IMG/VR virus record: IMGVR_UViG_3300042922_000909
Location: 1 to 46,965 of that record
Direction: 5' to 3' (one strand)
Length of the DNA: 46,965 nucleotides
Origin: a virus
In this document: piece by piece, positions 1 through 46,965 of the stretch
Numbering within the stretch: position 1 is the stretch's first letter
Layout: the number at the start of each line of letters is the position of its first letter
The notes under the pieces: model-generated
Database searches by the model: none
What the model was told of the DNA's origin: nothing
What the model saw: only the letters and a program-made list of their open reading frames with translations
Program-made: the position numbers and the translations under genes

Positions 1-365
1 GCGATGAAGTCCCATGCGCGTTGGATATCCGCCCGCTGCTCGTCTGTGCGGTACTTCTCGACAGGGATGTCCATCACCCATTCGCCTTGTGCAGGTGCGG
101 GAGTGGCGGCGAACTGCTCTAGGACGCGGCGCGATGCGTCAGCCAGAGCGTTCGCCTGAGCGACTATTTGGGTTTGAGATATTTCAGGATCGTACCCGTC
201 CCACCGTTTCAATGCTATCCGCAGCGCCTCTACCTGTTCCTCCGTCACGCCTTGTGGAGAGGGAGAGAGGGCGGTGAGGCGTGCAGCAAGTTCATCGCGC
301 TCGGCTCGCAGCGCCCGCACCATGTGAGGGCCATAGACCAGACCGTCGACTTCCACCGTATTCAT
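1..365 (-). CDS. DUF551-type phage protein, N-terminal part (gene crosses the window ends)
   Basis: The ATG lies at 365 on the minus strand and the frame stays open to base 1 (121 codons). The start overlaps the stop of the upstream gene at 362 as ATGA, so it is translationally coupled. The visible part is charged and probably helical. Reading on from base 1 into base 46965 on the same strand keeps the frame. It adds 57 residues containing KDGRW and ending in THWMPLP, then a stop at 46794 (178 aa in all). THWMPLP near the C-terminus is the hallmark of DUF551 proteins of temperate phages, whose function is unknown. This is the last gene of the leftward early operon. Confidence 0.8.
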   Translation of the reverse strand, partial: MNTVEVDGLVYGPHMVRALRAERDELAARLTALSPSPQGVTEEQVEALRIALKRWDGYDPEISQTQIVAQANALADASRRVLEQFAATPAPAQGEWVMDIPVEKYRTDEQRADIQRAWDFI

Positions 366-589
366 TGGCCTTGGTCCTTCTTCTGGACGAGAGCCGCGCG
401 AGCGGCTTCATATTTGAGGTACAGTTTGGTTTGCTCCTTCCTACACAAGCTCACGATCTTTTCGGCCGTTCGGCGCCCCATATCGTCACTGCCGTAGAGG
501 TGGCCATTTTCTAGAATATCCGCGACCGCACTGAACACGGTTAGGTTCGTGTGTGCATTTGTCATTGTCTCAAGGTTGTTCTTCGTCAT
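362..589 (-). CDS. Small hypothetical phage protein (75 aa)
   Basis: This is a 75-aa charged, probably helical protein that I do not recognise. An upstream in-frame extension is possible, but residues before MTKNN look non-coding and overlap the neighbouring gene. It sits one base after the coiled-coil gene ending at 591, and its stop overlaps the next start at 365 (ATGA). It is therefore an internal gene of the leftward early operon. No catalytic motif or membrane segment is visible. Confidence 0.65.
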   Translation of the reverse strand: MTKNNLETMTNAHTNLTVFSAVADILENGHLYGSDDMGRRTAEKIVSLCRKEQTKLYLKYEAARAALVQKKDQGQ

Positions 590-590
590 C

Positions 591-1601
591 TCACGACCCC
601 TTAACGAGGCGGGTGGCAGAGGGCGTTCTACAGCGAGGCTCGTCGACTGTGTAAAGCGCGACGCAAAAGTATTCGGGATCGTCGTCCGGATCGGGTTCAA
701 TTCTCCAGGAAGTTTCGTCAAGCTCGCGATGCCCGATGAGATAACCATAGGGGCCATAGATGCTCACGGGAGGTTTGCGCCGCTGACTTCTGTATTGCTC
801 GATCAGCCTCAGTGCCTCGTCGCGTTCTTGTTCTGCTGTGGTGGCGCGGCGGCGCGCTATGTCATTCCGGTCGCCCGCTTCCGACAACGCATCTGAAAGA
901 GCACGAACCTCCTCCCTCAGCCGCGCTATCTCTGCATCTGCAGTGGTGGCGCGGGCTTGCTGGAAGTTGCGGTTTTCCTCCGCCCATCGGATCGATTCAC
1001 AGGCCTCAGCGTAGTCCTTCCGCAACCGCGCTATCTCGGTATCCTTTTTCTCGATTGCGGCTTTCACATCGAGCCAAAGGCAGGCGGTCGCGCTGCTTGA
1101 GCCGATAGCCTCAGCTACCCTCATCAGGGATTCTTGCACTTGCGCTATCTCTGCATTCTTCTGGACTATGGCAGAGGCGGCTTCCCCGCAAATACCTGTT
1201 GTCCAATATGGCGGATTGGCGGTGTTTGCGTCCAAGTCCCGCAAACGCTTCATCAGCCCGCTCACATCTCCGGGGGGAGGAAGAGCGAGGATGGCGTTGA
1301 TGATCTCTTGGCGGTCATCCGCCACCGCTGGTAGGGAGAGGATGGCGAGAATGCGGTCGCGCAATTCTTCGTCGCCGTAGACCTCGATCTTGTTGGTGTG
1401 GACCGCCGCTAACCCTGTCCCCGGCGTCTGAGTGATGCCGAAGGTCTTGTGATCATCGCCGACCTTCAAAACGTCGTCACCTTTGGTGAAGGTTCGCGCT
1501 ATCTCTTCTCGCCTTGTCATGGTCGTGCACTCCTGGCGTGATGTTTTCTTGCCGCGGAAGCGCGACTTCACATGCGCGCAAACGTCTGCGTCGGTGGTCA
1601 T
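591..1601 (-). CDS. Coiled-coil phage early protein, Ea22/DUF551-neighbour type
   Basis: The protein is 336 aa from ATG 1601, which overlaps the stop of the small membrane-protein gene as ATGA. An alternative start is ATG 1520 (309 aa), preceded by CAGGAG at good spacing. The third-position GC bias of the stretch between the two starts favours the longer form. The central part carries heptad-rich repeats with recurring EIARLR units, which predict long coiled coils. The C-terminal end holds a VALYT element, common at the end of Ea22-like early proteins of temperate phages. The role is unknown. Gene overlaps place it in the leftward early operon. Confidence 0.65.
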   Translation of the reverse strand: MTTDADVCAHVKSRFRGKKTSRQECTTMTRREEIARTFTKGDDVLKVGDDHKTFGITQTPGTGLAAVHTNKIEVYGDEELRDRILAILSLPAVADDRQEIINAILALPPPGDVSGLMKRLRDLDANTANPPYWTTGICGEAASAIVQKNAEIAQVQESLMRVAEAIGSSSATACLWLDVKAAIEKKDTEIARLRKDYAEACESIRWAEENRNFQQARATTADAEIARLREEVRALSDALSEAGDRNDIARRRATTAEQERDEALRLIEQYRSQRRKPPVSIYGPYGYLIGHRELDETSWRIEPDPDDDPEYFCVALYTVDEPRCRTPSATRLVKGS

Positions 1602-1735
1602 CGCCGCACCTGGGGAATGTCGCCGTATGGTTCGGCGTGCGGGTCGTGTGCTCGACGGGTTGTCGCGAGCGTCCAGAGGACTGCGATTCCCAACAACACA
1701 GCGATGGCGACAAGCGCGCCTGCTATCTCGGCCAT
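1598..1735 (-). CDS. Small single-pass membrane protein (45 aa)
   Basis: This 45-aa frame starts at ATG 1735 behind AAGGAGG with a 7-base spacer, the best ribosome site of the operon. Its start shares a base with the stop of the previous gene (TGATG), and its stop overlaps the next start (ATGA). The first 25 residues form one hydrophobic helix (MAEIAGALVAIAVLLGI...), followed by a polar tail, so the protein is probably membrane anchored with a cytoplasmic C-terminus. Its function is unknown. Early leftward membrane peptides in temperate phages often act in superinfection exclusion, but nothing here proves that. Confidence 0.65.
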   Translation of the reverse strand: MAEIAGALVAIAVLLGIAVLWTLATTRRAHDPHAEPYGDIPQVRR

Positions 1736-2049
1736 CACGCCGCCTCCTTGTAGAAGCGGCGTGCAAAACGCGCAGCGAGCTCCGCTCCGTCGAGATCATC
1801 GAGGAACAATTCGGAGAGTGCGCCGGCGCGGCTCAACTCGGAGGCGCGCACGGCTCTTAATCTTGGGAGGATGTCAGGGTCCGTGATTCTGACGGGCGCC
1901 CCATTCAAGAGTCGTCTTAAGGCGCCAGGGGCGCCTAGGACGACTTCAGCGCCGGCTTTGCGGGTGAACCCCGGGCGGCGTCTTAATCTGTCGGTCACCG
2001 AGCAGGCGAGGGGTCTTCTCGGGAGGGCGGTTGTTTGCTTGTTGCGCAT
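1735..2049 (-). CDS. Hypothetical protein, first gene of the leftward early operon
   Basis: This is a 104-aa basic protein without a recognised domain. The ATG at 2049 follows AAGGAG with a 7-base spacer. It starts about 25 bases downstream of the leftward operator/promoter block, so it should be the first gene expressed when repression lifts. Its stop shares a base with the following small membrane gene. The arginine-rich N-terminus could bind nucleic acid. That is a guess from composition only. Confidence 0.6.
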   Translation of the reverse strand: MRNKQTTALPRRPLACSVTDRLRRRPGFTRKAGAEVVLGAPGALRRLLNGAPVRITDPDILPRLRAVRASELSRAGALSELFLDDLDGAELAARFARRFYKEAA

Positions 2050-2071
2050 CTGTTTTCTCCTTCAACACGAA

Positions 2072-2115
2072 GAAGCTAACAAGCGCAACAAGCGGAGTCA
2101 ACAAGTGCTTGTAGA
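2072..2115 (-). promoter_or_regulatory. Leftward early promoter with operator block (PL/OL-like)
   Basis: Read on the minus strand, the block holds TTCTACAAG, then TTGTTGACT, then two CTTGTT copies, the last as CTTGTTAGC. TTGACT (2095-2100) and TAGCTT (2072-2077) are 17 bases apart and could be the -35 and -10. ACAAG-CA-CTTGT inside the block is a perfect palindrome. The same block, almost base for base and in opposite orientation, lies at 2890-2932 on the other side of the repressor. It is therefore the likely repressor operator for the leftward operon. Confidence 0.7.
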
Positions 2116-2126
2116 AATTTGTAGCC

Positions 2127-2834
2127 TTAGCCCAGGCCGGGGATGATAATTTTGTGCAATGCGTGAACATCACCGGCCGGGAACGGCGCGAGATCCTCGA
2201 GCTTTGGATTGAACTGCCGAAGCCGGAGCCCCTTCTTGTCGAACCCTATGAACTGTTTGACGTAGCCGAAGATATCGTCGGTGTTCGGGTCGCGAATCTG
2301 TGCCACCACGAAGTCATCCGGGCGGGGCTGCTTCCATGGGTGAACGAAGACCATCTCGCCGGGATAGAACCGCGGTATCATTGATGCCCCAACGACATAG
2401 AGCGCGTAGGAGTCGACCGCATCATCTATCCACGGCGGGCAGTCCGTCTGGTCTACCGTTTGATTCATGATCAAGTGGCCCTCCCCGAAGGGGCTGCCGG
2501 CAACCCGGCCAAGGACGGGGATCTTCCGGTAAGGGCGCACCGGCATGGGCGGGGCAGTATGCAGTAGGCCGCCACCCACAGCAGGATATCGCACGGTTGC
2601 CCCACCGCGCTCTCGGCGGGCGCCGCGCTGGGCATCACGCATAAGCTCGGCGAACAGCTCCTCGGGGATTTCAAGCGCGCTTGCGATTCGGCGCCAGCTA
2701 TTCGTCGGGGCTTTCGTCGCGCCGGTTTCAATCTGAGTTACGGCCTGCTGGCTGATTCCCGCCTCCTCGGCGAGCCGGGTTTGGCTCCAGCCCTTCTTTT
2801 CTCGCGTCTCGCGCACAAGCTCCGCGATATTCAT
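2127..2834 (-). CDS. cI: CI-type phage repressor, XRE HTH plus S24 peptidase
   Basis: The 235-aa repressor has an N-terminal XRE helix-turn-helix (residues about 5-60, WSQTRLAEEAGISQQAVTQ) and a C-terminal LexA/CI S24 domain. The catalytic serine is Ser151 in GASMIPRFYPGE and the lysine Lys193 in GYVKQF. Ala112-Gly113 in GRVAGS fits the self-cleavage site. In this family RecA filaments trigger cleavage, which inactivates the repressor and induces the prophage. The gene lies between two matching inverted operator blocks and is divergent from the rightward early genes. The ATG at 2834 is used because it places the HTH at the normal position. No strong Shine-Dalgarno is visible, as is common for repressor genes read from a maintenance promoter. 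Confidence 0.93.
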   Translation of the reverse strand: MNIAELVRETREKKGWSQTRLAEEAGISQQAVTQIETGATKAPTNSWRRIASALEIPEELFAELMRDAQRGARRERGGATVRYPAVGGGLLHTAPPMPVRPYRKIPVLGRVAGSPFGEGHLIMNQTVDQTDCPPWIDDAVDSYALYVVGASMIPRFYPGEMVFVHPWKQPRPDDFVVAQIRDPNTDDIFGYVKQFIGFDKKGLRLRQFNPKLEDLAPFPAGDVHALHKIIIPGLG

Positions 2835-2889
2835 TGTCGTGTCCTATCAGGTAGTTACCGCCCGGTTGGTAGCATGTTGCACAATTAAG

Positions 2890-2932
2890 TTCTACAAGGT
2901 TGTTGACTGTGCTTGTTATCACTTGTTAGCTT
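2890..2932 (+). promoter_or_regulatory. Rightward early promoter with operator block (PR/OR-like)
   Basis: TTCTACAAG, TTGTTGACT and two CTTGTT copies repeat the arrangement at 2072-2115 in the opposite orientation, differing at a few bases. TTGACT (2903-2908) and TAGCTT (2927-2932) are 18 bases apart and fit a -35/-10 pair reading right. The first rightward gene starts at 2965. The repressor gene starts at 2834 in the other direction, so this intergenic region should also hold its maintenance promoter. Confidence 0.7.
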
Positions 2933-2964
2933 GTGGGGCTAGCAATGAATCAGAGGTAACCACC

Positions 2965-3231
2965 GTGAGAAGAAGCCACGCCGCCCGCCGCATCCCCGAA
3001 GTTTACGCCTATGCCCGCGATCCTGGGCCCGCAATTGAAGATCTCGACGGCTGGGAGTTTTCCCACAGCCGCAACGCCATCGCCGATGAGTTGGCGCGAG
3101 CCGACCTCGCCGCTCAAGGCGGCCGATACCGCGATGTAAATCCCGCGATTGTCGCGCGCGAAGAGCGCGCCTTTCCGCTCCCATTCCGCGCGACTGAAAT
3201 TGAGCCTGCAGCGGTGAGGCTCGCACGATGA
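2965..3231 (+). CDS. Small early protein, first gene of the rightward operon
   Basis: The protein is 88 aa from a GTG at 2965, preceded by GAGG at an 8-base spacer. An upstream in-frame extension runs through the operator block and is rejected. Its stop overlaps the next gene's ATG (ATGA), so the two are coupled. No domain is recognised. Its position, first behind the rightward promoter, suggests an early regulatory role. Confidence 0.55.
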   Translation: MRRSHAARRIPEVYAYARDPGPAIEDLDGWEFSHSRNAIADELARADLAAQGGRYRDVNPAIVAREERAFPLPFRATEIEPAAVRLAR

Positions 3232-3476
3232 GCGCAGCAGACATGGGCAAGCACAAGGACGCTGCAGATATAATTGCTGCACAAGTTCGCGGCGCACGAG
3301 GCCTGCTGGGTATATCCCAAGCAACCCTTGCCGAGCGTTCTCGTGTCAGCCGGTCCACGATCGCTGACTTAGAGTCGGGCAAGCGTCTATCACACGACTC
3401 CACCCTCCAGATTGTCATCTCCACACTGACTACAGCGGGAGTCAGACTTACCCCCCGCGGCGTGGAGATCATGTGA
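3228..3476 (+). CDS. Small XRE-family HTH regulator (Cro-like)
   Basis: The protein is 82 aa with one helix-turn-helix (about residues 20-65, LGISQATLAERSRVSRSTIA) and the short C-terminus ending LTPRGVEIM, typical of the small XRE proteins common in Rhizobiales. It is coupled to the preceding gene by ATGA. Its place on the rightward operon, directly opposite an S24 repressor, makes a Cro-like role likely. No effector domain is present. Confidence 0.8.
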   Translation: MSAADMGKHKDAADIIAAQVRGARGLLGISQATLAERSRVSRSTIADLESGKRLSHDSTLQIVISTLTTAGVRLTPRGVEIM

Positions 3477-3500
3477 TGGTTCTCACCACAGCCACCACCT

Positions 3501-3548
3501 AGCGCAGCCCCGAGCGTAGCGTGCTGCGCTCCAGGGTGCTCTAGCACC
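3501..3548. repeat. Two inverted repeats in the 160-base gap before the early gene block
   Basis: AGCGCAG (3501-3507) pairs with CTGCGCT (3524-3530), and GGTGCT (3535-3540) pairs with AGCACC (3543-3548). The pair lies between the Cro-like gene and the next gene. No T-run follows directly, so these are more likely an antitermination, processing or operator structure than a classic terminator. Nothing else is seen in 3477-3637 except the AAGGAG of the next gene. Confidence 0.35.
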
Positions 3549-3637
3549 AACGCCAACTGGCGGCGCCGCTAGCCCCGGCGTCGTCCTTTTCCCCAGTAGC
3601 AAGACCACTAACGCGCAAAGTGCGCGAAGGAGAAAGC

Positions 3638-3862
3638 ATGCCCGAAAACTTCGAATTTGAACTGGACGAGCACGTGCAGGCAGTCGTTGAGGGCCGCATC
3701 TGCGGCCGCAAAGAAAGCACCGACCGTGGGCGGGAGTACGTCGTCGCAACGCGCACCGCGTCCGGCCGCTGTGTCTACAGAACGTTCTCGGAAGACGAAC
3801 TCGACGAGCCCGAGGGCGACGAACCCAACAGCGCCGAAGTCATTCCGCTGCGTGCGGCATAA
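3638..3862 (+). CDS. Small acidic hypothetical protein (74 aa)
   Basis: The ATG at 3638 follows AAGGAG with a 5-base spacer, so the start is well fixed. The product is strongly acidic (EDELDEPEGDE near the C-terminus) and ends in VIPLRAA, close to the VIPLAA end of the next protein. No domain is recognised. Small acidic early proteins in phages are sometimes DNA mimics, but that is only a thought from composition. Confidence 0.6.
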   Translation: MPENFEFELDEHVQAVVEGRICGRKESTDRGREYVVATRTASGRCVYRTFSEDELDEPEGDEPNSAEVIPLRAA

Positions 3863-3872
3863 GGAGGGAAAA

Positions 3873-4610
3873 ATGGAACAGAGATTCAAGACTGGCGATC
3901 GGGTGAGGCTCATTGCAGACGGCCTCTCGACGGTCGGCGCAGTGGGCATGCTGGGGACGGTGAGGTTCATCGCGCCTGGCATCGAGCATCCCTATCAAAT
4001 CGAACTTGACGAGGGCGGGAAATATGAATCTCACGCGGTAACCGATGCGTACCGATGGACGTGGGCCGCCGAGCGCGCGCTTGAGCCTGCGCATCCCTTC
4101 AAGGTTGGCGATCGGGTGCACGCGCCCGAATACGGTCATTGGTGGTCAGACATGACCGTCGAGCAAGTGAAGCCGGGCCTCACGTTCCCTGTGCTTTGCC
4201 GGAACGCTGACGGCTTTGGTGGAGGCTTCAAGCCGGAAGACCTCGAGCTTATTGAGGAGAGGGTGCCCGCCTTCAAGATCGGTGACCGCGTGCAGGCGTT
4301 CAGCTTCAAGTCCGATGAGAATCCCGGCACAATCGTCCGCGCGAGAAACGGCGAGTTCGACATCGTTTGGGATGACGACCCAACTTGGTCATCCGACGAA
4401 CTCTACCACCTCCCCGCCACCCCAACCCTCAAGCCCGGCATTCGCGTTCGCATCACTGGCGGCGCTGCTGCTGGTGAAGAGGGCGTCGTCCTCAATCTGA
4501 ATGGTGGCGTGGCGAACATCCGCACCGACGACCTCTACACCGACAGGGCAGGGCAGTTGATGCGGCACGTTTCGGTCGGGAAGTCGAACGTCATCCCGCT
4601 CGCCGCATGA
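3873..4610 (+). CDS. Four-repeat KOW/SH3-like early protein
   Basis: The protein is 245 aa from ATG 3873, behind AAGGAGG. Four similar units begin with FKTGDRVRL (residue 5), FKVGDRVHA (76), FKIGDRVQA (134) and LKPGIRVRI (187), each followed by strands and turns as in small SH3/KOW-like barrels. KOW modules in NusG, Spt5 and ribosomal proteins bind RNA or RNA polymerase, so a nucleic-acid or transcription role is possible but unproven. The last unit, ITGGAAAGEEGVVL, is the most KOW-like. The stop overlaps the next small gene as ATGA. Confidence 0.65.
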   Translation: MEQRFKTGDRVRLIADGLSTVGAVGMLGTVRFIAPGIEHPYQIELDEGGKYESHAVTDAYRWTWAAERALEPAHPFKVGDRVHAPEYGHWWSDMTVEQVKPGLTFPVLCRNADGFGGGFKPEDLELIEERVPAFKIGDRVQAFSFKSDENPGTIVRARNGEFDIVWDDDPTWSSDELYHLPATPTLKPGIRVRITGGAAAGEEGVVLNLNGGVANIRTDDLYTDRAGQLMRHVSVGKSNVIPLAA

Positions 4611-4717
4611 AAGCTCTCAACGTCATCGGCCAAGTCGGGTTCTTGATCGGCACCATCGCGCTCGTAATCGCGCTTGTTCGAAAGGAGCAAGCCTACAATG
4701 GCAAAATCACTTTCTAG
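4607..4717 (+). CDS. Small membrane protein (36 aa)
   Basis: The ATG at 4607 overlaps the previous stop (ATGA). The frame encodes 36 aa with one hydrophobic helix of about 19 residues (VIGQVGFLIGTIALVIALV) and a short charged tail. It overlaps the start of the ATPase gene at 4698 by 20 bases, and its last codons contain that gene's ribosome site (AAAGGAG). It is either a real membrane peptide or an upstream frame that couples translation. Confidence 0.5.
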   Translation: MKALNVIGQVGFLIGTIALVIALVRKEQAYNGKITF

Positions 4718-5480
4718 TCTCAGATCCACAAAGAACAGCAAGCCGCCGCTCACGGTCGTCTATGGCGTGCACGGCGTCGGCAAAACGCAGCTCGCCAGCG
4801 AGTTCCCCGACCCGCTCTATCTCAACACGGCCGGCGAAACCCCGCCGTCTGATGTTGAACTCGCAACGCCTGGCACGATGGAAACGTTCGACGAGGTGCT
4901 CAACATCATCGGCGAACTTCTGACCACGGAGCACGACCACAAGACGCTCATCATCGACAGTCTCGACGGGCTTGAGCCGTTGGTGTGGGCTCAAACGTGC
5001 GCACAGAACGGCTGGAAGAACATCGAAGATGCGGGCTTCGGCAAGGGCTACGTCGCGGCGGACGCCGTGTGGCGTGACTTCCTTGCCGGGTTGGCGGCGC
5101 TGAAAGACGCCGGCATTGCAGTCGTGATGCTCGCACATAGCGATATCACGCGGTTCGATTCGCCAACGAGCGACCCCTACAGCCGATACGGCATCAAACT
5201 GCACAAGCGGGCGGGCGCTCTCGTGCAGGAGGCGGCCGACATCGTTGGGTTCGTCAATTACCGCGTGACTCTCAAGCAAGCCGACGCCGGTTTCAACAAG
5301 AAGGTGACGCACGGGGAGGGCGGCGGCGATCGGCAGATCCATTTCGAAGAACGGCCGGGCTTCCTTGCGAAGAACCGCTTTTCGATGCCGCCGAGCATGC
5401 CGCTCAAGAAGGGCGCCGGCTACTCCGAACTTCAGAAGTATTTTCCAGCCCCAACGGGCACAGCACAGGACGCGAACTGA
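4698..5480 (+). CDS. RecA-like phage ATPase (AAA_24, Sak4-type recombination protein)
   Basis: The 260-aa protein has a Walker A motif GVHGVGKT at residues 23-30 and a Walker B-like stretch TLIIDSLDG near residue 90. This is the AAA_24 family of phage nucleotide-binding proteins, which includes Sak4 single-strand annealing ATPases. These load on single-stranded DNA and promote strand annealing together with an SSB-like partner. The next gene encodes a DUF669 protein, the usual companion. ATG 4698 follows AAAGGAG. The stop shares a base with the next start (TGATG). Confidence 0.85.
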   Translation: MAKSLSSLRSTKNSKPPLTVVYGVHGVGKTQLASEFPDPLYLNTAGETPPSDVELATPGTMETFDEVLNIIGELLTTEHDHKTLIIDSLDGLEPLVWAQTCAQNGWKNIEDAGFGKGYVAADAVWRDFLAGLAALKDAGIAVVMLAHSDITRFDSPTSDPYSRYGIKLHKRAGALVQEAADIVGFVNYRVTLKQADAGFNKKVTHGEGGGDRQIHFEERPGFLAKNRFSMPPSMPLKKGAGYSELQKYFPAPTGTAQDAN

Positions 5481-6043
5481 TGGCAAGACTTGGCTCAACT
5501 TTCGACTCGACGCAGCACGACACGGAACAACGCGACTTCACTCCGTTACCGGACGGCGATTATCGGCTCGAGATTACCGAGTCCGATGTTGCCCCCACAA
5601 GCAAGGGCACCGGCACGGTGCTGAAAGCCACAGTTAGCGTCATTGAACCGGAGGAGTTCCGCGGGCGACTTGTGTGGGCAAACTACAACGTCGAGAACGC
5701 AAACGCGACCGCGCAACAGATTGGGCAGCGCGAGCTTGCTTCTCTCTGCCGTGCGATCGGCATTCCGAGCATCCAAGATTCGGAGGAACTGCACTTCAAA
5801 GCGTTCACCGCGAAGATTGGCATGAGCAAGCAGAGCACGGGCACGGATGGGAAGGTCTACGAGCCGCGTAACGAAATCAAGAAATACTACTTCCCCGACG
5901 AAGGCGCGGTGCCCGTTCCGGCCGTGTCTGCTGGCGCCACCGCACCGCCTGCCAACGACAACCAGCGCCCGGCCGTGAATGACAACCGGCCCACCGCTGC
6001 ACCGGCCGCTGTGGCGGGTGCTCGCCCCTGGGGCAAAAAGTAA
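5480..6043 (+). CDS. DUF669 protein, probable single-stranded DNA-binding partner
   Basis: The 187-aa protein matches the DUF669 pattern: an N-terminal LPDGDYRLEI-type strand, a central RLVWANYNVENAN segment and a low-complexity C-terminal tail rich in Pro, Ala and Asn that ends in PWGKK. DUF669 proteins lie beside Sak4-like ATPases and are thought to bind ssDNA. The flexible tail contains two NDN motifs, a short element found in many unrelated proteins here. A strong intrinsic terminator follows the stop within 50 bases. Confidence 0.8.
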   Translation: MARLGSTFDSTQHDTEQRDFTPLPDGDYRLEITESDVAPTSKGTGTVLKATVSVIEPEEFRGRLVWANYNVENANATAQQIGQRELASLCRAIGIPSIQDSEELHFKAFTAKIGMSKQSTGTDGKVYEPRNEIKKYYFPDEGAVPVPAVSAGATAPPANDNQRPAVNDNRPTAAPAAVAGARPWGKK

Positions 6044-6050
6044 AATAGCC

Positions 6051-6093
6051 GGCCCGTGGCGATTGCTTGGCGGCTCCCCGCCACGGGCCTTTT
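6051..6093 (+). terminator. Intrinsic terminator after the recombination genes
   Basis: GGCCCGTGGCG (6051-6061) pairs perfectly with CGCCACGGGCC (6079-6089), followed by TTTT. The 11-bp stem with a 17-base loop lies inside the rightward early operon, so distal genes probably need readthrough or antitermination. Confidence 0.8.
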
Positions 6094-6120
6094 CATCCCC
6101 TCTTTCGAAGGAATACAGAA

Positions 6121-6687
6121 ATGAGAATGACCAGCTACGCCCGCGAGCAAATCCGTAACGCGGCCATCGAACACACCTTCGCACCTCGTTATCTGGCACA
6201 CAAGCAGGAAGAGGACGCCCTCGCTCGCCAAGCCTACGCAGCCGTGATTTCGCCCTCAGAAATCAAGGCGGCGAAATCGCTGCCGGAAAATTGGTTCCGG
6301 TTGGACGCTTGCCTGCGCTTTAATGCCAACGGATTCGACATCACCCTGCACACCATTGGCGAAGGGCTCCCGGTTCCATATCGCGCTAAGGGCTCAGACT
6401 ACGGCGGGCATTGCGCACGGCTCGGCGTGATACAACCCGGCGAACTCGCAGACGCCATTAAGGCACACGCTGACGCTGGCGAAGCCCTGAAGGCCGACCG
6501 CAACAACGCCAAGCGCGCGTTGACAGCGCTGTTGGAGAGCGTGACCACCCTCAAAGCACTGCAGGCCGCTTGGCCCGAAGGCGAGCCGTTCTGGTCTGCG
6601 CTCGCAGCGAAATCCAACACGCCTGGGCTTCCGGCTCCGCTCGTTGCGGACCTGAACGCGATGTTGGGACTCGGGGCGGCCGCTTAA
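6121..6687 (+). CDS. Nmad5-like putative nucleotide-modification-associated protein
   Basis: The 188-aa protein starts MRMTSYAREQIRNAA and has a central LPENWFRLDACLRF segment, a VPVPYRAKG strand and a C-terminal helical half with LLESVTTLKALQAAWPEGE. This arrangement resembles phage proteins annotated with the putative nucleotide-modification-associated domain 5 (Nmad5). The biochemical function is not established. It lies upstream of a nuclease, a helicase and an adenine/cytosine methyltransferase. ATG 6121 has an AAGGA site. The stop shares a base with the next start (TAATG). Confidence 0.55.
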   Translation: MRMTSYAREQIRNAAIEHTFAPRYLAHKQEEDALARQAYAAVISPSEIKAAKSLPENWFRLDACLRFNANGFDITLHTIGEGLPVPYRAKGSDYGGHCARLGVIQPGELADAIKAHADAGEALKADRNNAKRALTALLESVTTLKALQAAWPEGEPFWSALAAKSNTPGLPAPLVADLNAMLGLGAAA

Positions 6688-7646
6688 TGGCCCCCCTCCC
6701 GCAATCCGCAATCACGCCCGCCACGGTCGCCGCGATTTACAATGCCTATGAGGACGCGAACGAGCATTACGACTCGCTCGGGATCAGCGTCGGCGAGTTG
6801 GGCAACGAGTGCGACCGCGCGCTCTGGTACGCCCTCCGGTGGGCATCGCCGCCCGAGCGCCTCACGGGGCAAAAGCTCTCAATCTTCCGAACGGGCGACC
6901 GTTGGGAAGACGCACTCGTCGCGGACCTCGAACGCATCGGCGTGGAGGTGTTCGGCCAGCAAGATCGCATCCGGCTCGTTGCGGGACATGTGCGCGGCAA
7001 GATCGACGGCCGGGCGATGGGGATTCCTGAAGCCCCAAAGACCGAGCACCTGATGGAGTTCAAATCAAGCAACGACAAGGGCTTCAAGGAACTGAAGAAA
7101 AAGCGCGTGCGCGAAGGCAAGCCGCTCCACTTCGTCCAGCTCCAACTCGGCATGCACATGTTCGGCTTGTCGAGAGCCGGGTACCTCGTCGTCAACAAGA
7201 ACGACGACGAGCGGTATTTCGAGCGCGTCGAGTACGACGCGGAGTTTTGCCTGCGTATCCTGGCGCGCGCCGAGCGCATCATCCGCTCTGACGACCCGCC
7301 GTCAAAGCTGCACGAGGACCCTGAAGCCAAGGGCGCGTTCGCGTGCGGCTGGTGCAAGCACCGCGGCGTTTGCCACGAGAAGCGCGCGCCACGCGTGACT
7401 TGCCGTACTTGCCTGCACTCGACGCCCGAGATGTCCGGCGACGGGCATTGGTCCTGCGCACGCTGGAACAAGCCGCTTGGGCTCGACGAGCAACGGCAGG
7501 GCTGCCCGGTTCATTTGCATTTACCTGGCCTCGTGCACGGGACGCAGGTCGATGTCGACGAAGAGAACGAAACCATCACCTACGAGATGGACGACGGCAG
7601 CGTGTGGGTGGATGGGGCGCAGCGCGTGAAGGAGGAAGCGGCGTGA
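6687..7646 (+). CDS. Cas4/RecB-like PD-(D/E)XK exonuclease with Fe-S cluster cysteines
   Basis: The 319-aa protein carries the nuclease motifs Asp107 (GKIDGR) and Glu124-x-Lys126 (MEFKSS), followed by QLQ at about 151-153. One N-terminal cysteine (Cys42 in NECDRALWY) and three C-terminal ones (Cys220, 223 and 229 in CGWCKHRGVC) give the Cas4/AddB-type 4Fe-4S arrangement. A second Cys cluster follows (CRTC, then SCARW and GCPVH) and may bind zinc. It probably resects DNA ends for the Sak4/DUF669 annealing system. It is coupled to its neighbours by 1- and 4-base overlaps. Confidence 0.85.
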   Translation: MAPLPQSAITPATVAAIYNAYEDANEHYDSLGISVGELGNECDRALWYALRWASPPERLTGQKLSIFRTGDRWEDALVADLERIGVEVFGQQDRIRLVAGHVRGKIDGRAMGIPEAPKTEHLMEFKSSNDKGFKELKKKRVREGKPLHFVQLQLGMHMFGLSRAGYLVVNKNDDERYFERVEYDAEFCLRILARAERIIRSDDPPSKLHEDPEAKGAFACGWCKHRGVCHEKRAPRVTCRTCLHSTPEMSGDGHWSCARWNKPLGLDEQRQGCPVHLHLPGLVHGTQVDVDEENETITYEMDDGSVWVDGAQRVKEEAA

Positions 7647-7948
7647 TTACAGGCATCGACGATATTGATGAGCAGTTGCTCGGCTTCCTACAGAGAATCT
7701 CCCTCGCCACAGGGTGCGGACCTAAGGAACTCGGGTGGCTTCCGATGGAGCTGCGATCAATCGCGCGCGGGCTTGCAAAACGGCTGGGAGAAGACTCCAA
7801 AGTCAAAATCGAGGACGCGGCGAGGCGCTCACATAATATTGCAATCGATCGCGCCGCGAGACTTGCCGAGTCCGACGACGGCGAGCCGACCGTGTTGTCA
7901 GAGGAAATCCGTTCAATCAAATTTCTGGAGCCCGCTCGTGCAGCTTAG
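7643..7948 (+). CDS. Hypothetical protein (101 aa) between nuclease and helicase
   Basis: The GTG start at 7643 overlaps the nuclease stop (GTGA) and follows AAGGAGG, so the gene is well supported. The product is mostly helical and charged, with no recognised motif. Its end overlaps the helicase start by 11 bases. Conserved position suggests an accessory factor of the recombination/replication block. Confidence 0.6.
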   Translation: MITGIDDIDEQLLGFLQRISLATGCGPKELGWLPMELRSIARGLAKRLGEDSKVKIEDAARRSHNIAIDRAARLAESDDGEPTVLSEEIRSIKFLEPARAA

Positions 7949-9536
7949 ATCCTACCAGCAAGCGGCACTCGACGGACTGTTCGATTACTGGTCCGAAGAG
8001 CCCGGCAACCCATTGATAGACATGGCGACCGGCACCGGCAAAAGCCTGCTTATGGCCGCCATAACCGAACGCCTCATCACGGGGTGGCGGGACATGCGTC
8101 TCGTGATCGTCACGCACGTCGCGGAGTTGATCGAGCAGAATTACAAGGAACTGCTCGGCATCTGGCCGTTTGCGCCTGCCGGTATCTATTCGGCGGGGCT
8201 CGGCCGGCGGGACGCATTCGCGCAGATCCTGTTTGCCGGCATCCAGACAGTGCACAGCAAGGCCCAAGCCATCGGTCATGTCGACGTGCTGATGGTCGAC
8301 GAGGCGCACCTCATCCCGCCAAAAGCCGACACGATGTACGGCCGGTTCATCGCCGACCTGCGGGCGATCAATCCTGACATGAAGATTGTCGGGCTGACGG
8401 CAACTCCTTTTCGGCTCGGATCCGGCCGGTTGGACGAGGGCGACGACCGGCTGTTCGACAAGGTGATTTACACCTATGGCATCGCGGACGGCATTCGCGA
8501 TGGCTTCCTCTCCCCGCTCGTGTCCAAGGCGACCGAGACGGGCTTCGATCTCACGGGCGTTCAGAAAAGGGGTGGCGACTATGTTCCCGGTGCTTTGCAA
8601 GCTGCTGTCGATCGAGACGCAACCACTAAGGCCGCTGTTAGCGAGATTGTGGCTTATGGCCGCGACCGGCGGTCATGGATGGCGTTCTGTTCTGGAGTTG
8701 AGCACGCTCATCACGTTCGAGATGAAATCCGTTCGCGAGGCATTTCTTGCGAGACGGTCACGGGCGACACGCCGAAGCAGGAGCGCCGGCGACACATCGA
8801 AGACTTCAAGGCGGGGCGCATTCGCTGCCTGACAAACAATAGCGTGTTGACGACGGGCTTCAACGCGCCCGGCGTGGACTTGATTGCGGCGCTTCGGCCG
8901 ACCCTATCCCCGTCGCTCTATGTGCAGGCCGTAGGTCGGGGCACGCGCCTTGCTCCCGGCAAGACGAACTGTCTGGTGCTGGACTTCGCCGGGTGGGTGC
9001 GGACGCATGGGCCGGTGGACGACGTGCGCGCCCGCAAACCCGGCAAGGGCGACGGCGAGGCGCCCGTGAAGGTGTGCCCGGCCTGCCATAGCATCGTTCA
9101 CGCCGCGGCGCGGGAGTGCGTCGACTGTGGGCACCCGTTCGTCTTTGACGAGCACCCGAAGCACAAAGCGACCGCGGACGCGGGGCCGATTCTGTCCTCA
9201 GCGCAAGCCGAGTTCCGGCCGGTGGAGTGGCGGCGCTTCCGCTACCACGACAAACCCGGCGGCGTGGACAGCGTGCGCGCCGAGTTCTCGGTCGGGTTCA
9301 TCATGCACAAGCTCTGGCTCTGCCCGGAACACAAGGGCTTCGCCAAGACGAAGGCCGATCGCTTCTGGATCGACCACGGCGGGGCGCTGCCTTGTCCGCG
9401 CGCGGTCACGGAGTGGCTGGAGCGGGAAGGCGAACTTCGGGACACTGCGGAAATCAGCATCAAGCCGAACGGCAAATACTACGAGATCACCGGCTACCGG
9501 GTAGCGAACGACAACGAGGGGAGGGCGGCAGCATGA
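7938..9536 (+). CDS. SF2 DEAD/DEAH-box helicase with zinc-ribbon
   Basis: The 532-aa protein starts with a GTG (VQLRSYQQAAL) that overlaps the previous gene. Motifs in order: Q-like RSYQ, Walker A MATGTGKS, motif II VDEAH, motif III GLTATPFR, and C-terminal motif VI VGRGTRLAP. A CPAC-x(13)-CVDCG zinc ribbon follows, then a domain seen in phage helicases of this group. It is likely an ATP-dependent DNA helicase acting in phage replication or recombination. The C-terminal tail VANDNEGRAAA carries the recurrent ANDN element. The stop overlaps the methyltransferase ATG. Confidence 0.9.
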   Translation: MQLRSYQQAALDGLFDYWSEEPGNPLIDMATGTGKSLLMAAITERLITGWRDMRLVIVTHVAELIEQNYKELLGIWPFAPAGIYSAGLGRRDAFAQILFAGIQTVHSKAQAIGHVDVLMVDEAHLIPPKADTMYGRFIADLRAINPDMKIVGLTATPFRLGSGRLDEGDDRLFDKVIYTYGIADGIRDGFLSPLVSKATETGFDLTGVQKRGGDYVPGALQAAVDRDATTKAAVSEIVAYGRDRRSWMAFCSGVEHAHHVRDEIRSRGISCETVTGDTPKQERRRHIEDFKAGRIRCLTNNSVLTTGFNAPGVDLIAALRPTLSPSLYVQAVGRGTRLAPGKTNCLVLDFAGWVRTHGPVDDVRARKPGKGDGEAPVKVCPACHSIVHAAARECVDCGHPFVFDEHPKHKATADAGPILSSAQAEFRPVEWRRFRYHDKPGGVDSVRAEFSVGFIMHKLWLCPEHKGFAKTKADRFWIDHGGALPCPRAVTEWLEREGELRDTAEISIKPNGKYYEITGYRVANDNEGRAAA

Positions 9537-10330
9537 GAATCGAGCGCATCGGGGACGCGGTTTTATATAACGGCGATTGCCTGGAGGTGATGGCGTCGCT
9601 TGCGGTTGTCGACCATTTGATTTCTGACCCACCTTATGAGGCAAGCCTGCACGCCAGCAAGAACAGTCTACGCGGACGGGTCCGCGTAGACTCAGGGCCG
9701 GACCTTAAGGGCCTGGACTTCGAGGCTATTGACGACATTCGCGAGCGCCTTGTGCAGTTAGCCTCGGGCGTCTGCCGCGGGTGGTTCATCGCATTCTGCA
9801 CCGTTGAGGGGACGATGCCTTGGTCCCAGATGATCAACGCCTCTTCTCTTAAGTACAAGCGTGCCTGCATATGGGTGAAGCCTGATTCCACGCCACAGTT
9901 GAACGGGCAGGGGCCGGCCCAAGGGGCTGAGTGCTTCGTTGCTGCGTGGGGCGGCAAGGGACACGCGCGCTGGAACTCGGGCGGCAAGCGCGGCGTCTAT
10001 ACACACTGCGTCAATGGTCGAGACCGCGACGGCCGGCACCCGACCGAAAAGCCGGTCCCGCTAATGCGGGAGCTTCTGCAGGACTTCACCAACCCCGGCC
10101 AGACCATCCTCGATCCATTTATGGGCAGCGGAACAACCGGAGTGGCGTGCGCCCGCATGGGCCGCAAGTTCATCGGCGTGGAGCTTGACCCGAAATATTT
10201 CGACGTAGCTTGCGACCGAATCCGCAAAGCATACGACCAGCCTGACATGTTCGTTGAGGCGCCGCGCAAGCCGGAGAAGCCTGCCGACATGTTCGCCAAC
10301 GACAACGAGCCGAAGCAGGCCGCTGCATGA
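9533..10330 (+). CDS. Orphan DNA methyltransferase, beta class (DPPY)
   Basis: The 265-aa enzyme has motif IV DPPY at residues 32-35 and the SAM-binding motif DPFMGSGT from about residue 194. The motif order IV then I is that of beta-class adenine-N6 or cytosine-N4 methyltransferases such as CcrM-like enzymes. RHPTEKPVPLM before motif I is typical. No restriction enzyme is adjacent, so it is probably a solitary methyltransferase protecting phage DNA or mimicking host methylation. The ATG overlaps the helicase stop (ATGA). The tail FANDNEPKQAAA carries the ANDN element. Confidence 0.92.
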   Translation: MRIERIGDAVLYNGDCLEVMASLAVVDHLISDPPYEASLHASKNSLRGRVRVDSGPDLKGLDFEAIDDIRERLVQLASGVCRGWFIAFCTVEGTMPWSQMINASSLKYKRACIWVKPDSTPQLNGQGPAQGAECFVAAWGGKGHARWNSGGKRGVYTHCVNGRDRDGRHPTEKPVPLMRELLQDFTNPGQTILDPFMGSGTTGVACARMGRKFIGVELDPKYFDVACDRIRKAYDQPDMFVEAPRKPEKPADMFANDNEPKQAAA

Positions 10331-10332
10331 CC

Positions 10333-10734
10333 CTATCCCACAATCTCATTGCGCACCGCGCTTGCGATGAAAGCGGAGCGAGTCATGCCCCGCGCCTTCG
10401 CCGCGTCGTCGATGGCCTCAAGCAGCCCGGTGTCGATCGACACATTAACGCGAACAGACGAGCCCCGATCGCGGATCAAAGGAACGAACGCCAGGCTCGC
10501 GCCTTCGCGGTCCTCCTCCAAGGTCGCGTCCGCCAACACCTCATCAAGAGACCGCGGAGCGGGGATCGCATCGCCGTCCGCATGCATCGCGGCGACATGG
10601 CCGGACAATGCCTCGACGGCATTCGTAAGGGCCTCGTCGGCCGTATCACCGGCCGACACGCAACCGGGGAAGTCGGGGAAGCTGACTCCGTAGGCGCTGT
10701 CGGGATCTTTGTGAACGAAAGCAACGTATCGCAT
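10333..10734 (-). CDS. hicB: HicB-type antitoxin
   Basis: The 133-aa protein has an N-terminal HicB fold (YGVSFPDFPGCVSAGDTADEA) and a C-terminal ribbon-helix-helix (VRVNVSIDTGLLEAIDDAA...GMTRSAFIASA). The first part neutralises the HicA RNase and the second binds the operator. It lies 24 bases downstream of hicA on the minus strand, converging on the methyltransferase gene. ATG 10734 follows GAGGAAGAG. Confidence 0.93.
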   Translation of the reverse strand: MRYVAFVHKDPDSAYGVSFPDFPGCVSAGDTADEALTNAVEALSGHVAAMHADGDAIPAPRSLDEVLADATLEEDREGASLAFVPLIRDRGSSVRVNVSIDTGLLEAIDDAAKARGMTRSAFIASAVRNEIVG

Positions 10735-10758
10735 TTGTCTCTTCCTCGCTGGGGTGGC

Positions 10759-10944
10759 TTACCGCCACCCCGCCTGTTTCGCTATCGACCGGACCGTTCC
10801 TTTCGGAAGGTCTTTCTTTGGGTGTGGGACCGTCACCTTCCCCGGAATTGTGGGGTGCTTGAAGTGGTGGTGGGAGCCCGTCGTGCCGACCAACACCCAC
10901 CCGGTGACTTCCAGCTTCTTGATGATGTCCCGGCTGTTCGTCAT
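10759..10944 (-). CDS. hicA: HicA-type toxin (mRNA interferase)
   Basis: The 61-aa HicA protein has the double-stranded-RNA-binding-like fold and catalytic His in TTGSHHHFKHP, followed by VTVPHPKKDLPKGTVRSIAKQAG. HicA cleaves mRNA. The toxin gene precedes the antitoxin gene, as usual for HicAB. A palindrome lies 16 bases upstream of its ATG. The pair probably stabilises the phage or acts against superinfecting phages, though the sequence alone does not tell. Confidence 0.93.
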   Translation of the reverse strand: MTNSRDIIKKLEVTGWVLVGTTGSHHHFKHPTIPGKVTVPHPKKDLPKGTVRSIAKQAGWR

Positions 10945-10959
10945 TTCCTCGCCCCTTGT

Positions 10960-10977
10960 TGTGTAAATATATACACA
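10960..10977. promoter_or_regulatory. Palindromic operator upstream of hicA
   Basis: TGTGTA-AATATA-TACACA is a perfect 6+6 inverted repeat with an AT-rich centre, 16 bases before the hicA start. Its place suggests the HicB RHH operator overlapping the hicAB promoter. Confidence 0.6.
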
Positions 10978-11001
10978 CTGGTCGAAGGCGCGTCAACACA
11001 T

Positions 11002-11023
11002 ATTGCGCAATATTTTGCGCAAT
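11002..11023. promoter_or_regulatory. Palindrome between hicAB and the rightward DUF6511 gene
   Basis: ATTGCGCAA (11002-11010) and TTGCGCAAT (11015-11023) form a perfect 9-bp inverted repeat with a 4-base centre, ending 10 bases before the ATG at 11033. It could be an operator for the rightward gene, or a second HicB site for the divergent pair. Confidence 0.55.
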
Positions 11024-11032
11024 GGGGGAAGA

Positions 11033-11365
11033 ATGTCTAGTCCTCAGCACGAACCCGCCGAATGCTTCGTCTGCCAACGCCGCGCGACCGGCCTGGGCAT
11101 TGGCGACGTGAAGAACCCCCGCTGGCTCTGCGTCGAGTGTTCACTCATCGCCGAGCAGATCCGCAGCACCAAGCGGCTCGACATGTACGAGGTGAGCGCC
11201 ATCGGCGACGCCATGAACGCGGTCGGCACCTATCTCGAGGAAATCGGCAAGACCGACCTCGGCGACTTCGAAGACATCGAAGCGCGGACGCTCGTCAAGC
11301 GCGCCGTGCTGGAGTTCGGAAACAGCATCCGCAGGCAGATCCGCGAACACAAGGCGCCGTTTTGA
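11033..11365 (+). CDS. DUF6511 zinc-finger phage protein
   Basis: The 110-aa protein has a CFVC...WLCVEC zinc-finger pair at the N-terminus and a helical C-terminal half with YLEEIGKTDLGDFEDIEARTL. This matches DUF6511, a family of small proteins in phages of alphaproteobacteria with no known function. ATG 11033 follows GGGGGA. The stop shares a base with the next start. Confidence 0.75.
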   Translation: MSSPQHEPAECFVCQRRATGLGIGDVKNPRWLCVECSLIAEQIRSTKRLDMYEVSAIGDAMNAVGTYLEEIGKTDLGDFEDIEARTLVKRAVLEFGNSIRRQIREHKAPF

Positions 11366-11559
11366 TGGAGAAGAATGTGACGCAGAAATCCCACGTCATT
11401 GTCGAAGTCGATCGCGACTATCGAACGGTAACAGATACGAAGTTCATGGATTTCTCCTCTGACGAAGCGGCACGGGAGTACGCTCGCAAGGAGAGTTGGA
11501 CCGGCTACTCGTATCACGCTTACACCTGGGCCGAGTATTTCAGGGAGCGGCGCGCATGA
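11365..11559 (+). CDS. Small hypothetical protein (64 aa)
   Basis: The start at 11365 shares a base with the previous stop (TGATG), and the stop overlaps the primase ATG, so it is coupled on both sides. It is a small mixed alpha/beta protein with many aromatic residues at the C-terminus (GYSYHAYTWAEYF). No family is recognised. Confidence 0.55.
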   Translation: MEKNVTQKSHVIVEVDRDYRTVTDTKFMDFSSDEAAREYARKESWTGYSYHAYTWAEYFRERRA

Positions 11560-13997
11560 CCCCATCCCCCTATGCACAAGCCGGTGCCCGCCTCGTCGAC
11601 AACGGCTATCACGCGATTCCTGTGTTGCCCGGCAGCAAGAGACCCGGCGCATATCTCAACAAGGAATGGTTCGGCACGACCGAGTGGCAGCGGTTCTGCG
11701 ATCGGCTTCCGACCGATTATGAGCTTCCGATTTGGGAGCAATGGCCGGACGCGGGCGTGTGCATCGCGCTCGACAAGAACGTAAAGGTCATCGACATCGA
11801 CACGGACGACGGCGAGCTGCGCGCCGCGGTCCTGGCCGTCCTGCCGGACAGTCCGGTTATGAAGCGCGGCGCGAAGGGCTTCTCGGCTTTCTATCGCGGA
11901 TCCGAGGCGATCGTGCCGCGTGCGTTCAGCATCACGGTCGACGGGAAGGAAGAGCGCATTGTCGATTTGCTGGCATACGGCAAGCAGACGATCCTTCCGC
12001 CGACTCTCCACCCGACGACGGGACGGCCTTACGAGTGGCTTTCCGCCGACACCTTGTTGGATACGCCCCCCGAACAATTGCCCGAGCTGCCCGACAACGT
12101 GGCGGAACTCATCGCGGCCGCGCTCGAGCCGTTCGGGCTGCGCGCGGAATCCCACGAGCCCCGCGCTATCTCCCGCGGCGAAATCGAGGAGGGCGGAAGC
12201 GTCTGGCGCGAGATCAACAACCTTGCGTGCGAGAACTTAGACGCATGGGTGCCGGATCTCCGGTTGCCGCTGGCAAAGCGCTTGCCGGACGGGCGGTGGC
12301 GGGCTGTCGCCGAGTGGCGCGGCGTCGAGAACCCGAACCTGTCGTTTTCGCGACAGGGGATTACCGACTGGGGCAACGGCGAGACGTTCACGCCGGTTAG
12401 CGTCGTCATGCGGGCGCTTGTGGTGGAGGCTCCGGACGCCCTGCGGTGGCTGCAGGACCGGCTCGGCTATGTGGAGCCGCCGTTGTGGGGCTCGATCGAC
12501 TTCGCGGCCGTGGTGCGCAACGGGCTGGCGAAGCGCGGCGAGCGGGTCGTGACCGAGGAGGAGGTTGAGGCGCATGTGGCCGAGCCCGAGGCGTCTGCGC
12601 ATGCCGAGCGTGTCCAGGCGATCGTTGACAGATTCCCCGAGACGATAGCCACCCTTGCCTTGCCCGCCGTCATTGCTCCCACGCCCACAGCATCCGGCCT
12701 CCCACCTGGCTTGTGCTACCCGCCCGGCCTCGTCGGCGACATCGCGCAGTGGCTCCACGATACAGCCCGCAACCCGTCGCCGACGCTCAACCTCGGGGCC
12801 GCGCTGTCGCTCATGGGTGCGCTTGCCGGCCGACGCTACGAAGGACCAACCGGCCTGAGAACGAACGTCTATGTCGTGGGGCTCGCGCCATCCGGCTTCG
12901 GCAAGGAACACCCGCGCGCGGCCACCAAGGCGCTCGCGTCAGCGTGCGGCGTGCTCGCCAAGTTCTTCGGCGGCGAGCAAATTGCTTCCTCGTCTGCACT
13001 CCGCAATCGGGTCAAGAAGAGCCCGGCGCTGGTCTACATGATCGACGAGTTCGGCGGCTTCCTTCGCAAGATCACGAATCCCCGCGCCGGGAACCACGAG
13101 CGGGAAATCGGCGACGACCTGCTAAAGTTCACAGGTTCGGCCGGCTCCATCTTCCTTGGCGCGGACTATGCGCAGTCCCTCGCCGAGCCAATCCACAACC
13201 CGAACGTCTGCATATACGGCACGTCCACGCCGGAAACGTTCTGGAAGGCTCTGGCATCCGGAAGCATCGCAGACGGGTTCTTGCCCCGGTTCATTGTGCT
13301 GGACGCCGGCACGGTACGCCCGGAGCCCCGCGACGCGCCTAACCGGACGGATGCCCCGCCCAAACAGCTTGTCGAGAAGGTGCAGAAGTTCGTCGTTCAC
13401 AAGAACGGCGGCAATCTGAACGGCATGACCTCGGACGGCACGACCGCCTGCGTGCCCATTCGGGCCGTGTGGGGCGAAGGTGCCAAGCGCGTCTTCGACC
13501 TCCTCGTCGACCAGATGTTCCGGGCCATGGAGGGTGCCGGGGAACTCGAGCCGATCTATGCGCGCGTCGCCGAGAATAGCATGCGCCTTGCTCTCATCGT
13601 TGCGGCGGGCGTCGAGCCCGAACGTCCGGTCATCACCGTTGAGGTGATGCAATGGGCTGCAGATGTGGCGCACCGCTCGGCGTTCATGCTCATGGACCAG
13701 GCCGAAGAGCGCGTCGCCGACAACGACCGGCAGGCCGAATACAAGCGCGTCCGGGCCATCATTGGCGACAGCAAGCGCAAGGGCACGACCCGTGCGGACG
13801 TTGCGCGACGCCTGAAAGGCGTCATGGACCGCACCCGCATGCACAGCGTGATCGATCAGCTTGTCGAGGCCGGCGAGGTCGTCGACGTGGGCGTGAAGTC
13901 AAAGGACGGGCGCATGGTCAAGCGCCTCTGGACCCCCAAAAATGCCCCCGAGCTGGGGGAGGAACTGGGGGAGGAAAGGGAGGAAAAAATCGCCTGA
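11556..13997 (+). CDS. Primase-polymerase / DUF3987-like helicase replication protein
   Basis: The 813-aa protein begins with a bifunctional primase-polymerase domain (residues about 1-200: GYHAIPVLPGSKRP, then VIDIDTDDGE as the metal-binding acidic motif). A DUF3987/helicase-like part follows at about 390-700 (SLMGALAGRRY, LAPSGFGKEHP as a degenerate P-loop, YMIDEFGGFL as motif B). The C-terminus is a winged-helix-like region (RADVARRLKGVMDRTRMHSV). It is the likely replication initiator/primase/helicase. In the P-loop-like site the usual GKT/S is GKE, which is atypical for ATPases but known in DUF3987-like proteins. ATG 11556 follows GGGAG. Confidence 0.82.
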   Translation: MTPSPYAQAGARLVDNGYHAIPVLPGSKRPGAYLNKEWFGTTEWQRFCDRLPTDYELPIWEQWPDAGVCIALDKNVKVIDIDTDDGELRAAVLAVLPDSPVMKRGAKGFSAFYRGSEAIVPRAFSITVDGKEERIVDLLAYGKQTILPPTLHPTTGRPYEWLSADTLLDTPPEQLPELPDNVAELIAAALEPFGLRAESHEPRAISRGEIEEGGSVWREINNLACENLDAWVPDLRLPLAKRLPDGRWRAVAEWRGVENPNLSFSRQGITDWGNGETFTPVSVVMRALVVEAPDALRWLQDRLGYVEPPLWGSIDFAAVVRNGLAKRGERVVTEEEVEAHVAEPEASAHAERVQAIVDRFPETIATLALPAVIAPTPTASGLPPGLCYPPGLVGDIAQWLHDTARNPSPTLNLGAALSLMGALAGRRYEGPTGLRTNVYVVGLAPSGFGKEHPRAATKALASACGVLAKFFGGEQIASSSALRNRVKKSPALVYMIDEFGGFLRKITNPRAGNHEREIGDDLLKFTGSAGSIFLGADYAQSLAEPIHNPNVCIYGTSTPETFWKALASGSIADGFLPRFIVLDAGTVRPEPRDAPNRTDAPPKQLVEKVQKFVVHKNGGNLNGMTSDGTTACVPIRAVWGEGAKRVFDLLVDQMFRAMEGAGELEPIYARVAENSMRLALIVAAGVEPERPVITVEVMQWAADVAHRSAFMLMDQAEERVADNDRQAEYKRVRAIIGDSKRKGTTRADVARRLKGVMDRTRMHSVIDQLVEAGEVVDVGVKSKDGRMVKRLWTPKNAPELGEELGEEREEKIA

Positions 13998-14053
13998 ATC
14001 ACGAGCTGGGGGCGGAAAATCCAGAGTCGTTTCCTCCCCCAGTCCTCCCCCAG
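13953..14053. repeat. Long near-perfect inverted repeat, candidate replication origin
   Basis: The left arm 13953-13977 consists of two CTGGGGGAGGA units. The right arm 14030-14053 is its reverse complement apart from one extra A. Further copies of the CTCCCCCAG unit lie near 14165-14175. An AT-rich stretch with a TAGAT-AATC-ATCTA hairpin follows at about 14060-14095. Iterated G-rich units next to an AT-rich segment, between primase and nuclease genes, fit a phage origin. Attenuation at the primase 3' end is an alternative. The left arm is inside the primase coding region. Confidence 0.45.
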
Positions 14054-14101
14054 TAACTCTTAGAAATATATAGATAATCATCTAAAAACAACTGAGGGAG
14101 G

Positions 14102-14126
14102 AGGGGGTGTATCCCCCCTAATTTTT
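14102..14126 (+). terminator. Probable intrinsic terminator after the primase region
   Basis: GGGGG (14103-14107) pairs with CCCCC across a TGTAT loop, followed by TAATTTTT (14119-14126). The stem is short but all G-C. It separates the primase gene from the VRR-NUC gene. Confidence 0.5.
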
Positions 14127-14201
14127 AAGCCCAAAAAGAGGGGGGACTCGTGCGCGCGAGATTTTCCTCCCCCAGCTCCCAACCCCGAAAAGGACCACCC
14201 C

Positions 14202-14645
14202 ATGCGGACCACTCGACGCCCCGTTGTTACGAAAGCCGCCATCGCCCCGAAGACTCCCGAATGGCGCCACCAAGGCGCGGCCGTTACCGCCCTGCGGCGT
14301 GCCCGTGACAAGGGGTGGCCGATCCGGATTGCCGGCGACATGAACGCCGCAAGGCGTAGCCCTCGTGAACGGGGCCTCGCTGCGGCAACCGGCATGAACG
14401 CAGGCGAGCCGGACTTGCGGGTTTACATCACGGGCCCGCGGCTTCTCCTCATCGAGTACAAAACGAAGCAAGGCGAGATCAGCGTCGACCAAAAGCAGGC
14501 GCACGCGGAGCTCAAGGCACTCGGGTTTGAGGTGATCGTGATTCAGGCTGCGACGCCGGAAGAGGCCGCCGAGCTGACGGTGGCTCTTGTGGCCGCTCGC
14601 ATTCCTGCAAATGACAACACCCAACCTGTTGACGTAGCCGCCTGA
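14202..14645 (+). CDS. VRR-NUC domain nuclease
   Basis: The 147-aa protein has the virus-type replication-repair nuclease core: GMNAGEPDLRVYI carries the active-site Asp, and LLIEYKTKQG the E-x-K pair. Stand-alone VRR-NUC proteins in phages cleave branched DNA such as Holliday junctions. It follows the primase region and a candidate origin, which suits processing of replication forks or concatemers. The tail PANDNTQPVDVAA carries the recurrent ANDN element. Confidence 0.88.
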   Translation: MRTTRRPVVTKAAIAPKTPEWRHQGAAVTALRRARDKGWPIRIAGDMNAARRSPRERGLAAATGMNAGEPDLRVYITGPRLLLIEYKTKQGEISVDQKQAHAELKALGFEVIVIQAATPEEAAELTVALVAARIPANDNTQPVDVAA

Positions 14646-14743
14646 TTTGATACCTTGTGATATCGCGCCCATCGAGCGCGAGGGAGCCGCCAGCCCCACC
14701 GCCCGCCATGCGGGTCCATTCACTCCCTTCGTGGAGACTTCCA

Positions 14744-15520
14744 ATGAGTGCCGTGTCTTCCCACGCCGCAATAAGCGGCGAGACGTTCGTTATTTCTGAA
14801 AGTGAGAAGCAAAAGCGCGATGAACTGCGCATGAGACGCGCCGAGCGGATTGCGCCGGCTGCGAGAGCCGAAGCCAAAGCCATCAAAAAGCAAAAGGCCC
14901 GCATTGCCGCCCGCCAGTCCATCGGGAAAGCCTGGGACGGCAAGGCCGACAACGACAACGTGAACTGGCCGCTAGTGAAGGCACTCTTCGCCGAAGGCAA
15001 CCACGATCTCGTGAAGTACGCGATCCGCTATCGGCAGATTGAGGCCAGTGCGACGAGCGATGCGCAGCTAACCGGCACGACGCCAACGGAAGGCGATTAT
15101 CTCGTCGTGGCGCACGAAACGTCATACAACGGCAAGGGCGAGCTCGTTTTTGGGAAAGTGCGGCGCTCTCTCTCGGCAGAGGCTATCGGCGACATCCCGC
15201 CGCGTCAGGCGAGCCGAACGGGCGAAACCATCATGCACCCATCCGCGCCCGTGGCGAAGAAATGGAGCGGCGACGCGAAGGTCAACAACATGATCGACGA
15301 TAAGCGCCTCTTGGCGCGGCTTCGCTGGCGGCTTGGTGTCATCGTGGAGCCGTTCGAGGAACTCGTGTTGCACGGGAAGACCTACGAAGCGGTCGGGCGC
15401 CTCATGGGAATCGGCAACCACGCGGGGGCAAAAGGCGCGGCCTGCGCAATGGCTCACCTTGGACTTATTGCAGTCCGGGACGAACTCGGTGAACTGCGTC
15501 GGGAGGATCTGGCGGCCTAG
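14744..15520 (+). CDS. Hypothetical protein with basic helical N-terminus (258 aa)
   Basis: ATG 14744 follows GTGGAG at a wide spacer. An upstream in-frame extension of 29 codons looks non-coding. Residues 15-60 form a strongly charged helix rich in Lys, Arg and Glu. The C-terminal part (WRLGVIVEPFEELVLHGKTYEAVGRL... and a following MGIGNHAGAK) looks like a helix-turn-helix. It is the last gene before a terminator and before the late region, so a late transcription regulator is conceivable. I do not recognise the family. Confidence 0.6.
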   Translation: MSAVSSHAAISGETFVISESEKQKRDELRMRRAERIAPAARAEAKAIKKQKARIAARQSIGKAWDGKADNDNVNWPLVKALFAEGNHDLVKYAIRYRQIEASATSDAQLTGTTPTEGDYLVVAHETSYNGKGELVFGKVRRSLSAEAIGDIPPRQASRTGETIMHPSAPVAKKWSGDAKVNNMIDDKRLLARLRWRLGVIVEPFEELVLHGKTYEAVGRLMGIGNHAGAKGAACAMAHLGLIAVRDELGELRREDLAA

Positions 15521-15571
15521 CGTATACTCAGTTCGCCTCCAGCACCCCTATATATGAGAGATACAAGATTA

Positions 15572-15596
15572 GGTCGCCCCAACGGGCGGCCTTTTT
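15572..15596 (+). terminator. Intrinsic terminator at the end of the early region
   Basis: GGTCGCCC (15572-15579) pairs with GGGCGGCC (15584-15591, one G-U) across a CAAC loop and is followed by TTTTT. It lies about 50 bases after the preceding stop. Confidence 0.85.
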
Positions 15597-15817
15597 CGTT
15601 TGGGGTAGGTCTCGCAACGGGCACCGGGATTTCAAACCGGCCAGCCGCACGCAGTGCCCCAATCCCTTTCGTGCAAGCACTGGTGGCCTAGCATTAAATC
15701 CAGATAGCCAAAGGTTCACCGTATGGGGACCGGCTGCACGAAGCATTTTACTGGCGGGCTTGCCCGTTCAGTCACCCCGCAAGGGGTGCGGGTGTCCAAG
15801 GGCACTCGCCTAAACAC
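15597..15817. other. 220-base gap without a clear gene; two hairpins
   Basis: No frame with a ribosome site or coding bias is visible. CGGGC-TT-GCCCG (about 15755-15766) and CACCCC-GCAA-GGGGTG (15773-15788) are adjacent hairpins. They may belong to a leader or a processing site for the gene starting at 15818. Confidence 0.4.
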
Positions 15818-16069
15818 ATGGGGCACCGCATGGCACGCAAGCCCCGCCTTAAGCTCGTGAAAGCCTTCGGCACACCGGCGAGCGTCGTGGAGCTTCTGAC
15901 CGACGCCCTTGTGCGTGCCCAAGACGACGAGACGCTGGCGATTGCGCTCATTGAGGTTGTCCGCGAGGGCGACATTCTGAGAACCACCGCAGGCGACGAT
16001 CTCGGCTTCCGGCATCAGCTTTATGCGGGCTGCGGTTACGTGCAGCGTGATTTGGCGCCGGACGACTAG
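15818..16069 (+). CDS. Small hypothetical protein (83 aa)
   Basis: The ATG at 15818 or an in-frame ATG at 15830 could be used. Neither has a convincing ribosome site. The product is a compact helical protein (SVVELLTDALVRAQDDETLAIAL) without a known motif. It lies after the early terminator and converges on the minus-strand zinc-ribbon gene. Confidence 0.5.
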   Translation: MGHRMARKPRLKLVKAFGTPASVVELLTDALVRAQDDETLAIALIEVVREGDILRTTAGDDLGFRHQLYAGCGYVQRDLAPDD

Positions 16070-16093
16070 CCTGCACACTCTCGGCTGCTGATA

Positions 16094-16390
16094 CTATCTT
16101 GGAGGTCGAGTGAGCATGATTTTTCGCTCGTCTGTGTGACCACAGTCTTGGCACTTCCAAGTATCATAGCGATGCTCCATGACCCCGCCCCCCAGACGTC
16201 TGCCGGTTGTCTCGAGCCTCATTTCCAAGATTCCGCACTTGGGGCACGCCTCGCCAGGTGCTCTTGCTAACTTCTCTTCTAGGCTGGCCAATCGCTTTTC
16301 GAGTGCATCAACACGAGCGGGCACTTCGCCCAGCCGCTTCCAAACTGGAATGCGATCAAGCAGGTCAAGTAAGTCTTTTGTTCCGAACAT
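16094..16390 (-). CDS. Coiled-coil plus zinc-ribbon protein (98 aa)
   Basis: ATG 16390 on the minus strand follows GGGGGAG with a 6-base spacer. Residues about 25-45 form a short coiled coil (VDALEKRLASLEEKLA). CPKCG and CQDCG make a four-cysteine zinc ribbon in the second half. Similar short proteins occur in Rhizobiales genomes and prophages without known function. It is an isolated minus-strand gene between early and late regions, so it is probably read in lysogeny or from its own promoter. Confidence 0.7.
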   Translation of the reverse strand: MFGTKDLLDLLDRIPVWKRLGEVPARVDALEKRLASLEEKLARAPGEACPKCGILEMRLETTGRRLGGGVMEHRYDTWKCQDCGHTDERKIMLTRPPR

Positions 16391-16591
16391 AGTTGCTCCC
16401 CCTTAGCGCTGGGTTAGTTCCATCGCACATGGATAGTTGCCCTCGGAATCGCTGGTGAGTCAAAGCGATGATTTGAAAGTCTGCATTACCCCAACACCCT
16501 GGCGCGTTACTCTCCGTCCGCTGCCGGGCGTGCGCGGCGGGTTGAGCGCCCTCAATTGCTGCGCTCCCCGCCGCTTTCATATTTCGCCAAC

Positions 16592-16656
16592 GTTCCCAAG
16601 CGGGAACATATCGGCCATTCGACTCCCAAAGCGCTTAGTTGTTCCCGAACGGGAAC
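16592..16656. promoter_or_regulatory. Twin GTTCCC-N4-GGGAAC palindromes before the HNH/terminase block
   Basis: GTTCCC-AAGC-GGGAAC (16592-16607) and GTTCCC-GAAC-GGGAAC (16641-16656) are perfect 6+6 palindromes, 49 bases apart centre to centre, in the 280-base gap upstream of the late genes. They could be operators of a late promoter or terminase recognition sites of a cos region, which in HNH-plus-terminase phages usually lies here. No other feature is seen in 16391-16671. Confidence 0.5.
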
Positions 16657-16671
16657 GTGTCCGAGGCTCCC

Positions 16672-16743
16672 ATGCTGACCATCATCCTCGATCGCCTGCG
16701 CAAAGCATGCCGTCCCGCCGTCCCCACATGGTGCCCCGCATGA
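16672..16743 (+). CDS. Possible leader peptide (23 aa)
   Basis: The short frame MLTIILDRLRKACRPAVPTW... ends in a TGA that overlaps the ATG at 16740 (ATGA). It has no good ribosome site. It may be a translational coupler for the next gene rather than a functional protein. Confidence 0.3.
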   Translation: MLTIILDRLRKACRPAVPTWCPA

Positions 16744-16976
16744 CAGTAGCTCTTGCCGCCAGCCACTATCCCGGCATCACACCGCAGATCGTAAGGCGCC
16801 CTGATGGTGGTCTTGCCCTGCATGTGCTCAATCAACAGGTCGAGGGCATGACGGTGCTCGGCATCGGAAAGAACGAAGAGGGCAAGGTAGTGGCAAGCAT
16901 CGTGCTTGACGTATCAAAGGCCGTCTTCGGCGAGGCTGATGGCACGGTGCATCGAGCACCCAACCTGCGTGTCTAG
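16740..16976 (+). CDS. Small hypothetical late-region protein (78 aa)
   Basis: From ATG 16740 the frame encodes 78 aa with alternating beta-strand pattern (GGLALHVLNQQVEGMTVLGI and KVVASIVLDVSKAV). An upstream in-frame extension is low-complexity and rejected. The stop overlaps the HNH gene start by 8 bases. No family is recognised. Confidence 0.5.
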   Translation: MTVALAASHYPGITPQIVRRPDGGLALHVLNQQVEGMTVLGIGKNEEGKVVASIVLDVSKAVFGEADGTVHRAPNLRV

Positions 16977-17250
16977 GTCATGGCGCAAGTGGTATGGCAC
17001 GGCACGATGGCAGGGCATGCGCATTGCGCAGCTGACAGCTAGCCCGCTGTGTCGCTTCTGCATCGAGCGTGAAGTCGTTGAGGTGGCAACGGTCGTTGAC
17101 CACGAACGCCCACACAGGGGTGATGAGGTTCTGTTCTGGGATACGAACAACCTTCAATCGTTGTGTGCACCATGCCATGACGGCACGAAGAAGCGCATCG
17201 AGATGGGCAAGGACGTGGTGCGGTTCAGTGCTGATGGGTGGCCGGTGTAG
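16969..17250 (+). CDS. Phage HNH endonuclease
   Basis: The 93-aa protein starts from a GTG at 16969 (VSRSWRKWYGTARWQGMR). Two zinc-binding cysteine pairs (CRFC and CAPC) frame the ββα-metal core: VDHERPHRGD, then TNNLQSLCAPCHDGTKK. HNH proteins beside terminase genes in HK97-like phages assist cleavage at cos. Its position 100 bases before terS fits that role. An earlier start at 16906 would overlap the preceding gene by 71 bases and is less likely. Confidence 0.85.
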   Translation: MSRSWRKWYGTARWQGMRIAQLTASPLCRFCIEREVVEVATVVDHERPHRGDEVLFWDTNNLQSLCAPCHDGTKKRIEMGKDVVRFSADGWPV

Positions 17251-17351
17251 CCCACCCCCCCCTTCGATCTCTGGAGATCGGCGCGGCCCGTACCGCCGTC
17301 CCCCCATTCTGCACGCATCTGCAATTCGAAATATGACCCCTGAGGTGAACC

Positions 17352-17750
17352 ATGGCCAAGCCGAGGACCCCCTCGGCTAAGGCGAAAACCGAAGGCCGGG
17401 AAAAGATAAATCCGGGCCGCTTTGCGACCCGAAAAGAGCCGAAGGTTGACGGCGCGCTGGGCGCGCCTCCCGCTTGGCTCAAGGATCATGAGAAGAACAA
17501 AGCCCGCGTTGCGTGGGCGTTGTTCCAAACCGAGCTTCCCTGGCTCAACCAATCGCATCGCGCCCTCGTCGAGATGGCGAGCAACATCCGCGGCCGCATG
17601 ATGGCCGGGGAGGATGTCGGAATCCAAGCGATGAACCTCTTGCGTCAGTGCCTCGGCCAAATGGGAGCGACGCCGGCCGACGCCAGCAAGATCACGGTGC
17701 CAGATGACGGCGAAGAAGACCCCGACGAGGCGTTGTTCGCCAGGCACTAA
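17352..17750 (+). CDS. terS: Terminase small subunit, P27 family
   Basis: The 132-aa protein has a basic N-terminus (PSAKAKTEGREKINPGRF) and a helical C-terminal domain with NQSHRALVEMASNIRGRMMAG, characteristic of P27-type small terminases. It recognises the packaging site and passes DNA to TerL. ATG 17352 follows GAGGTG. It overlaps the large-subunit gene by 47 bases. Confidence 0.85.
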   Translation: MAKPRTPSAKAKTEGREKINPGRFATRKEPKVDGALGAPPAWLKDHEKNKARVAWALFQTELPWLNQSHRALVEMASNIRGRMMAGEDVGIQAMNLLRQCLGQMGATPADASKITVPDDGEEDPDEALFARH

Positions 17751-19599
17751 GACGCCGGCACAAGATAGGGTTTCAGCATATGCGCGGGATGTTATTGAGG
17801 GTCGCATTGTTGCTGGTCCTCACGTTCGGAATGCGTGCCGGCGGCACTTCGCGGACCTTGAGAACGGCGCCGAGCGCGGTCTATGGTTCGATGAAGACGC
17901 AGCCGCGCACGTCTTCCGGTTTTTCGAAAGCGGCCTGAAGCTCAGCGAAGGACAGTTTGAGGGCATCCCCTTCAAGCTCCACCCGAGCCAGGCGTTCAAA
18001 CTCGGCTCAATCTTCGGCTGGAAGCGCGGTGATGACACTCGCCGCTTTCGTCGCGTCTACATCGAAGAGGGCAAGGGTAACGGGAAGTCGCCTTTCGCCG
18101 GCGGCGTTGGGCTTTACGGACTGACGGCCGACGACGAGGCCGGCGCGCAGATTTACGCGGCGGGCGCCCGGAAGGAGCAAGCGGGCATTCTGTTCGCGGA
18201 CGCCGTGAAGATGGTTCGCAAGTCGCCGGCACTGTCCAAGCGCGTAAAGCCGTCCGGCGGCATGGGCAAGGAATACAACCTCGCGCACCACGTTTCGCAG
18301 TCATTTTTTCGGCCGATCTCGAAAGAAGCCGGCAAGACAGGCTCCGGCCCGCGTCCACACTTCGCGCTTTGCGACGAGGTGCACGAACACCCCGACCGAT
18401 CGACCATGGAAATGCTCGAGGCCGGGTTCAAGTTTCGACGGCAGCCTCTCTTGCTGATGATCACGAACTCGGGCAGCGACCGCAATTCGGTCTGTTGGGA
18501 AGAGCATCAACACGGGATTCGCGTCGCGGCCGGGACAATGACCCCGGACGACGAGTTTAGCTATGTCGGCGAGCCCGTCGACGACGGCACGTTCGCCTAT
18601 GTGTGTGCGCTCGACGAGGGAGACGACCCGCTTACAGATCCGTCGTGCTGGCCGAAGGCTAACCCGATGCTCGGCACGATCCTGACCGAGCAATACCTGG
18701 CTGGCGAAGTCAAAAAGGCCGGCGATATTCCCGGCAAGCTCAACGGCGTGTTGCGCTTGAACTTCTGCGTCTGGACTGACGCCGATCAAGCCTGGATGCC
18801 GCGCGCCACCATCGAAAAGGTGATGGCGGACTTCGAACCGGAGGCCGAACACGCGGGTAAGTCGGTCTTTCTCGGCGTCGACCTTTCGAGCGCCAAGGAC
18901 ATCACGGCCGTTGCGTGCGTTGTGCCCACCGGTTTCAAGGAATTGACGCGCCCCGATGGGGAAGTGGTCAACCTCCCGACGTTCGACGCATGGGTGGAGG
19001 CCTGGACGCCCGGCGACACGCTTCTGGCGCGCGCCAAGGCCGATAACGCGCCGTATGACGTGTGGGTGCGAGACGGGTGGTTGAACGCCCCTGAAGGCCC
19101 GCGCATTCGTTATGACTTCGTGGCCGCCCGTGTCGCACAGATTGCCGGGATCTTCGATATCCAGGCAATCGCCTATGACCGCTACGTTTACGACCGCTTC
19201 AAGACGGAAGTGGACGCCCTCGGCGTCGAGGTCGAGCACGTAGCGCACCCACAGGGCGGCAAGGTCCGGGCTAAGCCCGAGCCATCGCGCGTTGAGGCTG
19301 CGAAAGCGGCAAGGCAACCGGCCCCGCAAGGCCTCTGGATGCCGGGTTCGGTGCTTGAGTTCGAAAACGCGATCATCGACGGGCGGATTCGACTGCGCAG
19401 AAGTCCGGTTTTGATGACCGCTCTTATGGGCGCGACGTTTGATCACGACGCGCAGGAAAACCGCTGGTTCGTCAAGAATAAGGCAAGCGTCCGTATCGAC
19501 GCCGCGGTGGCTCTTGCAATGGCTATCGGCGCCGCGAATGACGCCCCGCCACCCCGCAAAAAGTCGTTCTGGCAGACGCTGGACCCCGAGAAGGTGTAA
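17704..19599 (+). CDS. terL: Terminase large subunit
   Basis: The 631-aa packaging motor has Walker A EGKGNGKS (122-129), Walker B ALCDE (221-225), and a C-terminal RNase-H-like nuclease beginning at GVDLSSAKD (about 395) with further acidic residues near IAYDRY. It is of the HK97/Terminase_1 group. It pumps DNA into the prohead and cuts the concatemer. The start at 17704 lies inside terS. A later start cannot be excluded because the first 20 residues are weakly conserved in kind. Confidence 0.95.
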   Translation: MTAKKTPTRRCSPGTKTPAQDRVSAYARDVIEGRIVAGPHVRNACRRHFADLENGAERGLWFDEDAAAHVFRFFESGLKLSEGQFEGIPFKLHPSQAFKLGSIFGWKRGDDTRRFRRVYIEEGKGNGKSPFAGGVGLYGLTADDEAGAQIYAAGARKEQAGILFADAVKMVRKSPALSKRVKPSGGMGKEYNLAHHVSQSFFRPISKEAGKTGSGPRPHFALCDEVHEHPDRSTMEMLEAGFKFRRQPLLLMITNSGSDRNSVCWEEHQHGIRVAAGTMTPDDEFSYVGEPVDDGTFAYVCALDEGDDPLTDPSCWPKANPMLGTILTEQYLAGEVKKAGDIPGKLNGVLRLNFCVWTDADQAWMPRATIEKVMADFEPEAEHAGKSVFLGVDLSSAKDITAVACVVPTGFKELTRPDGEVVNLPTFDAWVEAWTPGDTLLARAKADNAPYDVWVRDGWLNAPEGPRIRYDFVAARVAQIAGIFDIQAIAYDRYVYDRFKTEVDALGVEVEHVAHPQGGKVRAKPEPSRVEAAKAARQPAPQGLWMPGSVLEFENAIIDGRIRLRRSPVLMTALMGATFDHDAQENRWFVKNKASVRIDAAVALAMAIGAANDAPPPRKKSFWQTLDPEKV

Positions 19600-19602
19600 C
19601 CG

Positions 19603-20838
19603 ATGAGCCTATGGACCCGATTTTTTGGCGCAGAGCGCAAGAGTAGCGCGCTGGGCGCCGAAACTTTGGAACTCTTGCGCTCTCTCGGATACGCGCGCGA
19701 GTCCAAATCCGGCACTACCGTTACTTGGGATAGCGCGCTGGACGTTTCGACTGTCCTGGCGTGCGTGCGTGTGATCGCGGAGGGCATTGCGCAGGTTCCA
19801 ATTGAGATCCGGAGTGCACGACCGGACGGCGGGAGTGAACTTGCCGCAGATCATCCTCTGTTTAGCGTATTGGCGCGCAAGCCGAACGCCTGGCAAACGT
19901 CATTCGGGTTCCGCGAAACACTGATTTTCCACGTTGCTCTTGCCGGTAACGCATTTTTCTTCAAGAACGTGGTCGGCGGCAAACTCGTAGAGCTTATCCC
20001 GCTCCTTCCCGGCCACGTAACCGTCGAACGGCTTTCGTCTCTCGCCATTCGCTATCGCGTTCGGTCAGAAGTGGACGGCACCGAGCAAATCTTCCCGCAG
20101 GAGGCCATTTGGCACATCCGCGGGCCCTCGTGGAACACTTGGTCCGGCATGGACGCCACGAAGCGGGCGCGGGAGGCTATCGGCCTCGCTGTCGCGACGG
20201 AGGAATCGCAGGCGCTCCTGCACCGCAATGGCGCCAAGCCGAGCATGCTCTACTCGATCAACGAAAAACTCGACGAGGCGGGGTACAAGTCCCTTATCGG
20301 CTGGATCGAGTCGCACGTGAGCGGCGCGGCTGCTCACAAGCCGTTCGTTCTCGACGGCGGCGCGACCGCAACCCCTCTTACGATGACGGGCGTCGACGCG
20401 CAGCACCTCGAGACCCGCAAATTTCAGATTGAGGAGGTTTGCCGCCACTTCAAAGTGTTCCCCATGATGGTCGGACACAGCGACAAGACGGCAACCTTCG
20501 CCAGCGCCGAGGCTTTCTTCGACGCGCATATCAAACACACGATTCACCCCTGGTGCGAGCGCATCGAGAGCGCCATCAACGTCGATTTGATCGGCGGAGA
20601 CGGGACGGTTTTTGCCGAGTTTGACCTCGACGGGCTGCAGCGCGGCGCCTTCAAGGACCGCTATGAGGGCTACGCGAAGGCGTTGGGCTCGGGCGGTTCG
20701 CCTGCCTGGATGACGCAAGACGAAGTGCGCGCCAAGGAAAACCTCAACCCGATGGGCGGCGACGCGGCAAAGCTGCCGAAGCCCGTAGCACAGCCGGCGA
20801 AACCAACACTCACACCCGCCGAGGACGAAAAAGAATGA
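19603..20838 (+). CDS. Portal protein, HK97 family
   Basis: The 411-aa protein is of usual HK97-portal length. It has the conserved VLACVRVIAEGIAQVP segment, HIRGPS...SGMDATKRAREAIGLA, and the C-terminal EVCRHFKVFPMMVG and NPMGGD region. It forms the dodecameric DNA channel at one capsid vertex. It follows terL by 3 bases, and its stop overlaps the protease ATG (ATGA). Confidence 0.95.
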   Translation: MSLWTRFFGAERKSSALGAETLELLRSLGYARESKSGTTVTWDSALDVSTVLACVRVIAEGIAQVPIEIRSARPDGGSELAADHPLFSVLARKPNAWQTSFGFRETLIFHVALAGNAFFFKNVVGGKLVELIPLLPGHVTVERLSSLAIRYRVRSEVDGTEQIFPQEAIWHIRGPSWNTWSGMDATKRAREAIGLAVATEESQALLHRNGAKPSMLYSINEKLDEAGYKSLIGWIESHVSGAAAHKPFVLDGGATATPLTMTGVDAQHLETRKFQIEEVCRHFKVFPMMVGHSDKTATFASAEAFFDAHIKHTIHPWCERIESAINVDLIGGDGTVFAEFDLDGLQRGAFKDRYEGYAKALGSGGSPAWMTQDEVRAKENLNPMGGDAAKLPKPVAQPAKPTLTPAEDEKE

Positions 20839-21509
20839 CGATCGAACGACTCAGCTACGGGCTCGCCGAGGTAAAGATCGCCGCCGAGGGCGACATGACG
20901 TTCTCCGGTTACGGCGCGGTGTTCGGCAATATCGACAGCTACGGCGATGTGATCGCCAAGGGCGCCTTTGCCGACACCCTTGCCGCCGCACGCAAGGCAA
21001 ACCGCATGCCGGCGATGCTATCGCAGCACGGCGGGTTCCTAGGTGGCGATAATACGCCAATCGGCGTTTGGACCGAGATGCGGGAAGACGAAACCGGCCT
21101 GTTTGTCGAGGGCAAGCTCGCTGACACGCCCCGCGGCATAGAGGCGTACAAGCTTCTGAAGATGACGCCGCGCCCGGCCTATGACGGCCTGTCGATCGGG
21201 TTCCTCCCTAAAGAGTTTTCGCTGCGCACCCGGCCAGAAGAGCCCCGCCGCACGCTGAAGAAGGTCGATTTGTTCGAAGTGTCGCTTGTGACCATGCCGG
21301 CAAACGGCAAGGCGCGCGTGACGAGCGTCAAGAGCGCCGACGAGATCAAGACCATCCGAGAATTTGAGGAGTTCCTGCGGGATGCAGGTTTCTCCCGAGC
21401 CGCCGCAACGGCAATTTCCAGCGGCGGATTTAAGAACGCACCGGACCCGCGGGACGCGGACGTGGCGGAACTCACCGAGCGGTTTCGCTCACTTCGCCCA
21501 TCCTCCTAA
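20835..21509 (+). CDS. Prohead protease, HK97 family (U35)
   Basis: The 224-aa serine protease has His65 (SQHGG), Ser120 (DGLSIGF) and Glu148 (DLFEVSLV) in the herpes/HK97 protease order. It cleaves the delta domain of the capsid protein encoded next and then itself during maturation. It is coupled to the portal gene by ATGA. Confidence 0.95.
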   Translation: MTIERLSYGLAEVKIAAEGDMTFSGYGAVFGNIDSYGDVIAKGAFADTLAAARKANRMPAMLSQHGGFLGGDNTPIGVWTEMREDETGLFVEGKLADTPRGIEAYKLLKMTPRPAYDGLSIGFLPKEFSLRTRPEEPRRTLKKVDLFEVSLVTMPANGKARVTSVKSADEIKTIREFEEFLRDAGFSRAAATAISSGGFKNAPDPRDADVAELTERFRSLRPSS

Positions 21510-21530
21510 CACTTTCCGAAAGGAGTCCCC

Positions 21531-22814
21531 ATGGACCCGGAAATCAAAGCTCTACTCGACGAACAGGCCAAGACCTTCGAAGCCTTCAAGGCTGCGAATG
21601 ACAACGCACAGGCGGAAATCAAGAAGCTCGGCGCTGCCGACGTGGTGACTGCTGAGAAGGTCGAGAAGATCAACAAGGCGCTCGACGATGCGCAGGACGC
21701 CCTCAAGAAGCGCGCCGATGAGCTTGAAACCAAGCTGAATCGCTTTGCTCTTGCTGGTGGCTCCGCTGCCAACGACAACGAAGTCAAGGAAGCCGCGCAG
21801 TTTGCGGCCGAGCGTGGCATCGAAGTCGATGTCGAAGCGCTTCGCGCCTATAAGGCCGGCCTCAACGAATACATGCGCAAAGGCGAGGCCGCCAATCTCG
21901 ACCGCAAAACCATGCTGGTCGGCTCCGACCCGGACGGCGGTTACACCGTCACGCCTGACACGTCGGGCCGCATCGTCAAGAAGGTCTATGAAACCTCGCC
22001 GATGCGCCAGGTCGCCTCGGTTGTCGTGATCGGCACTGACCGGCTCGAGGGCATCAACGACCTCGGCGAGGGCGTGCTCGGCGGTTGGGTTGGTGAGACC
22101 TCCTCGCGTCCGAACACCGGCACCCCGCAACTCGGCAAGTGGGAGATCCCGGTTCACGAGATCTTTGCTTTCCCGAAGGCAACGCAGAAGCTCCTCGACG
22201 ACTCGTCCTTCGATATCGAGGGTTGGCTGGCCAACAAGGTTGCGGACAAGTACACCCGCACCGAGAACGCCGCCTACCTCAACGGCGACGGCGCCGGCAA
22301 GCCCCGCGGACTGCTCACCTACTCCACGGCCGCCACGGCAGATGACACCCGCGCATGGGGCACGTTTGAACACGTCGCCACTGGCACCTCGGGCGGATTC
22401 GGTGCGGCTACGGCGGGCACCGACAAGCTGATTGACCTCGTTTATCGGGTCAAGGCCGCTTATCGCCAGGGCGCGAAGTTCATGACGGCCCGTTCGACGA
22501 TCGGCGCTATCCGCAAGCTTAAGGACGGGCAGGGCAACTACCTCTGGCAGCCGAGCCTTCAGGCTCTCTCGGGCGGGACCGTTCTCGGCTTCGCAATCGT
22601 TGAGGCCGAAGACATGCCAGCTATGGGGGCTGACTCGCTCTCCATCGCATTCGGCGACTTCGCGGAAGCCTATCAGATCGTTGATCGCCAGGGCATTCGT
22701 GTCGTGCGTGATGCTCTGACCGACAAGCCGTATGTCGGGTTCTACAGCACGAAGCGCACGGGCGGCGCGGCTCTCAACTTCGAAGCCGTGAAATTCCTGA
22801 AGTTCTCGGCGTAA
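21531..22814 (+). CDS. Major capsid protein, HK97 gp5-like
   Basis: The 427-aa protein has an N-terminal coiled-coil delta (scaffolding) domain of about 115 residues. The HK97 fold follows, beginning near VGSDPDGGYTVTP (about 130) and continuing with RQVASVVVIGTDRLEG, AFPKATQKLLDDSSFDIEGWLA and LSIAFGDFAEAYQIVDR. The delta domain is presumably removed by the neighbouring protease. A strong terminator hairpin follows, as is common after capsid genes. Confidence 0.95.
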   Translation: MDPEIKALLDEQAKTFEAFKAANDNAQAEIKKLGAADVVTAEKVEKINKALDDAQDALKKRADELETKLNRFALAGGSAANDNEVKEAAQFAAERGIEVDVEALRAYKAGLNEYMRKGEAANLDRKTMLVGSDPDGGYTVTPDTSGRIVKKVYETSPMRQVASVVVIGTDRLEGINDLGEGVLGGWVGETSSRPNTGTPQLGKWEIPVHEIFAFPKATQKLLDDSSFDIEGWLANKVADKYTRTENAAYLNGDGAGKPRGLLTYSTAATADDTRAWGTFEHVATGTSGGFGAATAGTDKLIDLVYRVKAAYRQGAKFMTARSTIGAIRKLKDGQGNYLWQPSLQALSGGTVLGFAIVEAEDMPAMGADSLSIAFGDFAEAYQIVDRQGIRVVRDALTDKPYVGFYSTKRTGGAALNFEAVKFLKFSA

Positions 22815-22825
22815 TCGCAACCCTG

Positions 22826-22848
22826 GGGCGCCCTTCGGGGCGTCCTTT
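22826..22848 (+). terminator. Terminator hairpin after the capsid gene
   Basis: GGGCGCCC (22826-22833) pairs with GGGCGTCC (22838-22845, one G-U) around a TTCG tetraloop, followed by TTT. It probably lowers expression of downstream connector genes relative to capsid, or stabilises the capsid mRNA. Confidence 0.75.
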
Positions 22849-22871
22849 CTCACCTTTTGAAAGGAATCAGG

Positions 22872-23255
22872 ATGCGCGATAACGCTTCCGACATTGGCGT
22901 GGCGCTCATTGTAGCCCCCGCCGTTCTCACCGCCACGAACACCTCGGCTGCCGTCGACCTCCGGGACTTCGACGCTGCGACTCTTGTCATCAACACCGGC
23001 GTGATTGCCGGCGCTGGCAACTTCACCGCGAAGTTGCAGGAAAGCGACGCCTCGGGCAGCGGTTTCGCTGACGTTGCCGCCGCCAACCTCATCGGCACTC
23101 TTCCGGCCGTTCTGGAGGCCAGCACGGCCTATAAACAGGGTTACATCGGTGGCAAGCGCTATGTGCGATCCGTGATTACGCTCAACAGCGGCACGTCGAT
23201 TGCCGCTGGGGCCGTGATCGTCAAGTCGCACGCCGCACAGAAGCCCGTTGCTTAA
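22872..23255 (+). CDS. Small virion-associated protein (127 aa)
   Basis: ATG 22872 follows AAGGA. The protein is rich in beta strands (VDLRDFDAATLVINTG, GNFTAKLQESDASGSGF, YIGGKRYVRSVITL) and small residues. Proteins of this pattern directly after the major capsid gene occur in many siphophages of alphaproteobacteria and are likely head decoration or structural proteins. The exact role is not known. Confidence 0.65.
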   Translation: MRDNASDIGVALIVAPAVLTATNTSAAVDLRDFDAATLVINTGVIAGAGNFTAKLQESDASGSGFADVAAANLIGTLPAVLEASTAYKQGYIGGKRYVRSVITLNSGTSIAAGAVIVKSHAAQKPVA

Positions 23256-23265
23256 GGACTGACAC

Positions 23266-23847
23266 ATGAACCTTCGCCTCGTCACAGCGCCAACGGCGCA
23301 ACCTGTAACGCTGGTCGAGGCGAAGGCACATTTGCGTGTTGACCATGCCGACGAAGACGACCTGATTTCGGCGCTCATTGAAACGGCGGTCGGGTGGATG
23401 GACGCCGGGTGGCTTGGCCGGGCGCTCATGCCGCAGACTTGGGAGATGGTGCGCGCGGGGTTTGGGGAGCAGATTACCATCCCCCTGCTTCCGCTGATCA
23501 GCGTCGACTCCATCAAATACGTTTCGACCGATGGCGTGCTGACGACGCTCGCGGCGGACCAATATGCTGTTTACGACCGCGGCAAGTCTCCTAGCATCGT
23601 GGCGCCCGCTTACGCCCTCACGTGGCCTTCAGTGCGCGCGGTGCCGGACGCAGTAACCATTCAATTCCAGTGCGGCTATGCGGACGCCGCGAGCGTACCG
23701 CCACCGGTCAAGCACGCAATCAAGCTGATTGTCGGGCACCTTTACCAGAATCGCGAGAGCGTGACCGACAAGCGGCCGGTTGAGATGCCAATGGGCGTTG
23801 ACGCGCTGCTCGGGCCGTTTCGCATGCGCCACGCGGGCGGGGTCTGA
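23266..23847 (+). CDS. Head-tail connector, gp6/gp15-like adaptor
   Basis: The 193-aa protein has the VTLVEAKAHLRVDHADEDDLI start, the LGRALMPQTWEM segment and the C-terminal VKHAIKLIVGHLYQNRE helix, typical of phiE125 gp8/HK97 gp6-type connectors. These attach to the portal and form the ring below it. Confidence 0.88.
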   Translation: MNLRLVTAPTAQPVTLVEAKAHLRVDHADEDDLISALIETAVGWMDAGWLGRALMPQTWEMVRAGFGEQITIPLLPLISVDSIKYVSTDGVLTTLAADQYAVYDRGKSPSIVAPAYALTWPSVRAVPDAVTIQFQCGYADAASVPPPVKHAIKLIVGHLYQNRESVTDKRPVEMPMGVDALLGPFRMRHAGGV

Positions 23848-23848
23848 C

Positions 23849-24199
23849 ATGGCCGCCGGCACCCTCAACAACCGAGTCCGCTTCGAACGCCAGATCCCCG
23901 GCGCCGACGACGGATACGGAAACACCCTGCCGGCCACATGGACGGCCATAACGACCGTTTGGGCCTCCTTCCGACCGCGGTTCGGCCGCGAACAAGTGGA
24001 GGCCGGACGGCTGGAGAGCACAATGATGGGCGCGCTAATGGTGCGCCGATCGACCCTTGCCGCAACCATCACTGCAGCCGACCGCGCGGTGTTCACCGCC
24101 GGACCATACAGCGGCAAGACGTACCAGATCCGGTCGATTGTCCCGACAATGGACAACTCCGGGCTGGAAATGCTGCTTGAAGAGGGAGTCGCCACCTGA
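23849..24199 (+). CDS. Head closure / head-tail joining protein (SPP1 gp16-like)
   Basis: The 116-aa protein starts with the LNNRVRFERQ and DGYGNT motifs, followed by WASFRPRFGREQ and a C-terminal TYQIRSIVP strand. This is the phage head-tail adaptor family. It sits in the usual order between connector and gp10-like gene. The stop overlaps the next ATG. Confidence 0.85.
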   Translation: MAAGTLNNRVRFERQIPGADDGYGNTLPATWTAITTVWASFRPRFGREQVEAGRLESTMMGALMVRRSTLAATITAADRAVFTAGPYSGKTYQIRSIVPTMDNSGLEMLLEEGVAT

Positions 24200-24498
24200 T
24201 GCCCCGCGTAACCTTCTCCCGCGACTTCGACTTCCGGGTTTCGCCGGGCGTCGTTCTCGCTAACCGGGCAGGGCAACGGAGCATACTCATCACCACGCCG
24301 CATGCGACGGCAGCCGTGAAGGCAAAGGCTGCGACCTATGACAAAAGTAATGGGCCGCGAACGGCTGACGGCGAAACTGGCGAGAATCCAGGGAGCGCCG
24401 CGACAGGCGATCCACACGGCGCTCCGGCAGGGAGCCGAGGAAATCACAGCGATGCAAAAGCGGCTCGCACCCCGCGACTCGGGCGACCTGGCGAATAG
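24199..24498 (+). CDS. Small phage protein with suspicious 3' overlap
   Basis: The ATG at 24199 shares a base with the previous stop. The first 50 residues (FSRDFDFRVSPGVVLANRAG) look like the short protein of about 50 aa often found here in Rhizobiales phages. The remaining half overlaps the gp10-like gene by about 160 bases and has Gly/Pro/Arg-rich shadow composition. The gene may have lost its ancestral stop, or its C-terminus may be real but unstructured. Confidence 0.5.
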   Translation: MPRVTFSRDFDFRVSPGVVLANRAGQRSILITTPHATAAVKAKAATYDKSNGPRTADGETGENPGSAATGDPHGAPAGSRGNHSDAKAARTPRLGRPGE

Positions 24499-24808
24499 CA
24501 TCGGCTACACCTTCGGCAACTACCGTGTGCAGAACGCCAACGTTCGCGGGATCATGGGCAACGCTGGGGCCGGCGATCCGGACCTCTCCGTTACAATCCA
24601 CGCCGGAGACTCGAAAGCCTACTACGCGATGTTCGTCGAGTTCGGCACGTCGCAGCACACGGCGGGTGGAAAGTTCGTCGGCGCGACCATCCCGGCCGTC
24701 GCCGCGCAACCCTTCTTCTACCCCGGCTACCGGTCGCTGAGAAAGCGCGTCAAGTCGCGGATCTCCCGCGCCACAACGAAATCCATCAGACAGGCGGCCG
24801 GCACATGA
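24338..24808 (+). CDS. HK97 gp10-like tail-joining protein
   Basis: The 156-aa protein matches the HK97-gp10 family: helical N-terminus, RLAPRDSGDLANSIGY, a YYAMFVEFGTSQHTA motif and a C-terminal AAQPFFYPGYR. It is a head-tail joining or neck protein. ATG 24338 or 24350 may be the start. The stop overlaps the next ATG (ATGA). Confidence 0.9.
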   Translation: MTKVMGRERLTAKLARIQGAPRQAIHTALRQGAEEITAMQKRLAPRDSGDLANSIGYTFGNYRVQNANVRGIMGNAGAGDPDLSVTIHAGDSKAYYAMFVEFGTSQHTAGGKFVGATIPAVAAQPFFYPGYRSLRKRVKSRISRATTKSIRQAAGT

Positions 24809-25200
24809 GCGATCCATCCTTGCCGCTGCAGGGCGCATACAACACGCGCCTTCGCTCCCAAGTCGCTGCGGTCGCGAGCCGTGTCTATGACCGCCCGCCG
24901 GATAACGTGATCTTTCCCTACCTTCAGATCGGCGACATTCAGACCATCAGCGATGGCGCCGACTGCCTCGACGCGACCGAAGTCTACGTGACGCTCCATG
25001 TTTGGTCCCGCGCCGTTGGCCAGGTTGAAGCCCGGCAGATTGCTGCGGCGTGCCGCACGGCGCTGCACGAGTGGCTTCCAACGCTGTCGGGATTCCGCTG
25101 CGTCGAACACGTCCACCAAGACACAAGAACTCTCGACGACCCGGACGGCATCACGTCGCACGGCGTTTTAACCTTCCGGGCTCTCATCGACCCGGTTTAG
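24805..25200 (+). CDS. Tail completion protein (DUF3168)
   Basis: The 131-aa protein has LQGAYNTRLRS, RVYDRPPDNVIFPYLQIGD and VTLHVWSRAVGQVEARQIA, the signature of DUF3168 tail terminator/completion proteins that cap the tail tube next to the head. Confidence 0.88.
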   Translation: MSDPSLPLQGAYNTRLRSQVAAVASRVYDRPPDNVIFPYLQIGDIQTISDGADCLDATEVYVTLHVWSRAVGQVEARQIAAACRTALHEWLPTLSGFRCVEHVHQDTRTLDDPDGITSHGVLTFRALIDPV

Positions 25201-25218
25201 CAAAGGAGGGCGGCCAAC

Positions 25219-25677
25219 ATGGCAGCTCCGACGACTCTCCGCTTTGGCGCGGGTGCATTCTACATCGGCGACGGCGCCGAGACCGAAGTCTTCACGAAGA
25301 TCTGCGGCTTTACCGAAGCCTCGCTGGCGATCGAGAAGGAATCGAACGACACGACCGTTCCCGACTGTGACGACCCTGACGCAGCGGCATGGACTGAGCG
25401 TGACGTGGTTGCTCTGTCGTGGTCGATGAGCTTTTCCGGTGTTCTCGCCAAGGAGGCTCTCCCGCTTCTGGAGGCCGAGACGCTGCAATCGGCGCCGACC
25501 AACGTCCGCTTTGATCTTGCCGGTGCCGGCGTTGGCGTTGGCACCCCGAACAAGCGATATGCCGGCCGGGCCCACATCCGCCACACGATCACCGCAGCGC
25601 GCGGCGAGAAGTGGCAGGTTGAGGTGACCGTCGAAGGCGACGGCGCGATTTCCGCAACCAACGTAGCGGCTGCCTAA
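25219..25677 (+). CDS. Major tail tube protein
   Basis: The 152-aa beta-rich protein shows FYIGDGAETEVFTKICGFTEASLAIEKE-type strands and the RDVVALSWSMSFSGV segment of phage tail tube proteins. It is preceded by AGGAGG and follows the completion protein, as expected. It polymerises around the tape measure to form the long non-contractile tail. Confidence 0.85.
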   Translation: MAAPTTLRFGAGAFYIGDGAETEVFTKICGFTEASLAIEKESNDTTVPDCDDPDAAAWTERDVVALSWSMSFSGVLAKEALPLLEAETLQSAPTNVRFDLAGAGVGVGTPNKRYAGRAHIRHTITAARGEKWQVEVTVEGDGAISATNVAAA

Positions 25678-26078
25678 TGTCGCGTGACGCTTCGATCTCA
25701 TTCGACTTTGGCGACGGCGAGCACGCGTTTCGCCTTGCCATAGGCGGCCTGCGGGAGCTGCAGGAGAAAACCGGCGTCGGGCCGATGCGGCTCTTTCATC
25801 GTCTCATGGACGGGTCATGGATGGTGGACGATGCGCGGGAGGTTCTGCGCATCGGCCTTATCGGCGGCGGCATGAAGCCGGCGGAAGCGATCGGGTTGGT
25901 CCGTCGCTATGTCGACGAGCGCCCCATGATTGAGGCGCAAGCCCCCGCCATGTTGGTGCTTGGCGCGGCTCTCCACGGCACCGAGCAAGAGACACAGCCG
26001 GGAAAAGAGGAAGCGCCCGACGCAGCGACGGACGCGACTTCCTCGAGTTCGCTGCCATCTACGGCCACGGGGCCGTAA
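25677..26078 (+). CDS. Tail assembly chaperone, GTA-gp10 family (short product)
   Basis: The 133-aa zero-frame product starts SISFDFGDGEHAFRLAIGGLRELQEKTGVGP, the GTA-gp10 pattern. Its last 23 residues after Lys110 are low-complexity (TSSSSLPSTATGP), while the -1 frame over the same bases encodes a well-formed sequence. A GGGAAAA slippery heptamer lies at 26000-26006. As with lambda gpG/gpGT, a fraction of ribosomes should shift to give a 189-aa fusion ending at 26245. The short and long forms normally act together on the tape measure during tail assembly. Confidence 0.88.
   Translation: MSRDASISFDFGDGEHAFRLAIGGLRELQEKTGVGPMRLFHRLMDGSWMVDDAREVLRIGLIGGGMKPAEAIGLVRRYVDERPMIEAQAPAMLVLGAALHGTEQETQPGKEEAPDAATDATSSSSLPSTATGP
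26000..26006 (+). promoter_or_regulatory. -1 programmed ribosomal frameshift slippery site
   Basis: G-GGA-AAA lies in the correct X-XXY-YYZ phase of the chaperone frame. Lambda uses GGGAAAG for gpGT. The -1 frame is open from here to 26245, with no stop before the second chaperone gene. Confidence 0.8.
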
Positions 26079-26245
26079 TGGGAATCGCGCCGCCCGTCGT
26101 CGACGCAATGTCGCTTTGGCAGTTCTTCGCCTGCACTGACGGCTGGAAAGCTGCTCACGGTGGCACTGAGGGCAAGGAAATGTCAGACGCGGACTTTGCC
26201 GCGGCGAGCGAGGCCTACGACGCGTTCCCCGATACGACGAGCTAG
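26006..26245 (+). CDS. Tail chaperone extension, made by -1 frameshift (or from ATG 26078)
   Basis: After the slip at 26006 the -1 frame encodes 79 residues, including DFLEFAAIYGHGAVMGIAP and LWQFFACTDGWKAAHG. The same frame has an ATG at 26078 that shares a base with the upstream stop (TAATG) and would give a separate 55-aa protein. The sequence upstream of that ATG is clearly protein-like, which favours the fusion. Second tail chaperones of this type in alphaproteobacterial phages have the WxFxACxDGW pattern. Confidence 0.75.
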   Translation, partial: RGSARRSDGRDFLEFAAIYGHGAVMGIAPPVVDAMSLWQFFACTDGWKAAHGGTEGKEMSDADFAAASEAYDAFPDTTS

Positions 26246-26451
26246 GTGCGGGGCGCCGTGTTCTTCGCAATGTCCTCGAGCAATTCGAGGCCGTATGCGA
26301 ACCCGAGCAGCGGCGCCCCAGCCAATAGCATGGCAACACCCCATGGCAGCAGCGCGAAAATACCTGAGCCGGCGACAAAGCTGAAGCCGATCGCGATGAA
26401 CCCGCACAATACGCTGATCACACCGAAGAAACGCAACAACCCTTTAGCCAT
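26242..26451 (-). CDS. Small two-helix membrane protein, antisense within the tail cluster
   Basis: The 69-aa protein has two hydrophobic helices (FFGVISVLCGFIAIGFSFV and ALLPWGVAMLLAGAPLLGF). ATG 26451 on the minus strand follows AAAGGGG. It lies between the tail chaperones and the tape measure, where the opposite strand has no gene. An isolated reverse gene in a late operon is usually a moron expressed from the prophage. The function is unknown. Membrane location suggests exclusion or host-envelope effects. Confidence 0.6.
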   Translation of the reverse strand: MAKGLLRFFGVISVLCGFIAIGFSFVAGSGIFALLPWGVAMLLAGAPLLGFAYGLELLEDIAKNTAPRT

Positions 26452-26467
26452 GACGGAACCCCTTTAG

Positions 26468-28429
26468 ATGGCCACAGACATCGAACGACTGACTGTTGTC
26501 CTAGAGGCTAACATCAAAAAATACGAGAAGGAAATGGCAAAGACCCATCAGGTGATGGATCGCGCCATGAAGAACGTCGAGCGAAGCGCCTCCACCTCCA
26601 TGAAGCGCCTCGAGGGTATCATGGGCGGAGGTGCTGCACGGCTTAAGGCGGGCCTTGCTGCCGCGTTTGCTGGCCTCGGGGTGCGCGAGGTCGCGCAACT
26701 GGCCGACAGCTACACCCGCGTTCAGAACGCGCTGAAGGTTGCTGGTCTTGAAGGAGATAAGCTCAAGACGACCTATGATGCAATTTACGCCATCTCGCAA
26801 CGGCAGGGCGCGCCGCTAGAGGCTATGGCAACCCTGTATGGCCGCGTGGCGCAGACGCAAAGGGAGCTTGGCGCGACGAGCAGCGAAATGATGCGGTTTA
26901 CTGAGGGCGTCGGCATGGCGCTCCGTGTCCAGGGTACGGATGCAACCAAAGCGTCCGGCGCGCTCATGCAGCTTTCGCAGGCGCTCGGAAGCTCCCGTGT
27001 CATGACTGAGGAGTTTAACTCCATCAATGAAGGCGCCCGACCGATTTTGAAGGCTGTTGCCGCGGGACTCGTTGAGGCGGGCGGTTCAGTATCTAAATTA
27101 AAACAACTCGTCATTGATGGGAAAATCTCAAACGAAGCGTTCTTCAAGGCATTTTTGGCCGGCATGCCCCTGATTGAAGCGGCAGCAAGAACCGCCAACC
27201 TGACCATGGCGCAGGGTTATGGCAAGGCCCGCGACGCGCTGGTCAACCTTATCGGCAAACTAGATGAGGCGTCGGGGATGTCCGTGAGAGCGGGCCAGAG
27301 CTTCGATGGCGTTGCTGTTGCTATTGGTGGGATTGCAGACCGCGTCCCCGCCGCTATGCAGGCATTGAACAGCCTTCAGGCGAAGATGACGGAAATCGGC
27401 AACAGTTCGGTATGGGACAAGATTTACAACGGATTTAACGCCACCGGCCTCACCGGGATGAACGGCGTCAAAGATCTAAACAATTTCGACAAGGTCTTCG
27501 GTACGCCGTCCTCTGCCGGCAGCATGAAGGGCTTCCTTGCGGCTCCGGGCAGTAAATACGCGCCGGACGTTTACGGCCCGGCCGTTCCTACACCAAGATC
27601 TGTATCCACCGCCGATTACCCGGTGCTTGGCGGGGGCGGCGGGAGCAAGGCCAAATCATCCCGCGAGAAAATCGACGAATACGAGCGCGAAATCGAGACC
27701 ATCGGCAAGCGCACCCGGGCGCTTGAGGCCGAACGCGAGACGGTCGGAAAGTCGGCTGGCGACACTGCGAAGGCCGAAGCTGCATTCCGACTGCTCGAGG
27801 CCGCGAAGAAGGCGAACGTCGCCGTAACGCCGCAGATCCTGGCCGACATCGACGCTATGGCGACGAAGTACGGCGAGGCGACGGACGCGATCGAGAAGGC
27901 ACGCGACGCACAAGAGGCTGTTGCCGACGCCATGAGCGAAGTCGGGTCGATGCTCTCGGGCGCGTTTACGGACGCTATCCTTGAGGGCGAAAAGCTCGAC
28001 GACGTGATGCAAAAGCTTCTCAAGAGCCTGGCGTCGAAGGGCATCGACTCGATCTTCAACAGTCTGTTCAGTTCGACGCCGGGCGGCGGCGCGCTCGGCG
28101 GCCTCATTGGTAGCCTGTTCTCTCCCGGCAAGGCGTCCGGCGGCCCGGTGAAAGCTGGTCAGCCCTACACAGTCGGCGAGTCGGGCCGCGAGACGTTCGT
28201 TCCGACATCACCGGGCCGGATCATCCCGCATGGGCGGGGAGGCGGGGGCGCGCCGCAGATCATCATTCAGAACCACGGCGCGAAAGTGTCCACACGGCAA
28301 ACGAACGGCCCGCGCGGCCCCACGACAATGATCCAGATTGAGAACGCAGTTGCCGGGGCTGTCGCAAACGGCGGGCTCGACAAGGTTCTCAAGCAGCGCT
28401 TTGGCGTGAGTCCGATGGGAGGTAAATAG
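26468..28429 (+). CDS. Tape measure protein
   Basis: The 653-aa protein has the tape-measure N-terminal domain (VQNALKVAGLEGDKLKTTYDAIYAISQRQG; EEFNSINEGARPILKAVA), then a variable middle, a coiled-coil region (REKIDEYEREIETIGKRTRALEAE), hydrophobic stretches (GGALGGLIGSLF), and the C-terminal motif GGPVKAGQPYTVGESGRE. Its length fits a tail of roughly 100 nm by the usual 1.5 Å per residue rule. It controls tail length and DNA ejection. No good ribosome site is visible before ATG 26468. Confidence 0.93.
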   Translation: MATDIERLTVVLEANIKKYEKEMAKTHQVMDRAMKNVERSASTSMKRLEGIMGGGAARLKAGLAAAFAGLGVREVAQLADSYTRVQNALKVAGLEGDKLKTTYDAIYAISQRQGAPLEAMATLYGRVAQTQRELGATSSEMMRFTEGVGMALRVQGTDATKASGALMQLSQALGSSRVMTEEFNSINEGARPILKAVAAGLVEAGGSVSKLKQLVIDGKISNEAFFKAFLAGMPLIEAAARTANLTMAQGYGKARDALVNLIGKLDEASGMSVRAGQSFDGVAVAIGGIADRVPAAMQALNSLQAKMTEIGNSSVWDKIYNGFNATGLTGMNGVKDLNNFDKVFGTPSSAGSMKGFLAAPGSKYAPDVYGPAVPTPRSVSTADYPVLGGGGGSKAKSSREKIDEYEREIETIGKRTRALEAERETVGKSAGDTAKAEAAFRLLEAAKKANVAVTPQILADIDAMATKYGEATDAIEKARDAQEAVADAMSEVGSMLSGAFTDAILEGEKLDDVMQKLLKSLASKGIDSIFNSLFSSTPGGGALGGLIGSLFSPGKASGGPVKAGQPYTVGESGRETFVPTSPGRIIPHGRGGGGAPQIIIQNHGAKVSTRQTNGPRGPTTMIQIENAVAGAVANGGLDKVLKQRFGVSPMGGK

Positions 28430-28794
28430 TGGCACTTCCCATCTGGCCGGCGGCGGTTCCCCACGACCCGACAAGTTCGTCGATATCAGAGTCCCACCGC
28501 GGCAATCTTGAAAGCGAGATGAACGCCGGCAACGTTCGGTCGCGGCGTCAATTCACGGACGTGATCGGCGTTGTCGACATGACCTTGCGTCTGACGACAA
28601 CGCAGTTCGCCACATTCAAGGCGTTCGTGCGAGACACACTCTCACACGGTGCCGCCGATTTTACGATGCCTGTTTGGGACTTGACGGGCTGCGCAGACCG
28701 CCGCGTCCGGCTCCGCAACGGTGGCAAGTACTCGGCCCGGCGCGGCGGCGCGAAAATCCACGTTTCATTTTCTCTCGACGTTTGGGATCTCTGA
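28429..28794 (+). CDS. Distal tail protein-like, small tail protein (121 aa)
   Basis: The GTG start shares a base with the tape-measure stop. The protein starts LPIWPAAVPHDP and has NVRSRRQFTDVIGVVDMTLRLT and WDLTGCADRRVRLRNGGKYS, a pattern seen in small tail proteins directly after the tape measure in Rhizobiales phages. It probably belongs to the tail tip. The stop overlaps the next ATG (TGATG). Confidence 0.7.
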   Translation: MALPIWPAAVPHDPTSSSISESHRGNLESEMNAGNVRSRRQFTDVIGVVDMTLRLTTTQFATFKAFVRDTLSHGAADFTMPVWDLTGCADRRVRLRNGGKYSARRGGAKIHVSFSLDVWDL

Positions 28795-29330
28795 TGCCGA
28801 TTTCCGTTACGCAAGCCTGGGCTGAAGCCGCCGCCTCGGCACCAAAGGACGAGGTGATGCTCGTCACGATCGAGCTGATTCACCCGACCTTTGTCGAGGG
28901 CGGCGTTCCCGCGCCGATCCGCGCCGTGCGCAACACGGTCGACGTGAACTTCACGCTTGAGGTGGGGGCGCCTGTCGGTGGCGGCACGACCGTCCCGTTC
29001 AAGGCGATCCCGTTCGAAATCGATTATCCGCGCATTGGCCAGATCGGCGCCGAGTGCACCATTCGGCTCGACAACATCAATCGGGAGGCGTCGCGGTTTC
29101 TGGTCGACGCCGTGAAGATCAATACGCCGATAACGGCAATCTTCCGCGGCTACCTGGCGAGCGACCCGACCACGGTCGGGCAGGGGCCTTACACGCTCGT
29201 GCTGCGCAACATCAAACGCACCGGCCGGCAACTCGAGGGCTCGCTCGCCATCGCCAAGCCTCAGAACATGCGGGTGCTGCGCGAAATCTACGATATGGAA
29301 CGGTTTCCCTCGCTGTTGGCGGTTTCATAG
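28794..29330 (+). CDS. DUF1833 tail protein
   Basis: The 178-aa beta-rich protein contains VMLVTIELIHPTF, FEIDYPRIGQIGAECTIRLDN and LVLRNIKRTGRQLEGSLA, matching DUF1833, a family found between tape measure and tip genes. It is a likely structural part of the tail tip. ATG 28794 overlaps the preceding stop. Confidence 0.78.
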   Translation: MPISVTQAWAEAAASAPKDEVMLVTIELIHPTFVEGGVPAPIRAVRNTVDVNFTLEVGAPVGGGTTVPFKAIPFEIDYPRIGQIGAECTIRLDNINREASRFLVDAVKINTPITAIFRGYLASDPTTVGQGPYTLVLRNIKRTGRQLEGSLAIAKPQNMRVLREIYDMERFPSLLAVS

Positions 29331-29340
29331 GAGAAAATTA

Positions 29341-29601
29341 ATGCTGTCACGCCGCAAACTCTTCGGTTTTCTTGCCGCCGCTCCTGTTGCTGCTGTTGCG
29401 CTGACGACAGCCGCGCCCGCATACCACCGCGGCGGCTACATTAAGGGGAGGCCCTACCGTGTTGGGGAGCGCGGCATCGAGCACATGATCAGCAACTCTC
29501 GGCTCGCTTCTGTTTCCGCCAACAGTCCGGTTGCTGGCGGAACCATCACTATAAGATTGAGCGAATGGCCCAGCATCAAGCTTGTTGGGGAGTCGACGTG
29601 A
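29341..29601 (+). CDS. Small exported protein with Tat-type signal and tape-measure-like motif
   Basis: The 86-aa protein begins MLSRRKLFGFLAAAPVAAVA, a twin-arginine signal (SRRKLF) with a hydrophobic core and an APA cleavage site at about residue 27. The mature part has GGYIKGRPYRVGERGIE, which closely resembles GGPVKAGQPYTVGESGRE at the C-terminus of the tape measure. Small Tat-signal proteins occur at this spot in other Rhizobiales phages. The role is unknown. Its stop overlaps the NlpC gene start (GTGA). Confidence 0.65.
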   Translation: MLSRRKLFGFLAAAPVAAVALTTAAPAYHRGGYIKGRPYRVGERGIEHMISNSRLASVSANSPVAGGTITIRLSEWPSIKLVGEST

Positions 29602-30020
29602 CTGACAAGAACGCCTTTCTCGAATCTCTCATCGGTCGCCCCTATGAAATCGGCGCGCGCGGTCCCGAGGCCTTCGACTGCTACGGCCTCGCCGCCCATA
29701 TCCAGCGGCACCTTGCGCAAATCGACATGCCCGCAATCGCGTTCGCCGAACCGACCACCCGCGCCGCCGCCGAGGCGATGCTGTCGCATCCCGAGCGCGA
29801 CGCATGGGAAGAGATAGAGGAAGCCGACGCGCGCGAGTTCGATCTCGTGCTGATGGGCAACGTTCGCAAGCACGACTTCCACCTCGGCACCTATATCGTC
29901 CCGGTCACGACCGCGGCGGTGATCCACACCGACAAGGCCGCTGGCGTGGTCGTCGACGACATCCCGGCGCTCCGGGCCATCGGGTTCAATTTCCTCCGCT
30001 TTTTCCGTCGCAAGGTCTGA
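29598..30020 (+). CDS. NlpC/P60 tail peptidase
   Basis: The 140-aa protein from GTG 29598 has the catalytic Cys28 in AFDCYGLAAH and His95 in KHDFHLGTYI, the order of NlpC/P60 peptidases. Tail-tip enzymes of this kind cut peptidoglycan stem peptides to let DNA pass. It lies directly before the tail hub gene as in GTAs (Rcc01697 type). Confidence 0.85.
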   Translation: MTDKNAFLESLIGRPYEIGARGPEAFDCYGLAAHIQRHLAQIDMPAIAFAEPTTRAAAEAMLSHPERDAWEEIEEADAREFDLVLMGNVRKHDFHLGTYIVPVTTAAVIHTDKAAGVVVDDIPALRAIGFNFLRFFRRKV

Positions 30021-30021
30021 T

Positions 30022-33000
30022 ATGAAACTCGCCGTCAAGCACAACCTCTTGGTCTTCGACCCGGAGCGCGACGACCCGCGCGTGGTCGAGAGCGGGCTTG
30101 TGCTGCCGATCGCCGAGTTCAAGGCGAAGGGCCGTCGGCCGACGATTGCCTGCGTCGTCGAGCAGGCCGGGTGGAGCTTCGACCTGCCGACCGTCTGCAA
30201 GGTCAACGGCCTCTATCTCAGCCGCGCCGAATGGGAAACCATGCGGCTGTCCGCCAACGACAACGTCGAGTTTCTGTCGCGGCCGCTCGGCGGCGCAATG
30301 GGCGGTGCTGGCGGCGGGTCGGCGGCCAAATCCATCGGCGCTATCGTCGCCATGGTGGCACTTACCGCTATCGCCCCATGGGCCATGGGCGCCATCGGCC
30401 TGACCGGTGCGGCGGCGAGCATCGGCTCGTCCCTGCTTATCGCCGGTGGCGCGATGGCAATATCGCACTTTCTCAAGCCGAAGGCGGGCGGCAAGACCGA
30501 CGCCAAGGAAGAGCTTTACAGCTTCGGCTTCGGCGGCAACCAGGCGCGCCCCTTGCAGCCGATCCCGGTCGGCTACGGCCGTACGCTGTCGTTCCCCGAT
30601 TTCGCCGCTCCGCGCTATTCGGAGTTCAGCGGCGACAAGATGACGGAATACGCGCTGCTCTGCCTCGGCTGCGGCAAGTACGACATCGAGGAAGTCCGGC
30701 TGTCGGATACGACCATCTGGACCAAGGCCGGCGGCTATAACCCGTCCTTCCCCGGCATCAAGCTGCAGTTCGTCAATCCCGGCAGCAATGTCACGCTGTT
30801 TCCGGTCAACGTCGTCACGGCATCCGAGGTCTCGGGGCTCGAACTTTCCACCACGCCGACGGCCGGCTTTACGGCCAACGCCGCCACGACGCTCGCCAAG
30901 GAGATCCTCGTCGATCTCGTCTGGCCGTCCGGCGCGTTCGTCACCTACAAGGACCGGGTTCTGCCGACGCCGACCGTGATCGTGGTCGAGGCGCGCACGG
31001 TGAACGATGCCGGCGCGCCGACGAGCGGCTGGAATGTCATCTTTACGAAGACCTATAGTTTCGCCAAGCAGTCGCAGATCCGCGTGACCGAGCACATCGA
31101 GGTTCCGCCCGCGCGCTACGAAATCCGCGCCAAAAGAGGCAATGCCTCGATCACCGGCACGGATCTTTTCGGCGGCAAGGTTCAGGGCACCGACGACGTC
31201 GTGTGGTCCGCTTTGCGCGCTCATATCGACGGCCCGCGGTCGTTTCCGCGCACGACCTGCATCGCCATTCGCGCGGCCGCCAACTCGGCGCTGCAGGGCA
31301 TCACCAATGGCCAGGTCGGCGTCATCGCGACCCGGATCATTCCGACATGGAACGGAACCGGGTTCGTCGACGCGCCCTCGCGCTCGATCGCTTGGGCGGC
31401 GCTCGACGTCTGGCGCAACTCGGACTACGGCGCCGGCCTGTCGCTGACGCAGGTCGATTTTCAATCGTTCTATGCCTACGACGTGGCATGGGCGGCAGCG
31501 GGTCACACCTTCGATCACGTCTTCAAGGAGCCGCAAACCCTCGACGACGCGGTCGAGACGATCCTGAAGGCCGGGCGCGCTATGCCGGCGCCGGTTGGCG
31601 ACCGCCTCACCGTCGTCCGTGACGAGCCGCGCGGCATCCCGCGCATGATGTTCACCGATTACGACATCGTGCGGGATTCGCTTACGATCGACTACACGCT
31701 CGCCAATGACGACCTCGCCGACGGCATCATTGGCGAGTACATCGACTCGACGACGCACAAGCTGGCGGAAGTCACGTCGGCACCGGACGGCGTGACGCTC
31801 CTGAAGCCGAGCCGGGTTCAACTCGTCGGCGTGACCAAGCGAGCCCAGGCCGCAGGGCTCGCCCGCTTCATGGCGGCCGAAAGCCAGTATCGCCGCATTG
31901 GCGTTTCGTGGACGGCGCGCGCCGAGGGCCGATTGCTCAAGCGCGGCGATCTGGTCGTGCTGTCGTGCGAGGAGCCGGAAACCTGGGGCCAGTCGGCGGA
32001 GGTTGCGGCCTATAACGACGCCACCCGGCAGATCACCTTCAGCCATGACCTTGAATGGGACAGCGGCGCGCTCAACCACTACATCGAGATCCGCCGACCG
32101 GATGGGCAGCCCTGGGGACCGGTTCGGGTTACCCGCGGCACGTCCGACCGCGTCGCTATCGTAAACGCCACAGACATGGCCACGGAGACCACACGGCAGG
32201 GAATGAGCCTTGCTGACGCAATCGCCCGTTCCGACCTCGCCGACCGCCCCACGGCCGCTTTCTCGCCATCGGAGCCGCGGACCTTCCGGGTTCTCATCAC
32301 CGAGGGCACGCCGGACCAAGACGGGGAGCACATCACGCTCTCGGGCGTGGTCGACGACCCGACCGTTTATGCGGTGACGGAAACCGGCGTGACGCCGCTG
32401 CCGACCATTCCCGACGTGTTTTCCGGCGCGATTCCGGTCATCACGACGCTGGCCGCGCAGATCTATCAGCGCGGCATGAACCACATCATGCAAGCGGGCT
32501 GGCAACCGGCGAAGGGCGCCGTCACCTATCGGGCCGATGTCTCCTACGATCTCGGGGAGACATACGTGCGCGCCTATGAAGGCGACGGCACGACCTTTGA
32601 GGCCATCGTCGGCGGCGCCGCGATTGTCAAACTGCGCGTGTGCGGCATCACCTCCGCGAACGTGGTTGGCGCATTCTCGATCGTCGACGTGGTGGCGCCG
32701 CCGCTGGTGCTCGATAACGAGTTCTTCATTATGAAGATCAAGCCGGATGATATGATTCCGGATTTGAGTCGCCGCCTCGACGCACTCGATCTAGCCCAAA
32801 TGACTGCGGAGCTCGCGACTGAAGGCCGGGTGATTGCCGAGGAGGCCGACGAGCGGGGGCGGGCGGCTATCATTGAGGTCGCGAAGGTCGAAGTCACGGC
32901 GAACAGGGCGCTTGCCATCTTCGGCACCGACGTTACGGCCGAATTCGACAACAACGGAATCACGGTTGGCAATCGCTTCACGGCGGTCGCGGATGTGACC

Positions 33001-33387
33001 GGTCAGGTGATCGGCGCGTACACGGTCCAAATCAACTCCTCAAACGGGTTCTTGGGAGGGTTCCAGCTCGTCGGCGTCGACGGCCCAGACGGGCCGCCAA
33101 GAACCGAACTCAAGGTCGCCGTCGATAAGTTCTTGGTCGGGCAGCCGGGCAGCGGGTTCGGAGAAGAGGCTCCTTTCAGCATCACGACTCACAACGGCGT
33201 CGCCGGAGTGAGTATCCGAGGCGACCTGATTGCAGACGGTTCAATCACAGCAAACCAGATCAACACGCTTAATCTGACCACTCTGAGCGCCAAAGTGTTC
33301 GGCACCCTTACTGCCGGTCGGATTTCCAGCGCGAACGGCAAGATGGTCATGGACCTCAACAACAACACCATGACGATTGCGGACTGA
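30022..33387 (+). CDS. TipJ/host specificity protein J-like tail hub, large (1121 aa)
   Basis: The first 90 residues look like the ubiquitin-like fold of lambda gpI. A hydrophobic, Gly/Ala-rich segment (residues about 104-148) follows, then the J/TipJ hub with FGGNQARPLQPIPVGYGRTL, an Ig-like/fibronectin-like region, and a C-terminal fibre part ending in LTAGRISSANGKMVMDLNNN, as in lambda J central fibres. It assembles at the tail tip, contacts the receptor and opens the tube. The gpI-like and J-like parts are fused here, as in TipJ proteins of alphaproteobacterial phages. Confidence 0.88.
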   Translation: MKLAVKHNLLVFDPERDDPRVVESGLVLPIAEFKAKGRRPTIACVVEQAGWSFDLPTVCKVNGLYLSRAEWETMRLSANDNVEFLSRPLGGAMGGAGGGSAAKSIGAIVAMVALTAIAPWAMGAIGLTGAAASIGSSLLIAGGAMAISHFLKPKAGGKTDAKEELYSFGFGGNQARPLQPIPVGYGRTLSFPDFAAPRYSEFSGDKMTEYALLCLGCGKYDIEEVRLSDTTIWTKAGGYNPSFPGIKLQFVNPGSNVTLFPVNVVTASEVSGLELSTTPTAGFTANAATTLAKEILVDLVWPSGAFVTYKDRVLPTPTVIVVEARTVNDAGAPTSGWNVIFTKTYSFAKQSQIRVTEHIEVPPARYEIRAKRGNASITGTDLFGGKVQGTDDVVWSALRAHIDGPRSFPRTTCIAIRAAANSALQGITNGQVGVIATRIIPTWNGTGFVDAPSRSIAWAALDVWRNSDYGAGLSLTQVDFQSFYAYDVAWAAAGHTFDHVFKEPQTLDDAVETILKAGRAMPAPVGDRLTVVRDEPRGIPRMMFTDYDIVRDSLTIDYTLANDDLADGIIGEYIDSTTHKLAEVTSAPDGVTLLKPSRVQLVGVTKRAQAAGLARFMAAESQYRRIGVSWTARAEGRLLKRGDLVVLSCEEPETWGQSAEVAAYNDATRQITFSHDLEWDSGALNHYIEIRRPDGQPWGPVRVTRGTSDRVAIVNATDMATETTRQGMSLADAIARSDLADRPTAAFSPSEPRTFRVLITEGTPDQDGEHITLSGVVDDPTVYAVTETGVTPLPTIPDVFSGAIPVITTLAAQIYQRGMNHIMQAGWQPAKGAVTYRADVSYDLGETYVRAYEGDGTTFEAIVGGAAIVKLRVCGITSANVVGAFSIVDVVAPPLVLDNEFFIMKIKPDDMIPDLSRRLDALDLAQMTAELATEGRVIAEEADERGRAAIIEVAKVEVTANRALAIFGTDVTAEFDNNGITVGNRFTAVADVTGQVIGAYTVQINSSNGFLGGFQLVGVDGPDGPPRTELKVAVDKFLVGQPGSGFGEEAPFSITTHNGVAGVSIRGDLIADGSITANQINTLNLTTLSAKVFGTLTAGRISSANGKMVMDLNNNTMTIAD

Positions 33388-33390
33388 GCA

Positions 33391-33843
33391 ATGGTAACCA
33401 GAGTCCAGATAGGCGCGCACCCGCTCACCACGGGTACGGGCATCTATGCCAGCAAGCCGGGGTTCGACGTGAGCGCGTTGGACCCCGACAACGCTTCGCA
33501 CTATGCGAATTTCGCCCTCAATACGAAGGCCGGGCGAATGGCGAACGTCGTTCAGGCCGGAACCTGCACGCAAGGAGTGACCGTCTCGCACCCGGCGATC
33601 GGTGGCGGGTCAATCCCGCTGGTGATCTTCAATCGGGCCATGAGCAGCGGCGGCTTCAACCCGCATGAAATCGCGCGCTTCCTATCGCCCGCGATCAGCC
33701 CCACGACGGTCGAGAACCTGAGCCGTTGGCGCATCATTCAGAGCGCCACGACATTCCGCATTGAGGTGAACGTTCGAATGATTGCGGACGGCATCACCGG
33801 CGCGAGCTTTCGCTACACCGTCCTCAACCTTGGGATTACCTGA
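33391..33843 (+). CDS. Tail-tip/fibre-associated protein (150 aa)
   Basis: This is a beta-rich protein with Gly/Ser/Thr-rich strands and no known domain (HPLTTGTGIYASKPGFDV...; ATTFRIEVNVRMI). It is the first of five short genes between the hub and the tail fibre, so it is probably a tip or side-fibre component. The stop overlaps the next ATG. Confidence 0.6.
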   Translation: MVTRVQIGAHPLTTGTGIYASKPGFDVSALDPDNASHYANFALNTKAGRMANVVQAGTCTQGVTVSHPAIGGGSIPLVIFNRAMSSGGFNPHEIARFLSPAISPTTVENLSRWRIIQSATTFRIEVNVRMIADGITGASFRYTVLNLGIT

Positions 33844-34280
33844 TGTCGATCTACATCAGCACGGGCACGATCAAGGTCGGCCTGTCGGGAGTTGATGCGG
33901 AGACGGCCGGCGAAAAAGACCTTGTTCTGTCGATCGGGCAACGCACCGGCCAGCTTTTACAAACCGGCATATTCACGCTTTCGATCAACAGCGAAACCGG
34001 CGGCGCTTCCGGGTCGGCATCGATCGGTCCCTTCGACCGCGCGCCGGAACTCATTGGATATGCCCGGAACGTCGGCGGATACGCCCATTATCCGTCGTGC
34101 ATCGTGTCCGATATCCAGGCATGGCCAGGGCTTCCGCAGATGGTCGAAACCTTCGTTTGCAGCTCAATGAGCCTCGACAGCAACAATATCAGCGTCCAGG
34201 GCTTCGCCCGAGCCGGAGAGGGCGCGCCGCAGGTCAACGCTTTCGCATACATCATCTATCGCAAACCAAATCGGGGCTAG
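33843..34280 (+). CDS. Tail-tip/fibre-associated protein (145 aa)
   Basis: This is a small beta-rich protein (LVLSIGQRTGQLLQTGIFTLS) with a C-terminal AFAYIIYRKP strand, similar in size and style to the two neighbours. ATG 33843 shares a base with the previous stop. No catalytic motif is visible. Likely part of the variable tail tip. Confidence 0.58.
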   Translation: MSIYISTGTIKVGLSGVDAETAGEKDLVLSIGQRTGQLLQTGIFTLSINSETGGASGSASIGPFDRAPELIGYARNVGGYAHYPSCIVSDIQAWPGLPQMVETFVCSSMSLDSNNISVQGFARAGEGAPQVNAFAYIIYRKPNRG

Positions 34281-34281
34281 C

Positions 34282-34695
34282 ATGTTCATCGAGTTTGCTC
34301 GCGCCGACGATCCGTTTCGTGTGCAAACGGGGGCGGCGCATATCGCCGCTGATCTCGATCCCGGCGTCTTGTTCACGACCCGCTGGCCGGGTGCCTTTGC
34401 CGAACTTCTGACCGTGCCGGTGAGTGTCGGTGCGACCGAGGTCACAGGGACGATCGCATACAGCCGGTCATATTCCAGCATTCCCCTCGTGATCGGCGCG
34501 GTCGATCGAAACTCTGGCGGTCCGCTTTATCCGAGCGCGTACATGTACGCGGTGGAGGTCGGCTCGTCGGGCAATTGGTCGGCGGTCAACGATTACATCA
34601 AGCTCGAGGCGAACACGGTGCATGTGCGCTACCGCCTCTGTTCGCAGGCTTCTGGGTCCTATAGCGGGACCCTCAAAATATGGGTGGTCGGATGA
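34282..34695 (+). CDS. Tail-tip/fibre-associated protein (137 aa)
   Basis: This is a beta-rich protein with GTIAYSRSYSSIPLVIGAVDR and a terminal GTLKIWVVG strand. The pattern resembles the preceding two proteins, which suggests an ancient paralogous set or a common fold. It overlaps the next gene by ATGA. Confidence 0.58.
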   Translation: MFIEFARADDPFRVQTGAAHIAADLDPGVLFTTRWPGAFAELLTVPVSVGATEVTGTIAYSRSYSSIPLVIGAVDRNSGGPLYPSAYMYAVEVGSSGNWSAVNDYIKLEANTVHVRYRLCSQASGSYSGTLKIWVVG

Positions 34696-35090
34696 TCGTC
34701 ACTTACGAACTGGCGACGGGCCGGATTACCGGCGCGCACGAAATCCACGGCAACGAGGATGCGTATATCGCGCAGCTCGCGCCGCACGGCCAGGGCGGCT
34801 TGCGTCTCGGCATAGACGGGAACGTTTTCTATGTCGACGGTGGGGCGATCAGGCCGCGGCCCGATTCCGGCATTGCCCTCGACAAGACGACGACGACAAC
34901 CGGCGAGCCCGTGACGCTGTCCGGCGTGCCGCGCGGCGCCGGAATTGGCATCGCCGGACCAATCGCGCACAGGCTCGAGGCAACCGGCGGGCCGTTGCAG
35001 TTCAGTTTCGCGTTACCCGGCGTCTACGAATTCCAAATCGACGCGTTCCCGGCGCGCGATGCCATCCTGAGAGTGAGTGTCGAAGCATGA
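34692..35090 (+). CDS. Hypothetical tail-associated protein (132 aa)
   Basis: The ATG at 34692 overlaps the previous stop (ATGA). The protein has MIVTYELATGRITGAHEI at the start and a C-terminal beta domain (LQFSFALPGVYEFQIDAFPARDAI) of the kind seen in small phage tail proteins that sit on fibres. The function is not known. Confidence 0.6.
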   Translation: MIVTYELATGRITGAHEIHGNEDAYIAQLAPHGQGGLRLGIDGNVFYVDGGAIRPRPDSGIALDKTTTTTGEPVTLSGVPRGAGIGIAGPIAHRLEATGGPLQFSFALPGVYEFQIDAFPARDAILRVSVEA

Positions 35091-35452
35091 TTTTCCTCGC
35101 ACCGGGGCTTGACGATCTGAAACGGATTGCGCTGGACGCAGTCGATGGATTGGCGGCCGAAAAGCTGGCGCGCCCGGCGCCGGGGATGGATGCGCTGAAG
35201 CTAGCCGAGGCTTTGCAGGTTGCGCGTGGCGTCCACTCCCGGTTGATCAGCGCCGAGGCTGGCATCAACGGCATCTCAGACGAAGATCAGGCGCGCCGTG
35301 TCATCGCAGCTGCAAATGCAACAATCGACATCGAACTCGATCGTGTCGAGGCCAAGGCCGCCATTCGCGCCGCCTCAGCGCACGCCACCGTTCTCGCCGT
35401 CCTGAAGAACCGCGGCATCGCCCTTCACCCTGGCCCGTCGCTCGGCCTGTAA
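35087..35452 (+). CDS. Hypothetical helical tail-region protein (121 aa)
   Basis: ATG 35087 overlaps the previous stop. The protein is almost entirely helical (LKLAEALQVARGVHSRLISA; RRVIAAANATIDIELDRVEAKAAI). It could be an assembly chaperone for the fibre encoded next, as small helical proteins often are at this position. This is an inference from position only. Confidence 0.58.
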   Translation: MIFLAPGLDDLKRIALDAVDGLAAEKLARPAPGMDALKLAEALQVARGVHSRLISAEAGINGISDEDQARRVIAAANATIDIELDRVEAKAAIRAASAHATVLAVLKNRGIALHPGPSLGL

Positions 35453-35463
35453 GAAAGCTCCCC

Positions 35464-36753
35464 ATGGACCCGCTAGATTTCTTCTACAGCGACGGCGTCA
35501 TAACGCTGACGAACGGCTCGACCATCGCCACCGGCACATTTACGTCGTGGGACCCCGCCGTCTTGCCGTATGACATTCTCAACGCGGATGGCCAAATTGC
35601 CTTCATTGCGACCGTGGTGTCCGCGACCGAGCTGACGCTCGCAATGCCATGGCAGGGTCCGACGCTGATCGATGTGCCCTACGTCATCACGCGCTGGATC
35701 AAGCACACCGATCCGCGCATCTACGGCGTGCGTGTGTCGGATTATCTGACGCGGCTGCGGGCGATCCCGGAGAACTTTGAAGAAGTCGGCGCGCAGGTTG
35801 CAGCCGATGCCATCCAGACGGCCGAGGACAGAGTTCAAACGGGGCTCGACGTGATCGCGACGGCTGACGATCGCGTGCAGACGGGGCAGGACAGGACGGC
35901 GGCATCGGGCTCGGCAGCAAGCGCTTTGGCGCACTACAACGCTTTCCGCGGCATCTATTACGGCCCGCTTGCATCCGACCCGACGACCGACCCCAACGGT
36001 GCCGCACCTCAAGCGGGCGACTTCTATTTTAACACGACGAGCGGCACGCTCCGGATCTATACCGGCGCCATCTGGTCCACGGCGGTGCTTGACGCATCAG
36101 GAGCGGTGCTGAAGGCGAACAACCTGTCGGATCTGGCGAGCCCTGCGATAGCGCGAACAAACCTCGGAATTTCAACCTTCGGCGCCACCCTCATCGATGA
36201 TGCGGACGCCGCGGCCGCCCGCGCAACCATCGGCCTGAAATGGACGCCTATCGGAACAGTCGTCGTCGACGGCGTGAACCTCGCAGAGGTGACAGTTACC
36301 ATTCCCGCGACGGTGAGTATGGTGCGCGTCGCCGGCTGCGTGTTTGCATCGACGGCAACCGCGGGGCAATTCGCGGCCCGCGTGAGCTTGAATAACGGCG
36401 CCACCTACCCGTTCGGAGCCACGGACTATAACTTTGGCAACCTGATCAATGTCGGCACAAGTGTATCAGCGGCTGGGAATGCCAGCACGCCTTCGATGTA
36501 TTTAACCGCATCGCACATCATTGCGGGAAGTCTACCCGTCTTTGTCGACGCGCTGTTCAGCGTAGGTGGCGGACAGTCTGCCGCCTATCATTCGAAAAGC
36601 TCAGCGTTCAACTTCGCGGCGGCAAATGGCTACGTAAACTCGTTCTACAACGGCTACTACACGGTGCCTGGAAGGGTGACCAATTTAAAATTCTTCTTTT
36701 CCGGCGGCCAACAACTCTCTTCCGGAACCCGACTTGTGATCGAGGGGCTTTGA
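35464..36753 (+). CDS. Tail fibre protein
   Basis: The 429-aa protein starts with a beta domain (ITLTNGSTIATGTF). It continues with a coiled-coil stretch of near-repeats (TAEDRVQTGLDVIATADDRV), the fibre motif NLSDLASPAIARTNLGI followed by DDADAAAARATIGL, and a C-terminal beta-rich tip domain that probably contacts the receptor. Phage tail fibres of this design trimerise through the coiled coil. The C-terminal domain is the likely host-range determinant. Confidence 0.82.
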   Translation: MDPLDFFYSDGVITLTNGSTIATGTFTSWDPAVLPYDILNADGQIAFIATVVSATELTLAMPWQGPTLIDVPYVITRWIKHTDPRIYGVRVSDYLTRLRAIPENFEEVGAQVAADAIQTAEDRVQTGLDVIATADDRVQTGQDRTAASGSAASALAHYNAFRGIYYGPLASDPTTDPNGAAPQAGDFYFNTTSGTLRIYTGAIWSTAVLDASGAVLKANNLSDLASPAIARTNLGISTFGATLIDDADAAAARATIGLKWTPIGTVVVDGVNLAEVTVTIPATVSMVRVAGCVFASTATAGQFAARVSLNNGATYPFGATDYNFGNLINVGTSVSAAGNASTPSMYLTASHIIAGSLPVFVDALFSVGGGQSAAYHSKSSAFNFAAANGYVNSFYNGYYTVPGRVTNLKFFFSGGQQLSSGTRLVIEGL

Positions 36754-36754
36754 T

Positions 36755-37126
36755 ATGGCAATGGTTCACGTCTGGATTGACGGCGAGATTGTCGAAGTTG
36801 ACGACGCAACTCTTGATCCGCACGGCGACCCACAGCCGATGCGCCTCCCGCCGATATCCGACCGCCAGTTTTTCCAGCAGCTCGCGCTTGACGGTGAGAT
36901 TACGGAAACGGAAGCGGAAGACGCGGTCGCCACCGGCACCGTTCCCGCCGCGCTGCTTGCCGTCATCGACACACTACCCGCAGAGGCTCAGTTCGCCGCG
37001 CGCATGTTCTTGAAGGGCGCGACGACTTTCGAGCGCCATCACCCAATGACGTTGGCACTTGCTGCGCTCATGGGCTGGAATGCCAACATGCTCGACGCGC
37101 TCTGGTCGAACGCGGCGGGTCTCTAA
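36755..37126 (+). CDS. Hypothetical protein after the tail fibre (123 aa)
   Basis: ATG 36755 follows GAGGGG. The protein has a short beta N-terminus (VHVWIDGEIVEVDD) and a helical C-terminus (FFQQLALDGEITETEAEDA... then MTLALAALMGW). Similar small proteins follow fibre genes in phages and may be fibre assembly chaperones. This is inferred from position. Confidence 0.6.
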   Translation: MAMVHVWIDGEIVEVDDATLDPHGDPQPMRLPPISDRQFFQQLALDGEITETEAEDAVATGTVPAALLAVIDTLPAEAQFAARMFLKGATTFERHHPMTLALAALMGWNANMLDALWSNAAGL

Positions 37127-37146
37127 CCTCAACACAAGGACCACCC

Positions 37147-37785
37147 ATGCCCCCCTCTCAACTTGAGATGTCGCTTTCGCTTGTCTTCGGACACGAAGGC
37201 GGCTTCACCAACGACCGCGACGACCGAGGAAACTGGACAACCGGCAAGATCGGATCTGGCGTGCTGAAGGGGACGAAATACGGCATCTCGGCGATGTCCT
37301 ATCCGAGGCTCGACATCAAAAACCTGACGCTCGCAAAGGCCGCGGAGATTTACCGCAAGGACTATGCGGGGCCCATCCGCTTCGACAGCCTGCCTGCCGG
37401 CGTGAACCATGCCGTTCTCGACTTCGCCATCAACAGCGGGGCGACGCGGGCGGTTATCGGCCTCCAGCGCGCTGTTGGCGTGGCGGATGACGGCAAGATG
37501 GGACCGATCACGCTGGCGGCGATCAACAAGGCCAATCCCGCCACGACCATCAAGACGATGTGCGCCGGCCGTCTCGCGCTCCTGCGCGATCTCTCAACCT
37601 GGCCGCGCTACGGCAAGGGGTGGACGACACGCGTTAACCGCGTGGAGCGTGAGGCATTGGCCATGGTGGCCGTTCCCGAGCCCATCCCGCCACCTCCCGA
37701 CATCGCCCCCACACCCACCGCACAGCCCGCCTCGAGCGGGTTTTTTGTTGCACTCCTCGAGGCGCTTCGGAGAATCTTCAAATGA
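37147..37785 (+). CDS. Endolysin, glycoside hydrolase family 108 type
   Basis: The 212-aa protein has the GH108 core (FGHEGGFTNDRDDRGNW with the catalytic Glu, GTKYGIS) and a peptidoglycan-binding_3 part (VLDFAINSGATRAVIGLQRA; KMGPITLAAI). A Pro-rich linker (PIPPPPDIAPTPTA) leads to a C-terminal amphipathic helix GFFVALLEALRRIFK. It degrades host peptidoglycan at lysis. The amphipathic tail may aid membrane contact. A terminator-like hairpin lies inside its 3' end. The stop overlaps the holin ATG (ATGA). Confidence 0.9.
   Translation: MPPSQLEMSLSLVFGHEGGFTNDRDDRGNWTTGKIGSGVLKGTKYGISAMSYPRLDIKNLTLAKAAEIYRKDYAGPIRFDSLPAGVNHAVLDFAINSGATRAVIGLQRAVGVADDGKMGPITLAAINKANPATTIKTMCAGRLALLRDLSTWPRYGKGWTTRVNRVEREALAMVAVPEPIPPPPDIAPTPTAQPASSGFFVALLEALRRIFK
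37726..37746 (+). terminator. Terminator-like hairpin inside the endolysin 3' end
   Basis: CCCGC-CTCGA-GCGGG (37726-37740) is followed by TTTTTT (37741-37746). It is a short perfect stem with a six-T run about 35 bases before the holin start, and could reduce holin transcription relative to endolysin. Confidence 0.5.
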
Positions 37786-38171
37786 GCCCCCTGCTTATCC
37801 CGGTCATCACCGGAGCGATCGAACTCGTTCTCGGCAAGATCAAGAACGGCGAGAATGTCGAAGTCAAAGACGTTATCGACGCCGTGACGCCCCAGGCGAA
37901 GGCGCTGGAGCAAACGATAACGGACGCCGCCAAAGAGACGTGGCTTGCCGATCTTCACAACGGCGGGTGGATGGCGACCTCCTGGCGGCCGCTCGCCGCC
38001 GTTACATCCATCGCCGGCCTCGCCTGGGAGGGTTTCCTCCTGCCGATCGTCAACACAATCGTCGCCGTGCCGTACCCGCCGGAATACGTGTCGCAGGCGT
38101 TCCTCTACACGCTTCTGACCCTCATCGGTGCGCGCGGAATCGAAAAAATCAACATCGCGCGCCGGAGGTGA
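37782..38171 (+). CDS. Holin, 3TM family
   Basis: The 129-aa protein has a soluble helical N-terminus (residues 1-60) followed by hydrophobic segments (PLAAVTSIAGLAWEGFLLP, IVNTIVAVPY, AFLYTLLTLIGARGI). This is the arrangement of the 3-TM holin family. It forms the membrane lesion that releases or activates the endolysin. It starts inside the endolysin stop codon. Confidence 0.82.
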   Translation: MSPLLIPVITGAIELVLGKIKNGENVEVKDVIDAVTPQAKALEQTITDAAKETWLADLHNGGWMATSWRPLAAVTSIAGLAWEGFLLPIVNTIVAVPYPPEYVSQAFLYTLLTLIGARGIEKINIARRR

Positions 38172-38176
38172 GCAGG

Positions 38177-38443
38177 ATGGACCTTTCTGCATGGCAAGAG
38201 ATTGGCGCCGTCATGGCAATCGGCGGCGTGCTCGCCGGTTTGTTTTGGCGGCTCCAAGCGCAGGTAACGGAGTGTCAGAAGGCGCTCGACAACTTCAGAG
38301 TCGAGGTGGCTCAGAAGTACGTCACCAACGAAGCAATCGGCCGGGTTGAAGGCCAGCTTTACGAAGGCTTCCGCGCCATGCGCGCCGAGATGGAAAGCCT
38401 TCGTCAAGCTCTCATGCGCGTTCTTGAACGCCCGGCACAATAG
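38177..38443 (+). CDS. Small membrane-anchored coiled-coil protein (spanin-like, 88 aa)
   Basis: The 88-aa protein has an N-terminal hydrophobic helix (EIGAVMAIGGVLAGLFW) followed by a coiled coil (QAQVTECQKALDNFRVEVAQ; MRAEMESLRQALMRVLE). A membrane helix with a periplasmic coiled coil next to endolysin and holin is the design of an inner-membrane spanin. No outer-membrane partner is seen, so spanin is only the best guess. ATG 38177 follows GGAGGTGAGCAGG. Confidence 0.6.
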   Translation: MDLSAWQEIGAVMAIGGVLAGLFWRLQAQVTECQKALDNFRVEVAQKYVTNEAIGRVEGQLYEGFRAMRAEMESLRQALMRVLERPAQ

Positions 38444-38451
38444 GAGCCCCC

Positions 38452-39714
38452 ATGGCAACGCCTCCACTGTCTGACGAGATACTATCCGCTGCGGTGGAAG
38501 CCCGCGCGCAGCACGCGACACTAACGGAAGCCGCCGCCTCTCTCGGAATGCCATGGGGCACGCTCAAGAACCGCTTGGCGCGAGCCGCCGAGCGGGGACT
38601 CATGGGCTACGAGCCGGTGCTGGAGGGGTTTGCCGTAAAATCGGTGTCCAGCAAAGCGGCAGATGGTTCGTGGGTGAAGCAGACAAAAGCGGCCGGCGAA
38701 GTCTTTGAGGTTCCCGCCGGGTTCGCGCACAAGAGGATATCCGCGTACACGGACGGCGAAGGCCGGACGACAGGCCGTTGGGATATCGTTGAGCCCACCC
38801 GGCAAGCGCAACTCGACGCCATGCGCGCAGCCGTCGAAGCCTTCAAGGAAGAGTTGCCAAGAGCCGACATTGTGCCGGCGCCAACGCACTTCAACCGCGC
38901 CGATCTCGTAAACCAATTCACCGTCACCGATCTGCACTTCGGCATGCTGTCGTGGAAAGAGGAGACGGGCAGCGACTACGACCTGAAGATCGCCGAGCAA
39001 CTTCTGCTCGATTGGTTCGCCGCCGCTATCGAACTCGCGCCGAACGCAAAGACCGCCATCCTGGCACAGATTGGCGACCTCCTGCACTACGACGGCATGG
39101 AGTCTAAGACACCGGCAAGCGGTCATATCCTCTCTGCCGACTCGCGCCTTCCGAAAATCATCCGGGTTGTTATCCGTACGTTGCGACGCATCGTGAGGAT
39201 GCTTCTCGAAAAGCACGAGCACGTTCACATTATCATGGCCGACGCCAACCACGACCCGGCGTCTGAGGCGTGGTTGCGTGAAATGTTCGCGTCGTTCTTT
39301 GAGGACGAACCGCGGATCACGGTTGATAGTTCACCGAGCACATACTACGTTTATGAGCACGGCGACGTGTCGCTGTTCTATCACCACGGACACAAGCGCA
39401 AGATTGGCACCGTCGACAGCGTGTTCGCTGGTCAATTCCGCAGCATCTACGGCCGGACCAAGAAGAGCTATGCCCACTTGGGGCACCTCCATTCGGACGA
39501 AGTGAAATCCACCAACCTGATGAAGGTCGAGCGTCACGAGACGCTGGCCGGGCGCGACGACTATGCGGCAAACGGCGGGTGGCTTTCCGGCCGCTCCGCA
39601 AAGGTGATCACCTATCACAATCGCTTCGGCGAGGTTTACCGCAGCACCTTGTCCCCTGAGATGGTGGCGGGTGCGGCCGCAAACGACAACGAGCCAATGA
39701 AGGAGGCTGCATGA
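38452..39714 (+). CDS. Calcineurin-like metallophosphoesterase with HTH N-terminus
   Basis: The 420-aa protein has an N-terminal helix-turn-helix (ATLTEAAASLGMPWGTLKNRLARA) and then a phosphoesterase core with metal ligands in VTDLHFG, IGDLLHYDG, ADANHDP (replacing GNHD), FYHHGHKRK and GHLH. Phages carry this pair often, but the substrate is not known. It may act on DNA or nucleotides. The C-terminal AANDNEPMKEAA again has the ANDN element. It is coupled to the next gene by ATGA. Confidence 0.8.
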   Translation: MATPPLSDEILSAAVEARAQHATLTEAAASLGMPWGTLKNRLARAAERGLMGYEPVLEGFAVKSVSSKAADGSWVKQTKAAGEVFEVPAGFAHKRISAYTDGEGRTTGRWDIVEPTRQAQLDAMRAAVEAFKEELPRADIVPAPTHFNRADLVNQFTVTDLHFGMLSWKEETGSDYDLKIAEQLLLDWFAAAIELAPNAKTAILAQIGDLLHYDGMESKTPASGHILSADSRLPKIIRVVIRTLRRIVRMLLEKHEHVHIIMADANHDPASEAWLREMFASFFEDEPRITVDSSPSTYYVYEHGDVSLFYHHGHKRKIGTVDSVFAGQFRSIYGRTKKSYAHLGHLHSDEVKSTNLMKVERHETLAGRDDYAANGGWLSGRSAKVITYHNRFGEVYRSTLSPEMVAGAAANDNEPMKEAA

Positions 39715-40031
39715 GACTCGTCATTTTGGAATCGCCCTATGCTGGCGACGTGGAGGCTAACCTTGAATACGCCCGCCGCTGTGTGGCGGACAGCCTGGCG
39801 CGGCACGAAGCGCCGATCGCCTCGCACCTGCTTTACACGCAACCGGGCATTTTGAACGACAACCAGCCGGGGGAGCGGCAACACGGAATAGAGGCAGGTC
39901 TGGCCTGGGGAACCGTGGCGGACGCGACGGTGGTCTATATCGACCGGGGATTCAGTAAGGGGATGAACGCTGGGATTGCGGCTGCGGAAGCCAACGGGCG
40001 TCCCGTGGAATATAGAAGGATCAAGGCATGA
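39711..40031 (+). CDS. DUF7768 / nucleoside 2-deoxyribosyltransferase-like protein
   Basis: The 106-aa protein starts MRLVILESPYAGDVEANLEYARRCV and ends with GMNAGIAAAEANGRPVEYRRI, the pattern of small nucleoside deoxyribosyltransferase-like phage proteins. These swap bases on deoxynucleosides or handle nucleotides. The catalytic glutamate cannot be placed with certainty. ATG 39711 overlaps the previous stop. Confidence 0.7.
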   Translation: MRLVILESPYAGDVEANLEYARRCVADSLARHEAPIASHLLYTQPGILNDNQPGERQHGIEAGLAWGTVADATVVYIDRGFSKGMNAGIAAAEANGRPVEYRRIKA

Positions 40032-40312
40032 GAGCGCATGAAATAGCGGCCAAGGCGGCTGACCTCGTTGGCGGCGACCGGGATCGTCAGCACGGTCAGA
40101 AGGCGGACAACTTCAAACGAATCGCTGCCATGTGGAACGCCTATCTCAGCATCCGGCGAGACCCGGCCGAGCCGCTTTCGGCCGTCGACGTGGGGCACAT
40201 GATGGCCGCCATGAAACTCGCCAGGACGCAGAGCGGCGCGCTCAATCTCGACGACTATGTGGACGCAGCCGGGTACATGGCCTGCGCCGGCGAAGTCGCC
40301 AACGACCAATAA
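40028..40312 (+). CDS. DUF6378 protein
   Basis: The 94-aa protein has the signature DRDRQHGQKADNFKRIAAMWNAYL and AVDVGHMMAAMKLARTQSG of DUF6378, a family common beside nucleotide-handling genes in phages. The role is unknown. The HGQK/NF pattern suggests a small all-helical NTP-pyrophosphatase-like fold. It overlaps the previous stop. Confidence 0.75.
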   Translation: MRAHEIAAKAADLVGGDRDRQHGQKADNFKRIAAMWNAYLSIRRDPAEPLSAVDVGHMMAAMKLARTQSGALNLDDYVDAAGYMACAGEVANDQ

Positions 40313-40314
40313 CC

Positions 40315-40357
40315 GCACCGCCCCTCTTGCTTCGGCAGGAGGTGCGTCTTTGTTTTT
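40315..40357. terminator. Bidirectional-looking terminator hairpin
   Basis: GCACC (40315-40319) pairs with GGTGC (40341-40345), and a CCTCTTGC-type inner stem closes on a TTCG loop, followed by a T-rich run to 40357. It lies between the converging DUF6378 gene and the minus-strand XRE gene. Confidence 0.6.
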
Positions 40358-40799
40358 ACTCGTCCGACTCTTCCAGAGCTTTCTGCGCCGCCTCCTCTTC
40401 CGCAAGCCTCGATTCGGCCTCGACACGGCGTTCAACGGTGAACTCGTAAATATCCCGCACCAAGTCATTGTCAGGATCGAGATCGAGGTCCTTTTGCACG
40501 ATATCTTCCATGCGTCGGATCGTGGCGACTTCCAACCGCAGCCTCTGCAATTCAGATCGGTCGGCTCGATAGATAAACCGTGCACCTTCGCCCGCAAAAG
40601 GGGCGTGCTCCTTTAGAACCTCAACTCCGGCTTTTTCTATCGCTGTGTAAATCTGGGCGAGGCTCGCCAAGGCGGGCAGCCTGCGGCCCTTTTCGAAATC
40701 GCGAATGGTGCTTTCGCTCAAGTTCGCGGCTTCGGCGAGGTCACTCTGCGACCATTCGAGCAGGGCGCGAGCTGCCCGTGATTGTGCTGGCGTAATCAT
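40356..40799 (-). CDS. XRE-family regulator with acidic coiled-coil C-terminus
   Basis: The 147-aa protein from ATG 40799 has an HTH at residues about 5-60 (ITPAQSRAARALLEWSQSDLAEAANLSESTI), then a helical, strongly acidic C-terminal half ending in EEEAAQKALEESDE. It is larger than the usual small Rhizobiales XRE proteins because of that extension. It is divergent from the first paralogous small gene at 40911, with operator-like repeats between them. Its likely role is control of that gene. Confidence 0.82.
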   Translation of the reverse strand: MITPAQSRAARALLEWSQSDLAEAANLSESTIRDFEKGRRLPALASLAQIYTAIEKAGVEVLKEHAPFAGEGARFIYRADRSELQRLRLEVATIRRMEDIVQKDLDLDPDNDLVRDIYEFTVERRVEAESRLAEEEAAQKALEESDE

Positions 40800-40827
40800 T
40801 GGCCTTTCGTGTACCAATAAATGATTT

Positions 40828-40891
40828 CCGTCAACTAGAAACGGATTTCGTTGACACCTGATCGAATCGCGCATAGCGTTAACCGTCAACG
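40828..40891 (+). promoter_or_regulatory. Promoter and operator half-sites between XRE gene and first paralog
   Basis: TTGACA (40851-40856) and TAGCGT (40874-40879) are 17 bases apart and read right. CCGTCAAC occurs at 40828-40835 and again at 40883-40890, with GTTGAC (40850-40855) between them in reverse, so the promoter is surrounded by palindromic half-sites. This is a plausible operator of the divergent XRE protein. Confidence 0.6.
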
Positions 40892-40910
40892 CAAACCGTT
40901 TAGGTGAAAC

Positions 40911-41099
40911 ATGGAACGAGACGACGACGGCAGATCTCAGAGAATCACCGACGATTCCCCGCTTACGGTGGGGCTCTTACTAGCGATCGCCCGAGAAGCG
41001 CATCGGGATTGCCATATGCCAGGCTGCCCGCCGTCCTACGCCGCCGCGCTAGTTAATGCGATCGAGGGACTTGTGGAGAACCCTTGGCGGACCGGCTGA
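40911..41099 (+). CDS. Small paralogous family protein, copy A (62 aa)
   Basis: The 62-aa protein has the core LTVGLLLAIAREAH, then HMPGCPPSYAA and IEGLVENPWR. Copies B (41413) and C (42972) share it with about two thirds or more of the core identical. A and C are closest. No cysteine-ligand or enzymatic motif is recognised apart from the conserved H-D-x-H-M-P stretch. It sits behind a regulated promoter opposite an XRE gene. The family is unknown to me. Confidence 0.7.
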   Translation: MERDDDGRSQRITDDSPLTVGLLLAIAREAHRDCHMPGCPPSYAAALVNAIEGLVENPWRTG

Positions 41100-41412
41100 T
41101 TAAAGGGATTTTATTCCGGAAATATATGGCGCCCGGCCAAGCTCTCCGCTACGAGATGGCTGCCATGCTAAATGTCACACCTCTTAATAGTTATGGCGGA
41201 TTGATGGCGGCGCGCACCTCGTGCACACTCCCCTTGCTCGCGCAGAAAAGGCGGGAGCCGGGATTTGCAGCCCGACCAACACGTGACGGCAACGGCCTTA
41301 GGGCCGGGGCCACGGGACGCTCGCAAGGGTGTGCCGGTGTCACGTGCGCCGGTCTGCAAACCTGTGGGAACCCCGGCCACCCGGCCGGGTCCATCAGGGG
41401 GAATAAAACCAA
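41100..41412 (+). ncRNA. Candidate structured leader or ncRNA before copy B
   Basis: This 313-base stretch has no convincing gene. CACGTGACGGCA (41280-41291) pairs with TGCCG-gtg-TCACGTG (41332-41346), enclosing CGGCC-TTAG-GGCCG. CCCGGCC-ACCC-GGCCGGG (41372-41389) is a perfect hairpin, and CGGG...CCCG lies near 41258-41274. The density of stems ahead of copy B suggests a leader RNA. Frames on both strands are open only because of high GC. Confidence 0.4.
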
Positions 41413-41622
41413 ATGTCGGAGTCTGTAACGCGGTCCGAAGCCGCGACCGAAGACGTGCGTCTGCCGTACACCGATGAGACGCCTGTTACCCTGGGAATGC
41501 TTCTCGCCATCGCGAGATCAGCCCACCGAGATCGCCACATGCCAGAGCCGCCGCCGTCGCTCGCCGTTGCTTATGTCGACGCGATTGAGAATCTGTTGCC
41601 GAACCGATGGCGGGGAGGGTGA
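41413..41622 (+). CDS. Small paralogous family protein, copy B (69 aa)
   Basis: The 69-aa protein has the same core (VTLGMLLAIARSAHRDRHMP, then PPSLAVAYVDAIENLLPNRW). It has lost the cysteines of copies A and C (DCHMPGC is RHMPEP). ATG 41413 follows AGGGGGA. Unlike the other two copies it has no divergent XRE gene but a 313-base structured leader. A terminator follows immediately. Confidence 0.7.
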   Translation: MSESVTRSEAATEDVRLPYTDETPVTLGMLLAIARSAHRDRHMPEPPPSLAVAYVDAIENLLPNRWRGG

Positions 41623-41624
41623 GG

Positions 41625-41650
41625 GGCGCCTCCGAGGGCGCCATTTCTTT
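41625..41650 (+). terminator. Terminator after copy B
   Basis: GGCGCC (41625-41630) pairs with GGCGCC (41637-41642) around TCCGAG, followed by ATTTCTTT. It separates copy B from the converging RTX gene. Confidence 0.7.
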
Positions 41651-41664
41651 AAGGGAGGCCGATT

Positions 41665-42522
41665 TCAGAGAAAAAAGTCGCCCTTCGTTATCTTCGCAAG
41701 GTTCTTCAGTGTGATGGCGAGGTCAGCCTTGCCGTCGCCGTTGATATCGGCATGGACGAAGATGTCGCCCTTCTTTTTCTCGTATCGGAGTTCGCCGGCC
41801 TTCTTGTGGAATTTCTCAGTGCCGATGAATTTGAATGCCTGATTGCCTTTTGCCTTTGAATTGGCGTCGATCCCGCGCAGATCAATCTTGTCTTTCTCGC
41901 CACGAGAGAAGTCGTAGATCGTATCGCGGCCTACTGTGAAGTTGGTGCTGTCCCGTTTGGCGAGATATACAAACTGGTCGGCGCCGCCGCCGCCCCAGAG
42001 GCTATCGCCTCCTTGGCCGCCGGTTATAGTGTCATTGCCGTCGCCGCCTGAGATGGTGTCCCGAGCTTCCTCGCCGAAAAAAGCATCGGCACCGCTGAAC
42101 CCCTCAAGGAGGTCGTTGCCCATTCCTCCAAAAATAAAGTCATCTCCAGAGAACGCGGCAGCCCAAAGGGTAATATCATCCTCCCTAGTCTCGGTCTCCG
42201 CGACCTGCCGGAGCGTGGCGTAATCAATCATGAGGCCGGACACGCTATTTGAAACCCCGGCATCAGGTGTTTCGCGGGCCATGCCCGTCACCGTGCCGGT
42301 GACGTTGCGCAGAATGTCTGTCGCAAAAGACCCATAAAGGAAAGTTTTCATCGACCAAATTTCGGTCGGCACCGTAAGGTGAAATATACTGCTGTATTGC
42401 GCGCTTGACCCGACGAAATCGGGGCCAAAAGCGATTTCTGGCGCGATCAATTGGCGGAAATTAAAACCCGAGACCGTGAAGTCCTTAGAGAGGATCACGT
42501 TCTTCCAATCAACAGTAGCCAC
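41665..42522 (-). CDS. RTX-type calcium-binding protein, probable type I secretion substrate
   Basis: From GTG 42522 (preceded by GGGGGG) the frame gives 285 aa. An N-terminal beta domain (1-120) is followed by RTX nonapeptide-like repeats at about 131-183 (GGMGNDLLEG, SGGDGNDTITGG, GGDSLWGGGGADQF). A C-terminal part includes DINGDGKADLAITL (EF-hand-like) and ends in GDFFL. Repeats bind Ca2+ after export, and the hydrophobic C-terminal end fits a type I secretion signal. No ABC exporter is nearby, so host machinery would be needed. The XRE gene upstream is on the same strand. The upstream in-frame extension is non-coding in style. Confidence 0.8.
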   Translation of the reverse strand: MATVDWKNVILSKDFTVSGFNFRQLIAPEIAFGPDFVGSSAQYSSIFHLTVPTEIWSMKTFLYGSFATDILRNVTGTVTGMARETPDAGVSNSVSGLMIDYATLRQVAETETREDDITLWAAAFSGDDFIFGGMGNDLLEGFSGADAFFGEEARDTISGGDGNDTITGGQGGDSLWGGGGADQFVYLAKRDSTNFTVGRDTIYDFSRGEKDKIDLRGIDANSKAKGNQAFKFIGTEKFHKKAGELRYEKKKGDIFVHADINGDGKADLAITLKNLAKITKGDFFL

Positions 42523-42619
42523 GGCAGCCCCCCAGATGGGCGGCCTCGCGCCCCCTGAAAAAATTTCCGGGGAACTGTGGCAAGGTGAACGCCGGTTGTC
42601 TATCCTCAACGCCAAAGCG

Positions 42620-42877
42620 CTAGTCGAATATGCTTGTCTGCCACGTGGTCGCGTACACCCCAGCGCCGCCCGCCTCATCGATAAACTTGATGCCCGCGCT
42701 TTCGAACGCGCGTCGGACCGCATCCTCGTTCGCCGCGGTCAGTTGTGTCCCGCTGTCAAATGCTTCCGCTCGGCGGATGGTAGCAACCCCAACCTGAGAC
42801 TTCTCGGCAAGATCCTCTGCACGCCAGCGGAGGATGGCTCGTGCTGCCCTGATCTGGAGTCCTTTGATACGTGACAT
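42620..42877 (-). CDS. Small XRE-family regulator upstream of the RTX gene
   Basis: The 85-aa protein from ATG 42877 (MSRIKGLQIRAARAILRW) has the HTH AEDLAEKSQVGVATIRRAEA and the usual small-XRE ending KFIDEAGGAGVYA. It is divergent from paralog C at 42972, with nested palindromes between them. It probably controls both copy C and perhaps the RTX gene 97 bases downstream. Confidence 0.8.
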   Translation of the reverse strand: MSRIKGLQIRAARAILRWRAEDLAEKSQVGVATIRRAEAFDSGTQLTAANEDAVRRAFESAGIKFIDEAGGAGVYATTWQTSIFD

Positions 42878-42892
42878 ATCAGATGAGCGCCT

Positions 42893-42951
42893 ATTGATCG
42901 TGATAAAAACTAGTGATATGTAAGCTATCACTTGAGTGATTTGCGATCAAT
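42893..42951. promoter_or_regulatory. Promoter with nested palindromic operators before copy C
   Basis: ATTGATCG (42893-42900) and CGATCAAT (42944-42951) form outer arms. AGTGATA (42912-42918) and TATCACT (42926-42932) form a perfect inner pair, and GTGATA recurs at 42900-42905. TTGATC (42894-42899) and TATGTA (42917-42922) are 17 bases apart and read right. It is the likely operator of the adjacent XRE protein. Confidence 0.65.
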
Positions 42952-42971
42952 CCACAACCGAGGAGAATGAA

Positions 42972-43181
42972 ATGAGAAGTCTCGATGTCCCTGTCAAAAT
43001 CGCATCTGCCTCGTGGCCGATCCTAACTGACGACACCCCGCTGACGTTGGGGCTTCTGCTTTCCATCGCCAAGGAAGCTCACTGCGACTGCCACATGCCA
43101 GGGTGCCCGCCTTCATATGCGGCCGCTCTCGTGAACGCGATTGAGGGTCTCGTCGAAAACCCGTGGCGCGGCGGCGCGTGA
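42972..43181 (+). CDS. Small paralogous family protein, copy C (69 aa)
   Basis: The 69-aa protein from ATG 42972 (AGGAG, 6-base spacer) carries the core LTLGLLLSIAKEAH, DCHMPGCPPSYAAALV and IEGLVENPWRGG, nearly identical to copy A. It is divergent from the small XRE gene and followed by a long hairpin. The function is unknown. Confidence 0.75.
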   Translation: MRSLDVPVKIASASWPILTDDTPLTLGLLLSIAKEAHCDCHMPGCPPSYAAALVNAIEGLVENPWRGGA

Positions 43182-43182
43182 A

Positions 43183-43221
43183 GCGCCCCGGTGGTCCGGG
43201 GGCAGAGGAGGTCCGGGGCGC
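43183..43221 (+). terminator. Long hairpin after copy C
   Basis: GCGCCCCGG (43183-43191) pairs perfectly with CCGGGGCGC (43213-43221). No T-run follows, so it may be an RNA-stability or Rho-linked structure. GTGGTT...AACCAC lies just downstream. The rest of 43222-43349 holds CAAGGCT-TG-AGCCTTG and GTTCC-CC-GGAAC palindromes before the SRAP gene. Confidence 0.5.
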
Positions 43222-43349
43222 CCGCGTGTGTGGTTATTGAGGATCGAACCACCCGCGCAGAATGAACTAGCGACATTGGCTCAGGTTCCCCGGAACGCTC
43301 GGAGACGCCCAAGGCTTGAGCCTTGCCGCCGCTCCGGTAAGCTAGGCTT

Positions 43350-43994
43350 ATGTGCAACCTATATTCCGTCACCAAAGGCCAACAGGCGATCCGCGATCTG
43401 TTCCGGGTCGGGCGCGATCTGACCGGCAACCTTCCGCAGCTTCCGGGCATCTTTCCCGACTACATGGCCCCGATCGTCCGGACCTCGCGCGACGGCGAGC
43501 GCGTGCTCGAGATGATGCGCTGGGGGTTCCCGCCACCGCCTAATCTGTCGAACTATCCGGTCACAAATGTGCGCAACACCAAGAGCCCGTATTGGCGTGG
43601 GTGGCTGAAGCCGGAATTTCGCTGCCTGGTGCCGTTCACGTCGTTCTGTGAGTACGAGGACACCAAGCCGCGGAAGACGCCCACGTGGTTCGCGCTGTCC
43701 GAGGAACGGCCGCTCGCCGCCTTCGCTGGCATCTGGCGACCATGGACAGGCGTGAGGGGCACCAAGGCCAACCCGGTCGAGGGTGAGCACCTCGTCTTCA
43801 GCTTCCTGACCACGGACGCGAATGCCGAAGTCGGTACGATCCATCCGAAGGCCATGCCGGCTATCCTGACGACGGCCGACGAGTTCGACGCCTGGTTGGC
43901 GGCACCCATGGAAGAGGCGCTGATGCTTCAGCGGCCGTTGCTGGATGGCGCGCTCCAGATCGTAATGAAGGGCGAGCGGGAGGACGCTGCCTGA
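43350..43994 (+). CDS. SRAP (YedK/HMCES-type) DNA-protein crosslink enzyme
   Basis: The 214-aa protein starts Met-Cys2 (MCNLYS). It has the SRAP catalytic set: Cys2, Asn73 (TNVRN), Glu101 (SFCEYE) and His165 (GTIHPKAMP). SRAP enzymes covalently trap abasic sites in single-stranded DNA. The start ATG is fixed because Cys2 must be exposed after Met removal. It stands alone on the plus strand. It may protect phage DNA during replication or be a host-derived gene. Confidence 0.9.
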   Translation: MCNLYSVTKGQQAIRDLFRVGRDLTGNLPQLPGIFPDYMAPIVRTSRDGERVLEMMRWGFPPPPNLSNYPVTNVRNTKSPYWRGWLKPEFRCLVPFTSFCEYEDTKPRKTPTWFALSEERPLAAFAGIWRPWTGVRGTKANPVEGEHLVFSFLTTDANAEVGTIHPKAMPAILTTADEFDAWLAAPMEEALMLQRPLLDGALQIVMKGEREDAA

Positions 43995-44112
43995 TATGGG
44001 AAGGGCAAGTTAGGCAAAGCTCCGCCATCGTCCATTCACGTGTTGCAAATGGACGGGTCAGATCGATGTGGTTAGCTCATGGGAGGGTTCCTGACGAAGC
44101 GTGCCGGTCAGC

Positions 44113-44199
44113 CTAGTGGTGCTGGATAATCGCAATGATGATGTCGCCGCATACAAACATGGCGGCGATGATCAAACGCACGGTGTTGTCTTGCGTCAT
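44113..44199 (-). CDS. Possible small membrane peptide (28 aa)
   Basis: The minus-strand frame from ATG 44199 (AGGA 9 bases upstream) encodes 28 aa with a hydrophobic core (VRLIIAAMFVCGDIIIAII). It lies between the SRAP gene and the attachment region. It is short and unproven, but small hydrophobic frames next to integration sites are common. Confidence 0.4.
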   Translation of the reverse strand: MTQDNTVRLIIAAMFVCGDIIIAIIQHH

Positions 44200-44226
44200 G
44201 AGTTGGAGTCCTGCTTTGTATCGGAA

Positions 44227-44379
44227 AACCCGCACATCAGGGCGGGTCTGAAACGACAAAACCCGCCACGAGGGCGGGTTTGGGTGGGCACAAAAATGCC
44301 CGCCGGGAGGGCGAGCGTGGGCGGCTTACACCGCTGCGTTTGCAATCACGCAATAAAAAACCCGCCGGGAGAGGCGGGT
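44227..44379 (-). terminator. Cluster of three similar hairpins upstream of attP
   Basis: ACCCGC...GCGGGT (about 44227-44247), AAACCCGCC-ACGAG-GGCGGGTTT (44259-44281) and ACCCGCC-GGGAGA-GGCGGGT (44360-44379) share one stem sequence. In the minus direction, T-runs follow the second and third stems. They fit terminators for leftward transcripts coming from the integrase. Confidence 0.6.
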
Positions 44380-44443
44380 CGGTATCAGATGCGATTCGGC
44401 ATCCAACAATTCAGTAATGTCAGAACGTACGGGGCGCGTCAAC

Positions 44444-44670
44444 TCGGTTTGCAAACACCTTGCAAGCTATTGATCTTGTTAGGACGCTTTTTGCCTCGGT
44501 TTGCACCTAACCGATTGAACTCTTTACTAAAGCACAGGACTCTTAATCAGCGGGTCCAAGGTTCGAGCCCTTGTGCACCCACCAATTTTCCCCAATAATT
44601 ACATGGGGTTAGGTGGACGACCAGACGGAACAGGCAGGAACGGTTTTTTCGGTTTGCAGTTCGGTTTGCA
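44444..44670. repeat. attP arm-type repeats
   Basis: TCGGTTTGCA occurs four times in direct orientation: 44444-44453, 44496-44505, 44649-44658 and 44661-44670. Two copies lie on each side of the tRNA-derived core. Four identical 10-mers in 230 bases next to the integrase gene are the expected arm-binding sites of a tyrosine recombinase. Confidence 0.8.
44537..44584 (+). other. attP core: 3' half of a tRNA-Lys (anticodon CUU)
   Basis: The stretch contains the anticodon loop CTCTTAA (anticodon CTT at 44542-44544), a perfect T arm (CAAGG-TTCGAGC-CCTTG), and the acceptor end TGCACCCACCA. No 5' half of a tRNA is present upstream, so this is not a functional tRNA gene. It is the copy that restores the host tRNA-Lys gene when the phage inserts. 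Arm repeats lie on both sides, as in attP. Confidence 0.85.
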
Positions 44671-44678
44671 GGTTTCGT

Positions 44679-45746
44679 TCACGTCCCGTACTTTCCGGCC
44701 ATCTTCAACATAGCGGTTTCGGCCAATTCAAACTTGCCGCCGAGGTAGTGTGCGTCGAGTAGGGCCTCAACATCCTTTAGGCTGTGGCCAGTGATGGAAG
44801 CTATCTCCGGTACGGTGCAACCGGCGAGCGCCAGGCGAGTAACGGCCGTTCCCCGCAGGTCGTGGAAGTGCAGGTCGCCGAGCGTCGTTTTTGCAAACGC
44901 CTTGTTCCACGACGTGCGGAATCCATCCTCGGTCCACGGCAGGTCCTTGCGCTGGTTTATGAGGATGGTCGTCGCCTTCCGCGGCGCGGCGTCGAGTGCC
45001 AGCTTCAGCGGCTCGCCAACCGGGATGGAAACGCGCTTCCCACCTTTCCCCTGTCGAAGCCGGATATGTGTCCCGTTATATGCCGACCACGGCAGGGCAA
45101 GGAGGTCGCCTTGCCGCTGGCCGGTCCATAGCGCCATGAGAAGCGCGAATTGGAGGGCAGGGGAGGCAACGGCGCCGAAGGCTTTGATATCTTCCGCGCT
45201 CCAGATCTTCTCGGCCCTGTCGGCCTCGTATAGCCGTCCACCGCGCTCGCACACGTTGACGGTGATCCGCCCGCGGTCCTTGGCTACCGACAGCACCCGC
45301 GCGAGCACCGTCCAGGCGTAGTCCGCCACGCGCGGCCGATCGGCCATCGTATCGCGCCACGCCTTGAACTCACCTCGAGCCTTGCGGTGCTCAACGTCGT
45401 CTGTGGTCATTTCGCCATGGGCCTCCTCAATCATTCGGAGGTATCGACCATAATCGCGACGCGTCTTTTCGCTCCTGCTGGTAAATTCGGACGAGGTTCG
45501 ATATTCGGCGACGAGGTTGAACATCGTGCCCCGTGCCGGAGTTTTGCGATCCCGGTGCGCGTCCGTGTATGCCACGAAAAAAAGCGGGCTACCCGGCGAC
45601 AGCGGGTTCCCATCCTTGTCCTTTAGCAAAGGACCGCCCCTCCAAGCGTAATAATATTTACGTTTGGTTCCGTCAGCTAGGGTCTTAGTAGCACACGCCA
45701 CCCCTGGCAGCTTTTCGCGCATCTCGTTCACGTTTCCGACGATCAT
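44679..45746 (-). CDS. int: Tyrosine recombinase integrase
   Basis: The 355-aa protein from ATG 45746 (AGAGGA upstream; ATG 45722 is an alternative) has an N-terminal arm/core-binding part (LADGTKRKYYYAWRGG) and a catalytic domain with Arg in TGQRQGDLL, HDLR, GHSLKD and the nucleophile Tyr in DAHYLGG. It reads toward the attP core about 95 bases away. It carries out insertion into and excision from the tRNA-Lys gene. It overlaps the excisionase-like gene by 62 bases. Confidence 0.93.
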   Translation of the reverse strand: MIVGNVNEMREKLPGVACATKTLADGTKRKYYYAWRGGPLLKDKDGNPLSPGSPLFFVAYTDAHRDRKTPARGTMFNLVAEYRTSSEFTSRSEKTRRDYGRYLRMIEEAHGEMTTDDVEHRKARGEFKAWRDTMADRPRVADYAWTVLARVLSVAKDRGRITVNVCERGGRLYEADRAEKIWSAEDIKAFGAVASPALQFALLMALWTGQRQGDLLALPWSAYNGTHIRLRQGKGGKRVSIPVGEPLKLALDAAPRKATTILINQRKDLPWTEDGFRTSWNKAFAKTTLGDLHFHDLRGTAVTRLALAGCTVPEIASITGHSLKDVEALLDAHYLGGKFELAETAMLKMAGKYGT

Positions 45747-45963
45747 AATCGTCCTCTGGCACCGCAGCTTCACCCAACCCACTCAGCTTGTCCAAGTGCA
45801 CGTCGATCGCCCGCCGATCCCATCTTCTCGTCGCCGACAAAGCGGGCGGCATCGAGCCCACCAGCACCCACTTGGCGAACGTCGGCGCGCTTACCCCGCA
45901 ATAGGCCGCCGCCTGCTTCTGCGTCATCAGGCGGGCGGGGGAGTTATCATTCGCTGCCTTCAT
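45685..45963 (-). CDS. Excisionase-like helix-turn-helix protein (92 aa)
   Basis: The protein has the winged-HTH/AlpA-like motif LMTQKQAAAYCGVSAPTFAKWV and RWDRRAIDVHLDKLSG, as in small excisionases and MerR-like DNA-binding proteins. It is directly upstream of, and overlaps, the integrase gene. It probably directs excision by bending DNA at the attachment site. The N-terminus again has the ANDN element (MKAANDNSP). Confidence 0.8.
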   Translation of the reverse strand: MKAANDNSPARLMTQKQAAAYCGVSAPTFAKWVLVGSMPPALSATRRWDRRAIDVHLDKLSGLGEAAVPEDDYDRRKRERDARKAARGGVCY

Positions 45964-45967
45964 GCCG

Positions 45968-46276
45968 TTATCCTTTCCCGTGCGCCTTCCGGTACGCCTG
46001 CTCTTCGGGCGTCGTCTCTCTCAGCCAAGCCGAATCAAGCCACTTGAGAAACTGCTCGTTGGCGGCCGCCTTCGCCTCGTCGGCCGTATCCGCGAAGCCA
46101 AGTTGCGTTACCTTGGCTAAGTGCGTGAGCCCGTTCATGCTCCACGTGTACCGGCCGTTTTCGAAGCCACCGGTTGTGTGACGAAAAACCACCGCAAACG
46201 CATGCGTACCGAGCCCGCCAACCCACTCCTCGTCGTGAACGTCCGAAACGGGCACCTTTCTCCAGCGCAGTCCCAT
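45968..46276 (-). CDS. Small hypothetical protein, first gene of the integrase operon (102 aa)
   Basis: ATG 46276 follows AGGAG. The protein has VVFRHTTGGFENGRYTWSMNG and a helical C-terminal half (DTADEAKAAANEQFLKWL). It is a phage hypothetical found in Rhizobiales prophages. It is 4 bases upstream of the excisionase-like gene and 15 bases downstream of a LexA-type box, so it heads the operon. Confidence 0.65.
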   Translation of the reverse strand: MGLRWRKVPVSDVHDEEWVGGLGTHAFAVVFRHTTGGFENGRYTWSMNGLTHLAKVTQLGFADTADEAKAAANEQFLKWLDSAWLRETTPEEQAYRKAHGKG

Positions 46277-46290
46277 GGCTCTCTCCTATA

Positions 46291-46305
46291 GAACAAAAAG
46301 AGAAC
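46291..46305. promoter_or_regulatory. LexA-type SOS box before the integrase operon
   Basis: GAAC-N7-GAAC on the plus strand (GTTC-N7-GTTC on the minus) is the alphaproteobacterial LexA box. It ends 15 bases before the ATG of the first operon gene. The rest of 46277-46545 holds no supported gene. Confidence 0.65.
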
Positions 46306-46545
46306 ATACCGCAGGATGGTGCGCGGAGTCGACGAGGGGTCGGCAGTTTCACGATGAGATATTGTAACATCCGAGGGTTGTGGTACTTTATTCCTGTGCA
46401 GCGGCGTGGAAGGACACGCATAGTCCGCTTGATGTCGGGGAACTGAGCGCCGGCGGGTTCCGGATACGCCGGTAAAGTTGCGGAGTAATTCAACCCTCGA
46501 GCCGGTGTCGAGTCCGGCCTGCGCGCCTGTGTTACCCTCCACCCC

Positions 46546-46791
46546 ATGGCCTACCTGTGGTTTTCCGAACCCGTCCCCGTGTGGATCAAGCCGACCAAAT
46601 GCAAGCACGTCTCGCATGTGGAAGAGGCGGCTGAGGTGATGCTGCGGAACTGGCCCAAGGGCAAAGGTCGGCAAGCCTGCCTGACCGCCCGCATCGCCTG
46701 CTTGGCTGCGTTGGACGGAACGGGGAGCATCGAAGAAGCCCGCTCCGCTTTTGAAGCCGCAGCTCGTGAGGCTGGGATTTTGGGGAAATGA
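46546..46791 (+). CDS. DUF982 family protein
   Basis: The 81-aa protein has FSEPVPVWI, HVEEAAEVMLRNWPKGKG and IEEARSAFEAAAREAGIL, the pattern of DUF982, a small family largely limited to Rhizobiales. It stands alone on the plus strand, facing the end of the leftward operon. It is probably a host-derived moron with unknown function. No clear ribosome site precedes ATG 46546. Confidence 0.8.
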   Translation: MAYLWFSEPVPVWIKPTKCKHVSHVEEAAEVMLRNWPKGKGRQACLTARIACLAALDGTGSIEEARSAFEAAAREAGILGK

Positions 46792-46793
46792 GG

Positions 46794-46965
46794 TCATGCG
46801 GGCTCCTTCGGGGGAGGGGGAAGGGGCATCCAGTGAGTGGGGCTCCGCAATTCGCAAACGCAAAAGCCAGCGTCCTCATGCCATTGGCAAGGGCACACCA
46901 GATCAGGCAGTTCAAGTTCAGCGCCCGGCGCGAACACGATGATCCAGCGACCATCCTTCGGAGCC
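46794..46965 (-). CDS. DUF551-type phage protein, C-terminal part (joins the gene at 1-365)
   Basis: The minus-strand frame is open from base 46965 to a stop at 46794 and contains KDGRWIIVF, a Cys-rich middle and THWMPLPPPP near the end. The two bases left over at 2-1 and the first base here complete a codon, and total length 537 nt is divisible by three. This is direct evidence that the two window ends are contiguous in the molecule. Confidence 0.8.
   Translation of the reverse strand, partial: APKDGRWIIVFAPGAELELPDLVCPCQWHEDAGFCVCELRSPTHWMPLPPPPKEPA

Follow-up and report, generated by a model that had tools for sequence, protein, structure and literature searches.

The window analysed here, a whole IMG/VR virus record of 46,965 bases, probably represents the virtually whole genome of an alphaproteobacterial temperate siphovirus, a near-complete circular map that was opened in one gene and that appears to have lost one codon of that gene at the seam. 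That the two ends lie within a few bases of each other on the circular map is very likely, and this adjacency is well supported by comparison with related sequences. Judging from its gene layout, the contig is a circular map opened between the xis-like gene and the repressor gene.

The gene set of a temperate siphovirus, with integrase, repressor, terminase, portal, capsid, tape measure and tail genes, is found in a single map. Packaging, structural and integration genes (integrase, terminase subunits, portal, protease, major capsid, tape measure and tail tip proteins) are present once each, as are the recombination and replication genes (Sak4, SSB, Cas4-type exonuclease, helicase, methyltransferase and primase) and those for a CI-type repressor, an SRAP protein and a DUF982 protein. 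The sequence-only reading, according to which all phage modules are present exactly once, is thus borne out as far as the identified genes for packaging, structure, replication and integration go. At the left of the window, a small minus-strand ORF, g1735 (1735..2049), adjoins the minus-strand repressor gene (2127..2834; helix-turn-helix and S24 peptidase domains) and is conserved in two related records, G007 and G049. The Sak4-like recombination gene (4674..5480, plus strand; PHROG 124, E 2.5e-40) is the first conserved rightward gene and served as the anchor for the synteny test. Farther along, a plus-strand HNH endonuclease gene (16906..17250), whose Pfam HNH score of 20.2 bits falls just under the cut-off of 21.4, precedes the terminase genes, a position conserved in relatives. 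The small (17352-17750) and large (17704-19599) terminase subunit genes, both on the plus strand, have PHROG matches. Toward the right end, the tyrosine-type integrase gene (longest frame 44679..45782, minus strand; PHROG integrase, E 3.7e-33) is 49-60% identical to those of relatives, and its true start probably lies further inside the longest frame. The xis-like helix-turn-helix gene (45685..45963, minus strand) gives a weak HTH_17 match under the Pfam cut-off, and its homologues are found directly before the integrase gene in five relatives (L003-L007). Just inside the right end, the final complete gene codes for a DUF982 protein (46546..46791, plus strand; Pfam 61.6 bits), a homologue of which adjoins the left-end genes in G007 and G049. 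As for related phages, relatives of the large terminase are found among Rhizobium phages, at no more than 70% identity, and IMG/VR contigs, at no more than 77%. Megablast found no match to any phage record with queries 1-25000 and 22000-46965, there was no nucleotide match in plasmids to query 1-25000, and a search for nearer relatives with the repressor as bait found none.

The gene in which the map is opened lies on the minus strand. Its N-terminal part (1..365) comprises an ORF of 121 codons (365..3) starting with ATG at 365, followed by two bases of codon 122, which is made up of bases 2, 1 and 46965. The C-terminal part (46794..46965) contributes the third base of that codon, 56 further codons (46964..46797) and a stop codon (46796..46794). 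The frame open at base 1 had been said to run in frame into that open at 46965, and the 178-residue joined ORF confirms it. The proposed DUF551-like C-terminus was also recognised, by Pfam PF04448 (cut-off 22 bits), with scores of 28.9 bits for the C-terminal 56 residues and 23.7 bits (E 9.2e-5) for the joined protein. The match spans residues 125-175 only, wholly on the right-hand piece, and the left piece alone gives no DUF551 match in Pfam. Alignment of the joined protein with DUF551 proteins, which had been suggested as a check on circularity, crosses the seam through the start motif of the domain, with W and I on the left piece and A and P on the right, but not through the Pfam match. We found no full-length homologue of the 178-residue protein in viral contigs or genome contigs, and among solved structures no match below E 0.7. 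Its one weak match among phages, to Acinetobacter phage Acjo_20 (query 107-176, E 0.02), runs over two annotated genes.

The joined ORF was dropped as the main evidence for closure after a random-join control, in which 20,000 pairs of unrelated positions in the window were joined and each join was searched for an ORF of 178 residues or more running across it, with at least 55 on each side. Such ORFs were present at 8163 of the random joins (about 41%), compared with 11,962 of 20,000 truly contiguous points. On its own, the joined ORF thus favours adjacency only about 1.5-fold and is weak evidence, near chance.

Better evidence of adjacency comes from the start motif of the DUF551 domain, W..I followed by two residues and (A/S)P. 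When eight proteins are aligned, two invariant residues, W118 and I121, fall on the left piece, and A123 and P124 on the right. An in-frame W..I at the frame end was found in 39 of 32,651 open 20-codon frames, and its presence just before the seam is thus unlikely by chance. In a survey of DUF551-like ORFs from 243 loci, the motif was present in 74 distinct sequences, in each of which two residues separate I from (A/S)P; five further ORFs lack the motif, and a spacing of a single residue, as at the seam, occurs in none. As the motif is one residue shorter than in these 74 relatives, the contig probably lacks three bases, one codon of the split gene, at this point. Alternatively, a natural one-residue deletion in the motif is possible. 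At the DNA level, five IMG/VR contigs show the pattern with the shorter spacing, and a DUF551-like end is found in none of them. The pattern with the usual spacing was detected in at least 120 IMG/VR contigs, and 49 of the 82 matches checked, in 80 loci, pass a strict test for a DUF551-like end.

Gene order was compared using 36 proteins of the window and the joined protein against 19 related records, some of them covered in part; the methyltransferase query of this set was out of frame, and its result is uninformative. Genes of the right end (integrase, xis or DUF982) and of the left end (g1735, repressor or Sak4) are both present in five of the 19 records (G001, G002, G004, G007 and G049), and in all five they are neighbours, as a circle predicts. 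The other 14 have genes of one side or neither, which is uninformative on the seam. The order in G002 (the record of L004), namely integrase(-), xis(-), repressor(-), Sak4(+), SSB, Cas4, helicase, primase, VRR, HNH, terminase, portal, protease and capsid, is the circular order of the window. In G001 and G004, which are opened elsewhere, the xis-integrase pair adjoins Sak4. In G007 (the record of L011), the repressor gene and g1735 are about 3 kb from the DUF982 and DUF551 genes, whose order is swapped. The left end of G049 (the record of L083) reads DUF982(+), g1735(-), repressor(-), Sak4(+), and its right end matches the integrase weakly (27%), which indicates that this record is opened at yet another point. 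More generally, the circle shares with related temperate phages and prophages of IMG/VR (G049, G007 and G002) the order of integrase, xis, repressor, Sak4, SSB, Cas4-type exonuclease, helicase, HNH, terminase, head and tail genes; these relatives are mosaic and distant, with large terminases at most 77% identical, and each record is opened at a different point. Rhizobium phage RHph_Y3_1 (MN988490) was compared by its terminase only (70%). As for DUF551 itself, G008, G017, G028 and G039 harbour a whole minus-strand gene 4.4-7.9 kb to the left of Sak4, with 87-139 codons preceding the motif; in the window, the split gene starts 4.3 kb to the left of Sak4. The position of DUF551 is inconstant, since the DUF551 genes of G001, G002, G003 and G005 are not beside xis. 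Of a different nature is a region at about 36-40 kb of G039 (the record of L069), where a second HNH, HK97-gp10-like and tape-measure match is found between terminase and portal, as if a part of another phage had been inserted.

Two candidate sites where a phage map would be cut are intact in the window. Behind the integrase gene, positions 44539..44584 (plus strand) correspond by eye to the 3' part of a tRNA-Lys gene (anticodon CTT) and are the likely attP core. Allowing up to three mismatches, the window has no second copy of this segment. The same core lies behind the integrase homologues of L003, L007 and L250, three of the five relatives with enough sequence there; in L005 and L006 the integrase gene is not directly followed by such a core, and L004 breaks off too early to show it. 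ARAGORN and Rfam reported no tRNA or other RNA in the window. The assignment is suggested by the reading by eye, by the recurrence of the core behind related integrases and by its matches to plasmid records, many of them alphaproteobacterial, which carry no tRNA annotation. The second site, a conserved non-coding block just before the small terminase gene (17300..17340, plus strand), is a cos or terminase-binding candidate. A common regular expression matched 19 of the 26 distinct relatives displayed, and the other seven differ slightly by eye. Among 72 loci with the small terminase gene, six begin 19-225 bases before its start and two within it; G004 likewise starts 45 bases ahead of the gene. 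These contig ends may be cos cuts or may fall there by chance, and the block is a cos candidate only. With both candidates contiguous, and the contig ends falling inside one phage-type gene, the contig corresponds neither to an integrated-prophage map nor to a cos-cut map.

Other features of the region around attP were noted. Between the lysis genes and attP, a minus-strand ORF with RTX-type calcium-binding repeats (41665-42723; Pfam HemolysinCabind, 42.3 bits) is probably cargo. Three short plus-strand ORFs (40911-41099, 41413-41622 and 42936-43181) appear paralogous by eye, with a core around T-P-L/V-T-L/V-G; the first and third are each beside a divergent minus-strand frame resembling a small helix-turn-helix gene. 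The accessory region also harbours the gene for the SRAP (SOS response associated peptidase) protein (43350-43994, plus strand), which is found near the same place on the opposite strand in G010, G017, G028, G039 and G049.

No exact terminal overlap was found at lengths of 1-1999 bases, matches between the first and last 3 kb do not exceed 12 bases in direct or inverted orientation, and no other contig carrying the seam was found, even with up to 30 extra bases allowed. According to excerpts of the CheckV paper (PMC8116208), a closed genome has a direct or inverted terminal repeat of at least 20 bases; this record has none. The same excerpts state that, during assembly, circular templates seem to be opened at random, leaving a repeat of k-mer length. 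The record thus resembles the circular viral contigs described there, closed by direct terminal repeats, in its circular and apparently whole gene map, but differs from them in the absence of the repeat. An absent repeat, combined with ends that meet to about one codon, is in keeping with an assembly graph that was circular but was broken by a short variable or uncovered stretch. The source DNA would have been circular or concatemeric, and its assembly would have ended as a linear contig. A likely cause is a short stretch at the seam, variable or poorly covered, on both sides of which a graph assembler would stop, in which case no overlap would be left and only that short stretch would be lost. 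Of the complete circular genome proposed by the sequence-only reading, the adjoining of the ends is retained, given the gene order in relatives and the uncut attP and cos candidates. Closure exact to the base is not, given the missing repeat, a seam seen in no other contig and a motif one residue short.

Several observations do not favour a near-complete circle lacking one codon, including the near-chance value of the joined ORF, a seam without counterpart in other contigs, the lack of a full-length homologue and the swapped DUF982 and DUF551 genes of G007. Moreover, xis and Sak4 are 5.7 kb apart here and 7.0-11.2 kb apart in G001, G002 and G004, so that a longer loss is possible. The ends would then face each other across a gap of tens of bases to some genes, the in-frame fit being due to luck. 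The frequency of long spanning ORFs at random joins is compatible with such a gap, but it would leave the in-frame W..I within one residue of its expected place to chance (39 of 32,651 frames), and we regard it as very unlikely. It is also conceivable, if unlikely, that the genome is an exact closed circle, circularised and trimmed without loss, with a real 178-residue protein whose motif is naturally one residue shorter. The frame kept over the seam and the W..I residues in place agree with this, and the gene order of relatives fits equally well. However, none of the 74 motif-bearing DUF551 sequences has the shorter spacing, nor do the five IMG/VR contigs with the short DNA pattern have a DUF551-like end. 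Finally, the absent repeat and a seam found in no other contig might be expected of a linear prophage fragment, a cos-cut virion genome or a chimera with unrelated ends. This seems highly implausible in view of the single, uncut attP candidate, the uncut cos candidate and the five related records in which genes of both ends are neighbours.

On the preferred reading of a near-complete circle opened in one gene, the product of the split gene can be compared with Ea22 of lambdoid phages. As described in part of a study of that family (PMC10834534), the Ea22 V2 variant has a DUF551 C-terminus, and ea22 is located between exo and xis. Both proteins have a DUF551 tail behind an N-terminal extension, both genes are in an early region near xis, and their sizes are similar (178 residues here, 182 for lambda Ea22). 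Pfam at E up to 10 lists DUF551 only for the joined protein, which thus lacks the Ead/Ea22 N-terminal signature of Ea22, with which we compare it rather than class it. By its layout, the product is most likely an Ea22-type early protein, with a variable N-terminal part, a portable DUF551 tail and a putative role in the lysis-lysogeny decision. It is tempting to speculate, although we consider it quite unlikely, that the split gene codes for an Ea22-like lysogeny factor, that alphaproteobacterial temperate phages carry such a protein, with its variable N-terminal part and DUF551 tail, in the xis-repressor-Sak4 region, where it would act like Ea22 of lambdoid phages, and that the seam codon is polymorphic in the source population, which would be why the contig broke there.

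That the ends of a contig meet on a circular map is an ordinary finding. In a GC-rich genome, a long ORF over a contig seam is poor proof of closure; the spacing of a family motif and the gene order in relatives are informative instead, and can even reveal a missing codon. For this phage of Alphaproteobacteria, they indicate a genome that is usable as essentially whole.

Follow-up and report, generated by a model that had tools for sequence, protein, structure and literature searches.

Virus record IMGVR_UViG_3300042922_000909 of IMG/VR, analysed over its whole length of 46,965 bases (the window), encodes a leftward-read 235-aa repressor between two candidate operator/promoter blocks. The left block (PL/OL) lies 26 bp past the repressor stop codon, on the 3' side of the gene, and reads TTCTACAAGCACTTGTTGACTCCGCTTGTTGCGCTTGTTAGCTT on the minus strand, and the right block (PR/OR), on the 5' side, reads TTCTACAAGGTTGTTGACTGTGCTTGTTATCACTTGTTAGCTT on the plus strand. 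The features of the locus, several of which are named after their counterparts in Rhizobium phage 16-3, are as follows, with half-sites and hexamers read from the sequence:

1735..2049, minus strand: ORF opening the left operon (104 aa; Shine-Dalgarno GGAG)
2073..2119, minus strand: candidate left operator/promoter block (PL/OL), directed leftward away from the repressor (position and anatomy as 16-3 PL/OL1)
2073..2078, minus strand: TAGCTT, candidate PL -10 with a 17-bp spacer to the -35 (position as in 16-3, which has TATAAC at 17 bp; weak consensus match)
2079..2082, minus strand: unpaired TTGT half-site within CTTGTT
2088..2091, minus strand: unpaired TTGT half-site within CTTGTT
2096..2101, minus strand: PL -35 hexamer TTGACT (identical to the annotated 16-3 PL -35)
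2101..2112, no strand: OL1-like dyad ACAAGTGCTTGT, the sole ACAA-N4-TTGT of the window (aligned with 10 relatives)
2119..2122, minus strand: left block, outer half-site (ACAA)
2127..2834, minus strand: repressor, 235 aa (Pfam HTH_3, 3.7e-12; Peptidase_S24, 9.6e-11; phrog_4, 7e-28)
2881..2884, plus strand: right block, outer half-site (ACAA)
2887..2932, plus strand: candidate right operator/promoter block (PR/OR), directed rightward (sequence, BLAST and alignment)
2894..2903, no strand: OR1-like dyad ACAAGGTTGT, the sole ACAA-N2-TTGT of the window, overlapping the -35 by one base
2903..2908, plus strand: PR -35 hexamer TTGACT
2913..2916, plus strand: unpaired TTGT half-site within CTTGTT
2923..2926, plus strand: unpaired TTGT half-site within CTTGTT
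2927..2932, plus strand: TAGCTT, candidate PR -10 with an 18-bp spacer to the -35 (weak consensus)
2931-2934, plus strand: further TTGT
2965..3231, plus strand: ORF opening the right operon (88 aa; GTG start; Shine-Dalgarno GAGGT)
3228..3476, plus strand: 82-aa HTH_3 protein at the Cro position (HTH_3, 1e-08)

When aligned as an inverted pair, the blocks at 2073-2119 (minus) and 2887-2932 (plus) are identical in 39 of 48 columns, and their local score of 28.5 was reached by none of 5,000 pairs generated by Markov-1 shuffling of both intergenic gaps (shuffle maximum 18). A preliminary description of this DNA had noted nearly identical inverted blocks on both sides of the repressor, which these values bear out, and the shared words, coordinates and 17- and 18-base spacings between TTGACT and TAGCTT that it listed are correct as read directly. 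BLAST of the 901-bp region against the whole record returned the same inverted pair (81% over 47 bp, E 1.9e-5); outside the pair, the highest-scoring match in the window to one or the other block stands at 15.5-16. ACAA/TTGT tetramers reach a density of at least four per 60 bp in two places only of the 46,965 bp, namely the right block (six) and the left block (five); the maxima in 60 whole-window Markov shuffles, which served as the control for this clustering, were 3-5. A search of IMG/VR for the same block with two degenerate patterns gave no matches.

Both blocks are built on a common plan of a single dyad, a -35 hexamer and tandem half-sites. ACAA-N-TTGT arrangements with spacers of 0-8 in the whole record are restricted to the N4 dyad of the left block, which overlaps the TTGACT by one base, and the N2 dyad of the right block. 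Direct CTTGTT units follow at a distance of 9 bp from each other in the left block and 10 bp in the right. An exact mirror of four inner half-sites, ACAA-N9-ACAA-N2-TTGT-N9-TTGT, is seen in the right block (2881-2934, plus strand) and is absent from the left. The candidate -10 element TAGCTT is a poor match to TATAAT (3/6), and a sigma-70 consensus scan of positions 1500-3700 found no promoter, and the promoter assignment therefore rests on position and on homology to 16-3. A divergent promoter for the repressor itself (Pc) is expected on the other strand of the right block.

The repressor combines an N-terminal HTH_3 domain with a C-terminal S24 (LexA/CI-type) peptidase domain, both above the Pfam cut-off, and residues Ser151, Lys193 and Gly113 are conserved in alignments, as in S24 phage repressors. 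Ser151 and Lys193 are the putative catalytic residues and Ala112-Gly113 the putative cleavage site. Among annotated proteins its best relatives are C repressors, those of Sinorhizobium phages NV1.1.1 and AP-16-3 and of Rhizobium phages RHph_X2_25 and 16-3, to which it shows 33-35% identity over 94-98% (38-39% in a five-way alignment). As a single-protein query it found no close relatives in viral or genome contigs; distant relatives were recovered by an alignment-based query, while an alignment of 13 repressors was too heterogeneous for searching.

The preliminary description had likened the blocks to lambda OL/OR in a different phage group. The lambda-like layout is upheld by homology and anatomy, but that group already has a characterised switch, that of 16-3, and the window is a variant of this arrangement with an unusual operator layout. 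The 16-3 record DQ500118, from whose GenBank annotation the 16-3 operator facts given here are taken, places OL1, OL2 and PL on one side of the c gene and OR1, OR2, PR and Pc on the other. In both phages homologous S24 repressors (34-38% identical) are encoded between divergent PL and PR, with PL close behind the repressor stop, ACAA/TTGT dyads and a recognition helix of the Gln-Gln (QQ) type. OL1 of 16-3 (ACAATTGCTTGT) overlaps the PL -35 TTGACT by one base, as does its counterpart in the left block (ACAAGCACTTGT), and TTGTTGACT is identical in the left block and 16-3 OL1/PL. Most of ten 16-3-type relatives align like the window at OL1 and the PL -35, and the distance from the repressor stop to this hexamer, 25 bases in the window, is 13-26 bases in the ten by the same count. 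The early genes also point to a placement with the 16-3 group, the Sak4-like protein of the window phage showing 68% identity to its RHph_TM3_3_14B homologue and 59% to that of 16-3.

The two switches differ in the make-up of their operators. Where OL2 of 16-3 forms a second full N4 dyad between the -35 and -10 elements, the window has two direct CTTGTT half-sites, and where the OR dyads of 16-3 have N6 spacers, the window contains no ACAA-N6-TTGT and has N2 instead; N5 also occurs in relatives. Beyond their half-sites the OL and OR of 16-3 are unlike, with a best inverted score of 15 that 19-30 of 300 shuffles also attained, whereas those of the window are near copies, and the 16-3 PL has TATAAC as its -10 in place of the weak TAGCTT. 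With lambda the window shares the geometry of a leftward-read repressor gene between leftward PL and rightward PR, with operators over both, and, as judged by its domains, a self-cleaving S24-type repressor like CI. In contrast to the three 17-bp dyad operators on each side of lambda, which CI and Cro share, each block has one dyad, and the lambda half-site is a different one, its operators having no sequence relation to those of the window.

The Gln-Gln pair of the 434 repressor reads an ACAA half-site, and the 434 operators are of the ACAA-N6-TTGT kind. Across 55 residues the HTH of the window repressor can be aligned with the 434 repressor, whose structure is known, and the Gln-Gln and the following Q are conserved. 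The conserved pair, a likeness in sequence only, sits at the beginning of the recognition helix (SQQAVTQIE), whereas overall similarity to 434 is weak (E 7e-4); the window contains no N6 dyads, and no 434-like QQ Cro was found among the early proteins scanned. The helix predicts ACAA/TTGT half-sites, the very units that fill both blocks. Across 30 distinct repressor relatives, the window's own included, ACAA-N2..7-TTGT dyads occur near nine of ten repressors with a QQ helix and near none of the 20 without (Fisher 7e-7, a value that overstates independence, several QQ repressors being close kin and the viral scan having been seeded partly on a QQA peptide). Even so, recognition helix and operator change together across these relatives. 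Spacer length varies across the group: among QQ-type repressors of other virus records, L066 has dyads with 5-bp spacers in the U and D flanks of its repressor, and L078 has a 7-bp spacer. Other repeated words flank non-QQ repressors of the group on both sides, such as TTTCGGTA/AATCGGTAA in L027 (repressor at 940-1653, minus strand) and CCTATA words in L006, L065 and L069. These look like differently specified operators on the same OL/OR plan.

No family was matched in Pfam or PHROG by either the 104-aa or the 88-aa ORF that opens the left and right operons, respectively. The 82-aa protein in the Cro position has the recognition helix SRSTIADLE, which lacks the Gln-Gln pair; it is the only HTH protein among the early right-operon proteins scanned, none of which was recognised as a QQ-type Cro, and on account of this helix it was judged unlikely to be a Cro that acts on the repressor's sites. 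A HicB-like antitoxin/HicA toxin pair is encoded on the minus strand inside the rightward early region (10333-10734 and 10759-10944; Pfam HicB_lk_antitox, 4e-30, and HicA_toxin, 8.5e-24). Terminase, portal, tape measure and tail tip proteins and a tyrosine integrase are also encoded, indicating that the window represents a temperate tailed phage. A protein with RTX calcium-binding nonapeptide repeats (41665-42723, minus strand; Pfam HemolysinCabind, 7e-11) lies near the tail-gene end, and a SRAP-domain protein (SOS response associated peptidase, HMCES/YedK type) is found at 43350-43994 (plus strand; Pfam, 4.8e-25).

Several other origins of the paired blocks may be considered. Both gaps are AT-richer than the genome, which has a GC content of 61.5%, and AT-rich intergenic DNA might come to resemble itself by chance; the Markov shuffles of these same gaps, not one of which attained the observed score, ruled this out, and it carries virtually no weight. 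A recent duplication or gene conversion of a promoter pair, such that the identity reflects common origin and not operator function, would account for the extension of the similarity over the whole 46 bp, promoter hexamers included, and for a score of 28.5 where 16-3 OL/OR yields 15. All nine differing columns, however, fall outside the ACAA/TTGT units (9/9, P 0.017), so that differences lie only between the half-sites, which are what 16-3-type operators share, and common origin is in any case compatible with operator function; as an alternative to such function, duplication seems very improbable.

The tandem CTTGTT units (in steps of 9-10 and 13 bp) might instead be direct-repeat sites of a second, Cro- or CII-like regulator such as the 82-aa HTH protein, the S24 repressor being confined to the single dyad of each block. 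The units are indeed direct and not inverted, a search for degenerate ACAA partners at 2-7 bp spacing upstream of them found none above 2/4 matches, and the Cro position is occupied by the gene for a small HTH protein. The helix of this protein, though, is without the Gln-Gln pair that accompanies ACAA/TTGT sites, and unpaired tandem TTGT units together with dyads are also present at the PR of 16-3 and its kin, which suggests that the same repressor reads them. A second regulator at the tandem units is regarded as unlikely.

The blocks very probably represent the OL/PL and OR/PR regions of a CI-type switch in a temperate 16-3-related phage, with a repressor that binds ACAA/TTGT half-sites. Homology and anatomy give good support to reading the blocks as lambda-like OL/OR; we infer binding, promoter activity, autoregulation and induction of the switch. 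The 235-aa repressor would bind the half-sites, including those within the CTTGTT units, through its 434/16-3-like Gln-Gln helix, occupying the dyad over each -35 and the extra half-sites across the spacer and -10. Such occupancy would shut off both the leftward operon (PL) and the rightward early operon (PR), and at OR the repressor would also control its own divergent promoter. Upon DNA damage, self-cleavage by the S24 domain would release both promoters. It is conceivable, if rather doubtful, that the operators consist mainly of tandem single half-sites (CTTGTT, in steps of 9-13 bp) for which one dyad, its spacer varying (2 or 4 bp), provides the seed, with the near-identical PL and PR blocks being filled by cooperative spreading and not through two or three separate dimer sites.

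The switch extends the 16-3/434-type repressor code, in which a Gln-Gln helix is paired with an ACAA half-site, to a divergent phage. The dyad spacers of 2, 4, 5, 6 and 7 bp form a natural series in which the tolerance of one repressor fold for operator spacing may be tested. There is precedent in Methylobacterium for the use of 16-3 PR (PMC3694467), and the repressor and promoters of the window phage likely constitute a matched pair for alphaproteobacterial tools.
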